Source: a virus. Taken from it: a stretch of DNA of 25,226 bases. Shown one piece after another: positions 1 to 25,226 of the stretch. A program made the translations under genes and the position numbers. Location of the stretch: IMG/VR virus record IMGVR_UViG_3300025423_000082, positions 1-25,226 of that record; one strand, written 5' to 3'. Position 1 is the stretch's first letter; every line of letters starts with the position of its first letter. The notes below the pieces were generated by a model. The model had not been told where the DNA came from, searched no databases, and saw only the letters and a program-made list of their open reading frames with translations.

Positions 1-1395
1 CTCAAAGAGGATTACGCCCAACGGACGAACATTGCCCAGACGGTGATCAACTGGCGCATGAAGTGGATGAAGGGCGCCCACAAGCACCAGATTGAGCCTG
101 CAGGCGAATGGTGGAACATTTGGCTTATGCTCGCAGGCCGTGGAGCCGGTAAGACTCGCGCCGCAACCGAAACACTACTGGAATGGGCGTGGGATATGCC
201 CGGCACTCGATGGCTTGTCTCTGCGCCCACATCAGGCGACATTCGCGGCACATGCTTCGAGGGTGACTCTGGCCTGCTTAATGTGTGCCCACCTTCCCTG
301 ATTGAGGACTACAACAAGGCCCTGCACGAGCTCAGGCTCATCAATGGCTCATTCATCAAGGGCATCCCGGCATCGGAGCCGGAGCGCTTCCGTGGAGGCC
401 AGTGGCATGGCGCATGGCTCGATGAGCTCGCCGCCTATGATGACCTGCAGGCCGCATGGGATCAAATCCAGTTTGCAGTTCGTCTGGGCCAACGCACACG
501 CATCATCGCGACCACCACACCAAAGCCCAAGCCGCTCATCATGGAGCTCCTGAGCCGCGAGAATGACGATGTGGTGATCACCAAGGCATCGACCTACATT
601 AACAAGGACAACCTTGCTCCAAGCTTCCAGAAGCAGATTCTGCAGTACGAGGGCACCAACCTCGGCAGGCAGGAGATTCACGCTGAGATCATTGACCCTG
701 AGGAGGGCGGCATCGTTCGCCGTGAGTGGTTCAGGCTCTGGCCTAAAGACAAACCCTTCCCTAAGTTCGAGTACATCATCCAGTCGGTGGATTGCGCGAC
801 ATCGGACAAGACCCACAACGATCCCACGGGCCACATGACCCTTGGCGTCTACCGACCAGAGGACGGCGCCATGTCGGTGCTCATCATTGATTGTTGGCAA
901 GAGCACCTGCAATACCCTGACCTGCGCCCCAAGATCATGAGCGAGTTTGAGGTGGTCTACGGTGAGGGTAAGACACGCAAGCTCGTTGACCTGATCCTGA
1001 TTGAGGACAAGAGCGCCGGCATCTCCTTGATTCAAGACTTACAGCGCGCCCACCTACCGGTCATGCCGTACAACCCCGGACGGGCAGACAAGATACAGCG
1101 CCTGTCCATCGTCGCCAACATCATCAAGGCAGGGCGCGTCTGGGTGCCTGAGAGCTCCAAGACCCCCGGCTTCGTGCGTGACTGGGCTGAAGGCATGGTG
1201 TCACAAATTTGTTCGTTCCCTGAGGGCACAATGCATGATGAGTTTGTGGACTGCATCAGTCAAGCCTTAAGGTACTTGAGGGACGCCGGTTGGATCAGCA
1301 TCGACTCCGGCCCCCGTGAGGAGCTCGAACCTGAAGACATCAGTGACGCAGAGATTTACAACATGAAAGGGCGTCAGAACCCTTATTCGCAATGA
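1..1395 (+). CDS. terL: Terminase large subunit, 5' end outside window
   Basis: Motor and nuclease that packages phage DNA through the portal. A GTG lies at 43, but the frame stays open to base 1 (it reads LKEDYAQRTNIAQT before the GTG), so the true start is probably upstream of the window. Counting from the GTG, the Walker A motif AGRGAGKTR is at residues 31-39, the Walker B motif WLDE at 125-128 and the coupling motif TTT at 157-159. The C-terminal RNase H-like nuclease has its acidic residues in SVDCATS (D250), EDKSAG (E321/D322) and MHDEFVDC (D399, D403). Both domains are intact, so only the N-terminal tip is missing. No small terminase gene is visible and it is expected to the left. Assignment is firm; the exact terminase subfamily is not resolved. 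Confidence 0.95.
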   Translation, partial: LKEDYAQRTNIAQTVINWRMKWMKGAHKHQIEPAGEWWNIWLMLAGRGAGKTRAATETLLEWAWDMPGTRWLVSAPTSGDIRGTCFEGDSGLLNVCPPSLIEDYNKALHELRLINGSFIKGIPASEPERFRGGQWHGAWLDELAAYDDLQAAWDQIQFAVRLGQRTRIIATTTPKPKPLIMELLSRENDDVVITKASTYINKDNLAPSFQKQILQYEGTNLGRQEIHAEIIDPEEGGIVRREWFRLWPKDKPFPKFEYIIQSVDCATSDKTHNDPTGHMTLGVYRPEDGAMSVLIIDCWQEHLQYPDLRPKIMSEFEVVYGEGKTRKLVDLILIEDKSAGISLIQDLQRAHLPVMPYNPGRADKIQRLSIVANIIKAGRVWVPESSKTPGFVRDWAEGMVSQICSFPEGTMHDEFVDCISQALRYLRDAGWISIDSGPREELEPEDISDAEIYNMKGRQNPYSQ

Positions 1396-1399
1396 CCAC

Positions 1400-1416
1400 T
1401 ACTAATTTAATTAGTA
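1400..1416. repeat. 17-bp palindrome, copy 1 (TACTAATTTAATTAGTA)
   Basis: Perfect 8-bp arms around a central T, immediately after the terL stop codon. An identical copy follows at 1429-1445 (29 bp start to start), and the reverse complement occurs at 23225-23241. A symmetrical, repeated, AT-rich site of this size fits a dimeric regulator binding site. There is no GC-rich stem or U-tract, so it does not look like an intrinsic terminator. The function is inferred. Confidence 0.7.
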
Positions 1417-1428
1417 AGGGTTTATACC

Positions 1429-1445
1429 TACTAATTTAATTAGTA
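1429..1445. repeat. 17-bp palindrome, copy 2
   Basis: Identical to the copy at 1400-1416. The 12 bases between them read agggtttatacc. It ends about 7 bases before the AAGGAG ribosome-binding site of the gene at 1466, so a protein bound here would sit in the leader of that gene and of the 1175-aa gene behind it. It may be an operator or overlap a promoter (TAGTAT could serve as a poor -10), but this is not shown. Confidence 0.7.
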
Positions 1446-1465
1446 TCAACCAGAAAGGAGACAGC

Positions 1466-1735
1466 ATGGCAGATGAAGACTACTTATATTACGAACAAAC
1501 AAACGGCGCCTACAAGCGCGTCATGCACCTTGATGGAGTGCGCACCACGGTCTGCGAGAACCGGTTTGAGATCAGCGTCCAAGACCGAACAGAAATCTGG
1601 GAGCAACTCGCCGTCCAACAATTGCGTGAGTGGATCAAGTGGCGCAAAGAGCAAGAGGAGTTGCGAGAGTCTCGGAGTCTGTCAGGGAGACAACCGGTGT
1701 CCAAACTGCCGGTGGACGATAAGCAATCCGCATAG
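1466..1735 (+). CDS. Small hypothetical phage protein (89 aa)
   Basis: I do not recognise this protein. It starts at an ATG with a good Shine-Dalgarno (AAGGAG, 8 bases upstream). The N-terminal half looks like a small beta-rich fold (ATYR-like pattern around YKRVMHLDGVRTTVCENRF), followed by a helical, highly charged segment (residues about 40-70, with WEQLAVQQLREWIKWRKEQE) and a short polar tail. There is no signal peptide or membrane segment. It lies between terL and the 1175-aa gene, directly downstream of the two 17-bp palindromes, and is the first gene they could control. Codon use looks like that of its neighbours. Being a real gene is well supported; the function is unknown. Confidence 0.75.
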   Translation: MADEDYLYYEQTNGAYKRVMHLDGVRTTVCENRFEISVQDRTEIWEQLAVQQLREWIKWRKEQEELRESRSLSGRQPVSKLPVDDKQSA

Positions 1736-1747
1736 GATAATTGACGA

Positions 1748-4700
1748 ATGAGCAAACCCAAATACCCACATTCGCATGCCCATGAGATGGCCCGACTGAA
1801 CGCCATTAAGATGTTGGGTTTGCATGAGCACAATACAGCAGAAGATCGAGCGCGAGCTTTAGGCTATAACCTTGATGAAAAGCTTTATCACGGTACAAAC
1901 AGCGAGTTTCCTGCTTTCGAAAAGCATCCACGCTATGGCGCAGGAACATATGCCACAGAAGACCCAGAGATTGCCGATATCTATGCAGAGAGTGAGCGTC
2001 GTGAAGGTAATGCCGCGCCCAATGTGTTACCGATTGTGGCAAGAGGTCGCAAGCTCACAGTATCAGACTTGCACCCAGAAGACCCACACTCTGGTGGATG
2101 GTTCAGAGAGAACATGGCTAAGGCGACTGGTATGCCCAAGACTCGTCGCATGGAAGAAAATTTGCCACACCATGGATATGACCGACTACAAATCAATGAC
2201 ATGTCTGACTTGGGTGGTGTGCAGACACAGCACATGTTTCCCGATCCATCTGTAATTCGATCTCGGTTCGCGGCTTTTGATCCCCATAGAGTTCATGAGA
2301 ACGATCTACTCGCCGCCAAAGGTGGAATCGTATCAATGTTGCGTAAGCATGGACGCCCAGTAGATAACGATCTAGATGCTATGCGTAAGATGAGCAATGG
2401 TCATAGAGTATTTATAGCGCATGAGCAAGATGAGATGCCGACTGAGATACACCGTGTAGCAGACATGCATGGCTACACACCTGATCAAATTTATACAATT
2501 GCTCCTGAGCACTTCATTCAACGCAAAGCCGAAGGAGGCACAATGAATCAACCATCACTAGCGCAGATGCGCGTCAATCTGGCACAGCACAGAAACCCAG
2601 ACCTCATGGACAGCATCGGCGTAAATGAAGCTGTGGACATGCAACCCAAAATGTTCATCAACCCCAACCCCAAGCCTATTGGTGGTATCCCATCTATTGG
2701 TGGCGTATCAACCAAAAATGGCATGCCAATTGGTGGCGTGGATGTAAACCCACAACAGCCGGGCCAACAACTCAACCCACAACCTCCGCAAATGCCCGGT
2801 CAGCCTCAGCCCGGTCAACCGGGAGCATCCGGCGCCGCTCCTGCACCCGGTGGCGCGCCCACAGGCCCAAGCGGTGGAGCTCCTGCGCAGATGGGCAACA
2901 TGCTCCAAATGACGCCTCAAGGCCAAGCTTTGGCGGCTATGGGAGGAGGAACAACTCAGCAACCACAACAATTAGCAAATGGTGGTATGGCTAATGGTGG
3001 ACAAAAGCCAAAAAAACTTACTGTTGAAGAAATGAAAAGAGCTATATTTGAAAAAGCTCAAAAGGGATTACAAAAAGCATCAGAAGTTTTAGGAAAACAT
3101 GAAGGATCAAATATTTTTTTGACTGAAGCTGATCGTGCTAAAGTAGAAAAGAAAAAAAATGGAATGAGGGGCGGTGTTGGATTCTCTCAAATCGGCTTAG
3201 AAGATCCTGATTACGCAGGTAGAACATGGGGTGTTGGCAAGTCTGGAACAGCAATTAAATTATTGAACCGCCAAAATAAAAGAGCGCCAGAGGGTAATGC
3301 CATTTGGACAACATTTATTGGCACACCCGAAATGCATACATCTAATCAAATAGTTTTTGATAGGATGTACAAAAACTTTTTACAAGCAAAAAAAGCGGGT
3401 TTGTTGAGTCCTGAAAAAGAAGCTGAGATGTTAGATATTATGAGATCAGCTATGACAAGGGGTACAGAAAAAAAACCATCTCAAGCTATTTTTAAACCAA
3501 ATGCTAACTTTGATGATAATGATTTGTTTAATACATTTGAAAAAAGACGCATCTTATCTGATTTAATGTCAGGTAAAAAAATAGGTGGAAAAAAAGCTCA
3601 AATATTTGACGCATCTAAAATGATTGAAGATACAACCGATCCAAAGTTACTTCATGCTCCAACTTTATCGGTGGGCCCGCATGTATTCACATTTAATGGT
3701 GAGACATCACATGAACCACATTTAAATCAAGCGTTCCCGTTTATGTTACATGGCGAGACAAGCCCTGATGCATTTCAACAAGTTCCATTCAAAACATTTG
3801 CAGAAGATTTTACTAATCAAATAAAACAAACCAAAGGTAGGGATCCCGGCTACATGGATATTGTGCGTAATATTCCAAGTCAATTCTTATCTGAAAAGTA
3901 CTTAACAAATTTACAAAAACAAGGTTACGAAGAAGGCGGTAATGTAAAACTTCACGAAGACATTGAAATGGCCTCAGGTGGTGCAATGCGCTTAGAACTC
4001 CTTAAAAAGAAAGCCCGTGACGCTTTCCCTCACATGAACGATGGTGGTCAACCACCCAAGCGCCGTGTATTCAACATCATGCCTGCGACCCAAGGAGCAG
4101 TGAAAACCCCTAATGGATTCACGCCCTATGATGCCAGTAACCCAACCATTGCTAGTCTGGCTCGCGCCTTTGATGAGGCGATTGCCCATCACTTAGCTCT
4201 TCCTTCACATAACCGCATGATGAACAGCGTGAGAGCCGCTGAGATGGTGTCCAACCATGTGGGCCGAACAGGTGATAACAAGCCTAAAGATTTGCTCGGC
4301 AAGAACGCCAAGCTCATCAAGTCTGAAAAGGGCGGCGAGGAGGCTATCAAGCTTCCTGATAATCGAGGTGTCGAGACGACTGGTCTGGCACTGGCTCCTG
4401 CGTTTGTTCAGGGCAAGTTCAACACCTGCCCCAACTCAGCATCATGTAAAGCAGAATGCTTAGGCAAGACCTCAGGCAATTACTTCAAACTTGGCGGTGG
4501 CACCAACCTCGAAGAGTTCAAGGGCCCACGCTTGAACAGCTTGAACAAGACCTTGGCGATGATCAACGACCCTCACTCTTTTGCTGTCAAGCTCTATGAT
4601 GAAATTCAAGACGCCAAAGCGATTGCGGCACAAAACAACAACCACTTGGGTGTGCGCCTCAATGTGCTGTCGGATCTCAATCCACGAGTCCACAAGGCCA

Positions 4701-5275
4701 TCATCAACGGTCACCCTGATGTGACCTTCTATGACTACACCAAGAACAACACCAACCCTATCGCGCCCAACCACCACTACACTTACTCAAGCACTGGCGT
4801 GAGCGACCAAGATATTCACAACCCCAATAGCAATTGGAAACAGATGCGCCGTCGGTTGGAGGGTGGTGACAATGTGGCAATGGCCTTCACACACAATGAG
4901 CACCTGCCCCACCAGATCGTTGATCACGAGACTGGCAAAGTATTCAAGGTCATCAATGGTGACAGCCATGACTTCCGACCACTGGACATTCAACCTGAGG
5001 GCGAGCATGGCGTGATTGTGGGCTTGAAGAACAAGAAAGCCATTGGTGAAAAAGGCAACGCTCACATTGACTCGAACGGCTTTTTTGTGAAGTACGATCC
5101 ACAGTTGATGAAGAAAGAAAACGGCAGGTATTCTCGTGTACCGACCACTGAAATATCAGCAAAGACCGGCAAGCCCAAATTGGGTGAGACAATACCGCAG
5201 AACAGGACGGTGCATATTCATCCACAAAGTCCTGCACCCAGAGAAAAATCAAATGACGAAGGATGGGAAGTATGA
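1748..5275 (+). CDS. Multidomain protein: ADP-ribosyltransferase-like N-terminus and gp88/DUF7227-like C-terminus
   Basis: An 1175-aa mosaic protein. Residues about 30-190 look like the ADP-ribosyltransferase domain common in phage polyvalent proteins: YHGT (47-50), GAGTYATEDP (64-73) and the closing DPSVIRSRFAAFDP (166-179). A short domain around VFIAHEQDEMP (221-231) follows. Residues about 296-400 are a Pro/Gln/Gly linker. Residues about 420-727 form an unassigned domain coded by AT-rich DNA. Residues about 770-1110 resemble the phage gp88/DUF7227 family, with Cys894, Cys900 and Cys904 (CX5CX3C), RLNVLSD (970-976) and FYDYTK (994-999). Gly-Gly motifs (263, 412, 417, 730, 744, 766) lie between domains. 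It sits between terL and portal, so it could be a virion or injected protein; this is inference. The Shine-Dalgarno (AGGA, 10 bases from the ATG) is weak. The start is supported by the ART-type N-terminus being complete. Confidence 0.7.
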   Translation: MSKPKYPHSHAHEMARLNAIKMLGLHEHNTAEDRARALGYNLDEKLYHGTNSEFPAFEKHPRYGAGTYATEDPEIADIYAESERREGNAAPNVLPIVARGRKLTVSDLHPEDPHSGGWFRENMAKATGMPKTRRMEENLPHHGYDRLQINDMSDLGGVQTQHMFPDPSVIRSRFAAFDPHRVHENDLLAAKGGIVSMLRKHGRPVDNDLDAMRKMSNGHRVFIAHEQDEMPTEIHRVADMHGYTPDQIYTIAPEHFIQRKAEGGTMNQPSLAQMRVNLAQHRNPDLMDSIGVNEAVDMQPKMFINPNPKPIGGIPSIGGVSTKNGMPIGGVDVNPQQPGQQLNPQPPQMPGQPQPGQPGASGAAPAPGGAPTGPSGGAPAQMGNMLQMTPQGQALAAMGGGTTQQPQQLANGGMANGGQKPKKLTVEEMKRAIFEKAQKGLQKASEVLGKHEGSNIFLTEADRAKVEKKKNGMRGGVGFSQIGLEDPDYAGRTWGVGKSGTAIKLLNRQNKRAPEGNAIWTTFIGTPEMHTSNQIVFDRMYKNFLQAKKAGLLSPEKEAEMLDIMRSAMTRGTEKKPSQAIFKPNANFDDNDLFNTFEKRRILSDLMSGKKIGGKKAQIFDASKMIEDTTDPKLLHAPTLSVGPHVFTFNGETSHEPHLNQAFPFMLHGETSPDAFQQVPFKTFAEDFTNQIKQTKGRDPGYMDIVRNIPSQFLSEKYLTNLQKQGYEEGGNVKLHEDIEMASGGAMRLELLKKKARDAFPHMNDGGQPPKRRVFNIMPATQGAVKTPNGFTPYDASNPTIASLARAFDEAIAHHLALPSHNRMMNSVRAAEMVSNHVGRTGDNKPKDLLGKNAKLIKSEKGGEEAIKLPDNRGVETTGLALAPAFVQGKFNTCPNSASCKAECLGKTSGNYFKLGGGTNLEEFKGPRLNSLNKTLAMINDPHSFAVKLYDEIQDAKAIAAQNNNHLGVRLNVLSDLNPRVHKAIINGHPDVTFYDYTKNNTNPIAPNHHYTYSSTGVSDQDIHNPNSNWKQMRRRLEGGDNVAMAFTHNEHLPHQIVDHETGKVFKVINGDSHDFRPLDIQPEGEHGVIVGLKNKKAIGEKGNAHIDSNGFFVKYDPQLMKKENGRYSRVPTTEISAKTGKPKLGETIPQNRTVHIHPQSPAPREKSNDEGWEV
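2980..3950. other. AT-rich mosaic segment inside the 1175-aa gene
   Basis: Within the gene at 1748-5275 the base composition changes sharply. From about 2980 to 3950 the sequence is rich in A-runs and AAA/TTA/ATT codons, while both flanks use GC-balanced codons like the rest of the window. The segment codes for residues about 411-735, the whole unassigned central domain, and is bounded on both sides by Gly-Gly motifs. This looks like a domain acquired by recombination between the linker and the C-terminal domain. Limits were estimated by eye. Confidence 0.6.
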
Positions 5276-5463
5276 GCAAGAAGAAACTAGACCCACATCA
5301 TTTTTATGCCCAGTTCCATGGACTGGAGCACCACAATGACCCTGAAGACCATGTCAAGCACAAGCATCACTTGCACAGCCCTGATGCGCATAAGGCACAC
5401 AAAGGCTTAAATTTAAAAAGTCTTGCACGAGCCAAGCACAAGCACTCAGGCAATAAAGGATAA
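5272..5463 (+). CDS. Histidine-rich small protein (63 aa)
   Basis: I do not recognise a family. An ATG at 5263 is also in frame, but 5272 is preferred because its ATGA overlaps the stop of the preceding gene, a normal coupled arrangement, with AAGGA/GGGA just upstream. The 63 residues include about 14 histidines, in pairs and HX(2-3)H spacings (DPHHFYAQFHGLEHH, HVKHKHHLH), plus many lysines, so it is strongly basic. Such a composition could bind metal or nucleic acid; neither is shown. It is followed two bases after its stop by the portal gene, so it is translated with the head module. The ORF is very likely real; the function is unknown. Confidence 0.7.
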   Translation: MSKKKLDPHHFYAQFHGLEHHNDPEDHVKHKHHLHSPDAHKAHKGLNLKSLARAKHKHSGNKG

Positions 5464-5465
5464 TC

Positions 5466-7943
5466 ATGGCTGAAAAAGATGACGACTTAAACATTCAGGA
5501 GCAAGAAGACGGCTCCGCTGTGATGGACATGCCTGCATTCGACACTGACGAATTGCCAGACGGTTCAGCCATTGTTGATATTGATGATGGCCCAGAATTC
5601 AACCCAGAGTTCTACGACAACTTAGCAGATTCTGTTGACCCCGGTGTTTTGTCGGACATTGTCTTCAATTATTTAGACTTACTTGAAAGCGATAAGCAGG
5701 CACGAGAACTGCGCGACAAACAATATGAAGAAGGTATTAAACGGACTGGTATGGGCAATGATGCCCCCGGAGGTGCAACCTTTATGGGAGCCTCTAAGGT
5801 CGTGCATCCTGCCATGGCTGAGGGTTGCGTTGATTTTGCCGCTCGCGCAATTAAAGAGCTCTTTCCACCAGATGGCCCGGTCAAGTCAAAAATTATTGGT
5901 AAGGTTGACGATCTTAAGACGGCGGTTGCAGAGCGCAAGGTTGAGTACCTTAACTGGCAGATCACTGAGCAAATTGAAGAGTTCCGCGACGAGCAAGAAC
6001 AACTTCTGACCCAGTTACCACTCGGCGGTTCACAGTACATGAAGCTGTGGTACGACGAGGACAAGAAGCGCCCCTGCATTGAGTTCTTGCCAATTGACCG
6101 GGTGATCCTGCCCTTTGCGGCAACCAACTTCTACACGGCACAGCGCGCCGCTGAGATTCACGAGATCACCCAGTTTGAGTTCGAGCGCCGCATTAAGTCG
6201 GGCATGTACCGCGACATCAACTATGTGCAGGCATCCGGCACGATTGATGAGGGCAAAGTAGCGAAAGCCAACAACAAGATTGAAGGCAAGCAGTTCGAAG
6301 AGAACAAAGACGGTATTCGCACCGTCTATCATATCTACACATGGCTTGAGCTCGAAGATGACAAGCACACCAAGGGCAAGAACGCGCCCTACATTTTGAT
6401 GATCGATGTGCTCGACAACGAAGTGGTTGGTTTGTATCGCAACTGGGAGGAAACAGATGAGACACACACTAAACTCGATTGGGTGGTTGAGTTCAAGTTC
6501 ATACCTTGGCGCGGTGCTTATGCTATTGGTTTACCTCACCTTATTGGTGGCCTCAGTGCCGCTCTTACTGGCTCTTTACGGGCTCTTTTGGACAGTGCGC
6601 ACATTAACAATGCCGCTACTATGCTTAAGCTTAAGGGCGCGAAGATTAGTGGTCAATCTCAGCAAGTCGATGTAACTCAGATTATTGAGATTGAAGGCGC
6701 ACCCGGTGTGCAAGACATTCGGCAAATTGCTATGCCGATGCCGTTCAACCCACCAAGCGAAGTACTCTTTGAATTATTGGGCTTTTTGGACAAGGCAACA
6801 AAATCTGTGGTCACAACGGCTGAAGAAAAGATTGCCGATGTAAATGCGCAAGCTCCAGTTGGCACCACGCAAGCTTTGATTGAGCAAGGCTCACAAGTCT
6901 ATTCATCGATTCATGCGCGCCTGCATGCTTCACAGGCTCGTGTGCTAAAGATTTTGTGCCGTCTGAACCGTTGGTACTTTGACGACATGCAAAAAACAGA
7001 CATTGTGTCTGACCTTGAGATTACACGCGAAGACTTTGCCAAGAACACCGATGTACAGCCGGTGTCTGACCCTAACATCTTCTCTGAGACTCAGCGCATG
7101 GCGCAGTCGCAAGCGGTGTTGCAGTTGGCGCAACAGTTCCCTGACCAATTCAAGCTTGGGCCAGTAATTTCACGCATGCTCAAGCAAATGAAAGTGCCCA
7201 ACATCAACGACATCATGAACGATGTGCCTGCACCTGAGCAACGCACCTCGGCAGATGAGAATGCGGCTATGCTCGTGGGCCAGTCAGCCTATGCGTACAT
7301 TCAACAAGATCATATTGCTCACATTCAAGATCACTTGCAGTTTGCTATGAATCCGTTCTTGGGCCAAAACCCATTTGCAGACCCGGCATACCTCAACAAC
7401 TTGATCGAGCATTTGAAACAACACATGACCTTGTGGTACTTGAACCGCTCGAACGGTTATGTGCAAGAGATGACCGGCAAACCAATTGACGACTACGACA
7501 ACCCGAACCTCACGCCGACCATCGACAAGGTCTTCACGACCATTGGTGCCCATGTGATGTTGGATGTCAATGATGTGTTTGGCGACCTGATGCCGTCCTT
7601 CCAGAAGCTGATTCAGATGGCACAAGAGCGCAGTCAACCCAAGGCACCTCCAATACCACCAGACGCACAAGTGGTTAAGGATACTCAGACGGCTGAGACA
7701 CAGCGTAAGACCCAGAAAGATCAGCAAGACGCTCAACTGGCTCAGGCTCGTTTGGCTCTGGATCAACAAAAAGCTCAAATGGACAATCAGACTAAGATTG
7801 CCATTGAAAATGCCAAGATGACGCATGAGACGATTCGACAAGCGGCTCAAGCTCAAACACAGGCACCTCAAATGCCTGTGACACCACCGGCCCCACAAGG
7901 GCCACAACCTCAACCACAAGGAGCTCCAAATGGCAACATCTGA
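5466..7943 (+). CDS. Portal protein (825 aa)
   Basis: The dodecameric ring at the capsid vertex through which DNA enters and leaves. Length (825 aa), position after terL and before scaffold and capsid genes, and the body sequence (for example KQYEEGIKRTGMGNDAPGGA, GGSQYMKLWYDEDKKRP, LLGFLDKATKSVV) fit large P22-type podoviral portals. The N-terminus is acidic and carries two DGSA motifs (15-18 and 32-35); the first lies in a MAEK...EQxDGSA signature shared with the scaffold gene at 8810. The last 110 residues are a Gln/Ala-rich coiled coil (about 725-785) ending in a Pro/Gln tail, as expected for the long barrel that projects into the capsid in this portal type. Start is set by ATG with AAGGA. 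The last 14 bases overlap the next gene. Confidence 0.88.
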   Translation: MAEKDDDLNIQEQEDGSAVMDMPAFDTDELPDGSAIVDIDDGPEFNPEFYDNLADSVDPGVLSDIVFNYLDLLESDKQARELRDKQYEEGIKRTGMGNDAPGGATFMGASKVVHPAMAEGCVDFAARAIKELFPPDGPVKSKIIGKVDDLKTAVAERKVEYLNWQITEQIEEFRDEQEQLLTQLPLGGSQYMKLWYDEDKKRPCIEFLPIDRVILPFAATNFYTAQRAAEIHEITQFEFERRIKSGMYRDINYVQASGTIDEGKVAKANNKIEGKQFEENKDGIRTVYHIYTWLELEDDKHTKGKNAPYILMIDVLDNEVVGLYRNWEETDETHTKLDWVVEFKFIPWRGAYAIGLPHLIGGLSAALTGSLRALLDSAHINNAATMLKLKGAKISGQSQQVDVTQIIEIEGAPGVQDIRQIAMPMPFNPPSEVLFELLGFLDKATKSVVTTAEEKIADVNAQAPVGTTQALIEQGSQVYSSIHARLHASQARVLKILCRLNRWYFDDMQKTDIVSDLEITREDFAKNTDVQPVSDPNIFSETQRMAQSQAVLQLAQQFPDQFKLGPVISRMLKQMKVPNINDIMNDVPAPEQRTSADENAAMLVGQSAYAYIQQDHIAHIQDHLQFAMNPFLGQNPFADPAYLNNLIEHLKQHMTLWYLNRSNGYVQEMTGKPIDDYDNPNLTPTIDKVFTTIGAHVMLDVNDVFGDLMPSFQKLIQMAQERSQPKAPPIPPDAQVVKDTQTAETQRKTQKDQQDAQLAQARLALDQQKAQMDNQTKIAIENAKMTHETIRQAAQAQTQAPQMPVTPPAPQGPQPQPQGAPNGNI

Positions 7944-8103
7944 TTACGAACAGAGAACCATTGATGTGCCGCAACATAAGCGTATCGCTCAAGGCGAAAA
8001 GCTTGATGGCACTGCAATGCAACCTAAAGGTGGAAGTCAATCTTCCTCTGAAGGCAAAAAATCTGGCGGTCTGGCACATGCTGTGACCAAAAAGAATAAA
8101 TGA
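7930..8103 (+). CDS. Small basic Gly-Gly protein (57 aa)
   Basis: An ATG at 7930, inside the portal 3' end in another frame, is preceded by AGGAG 6 bases upstream and opens a 57-codon frame ending TGA at 8101-8103. The product begins MATSDYEQRTIDVPQHKR and ends in a Lys/Ser/Gly tail with two Gly-Gly motifs (PKGGSQ and KSGGLAHAVTKK). The same short motif occurs in the 592-aa and 1175-aa proteins and in small genes near 15100. There are no membrane or signal sequences. Its overlap with portal and the four-base ATGA overlap with the next gene suggest translational coupling within the head operon. The function is unknown; a minor virion component is possible. Confidence 0.65.
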   Translation: MATSDYEQRTIDVPQHKRIAQGEKLDGTAMQPKGGSQSSSEGKKSGGLAHAVTKKNK

Positions 8104-8279
8104 TTGAGCAACTGATCCATAGGATCAAACTACGACAAGACGAATTGAAGGAGGCTCTATCCGTAGGGGCGCCAATCAATTGGGAATCGTACCAAAGATT
8201 AGTCGGTGAGCATCAAGGGTTGCAATCAACCTTAGACATTATTGACAACATCTTGGAAGAAGAAGAAGGCAAATTTTAA
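8100..8279 (+). CDS. Small acidic helical protein (59 aa)
   Basis: The frame opens at the ATGA that overlaps the stop of the previous gene and runs 59 codons to TAA at 8277. The product begins MIEQLIHRIKLRQDELKEAL and ends with an acidic EEEEGKF. It looks wholly alpha-helical (two helices split by GAPINWESY), with the heptad pattern expected of a small dimerising or adaptor protein. There is almost no Shine-Dalgarno, so translation probably depends on the upstream gene. It lies between portal and the GroES-like gene. Similar short ORFs are a familiar feature at this point in related uncultured phages (from memory). No function can be given. Confidence 0.65.
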   Translation: MIEQLIHRIKLRQDELKEALSVGAPINWESYQRLVGEHQGLQSTLDIIDNILEEEEGKF

Positions 8280-8284
8280 CCAAT

Positions 8285-8299
8285 GCGCTGAATAAGCGC
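8285..8299 (+). other. Short hairpin before the GroES-like gene
   Basis: GCGCT and AGCGC form a 5-bp stem with a 5-base loop in the short gap after the gene at 8100-8279. No T-run follows (the next bases are gcttatg), so it is not an intrinsic terminator. It lies about 25 bases upstream of the Shine-Dalgarno of the GroES-like gene and could act as an mRNA-stability or processing element, or be chance. Confidence 0.3.
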
Positions 8300-8336
8300 G
8301 CTTATGCACCTGAAATATGGTGATGGAGATACAAAA

Positions 8337-8798
8337 ATGAGTGATACCAAAGACATCCCTACCATCGAGGGTCAATCAGGAGCGCCTAACGCCGAAGAAA
8401 TGGCATGGGCGTTCCCTGATGTACCGGCAGGACAAGCTCCTTACGGTGGTCGTGTGATTGTGCAACTGCGTCGAATCAAAAAGAAAGCAGGCCGCATCAT
8501 CATCGTCGATGAAACCAAAGAAAACGAGAAGTGGAACAACATGATCGGCAAGGTCGTGGCTATTGGCCCACTGGCGTTTAAGAACAGAGATACCATGCAA
8601 CCATGGCCTGAAGGCTCATGGGCTGAGATTGGTGACTTTGTACGGGTACCTAAATGGGGTGGTGACCGTTGGGAGCGTTATGTTCCATCGGAAATTAACC
8701 AAGAGTTTAAAGAACCCGTCTTATTCATGACGATTAACGACCACGAATTGATAGCAAAGGTCACAGATGACCCACTATCGTTCAAAGCATATGTGTAA
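8337..8798 (+). CDS. GroES-like co-chaperonin
   Basis: A phage-encoded co-chaperonin that would cap host GroEL and help fold virion proteins, most likely the capsid protein. An in-frame ATG exists at 8304, but 8337 is chosen because GGAG lies 8 bases upstream and the N-terminus (MSDTKDIPTIEG) is then typical. After a non-conserved leader of about 35 residues, the GroES pattern is clear: PYGGRVIVQLRRIKKKAGRI, a mobile-loop region with KENEKW, then GKVVAIGPLAF, and a second beta section (DFVRVPKWGGDRWERY). The 153-aa length exceeds the roughly 97 aa of bacterial GroES, as in phage versions with terminal extensions. Its place between portal and scaffold supports a role in head assembly. Confidence 0.8.
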   Translation: MSDTKDIPTIEGQSGAPNAEEMAWAFPDVPAGQAPYGGRVIVQLRRIKKKAGRIIIVDETKENEKWNNMIGKVVAIGPLAFKNRDTMQPWPEGSWAEIGDFVRVPKWGGDRWERYVPSEINQEFKEPVLFMTINDHELIAKVTDDPLSFKAYV

Positions 8799-8809
8799 GG
8801 AGAAAAAAA

Positions 8810-9775
8810 ATGGCTGAAAAAAAAGAAAATATTGAGGTTGAAGAGCAAAACGACGGCTCTGCAACCGTTGAAGTGCCTGAAAAAATGCTCGAACCTGAAG
8901 TTGTTGAAGAACAAAATGGGTTTGATCGTGCAAAAGAAGTCAACGACGCTGATGCAGACCATCCAAATGACAGCGACGAGGTGCGTGATGCAAAACGCAA
9001 TCGACGCCGAGCTAAAAAAGACCTTATTCGCAAGACAAATCAGGAAAAGGATGTCCGTCTTCAGCAGTTACAGCGTGAAAACGAAGAATTCAAGCGCCGC
9101 TTAAATCAGTTAGAGCGCAACACCAAAGCCGAACAGGTTGTCAAGATCGACAAAGCGGCAGACGATGCGTTGACACGCCTCGAATACGCCAAAATGAAGA
9201 TTTCTGAGGCCACACAAACCGGTGATGGGCAAGCTATGGTGGCGGCTCAGACTCTAATGATGAATGCGCAAGAAGAAGTGCGTCATCTGAGGCAGTTAAA
9301 GAACCAAGCAGAGCGCAATCTGAAACAACCTCAGGCCGCGCCCCCTGCAAATCCGCAAGTTCAGCGCCTTGCAAAGGATTGGATGAACAACAACCGTTGG
9401 TACAACCCTGCTAACACTGACCCCGACAGCAAGATTGCTAAAAAGGTCGATGAGATCATGGCAAACCAAGGTTGGGATCCGGCTGATCCCGAATATTGGG
9501 AAGAATTTGATAGCCGTTTGCAAAAAGAATTGCCTCATAGGTACAATGGAAACAATGACAACGGAAATCGTAATGTCAGAAGACCAAGGAATGTTGTGAC
9601 TAGTTCAGGAAGAGAAGCATCAGCGGCATATGGGGGCTCTAACCGCTCTCAATTCGTCCTTTCACCCGAAAGAGTGAGAGCGATGAAGGACGCAGGTGCT
9701 TGGGAAAATCCTGAGCGAAAAGCTCGCATGATCAAAAACTTTATTGCGTTTGATCGCGCAAACCGTAACAACTAA
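8810..9775 (+). CDS. Capsid scaffolding protein (321 aa)
   Basis: Internal scaffold that guides procapsid assembly and is then lost. The architecture fits: an acidic N-terminus (1-60), a charged coiled-coil region (about 60-175, heptads such as LQQLQRENEEFKRRLNQLE), a conserved middle with WMNNNRWY (191-198) and YWEEFDSRL (229-237), and a basic C-terminal helix pair (LSPERVRAMKDAGAWENP, 285-302) of the sort that binds coat protein. The first 18 residues (MAEK...EEQNDGSA) closely parallel the portal N-terminus. It has a strong AAGGAG site and is followed at 18 bases by the next head gene. There is no protease motif, so removal would need host protease or exit through pores. Assignment rests on architecture and position. 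Confidence 0.75.
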   Translation: MAEKKENIEVEEQNDGSATVEVPEKMLEPEVVEEQNGFDRAKEVNDADADHPNDSDEVRDAKRNRRRAKKDLIRKTNQEKDVRLQQLQRENEEFKRRLNQLERNTKAEQVVKIDKAADDALTRLEYAKMKISEATQTGDGQAMVAAQTLMMNAQEEVRHLRQLKNQAERNLKQPQAAPPANPQVQRLAKDWMNNNRWYNPANTDPDSKIAKKVDEIMANQGWDPADPEYWEEFDSRLQKELPHRYNGNNDNGNRNVRRPRNVVTSSGREASAAYGGSNRSQFVLSPERVRAMKDAGAWENPERKARMIKNFIAFDRANRNN

Positions 9776-9792
9776 TCTAAGGGGAAAACATT

Positions 9793-10335
9793 ATGGAATC
9801 TAGACTCAAAAAATCTTTGAACGCTAACGGACGCCAAGACCGTGAAAACGGGGAAGCAGGACGCGTAGCGCCTCAAGAAAAGTTCGCTTCGACACAGGAA
9901 CGCCGAAAGATGTGGAGTGAGGAGTGGACGCAATCAGCATTGCCTAAGTTGCCCGAAATGGACGGGTGGCACCTTTGTTGGCTTTCAACAACTAACAGCT
10001 ATGACAGCATAGATAAACGGATTCGCTTAGGGTATGTACCCGTTAAGTCGGAAGAGTTACCCGGTTATGAAGATTATCGAGTGAAGTCAGGTGAGCATGT
10101 TGGATATATATCATGTAACGAAATGTTACTGTTTAAGCTTCCTATGGAGCTCTTCCAAGAGGTCATGACCCTCATGCATCACGACAAACCTCGTGAAGAA
10201 GCAGAGAAAGTCAAGATTCAAATGGAAAGCCTGCAGGGCCGCGACAGTACAGGTCGTCCCTTGGTACAAGTTGAAGGCGAAGGTATGGGCTCTTTTGATC
10301 AGCAACCAAACAAAACACCCGTATTTTCGGGTTAA
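9793..10335 (+). CDS. Conserved head-module protein of unknown function (180 aa)
   Basis: I do not recognise an activity. The protein has a basic, disordered start (MESRLKKSLNANGRQDRENG), a compact middle (about residues 40-115) rich in aromatics (DGWHLCWLSTTNSYDSIDKR, LGYVPVKSEELPGYEDY, HVGYISCNEMLLFKLP), a helix (FQEVMTLMHHDKPREEAEKVK) and a Gly/Gln-rich tail. There are no membrane segments or signal peptide. The Shine-Dalgarno AAGGGG is 9 bases from the ATG. It lies between scaffold and the capsid genes, so a minor capsid or assembly role is the simplest reading. It is a real gene; the function is unknown. Confidence 0.7.
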   Translation: MESRLKKSLNANGRQDRENGEAGRVAPQEKFASTQERRKMWSEEWTQSALPKLPEMDGWHLCWLSTTNSYDSIDKRIRLGYVPVKSEELPGYEDYRVKSGEHVGYISCNEMLLFKLPMELFQEVMTLMHHDKPREEAEKVKIQMESLQGRDSTGRPLVQVEGEGMGSFDQQPNKTPVFSG

Positions 10336-10352
10336 CTTCTTAGGAGAAACAT

Positions 10353-10952
10353 ATGTCTAGTACATCAGCTCCATTTGGTTTGCGCCCTGCGTTCCACCCT
10401 TCCGGTCTGGATCGCGCTCAAGCGCTTGCTAATGGAATTACCTCTGGCTATTCAAACAACATTTTGAAAGGCCAACCTGTTGCTTATTCAGCATCAGCCG
10501 GTGTCATCATCCCTTTGACAACCAACCCTGCTTCCGGCTCTGCCGTGGCTTGGTCTGGTGCCTTTGCAGGCGTTGAGTGGACTGATACAACTGGTCGCCG
10601 TCGTATTTCTAACTATTGGCCTGCAAGCACCGCGTACACCACCGGTTCCTGCGTTGCTTATTTCTACAACGATCAAAACATCGTTTATGAAATCCAAGCT
10701 GACGGTTCAATGGCTCAGACTACCCTCGGCAACGAGTACAACTTCACCAATGTGACCGCAGGCTCTACTACCACAGGTCTGTCGCAAGCCACTTTGGGCT
10801 CTGCTACTGCCGCCGGTAATACCGTCCAAGGTCAAATGCGTGTTGTTGATTTGGCCCCCTATGTGGACAATGCGTGGGGAGATTCCTACACCATCGTTCG
10901 TGTCGTTAACGCACAGTCACAGTTCTTCGGTGCTGTAACTGCTATTGCTTAA
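10353..10952 (+). CDS. Probable capsid decoration or head-associated structural protein (199 aa)
   Basis: A Gly/Ala/Thr/Ser-rich, beta-type protein beginning MSSTSAPFGLRPAFHPSG, coded directly in front of the major capsid gene with 13 bases between them. The N-terminal FGLRPxxHPSG pattern and small beta-rich body are common in proteins beside capsid genes in aquatic phages (from memory), which suggests a decoration or stabilisation protein. The codons are clean and GC-balanced, and AGGAG sits 8 bases before the ATG, both consistent with high expression. No enzyme motif, Cys pair or membrane segment is seen. A decoration role is inferred from position and composition only; a short tail or connector component is the alternative. 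Confidence 0.6.
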   Translation: MSSTSAPFGLRPAFHPSGLDRAQALANGITSGYSNNILKGQPVAYSASAGVIIPLTTNPASGSAVAWSGAFAGVEWTDTTGRRRISNYWPASTAYTTGSCVAYFYNDQNIVYEIQADGSMAQTTLGNEYNFTNVTAGSTTTGLSQATLGSATAAGNTVQGQMRVVDLAPYVDNAWGDSYTIVRVVNAQSQFFGAVTAIA

Positions 10953-10965
10953 AAGGAGCTAAATC

Positions 10966-11880
10966 ATGGCCGCACCAATGCGAAGTACGGATTTCCGTTC
11001 GATAGTTGAACCAATTCTCAACGAATGTTTCGACGGAGTCTATGATCAACGCGCTGACGAATGGTCACGCGTTTTCCGTGAGGAAGATGGTATTCCTCGT
11101 AACTACCACGAAGAGCCTGTTCTTTATGGATTTGGCGCCGCTCCACAATTGCCTGACGGTACTCCAGTGACCTATCAGCAAGGTGGTGTGTTGTTCTTAC
11201 AGCGTTACCTCTACAAAGTGTATGGCTTGGCCTTTGCTCTGACTAAGGTTCTCGTTGAAGATGGCGACCACATCCGTCTTGGTCAAGTCTATGCTCGCCA
11301 CTTGGCACAATCTTTGGTGGAAACCAAAGAATTGTTGTCTGCGAACATTCTCAATACGGCCTTCAACAGCTCTTACCCCGGCGGTGACGGTGTGTCTTTG
11401 ATTAACACTGCACACCCAATCGTCAACGGTACCTTCAGCAACCAATTGGCTACTGCCGCCGTGTTGTCTCAAACATCTCTCGAACAGATGTTGATTCAAA
11501 TTCGTCAAGCAGTGGACAACAACGGCAAGCGTATTCGCTTGGTGCCCCGTCAATTGATCGTGGCTCCCGGCAATATCTTCCAAGCTGAAGTGTTGTTGAA
11601 ATCTGTTCTGCGTACTGGTAACGCAAACAATGACATTAACCCAATCAAATCTATCGGTTTGCTTGACGAAGGTGCCGCTGTTCTGTCTCGTTTGACTTCT
11701 GCTACTGCATGGTGGGTTCAGACCGACGCTCCTGAGGGCTTCAAGCTCTTAATGCGTCGTCGTTTGGAGAAGACCATGGAAGGCGACTTCGAAACTGACA
11801 CTATGCGTTACAAGGCTACTGAGCGCTACGCTGTGGGCTTTACTGATCCACGCTGTGCATACGGTACGCCCGGTATGTAA
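10966..11880 (+). CDS. Major capsid protein (HK97-fold, Mu gpT-like)
   Basis: The shell protein. The 304-aa product resembles the Mu gpT / HK97-fold group: an N-arm (SIVEPILNECFDGVYDQ), a central segment with INTAHPIVNGTFSNQLATAA, the helix QTSLEQMLIQIRQAVDNNGK, the strand LVPRQLIVAPGN and a C-terminal RRRLEKTMEGDFETDTMRYK. There is no long N-terminal delta domain, so assembly would rely on the separate scaffold. The gene follows the putative decoration gene and is closed 9 bases after its stop by the strongest terminator in the window, which suggests that the portal-to-capsid transcripts end here. Ribosome-binding site AAGGAG. Assignment is confident from sequence and context. Confidence 0.88.
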   Translation: MAAPMRSTDFRSIVEPILNECFDGVYDQRADEWSRVFREEDGIPRNYHEEPVLYGFGAAPQLPDGTPVTYQQGGVLFLQRYLYKVYGLAFALTKVLVEDGDHIRLGQVYARHLAQSLVETKELLSANILNTAFNSSYPGGDGVSLINTAHPIVNGTFSNQLATAAVLSQTSLEQMLIQIRQAVDNNGKRIRLVPRQLIVAPGNIFQAEVLLKSVLRTGNANNDINPIKSIGLLDEGAAVLSRLTSATAWWVQTDAPEGFKLLMRRRLEKTMEGDFETDTMRYKATERYAVGFTDPRCAYGTPGM

Positions 11881-11888
11881 AAAATGTG

Positions 11889-11916
11889 GGGTGGGCCTAA
11901 AAACCCACCCTTTTTT
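11889..11916 (+). terminator. Intrinsic terminator after the capsid gene
   Basis: GGGTGGG (11889-11895) pairs perfectly with CCCACCC (11904-11910) across an 8-base loop, and TTTTTT follows at 11911-11916. A GC-rich 7-bp stem plus U-tract is the textbook form. It lies between the capsid stop codon and the next gene's ribosome-binding site, so it would insulate or attenuate transcription of the downstream structural genes. Confidence 0.9.
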
Positions 11917-11951
11917 GAAACCTGAGTGGTTCAAGCCACAAGGAGAAAAAA

Positions 11952-12929
11952 ATGCCTCAATTTAGTGATGATCTGTTCTTGGGTACTGCCCAAGGCTATA
12001 TTGGTACAAATCAAACGAACGCTGAAGCCGTTATCACTGGTTCCGTAACCGGCACCACAATGACTGTGACATCGATGAACTCTGGTGATTCTTTGGTTCT
12101 GGGACAATATGTCAACGGAACTGGTATTACCGCCAACTCTTACATCTCTGCCTTTGTTTCTGGCGCAGGTGGCACAGGTACTTATACCTTGAGCCAATCT
12201 TCGTCTGCGACTGGCTCAATCACAATTTATGCCTCAGGTAACTCTGGCCTTGGTGATCCATCTCCAATGGAAGTTGGTGTGGGCCCATTGGGTCGTGAGT
12301 ATGTCTGGGACTTAATCCCTCAAACTCTGCAAGCCGCAAATATTGCCGCTTCGCAAACTCCTGCCGCCGCAGGTGCATTGACCTTGACTGCAGGTACTTC
12401 TGCCAAGTCTGTGGTTCGCACCGACGGTACGACTGTCATTCAGTTGGATACGCCTCGTGCAGTGTCCATCTTCTTGACAACTGGCGGTACTCCTCGCACC
12501 TACACTGTTTCAGGATATGACTACTACGGTCAGCCAATGACTGAAAACATCTTGACTGTTGCAAACGCAACTACACCCGGTAACAAAGCTTTCTATCAGA
12601 TCGCTTCTGTGACTGGTGCAGGTGGTGGATCTGGTGCCGCAGTGACTGTTGGTACTACCGACAAGATCGGTTTGCCATTGCGTGTGTTTGATGCAGGATA
12701 CATTGTTCGCACAGGTTGGAACAACACCCTTGCCAACGACGCAGGTACGCTTGCAGTTGCTGACATGACAAACCCTGCAACATCAACCACTGGTGATGTT
12801 CGTGGTACTTACATCCCTTCAAGCGCTACCAACGGCATTAAGCGTTTGGTGGTTGTTATCGCACTGCCCGGTATCGCCACAGGCCCCAATGCAACTCGCA
12901 CTGGTGCTCTTGGCGTGACTCAAGCTTAA
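11952..12929 (+). CDS. Beta-rich virion structural protein with a GTGTY module (325 aa)
   Basis: A Gly/Thr/Ser-rich protein. Residues about 28-93 form a beta module (VTGTTMTVTSMNSGDSLVLG then GTGITANSYISAF, GTGTYTLSQ) of a type often inserted in phage capsid and tail proteins. Residues about 100-325 form a second, longer beta domain (GPLGREYVWDLIPQTLQAAN, then RAVSIFLTTGGTPRTYTVSG and DYYGQPMTE). There are no Cys, no membrane segments and no enzyme motif. The gene lies just after the capsid gene and terminator, with AAGGAG upstream. It is likely a capsid surface or head-fibre protein, but a tail component cannot be excluded. Confidence 0.6.
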   Translation: MPQFSDDLFLGTAQGYIGTNQTNAEAVITGSVTGTTMTVTSMNSGDSLVLGQYVNGTGITANSYISAFVSGAGGTGTYTLSQSSSATGSITIYASGNSGLGDPSPMEVGVGPLGREYVWDLIPQTLQAANIAASQTPAAAGALTLTAGTSAKSVVRTDGTTVIQLDTPRAVSIFLTTGGTPRTYTVSGYDYYGQPMTENILTVANATTPGNKAFYQIASVTGAGGGSGAAVTVGTTDKIGLPLRVFDAGYIVRTGWNNTLANDAGTLAVADMTNPATSTTGDVRGTYIPSSATNGIKRLVVVIALPGIATGPNATRTGALGVTQA

Positions 12930-12941
12930 TAGGAGGCTGTC

Positions 12942-14720
12942 ATGTCTGAATTTAAACCAATGGTGAAGATGTACACCGATGAGCCTTCAGTATCACTGAA
13001 ACTCAAAAAAGGTGGCAAAGTCAAAGCCAAGCACCACAAAGAGCATTCTGAGCATGGTCACAAAGCTATGCAACACCATGCAATGGGTGGTATGCATAAA
13101 GCTTTTGAATCTGAGGCCGGTAAGGCTCCTAAAAAGCCTTCCATGATGGCTCGTGTGAAAGCAATGAACCCCCAGATGTACAAGAAGGGTGGCAAAGTTG
13201 CTCACAAGGTTATGGGCGGTGCTATGGCCCCCGGCGCGGCAGGTATGCCTGCAGGCGGCATGGGCATGCAACCTATGGGTCAAGCGGCTTTGGGTCAAAT
13301 GACTCCTCAGCAACGCATGCAACGCGCCATGATGGTCAAGAAAGCTCTTGGCGGCATGAAAAAGGGCGGTTCTGCAGATCACAAGATGATCGAGAAGCTC
13401 GAAAAAGAATTGCACCACCACGAGTCTTTGGACATGGCACATGCTCACCACAAAAAGCATGGTGGCATGGCTCACCACGCTCACGGTGGCAAAGTTCATA
13501 AGACTTCTGGTCATCCTGAGGGCTCTATGGAGCACCACAAAGCCATGTGCAAGCACTACGAAAAGATGTGCAAGGCTGATGGCGGTTCTGCACACGCTCG
13601 CAAGATGCTTAAGCATCACAAAGCAATGTGCATGGGCGGTAGCTATGCATCTGGCGGTGAAATTGATCGCGACGAAACCAAAACCACTGTTGAAGGCAAC
13701 GCAAAACGCTTTGTCAACAATATCCACGACGGTGAGCACCACGATCACACCAGTGGCAAGACTGGTGATGTTAAGTTGGGCAAAGCCGCAGGCTACAAAC
13801 GCGGTGGTCGCACTCATCGTTTTGCTGAAGGCGGTTCTACTGGAAACACTATTCCTAGTGACTCCAAAAAGAGCATGAACTCTGGCAAGATCAGCTTGGG
13901 TGGCACCATTGAAGGCAATGAGCACTATTACGAAAACACTGACATGCACACTGCAGACAAGTTTAGCGGCTCTAAAGCCACTGGCGGCGTTCGCATGAGC
14001 AATGCAGGTGGTTTCAAACATGGTGGCAAGGCTCATCACAAGATGCACCACAAGGCTGACGGCGGCGCAATCGACAAGTACGAGACACGCGACACCGTTG
14101 AAGGCGGCAATTGGGAAAACCGTCCTGCTGATACCACTCCTAAAGGCAAAACCAATACCAAAACTGGTGATGTGAAGCTTGCTAATGGTGGTGGCTATAA
14201 GCATGGAGGGCATGCCTCAAAAAAAGCCTACGCCACAGGGGGTAATGTGAATGCTATGGGCAAGCCAGTGGCTATGCCTAAGCATTTCATTAGCAAACCT
14301 GTGGCAAACAGCTTGCAATCTGGCACCTTTGCAAGGGGCGGTAAGGTTGAAAAAGAGGAGAAACCAAATCTTCGCCTCATCAAGACTCATACCGGCCCTC
14401 AAGGCCATGTAGCCAAAGTTTACAAAGACAAAGACTGGGGTGAGTACAGAACCAAGTTCTACTCTCCTGAAGGTAAGCATTTACATGAATCTGATTCCCA
14501 TACGGATGATGCTGAAGATGCTCACATGACAGCCATGCACGAAGTAAACAAAGGTTATGCCAAAGGTGGAAAAGCCGCATTATTGGGTGGATTAGGCAAA
14601 AAAATTATGTCCGATATGCCAAAAATGATGGGCTCTATGGAAGGCAAGCCGCCAAAAGGTAGCGTCACAAAGACAATCACATCTGTGACTATGTCTCCTG
14701 TGAAAAAGCGCAAAGGCTAA
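12942..14720 (+). CDS. Large His- and Gly-Gly-rich repeat protein (592 aa)
   Basis: No known family is recognised. The protein is built from a short motif, [aromatic or Ala]-[Lys/Asp/His]-Gly-Gly-[Lys/Ser/Gly/Ala], that occurs about 26 times, mixed with some 50 histidines and many lysines (for example HAHHKKHGGMAHHAHGGK at 167-184). Residues 245-434 hold three degenerate repeats ending in GYK.GG. A short section at about 475-535 (AKVYKDKDWGEYRTKFYSPE, then HTDDAEDAH) looks like a small folded domain. The N- and C-termini are basic. It is probably positively charged and largely disordered, so it could bind DNA, metal or the inside of the capsid; a role as an internal or injected virion protein is a guess. 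It follows a structural gene at 12 bases with TAGGAGG and ends before a hairpin at 14735. Confidence 0.65.
   Translation: MSEFKPMVKMYTDEPSVSLKLKKGGKVKAKHHKEHSEHGHKAMQHHAMGGMHKAFESEAGKAPKKPSMMARVKAMNPQMYKKGGKVAHKVMGGAMAPGAAGMPAGGMGMQPMGQAALGQMTPQQRMQRAMMVKKALGGMKKGGSADHKMIEKLEKELHHHESLDMAHAHHKKHGGMAHHAHGGKVHKTSGHPEGSMEHHKAMCKHYEKMCKADGGSAHARKMLKHHKAMCMGGSYASGGEIDRDETKTTVEGNAKRFVNNIHDGEHHDHTSGKTGDVKLGKAAGYKRGGRTHRFAEGGSTGNTIPSDSKKSMNSGKISLGGTIEGNEHYYENTDMHTADKFSGSKATGGVRMSNAGGFKHGGKAHHKMHHKADGGAIDKYETRDTVEGGNWENRPADTTPKGKTNTKTGDVKLANGGGYKHGGHASKKAYATGGNVNAMGKPVAMPKHFISKPVANSLQSGTFARGGKVEKEEKPNLRLIKTHTGPQGHVAKVYKDKDWGEYRTKFYSPEGKHLHESDSHTDDAEDAHMTAMHEVNKGYAKGGKAALLGGLGKKIMSDMPKMMGSMEGKPPKGSVTKTITSVTMSPVKKRKG
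13674..14243 (+). repeat. Three degenerate repeats of about 55 codons in the 592-aa gene
   Basis: Residues 245-299, 318-375 and 383-434 share the order T(V/I)EGN - polar stretch - (T)GDVKL or GGVRMSN - GY/GFK.GG - .GG. Units 1 and 3 keep TGDVKL followed by GYKxGG; unit 2 has GGVRMSNAGGFKHGG. Spacing and length vary, so the copies are old rather than fresh duplications. Confidence 0.6.
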
Positions 14721-14734
14721 TGTGTGAAATAAGC

Positions 14735-14758
14735 GAGGGGCTTCGGCCCCTCACTCTT
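14735..14758 (+). terminator. UUCG-loop terminator-like hairpin
   Basis: GAGGGGC (14735-14741), loop TTCG and GCCCCTC (14746-14752) form a 7-bp stem with the very stable cUUCGg tetraloop. The following bases, actctt, give only a poor U-tract, so termination may be partial. It lies between the 592-aa gene and the small structural gene at 14772. Confidence 0.7.
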
Positions 14759-14771
14759 AAAAGGACATGTT

Positions 14772-15080
14772 ATGAAACCAAATACCATATCAACGACAGG
14801 AGTAGGCTCAAGCTCTCCAATGATTATCAATACAAATGTGAACCCAGTTAACCTTGGGTTTGTTGCAGTTGTATCAGGTACGGTTTCATCGTACACAATT
14901 CAGTATTCCATGGATGATCCAAACTCAACTACGGGTTTGACTAATTGGTTTGCGACATCTATCTCTGGCGCAAGCGCAACAGCCAACGGCAACATCACTT
15001 ATCCCATTACTGCTTTGCGAATCAATATCGCAACGGGTGCAGGAAGTGTGGCTTTGACTGTTACTCAGTCGGGGATTTGA
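14772..15080 (+). CDS. Small beta-rich structural protein (102 aa)
   Basis: A Ser/Thr/Gly-rich product: an N-terminal ISTTGVGSSSPMIINTNVNP, an alternating beta pattern (GFVAVVSGTVSSYTIQYSMD, then WFATSISGASATANG) and a final ALRINIATGAGSVALTVTQS. Size and pattern are those of small immunoglobulin-like or jelly-roll virion proteins. Shine-Dalgarno AAAGGA lies 7 bases upstream, directly after the UUCG hairpin. It is one base from the next gene, so the two are probably co-translated. A head-surface or tail accessory role is possible; no specific family is recognised. Confidence 0.6.
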   Translation: MKPNTISTTGVGSSSPMIINTNVNPVNLGFVAVVSGTVSSYTIQYSMDDPNSTTGLTNWFATSISGASATANGNITYPITALRINIATGAGSVALTVTQSGI

Positions 15081-15081
15081 C

Positions 15082-15408
15082 ATGCCTAGCAAATCAGCCG
15101 CTCAACACCGACTGATGGAAGCCGCCGCTCACACCAAAGGTGGTGTTGGTGGTGTGCCACAAAAAGTTGGCAAAGAATTTGTGGAAGCAGATGAAGGTAA
15201 AAAGTTTGCCAAGGGCGGCTTGTATGCCAACATCCATAAAAAACAGATGCGTATAGCCCGTGAAAAGGCTGAAGGCAAGCCTGTAGAGCACATGCGTAAG
15301 CCGGGTAGTAAAGGAGCTCCAACCAAAGAAGCTTTCATTGAATCTGCAAAAACTGCCAAGAAAAAATCTGGCGGTTCGATGAAAAAGTCTGGTGGTTGCT
15401 CATGGTAA
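15082..15408 (+). CDS. Small basic phage protein with Gly-Gly tail (108 aa)
   Basis: The start, MPSKSAAQHRLMEAAAHTKG followed by PQKVGKEFVEAD, resembles a small protein common in tailed phages and prophages. The second half (FAKGGLYANIHKKQMRIARE, then MRKPGSKGAPTKEAF and SAKTAKKK) matches another small basic phage ORF type remembered from aquatic podoviruses, so this may be a fusion of two short units. It is rich in Lys and ends KKSGGSMKKSGGCSW, with Cys and Trp at the extreme C-terminus. No enzyme motif is seen. It overlaps the next gene by 7 bases. The function is unknown; an internal DNA-binding virion component would fit its charge. Confidence 0.65.
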   Translation: MPSKSAAQHRLMEAAAHTKGGVGGVPQKVGKEFVEADEGKKFAKGGLYANIHKKQMRIAREKAEGKPVEHMRKPGSKGAPTKEAFIESAKTAKKKSGGSMKKSGGCSW

Positions 15409-15659
15409 GCCCTATTAGAAAAACCACTAAGGGCAAAGGCAGGCATTATTTGAGCACCAAAGAAGGTGCAGGTATGACTGAAGCCGGTAGGAAAGCGTAC
15501 AACTCCAAAACTGGTTCACATTTAAAAGCTCCACAGCCTGAAGGCGGCTCGCGTAAAGATAGTTTTTGCGCGAGAATGTCGGGGGTAGTGAAACATTCAA
15601 AAGGTGATGCTGAACGGGCGAAAGCATCACTCAAGCGTTGGAAATGCCCCGGATGGTGA
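15402..15659 (+). CDS. Small basic DUF6321-like protein (85 aa)
   Basis: A TTG at 15396 is also in frame, but the ATG at 15402 is preferred; it overlaps the previous stop by 7 bases. The product has GAGMTEAGRKAYNSKTGSHL, then PEGGSRKDSFCARMSGV and a final LKRWKCPGW. This SFCARMSG...WKCPGW layout is typical of a family of small proteins (DUF6321, as I remember it) found in podoviruses and myoviruses of aquatic bacteria. It has two conserved Cys (in FCARM and KCPGW) and many Lys/Arg. No function is known for the family. It is followed 8 bases later by the connector gene. Confidence 0.7.
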   Translation: MVSPIRKTTKGKGRHYLSTKEGAGMTEAGRKAYNSKTGSHLKAPQPEGGSRKDSFCARMSGVVKHSKGDAERAKASLKRWKCPGW

Positions 15660-15667
15660 GGAAATAA

Positions 15668-16741
15668 ATGGCTTACAGCGGTACTGTCGGACAAACTGTA
15701 GTAACTGTACAGCAGTTCATTGACCAAGGTGCCCGTTTATCGGGTAAGCTTGCGGAGGAGCTCACCGTTGAACAAGTCCAAGCCTCTAAACAGGCGCTTT
15801 TCTTTAGCCTCAGCAACCTCATCAATCAAGGTATCAATTATTGGGCTATCAACAAGGTCGTATACGGCCTCATGCCCAATCAATACGAGTACTTACTACC
15901 TGTGGGTGGGGTTGATGTCTTAAACGCCTTGTATCGCACTATGACGCGCCCTGTGGGGTCGTATTCATCAAGTGCAGGCGGTGTGGTTGGCAACCTTGCT
16001 GATGGCAACATCAATACATACTGCCAACAAACATCGCCCAACGGCAACTTCACGGTTGACTACGGCGCATCGAACACACAATACATTGGCTCGATTGGCT
16101 TCATGCCTTATATTGCCAACAATGGCACTGGAGTATGGAACTATTACCTGCAGTGTTCAAGCGACGGCACCAACTGGACAACGCTGTACACCGGCACCAA
16201 TGTGGCTGTGACCAATGGTCAGTGGGTATTCCAAGACATTGATCCCGGTGCGAATGTAGAGTTTTATCGCATCCAAGCTTTTGGCGGCACGACCTTGTCT
16301 TTGGACGAGTGGTACTTAGGAACCAACTCAACTGAGATCACTATGGCTCGCTTGAACCGCGACGACTATACAAACCTGCCCAATAAAAACTTTACAGCAA
16401 ATCAACCGTATCAATTTTGGTTCAATCGTCAGATACCGCAATCAAAGATCACGCTGTGGCCCACACCTTCAAACCCGTTTGTGCAGATGACCGTGTGGTA
16501 CTCGCGCCAGATTGACGATGTGGGCGACTTGAATGGACAACTTGAGATTCCTCAACGATGGAATCAGGCCATTCAATTCTTGTTGGCCCACCAAATGAGC
16601 ATGCTTTTACCCGGCGTTGATCAAGGTCGCATCGGTTATTTGGAAGGTCAGGCCGAGAAGTACTTCATCATGGCTGAGAACGAAGAGCGCGACAAGTCGC
16701 CAATTTACTTTGCTCCGAACATTTCTGTTTATACGAGGTAA
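15668..16741 (+). CDS. Head-to-tail connector, P22 gp4-like, with discoidin-like insert
   Basis: The N-terminal helical part (VTVQQFIDQGARLSGKLAEE to NYWAINK) and C-terminal part (QPYQFWFNRQIPQSKITLWP, VWYSRQIDDVG, LEIPQRWNQAIQFLLAHQMS) fit the gp4-type adaptor ring that closes the portal and stabilises packaged DNA. Between them, residues about 98-220 form an F5/8-type-C (discoidin) like beta-sandwich: SPNGNFTVDYG, GVWNYYLQCSSDGTNWTTLY, NGQWVFQDI, YRIQAFGG. Such folds often bind sugars, so the insert might touch the host surface or decorate the neck. GAGGAAATAA precedes the ATG. The connector call is well supported; the binding role of the insert is inference. Confidence 0.75.
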   Translation: MAYSGTVGQTVVTVQQFIDQGARLSGKLAEELTVEQVQASKQALFFSLSNLINQGINYWAINKVVYGLMPNQYEYLLPVGGVDVLNALYRTMTRPVGSYSSSAGGVVGNLADGNINTYCQQTSPNGNFTVDYGASNTQYIGSIGFMPYIANNGTGVWNYYLQCSSDGTNWTTLYTGTNVAVTNGQWVFQDIDPGANVEFYRIQAFGGTTLSLDEWYLGTNSTEITMARLNRDDYTNLPNKNFTANQPYQFWFNRQIPQSKITLWPTPSNPFVQMTVWYSRQIDDVGDLNGQLEIPQRWNQAIQFLLAHQMSMLLPGVDQGRIGYLEGQAEKYFIMAENEERDKSPIYFAPNISVYTR

Positions 16742-16743
16742 GC

Positions 16744-17130
16744 ATGCCACGCTTCCTTGACACCACCGGCAATGCAGTAATAGCAATTTTCATCTGCGAC
16801 AGATGTAAGATGAAAAGGGCTATTATTGAAGCAATGCCTGACCCCAATTTTCCGGGTTTAAAAGTGTGTCAACAAGGTTGCGCGGATCAAAAAGACCCGT
16901 ACCGCTTGCCTGCGCGCAAGACCGAACGGATCACTTTGCAGTTCCCTCGCCCCGATGTCAGCGTTGCGGCAGATGATGAAGGTTTGGTGTTGACGCCAAC
17001 TGGAACCGAGATTCCGGGCGGCGATCCGAGCGAGTGGTACATCAGCACTGAAGGCAATACACAAACACCAACTCAGACGGGCAACAACGACATCATTACT
17101 CCAAACCCATCTACACCGACGAGCCAATAA
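16744..17130 (+). CDS. Cys4 (zinc-ribbon-like) neck or tail protein (128 aa)
   Basis: The N-terminal half carries CDRC (Cys18, Cys21) and C...C (Cys42, Cys46) around AIIEAMPDPNFPGLKVCQQG, a CX2C-CX3C layout that could bind one zinc. Then follow DPYRLPARKTE and ITLQFPRPDV, a stretch that recurs next to connector genes in podoviral neck modules (from memory). The C-terminal 45 residues are a Thr/Pro/Asn-rich disordered tail. It begins 2 bases after the connector stop and ends 1 base before the tail-fibre gene, so it belongs to the neck/tail operon. Function unknown. Confidence 0.65.
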   Translation: MPRFLDTTGNAVIAIFICDRCKMKRAIIEAMPDPNFPGLKVCQQGCADQKDPYRLPARKTERITLQFPRPDVSVAADDEGLVLTPTGTEIPGGDPSEWYISTEGNTQTPTQTGNNDIITPNPSTPTSQ

Positions 17131-17131
17131 A

Positions 17132-20065
17132 ATGAGTGGACAAGTAACAATTACCCAACTACCAACAGCAGGAGCCTTAACTGGCTCTGAGCTCGTTCCT
17201 GTCGTTCAAAACGGTGTTACCTCGCAGACCACTACGGGCGCGATTGCAGGTGCCGGTGCGTTAAATTACCCATTCCTGACAGTTGGATCGACTGCAGGAC
17301 TGACTCAAGCTCGCTATTTAAGCGCCACCTCTGGCCTTTCGCTGACTGACAATGGTGCAGGAAGTACTCTGCAAATCAATATGACCGGCCCTGCGGCAAG
17401 TTTGAACGCCGCAAGCACCGGAATTATCGTCAAGAACGGGGCCAGTACGGTCATCAACAGGCTTTTGACTGTTGGTGCAGGCATGACTATCTCCAATGCA
17501 GATGGCATCGCAGGAAACCCCACATTTGGCCTTAGCACCAACCTTCAAAATCTATCCAGTCTGTCTGGTACGGGCTTGATGACCATCAACGGTTCAACAT
17601 TCAGCCAAACAGCCATCGGTGGAACAACCAATCAGATCAATGTGGCCTTTGGCAATGCTGTGGGCGGCTCGCCAACCATCAGCCTTGTGTCAAACCCTGT
17701 TTTGCCGGGTACTGGTGGCGTCCAATTGCCTTCTGGTGGCACTGCACAGCGTTTGGCAAACAACGGCGTCATTCGCTACAACACTGATACCCAGACCATG
17801 GAGTTCTACGCGAGTAGCACATGGCAGACAATTGGTACCGGCAGTGGCTCTGTGACCAATGTACAAGGCACAACCAATCAAATTGTGGTCACCAACGGCA
17901 CCAGTGTGCCCGTGATCAGCATTTCGCCAAATCCAACATTTCCGGGCAACAATTTTGTTCAGTTGCCTTCAGGCACGACCGCACAGCGCGGTACACCTGC
18001 ACAAGGTGCATTCCGTTACAACACCGACACCGGCACTTTGGAAGCCTACACAACCGGCGGTTGGGGCTCAGTGATCTCTGGTTCAGGTGTTGCGACTTTC
18101 AGCGCGGGCTCAACAGGCTTGACACCAAATACACCGACATCGAGTGCGGTGGTATTGGGCGGTACGCTCAATGCAGGCTCTGGCGGTACCGGTGTCGCAG
18201 GAACACTCACAGGTTTTGCTTATGCCAACGGCACTTCAGCCTATACAGCCGCGACCACAGCTCAACTGTTGACGCTTTTGGGCACAACCCCTGTCGCAAA
18301 CGGTGGTACAGGGCTTAATACAACGCCTACAAACGGACAATTACTGATTGGTAATGGTACAGGATACACGCTGTCTACGATCACCGCAGGCACCGGCATC
18401 ACCATCACCAATGGATCGGGCACGATTACCCCATCCATCACCAACACGGGCGTCTCTGCAGGCACTTACGGGTCTGCTTTGGCTATTCCACAGATTACGG
18501 TCAATGCTCAAGGTCAAATCACAAGCATTACCACCAACGCTTCGGGCGCGACAACCTATCAAGGCACATGGAATGCGTCTACCAATACACCAACATTGAC
18601 CTCATCTGTCGGTACTGCGGGTTACTACTATGTGGTTTCGACTGCAGGTACAACCAGTTTGAACGGCATCAACTTGTGGTCTGTTGGTGACTGGGCTGTG
18701 TTCAACGGTTCAGTGTGGGAAAAGGTCTTAGGAAGCTCTTCTGAGGCGTTTAACAGCATCACAGTGACCGGTTTGACTGGTTTCATGTATGCCAACGGTA
18801 CAAGTGCTGTGACTAACGCCACAACTGCGCAGGCATTAAGCTTAATTGGCGTCGTGCCAATCGCAAACGGCGGTACAAATAGCACAGCAACCCCCACATC
18901 GGGTGGTGTTGGCTATGGTACAGGTACTGCACATGCCTATTCTGCCGCAGGAACAACCGGACAAGTGTTGCTTTCAGGCGGCACTGGCGCGCCAACATGG
19001 TCAAATCTGTCAAGCATTGGCGTGACGACTTTTAGTGGCGGCACAACAGGATTGACGCCTGCCACAGCCACTTCTGGTGCAATTACGCTTGCCGGTACTT
19101 TAGGTGTCGCAAATGGCGGCACAGGATTGACTTCGCTGACAACCGGATCACTGGTCTATGGTGCAGGCACAAGCGCATTTAGCACTTTGCCAATCGGCAC
19201 TGCAAACCAGATTTTGACTGTCAACTCAGGAGCAACGGCACCCCAGTGGTCAACTCTGTCTGGTGTGGCTGTGACAACACTCAGTTTTGGCACTACAGGT
19301 TTGACACCATCCACCGCGACTTCAGGCGCAATTACTGTCGCAGGAACCTTGAATGTGGCAAACGGCGGCACTGGCGTGACAGCATCAACAGGCGCAAACA
19401 GTGTTGTGTTGCGTGACGCCAACGCAAACATCACCACAAACTTTGCATTCTTGGGCTACAGCAATGTTGCCGCCGCAGGAACGACAACAACTCTTGTGGC
19501 GAGCTCATATCCCAACTGGATTGTGACTGGCTCTGGTGGTCAGACATATAAGTTGCCAGATGCCACAACTTTGCCAGTTGGCGCGACATACACATTCAAC
19601 AACAACCAGTCATCAGGAACAATTGTTGTTCAAAACAACTCTTCGACCATTGTTGTCACAGTGCAGTCTGGCGCGTATCTAAATGTGGTGTTGTTGTCTA
19701 ACGGTACTGCCGCAGGAACATGGGACTATCACGCCAACATTCCATCTGGAACCTCGTGGTCAACCAACACACTGAGCACCGGCGCGGCGATCACATCAAC
19801 CCAAGCTGTCACTGGTAGCACCCTTGTTTCCACAGTGGCAACAGGCACAGCGCCGTTAACTGTAACAAGCACAACGACTGTTGCCAACTTGGGAGCCACA
19901 AACACGGTCAACACGGCGATAACTGCGGCCTCTACGGGCACAACAAACTATCTAACTTTCGTAACGGCGACTAGCGGTAATTTGCCACAATTGGTAAACT
20001 CGTCAATAACTTGTAACGCGGCAAATGGCACAATCACAGGTGGCATTGCAGGCGGCGCATTCTAA
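17132..20065 (+). CDS. Modular tail-fibre-like protein (977 aa)
   Basis: A Gly/Thr/Ser-rich fibrous protein. It opens with ITQLPTAGALTGSELVPVVQ, a common N-terminal attachment module of phage fibres. Two copies of a module ending RYNTDTxxxExY...W (about nt 17719-17840 and 17957-18080) follow, then repeated units with TGLTPxTATSGAIT...ANGGTG. The C-terminal quarter contains a different beta domain (SYPNWIVTGSGGQTYKLPDA, FNNNQSSGTIVVQNN) and a Thr-rich end. No enzyme, S74 chaperone or transmembrane segment is seen, so host receptor contact is probable but not proved. It starts 1 base after the previous stop with only a weak ribosome site. It shares its repeat unit with the next gene. Confidence 0.75.
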   Translation: MSGQVTITQLPTAGALTGSELVPVVQNGVTSQTTTGAIAGAGALNYPFLTVGSTAGLTQARYLSATSGLSLTDNGAGSTLQINMTGPAASLNAASTGIIVKNGASTVINRLLTVGAGMTISNADGIAGNPTFGLSTNLQNLSSLSGTGLMTINGSTFSQTAIGGTTNQINVAFGNAVGGSPTISLVSNPVLPGTGGVQLPSGGTAQRLANNGVIRYNTDTQTMEFYASSTWQTIGTGSGSVTNVQGTTNQIVVTNGTSVPVISISPNPTFPGNNFVQLPSGTTAQRGTPAQGAFRYNTDTGTLEAYTTGGWGSVISGSGVATFSAGSTGLTPNTPTSSAVVLGGTLNAGSGGTGVAGTLTGFAYANGTSAYTAATTAQLLTLLGTTPVANGGTGLNTTPTNGQLLIGNGTGYTLSTITAGTGITITNGSGTITPSITNTGVSAGTYGSALAIPQITVNAQGQITSITTNASGATTYQGTWNASTNTPTLTSSVGTAGYYYVVSTAGTTSLNGINLWSVGDWAVFNGSVWEKVLGSSSEAFNSITVTGLTGFMYANGTSAVTNATTAQALSLIGVVPIANGGTNSTATPTSGGVGYGTGTAHAYSAAGTTGQVLLSGGTGAPTWSNLSSIGVTTFSGGTTGLTPATATSGAITLAGTLGVANGGTGLTSLTTGSLVYGAGTSAFSTLPIGTANQILTVNSGATAPQWSTLSGVAVTTLSFGTTGLTPSTATSGAITVAGTLNVANGGTGVTASTGANSVVLRDANANITTNFAFLGYSNVAAAGTTTTLVASSYPNWIVTGSGGQTYKLPDATTLPVGATYTFNNNQSSGTIVVQNNSSTIVVTVQSGAYLNVVLLSNGTAAGTWDYHANIPSGTSWSTNTLSTGAAITSTQAVTGSTLVSTVATGTAPLTVTSTTTVANLGATNTVNTAITAASTGTTNYLTFVTATSGNLPQLVNSSITCNAANGTITGGIAGGAF

Positions 20066-20620
20066 GGAAAAAACATGGCACAAAGCGGATACACCCCTAT
20101 ACTAATTTACGCCAGTGGCTCAACTGGTAACACTCCTTCTGCCGCCAACTTGACGAGCAGTGCAAGTGGTGCCGAGCTCGCGTTGAATTACTTTGATGGC
20201 AAGCTCTTTTACAAAGACGCTTCGGGTAATGTGCAGGTGTTGGCTTCAAAAGCCGCCGCATCAACAACCATCAGCTTTGGCACAACCGGTCTTACCCCAT
20301 CTACCGCATCAACAGGCGCAATCACTGTTGCAGGCACATTAATAACCTCAAACGGCGGCACAGGTTTGTCATCTTATACCGCAGGTGATTTACCTTACTA
20401 TGCGTCTGGCACAGCATTGTCTAAACTGGCGATTGGAACCTCTGGTTATGTTTTGACTTCAAGCGGAACAACACCGCAATGGACTCAATTATCAACAATT
20501 GGAGTAACCACATTTAGTGCAGGAACAACTGGGTTTACGCCTTCATCGGCAACAAGCGGAGCGGTTACTCTTGCAGGAACTTTGGCAACCACAAATGGCG
20601 GCACAGGATTAACATCATTC
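19036..20620 (+). repeat. Repeat units shared by two adjacent fibre genes
   Basis: A unit of roughly 30-35 codons, TTGLTPxTATSGAITxAGTLxxANGGTGLTS, occurs near 19036-19137, 19281-19384, 20272-20372 and 20510-20618, with a diverged version at about 18113-18195. Most are preceded by a linker of the type ILTxxSGxTxPQWxxLSxIGVTTFSxG. The copies cross the border between the two fibre genes (stop 20063-20065, ATG 20075), which points to duplication or recombination between fibre modules. Confidence 0.7.
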
Positions 20621-21823
20621 ACAGCAAATGGTGTGGTGTATGCGTCTAGTACAAGTGCGTTGGCTACTGGTTCTGCGTTGACTTTTGATGGTACAAACTT
20701 TGCAACTACTGGTGCTATAAGCCTTAATAACAATGCAGGTAGTGCTTATTATTTAAGAAATGGCGCAGGAACTACAACTTGGGGATATTTATATTCAGAT
20801 GCTACTAACTTAAATTTGTGGAATTCACAAAATGGTTATTTGGCATTTGGTACAAATAATACAGAAAAGATGCGCCTCACAAGCGTAGGCAATCTAGGTA
20901 TAGGTACAAGTAGTCCTACCAATTTATTAACTGTAAATCAAGGTTCGTCATCTACTTTAGGTGTAAGAGTTTATGGTAATTCAAGCCCTGGCTACCAAGT
21001 TTACGAATCATCAGCAGGTACTACATTATTTTTAGGCAATGATAGTTCCGCTTGTTATATTTCAGCGCAAACAAATAACCCATTAGTATTTCGCACAAAT
21101 AGTACGGAATATATGCGCCTTGACACCTCTGGTAACTTAGGTATTGGTACTACAAGTCCAGCAGTATCAAATTACAAAACCATTGCTACTGATTCAAGTG
21201 GTGCATCTTTACTGCAATTTAGAACAAGCGGTTCGGCAACATTTGGTGCTTATGCCGATGCTGGTATTGTTCAACTTCAGTCTTACGGAACCATTCCATT
21301 TACATTTGCAACCAATTCCACAGAACGGATGCGTATAGACTCTAGTGGTAATTTGTTGGTTGGTACTACTACTTCCCCAATAGCCAATGGAAGTACTACA
21401 ACTAAAACATTGCTTGTTAATAACACAATACTTACTGGTTCACAATTTAGTGCTTCTGGTCCCTTTGGCATAACAACCTCAACATCGGGTGTTGTAAATT
21501 ACAATGCTACTTTATCATTAAATCTTTGGTATTTTAATGGGTCAAGTAACCAAGGCGCAGTTGCTGGTCATTTGTATGTAAACCATGTTAGTGCGGCATC
21601 TTACAATACTGGTTATATGGATGTTTGGGCTGTTACTGCAAGAGCCAATACTATTGCTTCAACATTTACAAAAATTCAAAGTACATCTGGCAGTAGCAGT
21701 GGAGCTTCTTATTCTTTGGCTTGGAACAGTAGTGGTCAAATTGTGCTTACAAATACATATTCTGGATTTAGTTATTGCTTTGTTGTGATTTCATTTGTTG
21801 GTGTAACTGGTATTTTAGAATAA
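20075..21823 (+). CDS. Second tail-fibre-like protein (582 aa)
   Basis: The N-terminus (MAQSGYTPILIYASGSTGNT, with FDGKLFYKDASGNVQVL) is a common short-fibre head piece. Residues about 65-185 carry the same TGLTP...NGGTG repeats as the preceding gene. Three units of the TExMRxxSxGNLxxGTTSP type follow (nt about 20861, 21103 and 21319), typical of trimeric fibre shafts, and a C-terminal domain of about 130 residues ends ISFVGVTGILE. No S74 peptidase motif closes the protein. From about nt 20700 the DNA is clearly richer in A+T than the N-terminal part, so the shaft and tip probably have a separate origin. AAGGAAAAAAC precedes the ATG. Receptor binding is likely but inferred. Confidence 0.75.
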   Translation: MAQSGYTPILIYASGSTGNTPSAANLTSSASGAELALNYFDGKLFYKDASGNVQVLASKAAASTTISFGTTGLTPSTASTGAITVAGTLITSNGGTGLSSYTAGDLPYYASGTALSKLAIGTSGYVLTSSGTTPQWTQLSTIGVTTFSAGTTGFTPSSATSGAVTLAGTLATTNGGTGLTSFTANGVVYASSTSALATGSALTFDGTNFATTGAISLNNNAGSAYYLRNGAGTTTWGYLYSDATNLNLWNSQNGYLAFGTNNTEKMRLTSVGNLGIGTSSPTNLLTVNQGSSSTLGVRVYGNSSPGYQVYESSAGTTLFLGNDSSACYISAQTNNPLVFRTNSTEYMRLDTSGNLGIGTTSPAVSNYKTIATDSSGASLLQFRTSGSATFGAYADAGIVQLQSYGTIPFTFATNSTERMRIDSSGNLLVGTTTSPIANGSTTTKTLLVNNTILTGSQFSASGPFGITTSTSGVVNYNATLSLNLWYFNGSSNQGAVAGHLYVNHVSAASYNTGYMDVWAVTARANTIASTFTKIQSTSGSSSGASYSLAWNSSGQIVLTNTYSGFSYCFVVISFVGVTGILE

Positions 21824-21840
21824 ATAATTTAAGGAAATAT

Positions 21841-22182
21841 ATGGCAAATACATACACTTGGACAATTGACAAAATGGATTCTTATCTGTCTACTCAATTG
21901 CAAACTCATGTAGTTATAGCTGTTCATTGGACGGCAACCGCTACAGATAATTCAACTCCTGCTAATACGGTTAGCATCAGCAATTTTACCAATATCAATT
22001 GTGTTGAGGGTGTATCTTATACGCCATTTGAGTCTTTAACGCAAGAACAGGTTAAAAGTTGGCTTTGGACAAATGGGGTGGTTCAATCTGAAATTGAATC
22101 AAAATTAGATAAATCCATTGAAGATAAGATAACCCCACCTGCACCAATAGTTACCCCACCATTACCTTGGGCAGTAACATGA
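21841..22182 (+). CDS. Small DUF7936-like protein, copy A (113 aa)
   Basis: ATG at 21841 with AAGGAAATAT upstream; the open frame extends further 5' but that part would lack a ribosome site. The product starts MANTYTWTIDKMDSYLS, has a beta core (THVVIAVHWTATATDN), then YTPFESLTQEQVKSWLWTNG and ends PPLPWAVT. This layout fits the small phage family I know as DUF7936. The gene at 22338 is a diverged second copy. The family lies near tail-fibre genes and its function is not known; a fibre-associated accessory is possible. The stop overlaps a 12-codon micro-ORF. Confidence 0.7.
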   Translation: MANTYTWTIDKMDSYLSTQLQTHVVIAVHWTATATDNSTPANTVSISNFTNINCVEGVSYTPFESLTQEQVKSWLWTNGVVQSEIESKLDKSIEDKITPPAPIVTPPLPWAVT

Positions 22183-22217
22183 ACCAAGTAACAGCTCTAG
22201 AAGCAAAGGTAGGATAA
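22179..22217 (+). pseudogene. Possible remnant micro-ORF of 12 codons
   Basis: An ATG overlapping the previous stop (ACATGA) opens a frame MNQVTALEAKVG and then a stop. The sequence looks like the first residues of a coiled-coil phage protein cut short. Only the start is left, so this is probably a decayed gene, or chance. Confidence 0.3.
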
Positions 22218-22223
22218 TAACAA

Positions 22224-22319
22224 ATGGCCTTAACAATAGCAGATAGAGTTCTACAAACAGGCAGTGCGAATACCACGGCGAGCTTTACGCTGAGCGGTTC
22301 TGTTTCTTACAGTGTTTAA
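22224..22319 (+). pseudogene. 31-codon remnant of a phage structural gene
   Basis: The frame reads MALTIADRVLQTGSANTTAS, FTLSGSVSYSV, then TAA. A start of the type ALxIADRVxxT...TxxFTLSGSV is familiar as the first strand set of much longer tail or virion proteins, so the body seems to have been lost here. AGGAT lies about 9 bases before the ATG. It could still be translated. It lies exactly between the two paralogous genes at 21841 and 22338. Confidence 0.45.
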
Positions 22320-22337
22320 TTTTTTAAAGGAAAAATC

Positions 22338-22694
22338 ATGACTACTATTGCATGGACAATTGATTGGATGGATTCTTCAACACAAACTATCAATGGTTTT
22401 ACTGAGGTTGTATTGACCGCAGGATGGCGTTGCACTGGAACTGAGGCAAACACAGCTACACCACCAGTGACTTTTACGGCAACCAGTTATGGAACATGTA
22501 CATTCCCTGAGCCTCAAGCCGGTGGTTCTTTCACCCCATACAACCAATTGACGCAGTCTCAAGTAGTTGGTTGGTGTTGGGCAAATGGGGTCGATCAGAC
22601 GGCTACAGAAGCGGCTATCAATACTAATTTAGCGGCTCAATTGAATCCTACACAAGTACAAAATCCATTGCCTTGGAACACTCCTGCGGCATAA
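22338..22694 (+). CDS. Small DUF7936-like protein, copy B (118 aa)
   Basis: A paralogue of the protein at 21841: both have an N-terminal Y/A-WTID-MDS, then (F/Y)TP(F/Y)..LTQ.QV..W.W.NGV and a final (P)LPW. Copy B begins MTTIAWTIDWMDSSTQTING and contains three Cys (in WRCTG, YGTCTF and WCWANG) that copy A lacks. AAAGGAAAAATC precedes the ATG and a hairpin at 22708 closes the gene. Function unknown; its place after the fibres suggests a tail-associated role. Confidence 0.7.
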   Translation: MTTIAWTIDWMDSSTQTINGFTEVVLTAGWRCTGTEANTATPPVTFTATSYGTCTFPEPQAGGSFTPYNQLTQSQVVGWCWANGVDQTATEAAINTNLAAQLNPTQVQNPLPWNTPAA

Positions 22695-22707
22695 TGATGA
22701 AGGGGAA

Positions 22708-22734
22708 GCCACCACCCCATTTTGGTGGCATTTT
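22708..22734 (+). terminator. Terminator-like hairpin after copy B
   Basis: GCCACCA (22708-22714) pairs with TGGTGGC (22723-22729) across an 8-base loop, followed by ATTTTC. The stem is perfect over 7 bp and the T-run is short (four), so moderate termination is expected. It separates the fibre block from the accessory and lysis genes. Confidence 0.65.
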
Positions 22735-22748
22735 CACGGAGATGTGAG

Positions 22749-22928
22749 ATGAATTCAATTACTCTAACAACAGACTTGGTCAACGCAATCATGCAATATT
22801 TGTACAACCAGAAATTTGTTGAGGTTGCAGGCTTGATCCAAGAAATCCAAAAACAAGCAAGCGCACAAGGCGCACAGCCTGCCGCCGAAGTCGCCCCTGC
22901 ACCTGCAGAGGCTACACCAACCGCCTAA
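22749..22928 (+). CDS. Small hypothetical protein (59 aa)
   Basis: The frame is open from 22722, but the ATG at 22749 is the credible start: GGAG lies 7 bases upstream and the longer version would begin inside the terminator hairpin. The product begins MNSITLTTDLVNAIMQYLYN, an amphipathic helix pair (to about residue 36), and ends in an Ala/Pro/Glu tail. It is not a membrane protein. Similar short helical ORFs with Ala/Pro tails are common before phage lysis genes. The function is unknown. Confidence 0.65.
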   Translation: MNSITLTTDLVNAIMQYLYNQKFVEVAGLIQEIQKQASAQGAQPAAEVAPAPAEATPTA

Positions 22929-22943
22929 ACCACAGGAGCCATC

Positions 22944-23234
22944 ATGCAATTTTTGAACGACATTCGTACTTATGTTGAAGAATTCAGTAGTGAAGCAAAT
23001 GATGAAATTCACCGCTTCATTGATTTCTTAAAAGACAAATATGAGGCAATGCAACCTAAAGAAGCAGTGGTGGCTCCTCCTTCTCAACTTATTGCCGAAC
23101 CAGTGCAAGCGCCCGTAGAGGAGCCTGCTGTTGAAGCACCAGTGGAAGAGGCATCAGTGGCTAAAGAAACTCCTGTGGAGGCCGCAGAGGCCCCTGTTGA
23201 AGTTCCTGCAACTGACGCACCAACTACTAATTAA
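22944..23234 (+). CDS. Acidic helical protein with APVEE repeats (96 aa)
   Basis: Residues 1-40 form amphipathic helices (MQFLNDIRTYVEEFSSEAND, then HRFIDFLKDKYEAM). Residues about 45-96 are a low-complexity tail of Pro, Ala, Val and Glu (APVEEPAVEAPVEE and variants), strongly acidic. AGGAG lies 7 bases before the ATG. The stop codon TAA (23232-23234) falls inside the third copy of the 17-bp palindrome, so gene end and palindrome are fused. No family is recognised. It may be a scaffold-like or adaptor protein of the lysis region. Confidence 0.65.
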   Translation: MQFLNDIRTYVEEFSSEANDEIHRFIDFLKDKYEAMQPKEAVVAPPSQLIAEPVQAPVEEPAVEAPVEEASVAKETPVEAAEAPVEVPATDAPTTN

Positions 23235-23241
23235 ATTAGTA
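23225..23241. repeat. 17-bp palindrome, copy 3 (inverted centre)
   Basis: TACTAATTAAATTAGTA is the exact reverse complement of the copies at 1400 and 1429 (centre A in place of T). It overlaps the stop codon of the acidic gene and ends 13 bases before the ATG at 23255. Its place just ahead of the membrane/lysis block, as copies 1-2 stand ahead of the block after terL, suggests a shared regulatory site. Confidence 0.7.
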
Positions 23242-23254
23242 TTGGTCTTGGTTT

Positions 23255-23467
23255 ATGGAAACTCATGAGTTAGCGACTAAAACGGACAAACAGCTAAATG
23301 TTCACGAGGCTGTATGTGCCGAGAGGTATGCAGACATATCACGCCAACTTAAAGAGGGCGACAAGCGTATGAACAAGATAGAGTACATGCTCTATGTTGT
23401 TATTATTCTTGTCTTGTTTGGGCCCGGTGTTGCCGCTGAATTTGTCAAAAAACTAATAGGAATTTAA
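23255..23467 (+). CDS. Small membrane protein with C-terminal transmembrane segment (70 aa)
   Basis: The N-terminal 45 residues are a charged helix (NVHEAVCAERYADISRQLKE, then DKRMNKIE), followed by one strong hydrophobic segment YMLYVVIILVLFGPGVAAEF (residues 44-63) and a KK end. The single span and cytoplasmic coiled coil fit small phage membrane proteins of the lysis region. No true Shine-Dalgarno is visible (TTGG only), and a second in-frame ATG lies 9 bases in. It is one step from the frameshift gene. A holin accessory or antiholin role is possible but not shown. Confidence 0.65.
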   Translation: METHELATKTDKQLNVHEAVCAERYADISRQLKEGDKRMNKIEYMLYVVIILVLFGPGVAAEFVKKLIGI

Positions 23468-23926
23468 ATGGATCCGTTTACTCTTGCGATGATGGCTCTT
23501 GGGGCAGTCAAGTCAGGAGTAGCTTTTTACAAAGAAGCAAAGTCCGTTGGAAAAGAAGCCTCCGAAGTTATTCACGAGATAGCAGGAGGTCTTTCTTCTT
23601 TTTTTGAGCATCAAGATAAAGCTATTCAGGTTGCTGAAGAAAAGCAGAAAAACCCACCTAAGGGTAAATCTATTCAAGCTCAAGCGTTGGAAAATGTTTT
23701 GATGAAAAAGCGTTTGCAACAAGCTGAATACGATTTGCGACAAATGTTGATATATGAAGCTCCTCCTGAACTTGGAGCTTTGTGGACAGAGTTTGACGAA
23801 GAACGAAGAAAACTTTTAAAAGATAAAGCTAAGTACGACGCCGCTCAAAAAAAAAGGATGAACGAGAAAGGCGTGAACATGAGAAGTATGTTCAGAAGTG
23901 GCAATTTCGAATTGCAGTTTGCATAG
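23468..23926 (+). CDS. Helical phage protein; zero-frame product of a likely frameshift gene (152 aa)
   Basis: Starts at ATG with TAGGAATTTAA, directly after the previous stop. The product begins MDPFTLAMMALGAVKSGVAF, has charged helices (QALENVLMKKRLQQAEYDLR, ELGALWTEFDEERRKLLKD) and reaches nine A bases at 23847-23855. In frame 0 it then reads a short, unlike tail (RMNEKGVNMRSMFRSGNFEL) and stops. In frame -1 the charged helix continues and leads into a membrane span. Proteins of this type in other phages usually end in such a span (remembered), so the zero-frame tail is probably not the main product. Function unknown; its place before holin and endolysin suggests lysis or membrane work. 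Confidence 0.6.
   Translation: MDPFTLAMMALGAVKSGVAFYKEAKSVGKEASEVIHEIAGGLSSFFEHQDKAIQVAEEKQKNPPKGKSIQAQALENVLMKKRLQQAEYDLRQMLIYEAPPELGALWTEFDEERRKLLKDKAKYDAAQKKRMNEKGVNMRSMFRSGNFELQFA
23847..23855 (+). promoter_or_regulatory. Nine-A slippery run (-1 frameshift site)
   Basis: The zero-frame codons are CAA AAA AAA AGG, so bases 23848-23854 form the slippery heptamer A AAA AAA in the right register. A step back by one base gives AAG GAT GAA and joins the -1 frame. The -1 frame has a stop (TAA in AGC TAA) a little upstream, so fusion can occur only in a narrow window containing this run. No clear downstream stem or upstream Shine-Dalgarno-like stimulator was seen. A sequencing or assembly indel in the homopolymer is the rival explanation. 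Confidence 0.6.
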
Positions 23927-24111
23927 GAATTCTTGTTTTTTTTGTAACTTTTGCAGGATTGATGTACATGATTCATCAAGATTATTTAAGAAGAAGAGAA
24001 GGACAAGCGTGGTACAAGCAATATAAAGAAAGACATAATCAAGACACAAAAGAGTGGGAATGCTATAAAACATTCAGAGACACAGGTTATGTATTGAGTG
24101 ATTGTAATTAG
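23854..24111 (+). CDS. -1 frame extension with transmembrane segment (85 codons)
   Basis: No good independent start exists, and it is read as the C-terminal part of the gene at 23468. It begins KDERERREHEKYVQKWQFRI, which continues the charged helix, then has a strong membrane span (RIAVCIGILVFFVTFAGLMY), a basic segment (HQDYLRRREGQAWYKQYKER) and a tail with two Cys (EWECYKTF and SDCN). It ends at TAG 24109-24111, just before the AGGAG of the holin gene. The fusion would be 214 aa (129 from frame 0 and 85 from frame -1). Confidence 0.55.
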   Translation, partial: KDERERREHEKYVQKWQFRIAVCIGILVFFVTFAGLMYMIHQDYLRRREGQAWYKQYKERHNQDTKEWECYKTFRDTGYVLSDCN

Positions 24112-24120
24112 GAGAAAACA

Positions 24121-24618
24121 ATGAATTGGTTAGAACAGGTTGCACCAACAATTGCTACAGCACTAGGAGGGCCTTTAGCAGGTCTTGCGGTCGAGGCTGT
24201 CTCCAAAGCTCTTGGCGTTAGTGGTGATGAGGCCAAAAACATCCTAGACGAAGGCAAGATGTCTGCTGACCAAATCGCACAAGTTAAGGTTGCAGAACTT
24301 GAATTGCAAAAACAAGCTCAAGCTTTGGGTTTGAATTTTGAGCAATTAGCAGTTCAAGATCGTAGTTCTGCACGAGACATGCAAATTGCGACTAAGTCAT
24401 TTCTTGTACCTACCTTAGCAATCATTATTGTTGTGTCGTTTATTGGAGTTGTTGTAGGTACGATGATGGGGTTATCCCATATTGAGTCTGCAATGGCGGG
24501 CACTTTAGTGGGTTACCTTTCAGCTAAAGCTGAACAAGTGGTAGCTTTTTATTTTGGTTCATCCGCAGGTTCTCAGCGTAAGGACGAACTTTTACATCAA
24601 TCTACTCCTGTACCATGA
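24121..24618 (+). CDS. Putative holin (3-TM type, 165 aa)
   Basis: Small membrane protein that would open the inner membrane for the endolysin. An N-terminal hydrophobic, Gly/Ala-rich helix (TIATALGGPLAGLAVEAVSK) is followed by a cytoplasmic helical section with the family-typical LALxxxDRSSARDMQ-like pattern (DRSSAR at 80-85). Two strong transmembrane spans come at about 93-116 (FLVPTLAIIIVVSFIGVVVG) and 123-145, and the protein ends YFGSSAGSQRKDEL. This matches the three-TM holin family as I know it. The ATGA overlap with the endolysin gene supports the assignment. Ribosome-binding site AGGAG. Confidence 0.78.
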   Translation: MNWLEQVAPTIATALGGPLAGLAVEAVSKALGVSGDEAKNILDEGKMSADQIAQVKVAELELQKQAQALGLNFEQLAVQDRSSARDMQIATKSFLVPTLAIIIVVSFIGVVVGTMMGLSHIESAMAGTLVGYLSAKAEQVVAFYFGSSAGSQRKDELLHQSTPVP

Positions 24619-25148
24619 TAGAAAATTTTGAAAAATCTTTAGAATTAATTCTTGCTAGTGAAGGCGGTTTTCAAACGGAATCCGCTGATAGTGGCAATAA
24701 ATTGCCTGACGGTCGTGCAGGTTCTACTAATTTGGGCGTTACACAAGCCAATTGGGAGGCTTTTCTTGGACACCCTGTTACTTGGAATGACATGAAAGCT
24801 TTAACTTCTCAGACGGTCAGTCCTTTCTACAAAAAGAAATATTGGGACAAAGTCATGGGCGACGAGCTTCCTACTCCGGTCGATTTCATGATGTTTGACT
24901 TCGCCATCAACCATGGCGTAGGAGGCTGTGTAAAGGTCATGCAAGGCGTTGTTGGCGTTCCGATGGATGGTGGCATGGGCCCACAGACTTTAAACGCTAT
25001 AAAAGCAATTCCTGTTCAGCAGTTGATTCAGAAATTTTCAAATGCAAAAGAAGCGTATTACAAGAGTTTGAACAATCCTACTTACGAAAAAGGTTGGCTA
25101 AACCGAGTGGCAAAGGTAGAAAACGATGCTTTAAACATGATTGCTTAA
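24615..25148 (+). CDS. GH108 endolysin with peptidoglycan-binding domain (177 aa)
   Basis: Peptidoglycan hydrolase for host lysis. The N-terminal GH108 signature is LILASEGGF with the catalytic Glu16, followed by TNLGVTQANWEAFLG and PFYKKKYWDKVMGDELP, then VDFMMFDFAINHG. The C-terminal half (about 105-177) fits the PG_binding_3 domain (VGVPMDGGMGPQT, AYYKSLNNPTYEKGWLNRVA). There is no signal peptide, so export depends on the holin. It overlaps the holin gene by four bases. Full length for the family. Confidence 0.9.
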   Translation: MIENFEKSLELILASEGGFQTESADSGNKLPDGRAGSTNLGVTQANWEAFLGHPVTWNDMKALTSQTVSPFYKKKYWDKVMGDELPTPVDFMMFDFAINHGVGGCVKVMQGVVGVPMDGGMGPQTLNAIKAIPVQQLIQKFSNAKEAYYKSLNNPTYEKGWLNRVAKVENDALNMIA

Positions 25149-25205
25149 AGCGACCTTGTAGGAAAACTAACCTGATGGGAAAATAGACAAAACAATGGGG
25201 AAAAT

Positions 25206-25226
25206 ATGAGCACCAATACACCATCA
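25206..25226 (+). CDS. Start of a further ORF (cut by window end)
   Basis: An ATG preceded by GGGGA at 6 bases opens MSTNTPS and runs off the window. The 57 bases between the endolysin stop and this ATG hold no clear terminator; they contain a near repeat, ATGGGAAAATA and ATGGGGAAAATA. Too short to assign. Confidence 0.45.

What the first reader, a model, noticed from the sequence alone, without database searches (positions are those of the whole stretch)
23468..24111. Probable -1 frameshift gene at a nine-A run ahead of the lysis cassette
In frame 0 the protein ends soon after the A-run with an atypical tail. In frame -1 the charged helix continues (KDERERREHEKYVQKW) and leads to a membrane span and a basic, Cys-containing tail, with a stop exactly at the next gene's ribosome site. 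The A AAA AAA heptamer is in the correct register, so one gene could yield a soluble 152-aa and a membrane-bound 214-aa form. If real, it may be a two-product switch in lysis or host-membrane interaction.
Basis: partly seen in the sequence, partly recalled or inferred. Interest (0 to 1): 0.72.

Follow-up and report, generated by a model that had tools for sequence, protein, structure and literature searches.

The report
Conserved nine-A frameshift, phage lysis operon
In a group of environmental phages, a gene in the cell-bursting operon is split into two reading frames at a run of nine A's that is kept in 66 of 68 gene versions, so the phage probably makes a short protein without the anchor and, by slippage, a longer membrane-anchored one.

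Summary
The A9 run (23847-23855) splits a gene into a 152-aa frame-0 product and a 214-aa -1 product that gains a membrane span and, in nearly all relatives, a two-Cys tail. An A run of nine or more is present in all 38 non-redundant relatives with the split layout. Among 68 distinct alleles with a run of nine or more, 66 have A9, one has A10 by substitution with the frames unchanged, and one has an A10 insertion that fuses the frames; none has A8 or A11. The -1 extension evolves under purifying selection as strong as the head (pN/pS about 0.3), while the frame-0 tail is unconstrained (1.0). Outgroup relatives encode head and membrane tail in one frame without the run, so the full-length protein is the family's canonical form. 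No Shine-Dalgarno-like element or downstream RNA structure accompanies the run, and no allele uses a shorter ribosomal slip site. This favours RNA-polymerase slippage over ribosomal slippage, without proving it. The gene sits between a small membrane protein and the holin/endolysin, and its -1 stop overlaps the holin ribosome site. The family has no known function; a lysis role is inferred from position.

The parts
23255..23467 (+). 70-aa small protein with a C-terminal membrane span, directly upstream (stop TAA abuts the next ATG)
   Evidence: ORF; a small C-terminal-TM protein precedes the gene in most relatives examined; a different-sequence counterpart in L044 matches phrog_1193 'hemolysin' at 3e-4
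23468..23926 (+). frame-0 ORF, 152 aa: helical head plus an unconstrained tail after the run; 17.3 kDa, no strong membrane span
23847..23855 (+). A9 slippery run (heptamer A AAA AAA at 23848-23854)
23854..24111 (+). -1 frame extension, 85 codons plus TAG: charged helix, membrane span, tail with two Cys
   Evidence: open in all 38 non-redundant split loci (84-86 codons in the first set of relatives); pN/pS 0.32; co-linear with single-frame homologues
23911..23973 (+). predicted membrane span (about residues 149-169 of the 214-aa form)
   Evidence: Kyte-Doolittle maximum 2.5 at residue 151; 2.3-3.0 in all 38 full-length forms
24061..24105 (+). Cys199 to Cys213 tail motif (ECYKxFxxTGYxxxxC)
   Evidence: both Cys present in 36 of 38 non-redundant full-length forms, absent in L115 and L116
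24109..24120 (+). -1 stop TAG overlapping AGGAG, the probable ribosome site of the holin gene at 24121
   Evidence: sequence; next start within about 25 nt of the -1 stop in about 28 of 38 loci, counted by eye
24121..24618 (+). probable holin-type membrane protein, 165 aa (phrog_1544, function unknown)
   Evidence: syntenic cluster next to endolysins
24615..25148 (+). endolysin, GH108 plus peptidoglycan-binding domain

Best explanation
A lysis-operon membrane-protein gene is expressed through an evolutionarily maintained -1 shift at A9. Standard decoding gives a short head-only protein. A fraction of transcripts that gain one A by RNA-polymerase slippage (or ribosomes that slip -1 on A AAA AAA, or both) gives the 214-aa form, whose single continuous helix runs through the inner membrane to a short, probably periplasmic, Cys-containing end. 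Shown by comparison: the A9, the open and selected -1 frame, the single-frame homologues, the position. Inferred: that both products are made, that transcription rather than translation slips (about 0.55 against 0.38), that the ratio matters, and that ribosomes finishing in the -1 frame feed the holin ribosome site by translational coupling, so that the slip rate also tunes holin supply. The confidence given is for the maintained -1 shift giving the membrane-anchored form, not for the inferred steps.
For: A run of 9 or more in 38/38 non-redundant split loci; 66 A9 of 68 alleles with a run of 9 or more. Three wobble positions inside the run never vary, although AAG (314 vs 541 AAA) and CAG (117 vs 274 CAA) are common elsewhere in the same genes. 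One relative has A10 through G-to-A substitution, keeping the -1 relation. In one subclade the run is displaced one base relative to the codons but is still nine long. Selection: head pN/pS 0.27, -1 tail 0.32, frame-0 tail 1.00. Single-frame relatives L079/L080/L110-L114 and the distant family carry the same head-helix-membrane order in one ORF. The tree needs only three changes and the two in-frame states lie inside the A9 clade. The predicted fold of single-frame L036 is one helix over residues 100-191, spanning the shift point (mean pLDDT 68.5, about 90 at the membrane span). For polymerase slippage: no SD-like stimulator and no downstream structure (mean z 0.06); no A6G, A7 or A8 split versions; nine is the length at which selection against A/T runs appears in many bacteria, and Thermus dnaX uses A9 (PMC1088944). 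For selection on the split: an A10 insertion would fuse the frames, yet was seen in one allele of 68.
Against: No transcript, protein or read data. Unstimulated A AAA AAA can also shift ribosomes, and every A9 run contains an in-register heptamer, so the frame relation cannot separate the two mechanisms. The frame-0 tail is not conserved in sequence or length (about 130-177 aa in total), and single-frame relatives lack a short form, so a function for the short product is not shown. pN/pS values pool pairs related by descent. Assemblies give consensus sequences that could hide minority run lengths. Holin coupling is absent where the next gene starts about 175 nt or more downstream (e.g. L048, L053).
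Confidence: 0.9

Rival explanations
1. Same programmed two-product gene, but the shift is purely ribosomal: -1 slippage on A AAA AAA without strong stimulators.
For: Heptamer in the correct register in every split locus; -1 ribosomal frameshifting is known for many phage and IS genes (PMC5009743; PMC4066793).
Against: No SD-like element or downstream structure; ribosomal slippage needs only six or seven A's, so A6G or A7 versions would be expected among the split alleles, and none was seen.
Confidence: 0.38
2. Phase-variable (contingency) run: A9 is an OFF state and A10 an ON state, switched by replication slippage.
For: Homopolymers are mutable in general; one allele (L036/L240, one contig) is A10 and in frame.
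Against: A phase-variable tract should show mixed A8/A9/A10; 66 of 68 are A9, and the only other split-state length is a substitution.
Confidence: 0.05
3. A frameshift mutation fixed by drift, with incidental slippage keeping a needed protein going; the short form has no role.
For: Single-frame relatives manage without the short form; frame-0 tail unconstrained.
Against: A single A insertion would restore one frame, yet the split has been kept across the clade, with two in-frame states in the tree. Not exclusive with the best explanation: the origin may have been accidental and the maintenance selected.
Confidence: 0.2
4. Sequencing or assembly artefact, or a decayed gene.
For: Homopolymers are error-prone in some sequencing chemistries.
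Against: Same run in 38 non-redundant loci from many separate metagenome assemblies, and a selected -1 frame.
Confidence: 0.01

Closest known systems
Citrobacter rodentium tssM1 (A11 transcriptional slippage; PMC4256274)
   Same: Poly-A run before an early stop; slippage restores a C-terminal part of an inner-membrane protein; two length forms, both and their ratio needed there.
   Different: Type VI secretion gene, A11, one bacterium and a Yersinia relative; here A9 in a phage lysis operon, kept across a clade, and the membrane span itself is in the shifted part. No experiment here.
Thermus thermophilus dnaX (A9 transcriptional slippage; PMC1088944)
   Same: A9 run, long and short product from one gene.
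   Different: There the unslipped mRNA gives the long form; here the unslipped gives the short form.
Shigella spa13/mxiE slippage (PMC5009743)
   Different: Type III secretion genes; coupling here is only inferred from the stop/ribosome-site overlap.
Lambda gpG/gpGT tail chaperone frameshift (PMC5009743)
   Same: Phage gene, -1 shift, C-terminal extension on a fraction of product.
   Different: Ribosomal, in the tail assembly region; this gene lies after tail-fibre-type genes and before holin/endolysin.

Membership tests
Gene using programmed transcriptional slippage | A or T run long enough (about 9 or more) conserved at the frame junction | tested here: met
   66 A9 and 2 A10 among 68 alleles
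Gene using programmed transcriptional slippage | Shifted frame under protein-level selection | tested here: met
   pN/pS 0.32, 0.10 in close pairs
Gene using programmed transcriptional slippage | Transcripts with non-templated A's | not testable with these tools
   no RNA data
-1 programmed ribosomal frameshift | X XXY YYZ heptamer in register | tested here: met
   A AAA AAA in every split locus
-1 programmed ribosomal frameshift | Upstream SD-like and/or downstream structured stimulator | tested here: not met
   no AGGAGG-like element in most loci, mean folding z 0.06 over 60 nt downstream; pseudoknots not tested; some known cases lack stimulators, so this does not exclude membership
Phase-variable homopolymer locus | Run-length polymorphism among relatives | tested here: not met
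   one in-frame insertion among 68 alleles
Known holin, spanin or endolysin family | Sequence or profile match | tested here: not met
   no Pfam family above cut-off; PHROGs matches only weak or to unknown-function families; no convincing PDB match
Phage lysis operon component | Co-located with holin/endolysin/Rz genes across relatives | tested here: met
   location only, function not shown
Lambda G/GT-type tail chaperone | Lies before the tape-measure gene | tested here: not met
   lies directly before holin-type and endolysin genes

The most novel reading that the evidence does not exclude
RNA-polymerase slippage at a clade-wide A9 sets the ratio of a soluble to a membrane-anchored lysis-operon protein and, by translational coupling at the overlapping stop/ribosome site, also sets holin synthesis: a lysis-timing control based on transcription error rate.
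Probability: 0.2. Interest if true: 0.8.

Novelty: new variant of a known kind. Interest (0 to 1): 0.55.

Why it matters
Frameshift two-product genes are well known in phage head and tail genes, and slippage in secretion and insertion-sequence genes. I found no report, in the five searches of the held open-access library, of one in a lysis operon of a tailed phage. The clade offers natural controls: A9 split genes, a single-frame sister group without the run, and one fused A10 allele. It also gives the reading frame of a common, unnamed phage membrane-protein family that a standard ORF call cuts short at the run.

Tried and rejected
Artefact: rejected by recurrence in 38 non-redundant loci. 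Independent start for the extension: no ATG/GTG/TTG upstream of the membrane span in the window; a few relatives do have an internal ATG or TTG 6-36 nt into the extension. Shine-Dalgarno-like stimulator and downstream hairpin: none consistent. Phase variation: run length uniform. Named family: Pfam, PHROGs, PDB sequence and BFVD fold searches gave no function; the best fold match is a 144-aa uncharacterised phage protein at 41% identity. Phage record collection: only distant homologues from Manatee Spring records. Literature searches for frameshifts in holin/spanin/endolysin contexts found nothing on this gene.

Full report
Observation. The window has nine A at 23847-23855 inside an ORF that starts at 23468. 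Frame 0 gives 152 aa. Shifting -1 at A AAA AAA (23848-23854) gives 214 aa, ending at TAG 24109-24111, which overlaps AGGAG ahead of the next start at 24121. In the window no ATG, GTG or TTG in the -1 frame precedes the membrane segment, so the extension is reached only through the upstream frame.

Recurrence. A search with the frame-0 protein gave 35 relatives, a profile search 80 loci (some of them the same contigs), and further searches more. After removing sequences over 95% identical, 38 split loci remain, and every one has a run of nine or more at the same place with an open -1 frame. One has A10 because a G became A, which leaves the frames in the same relation. One subclade has the run displaced by one base but still nine long. 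Runs of nine or more A or T are otherwise almost absent: 3 elsewhere in 274 kb. Lysine AAG and glutamine CAG are common elsewhere in the same genes, so the invariant wobble positions inside the run are not codon bias.

Selection. Over 33 aligned loci, pooled pairwise pN/pS is 0.27 for the head and 0.32 for the part of the extension read in one frame only; the out-of-frame readings of the latter bases give 1.3 and 1.1. In the overlap the -1 frame gives 0.60 and frame 0 gives 1.00. In 44 close pairs the values are 0.10, 0.10, 0.39 and 1.17. The extension is therefore a selected protein sequence, and the tail of the short form is not detectably selected. Pairs are not independent, so these are descriptive values.

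Single-frame relatives. L079, L080 and L110-L114 encode 214-215 aa in one frame with no run, at 41% identity to the window for L079; they keep the membrane span and the two-Cys end. A larger family (504 stretches matched; 228-276 aa in most of those read) has the same head, charged helix and membrane span in one frame. On the tree, A9 and single-frame states need three changes; the L079/L110 group and the fused L036 both lie inside the A9 clade. The tree cannot by itself tell gain from loss.

Anatomy. The model of L036, the fused relative, is all helix, with one helix from residue 100 to 191 that passes the shift point and the membrane span. Overall confidence is low (mean pLDDT 68.5, pTM 0.32) but about 90 at the span. 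The long form has a hydrophobic maximum of 2.3-3.0 in all 38 loci; short forms reach 1.0-1.6. Two Cys near the end are present in 36 of 38 and absent in L115 and L116. Placing the C-terminus in the periplasm is inference from the Cys pair and weak charge balance.

Context. Across relatives the order is commonly tail-fibre-type genes, a 55-80-aa membrane protein, this gene, a holin-type protein, then an endolysin of varying type (GH108, phage lysozyme, M15 peptidase, GH19) and in some loci an Rz-type spanin. The -1 stop lies within about 25 nt of the next start in about 28 of 38 loci (my count). In others, such as L048 and L053, the next gene begins about 175 nt or more downstream.

Mechanism. 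Transcriptional and ribosomal slippage both give this frame relation. For transcription: the run is nine or more in every split allele, the length at which selection against A/T runs is seen in many bacterial genomes (PMC1088944); shorter runs that would serve a ribosome were not seen; there is no SD-like element and folding downstream is no better than shuffled (mean z 0.06). Against: A AAA AAA can shift ribosomes alone, and pseudoknots were not tested. I put transcription at about 0.55, ribosome alone at about 0.38. The closest tested analogue is C. rodentium tssM1, where A11 slippage gives two forms of an inner-membrane protein and both are needed (PMC4256274).

Limits. No RNA, protein or read-level data; uncultured phages with unnamed hosts; function inferred from position; the short form may have no role.

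Noticed in passing
L036:4380-4389 (same contig as L240): The only in-frame A10 allele in the A9 clade, close to A9 relatives on the tree; a real fused variant or an assembly error.
   Followed up: partly
window 1748-5275: 1175-aa ORF with a GP88 domain (PF17338) near its C-terminus, between terminase and the probable portal gene.
   Followed up: no
window 12942-14720: 592-aa ORF very rich in His, Lys and Gly with repeated short motifs; Lys/Gly-rich genes follow the lysis genes in L080 and L115.
   Followed up: no
L115 and L116: Frame 0 stops within a few codons of the A9 run, and the extension lacks the two-Cys end, while the run and the membrane span are kept.
   Followed up: partly
window 24121-24618: The probable holin matches phrog_1544 (unknown function) strongly; the frameshift protein also matches it weakly (E 0.006), perhaps only through helix and membrane composition.
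   Followed up: no
L108: One A9 copy lies on a contig binned as an uncultured Bacteroidetes genome; host assignment is uncertain, binning error possible.
   Followed up: no
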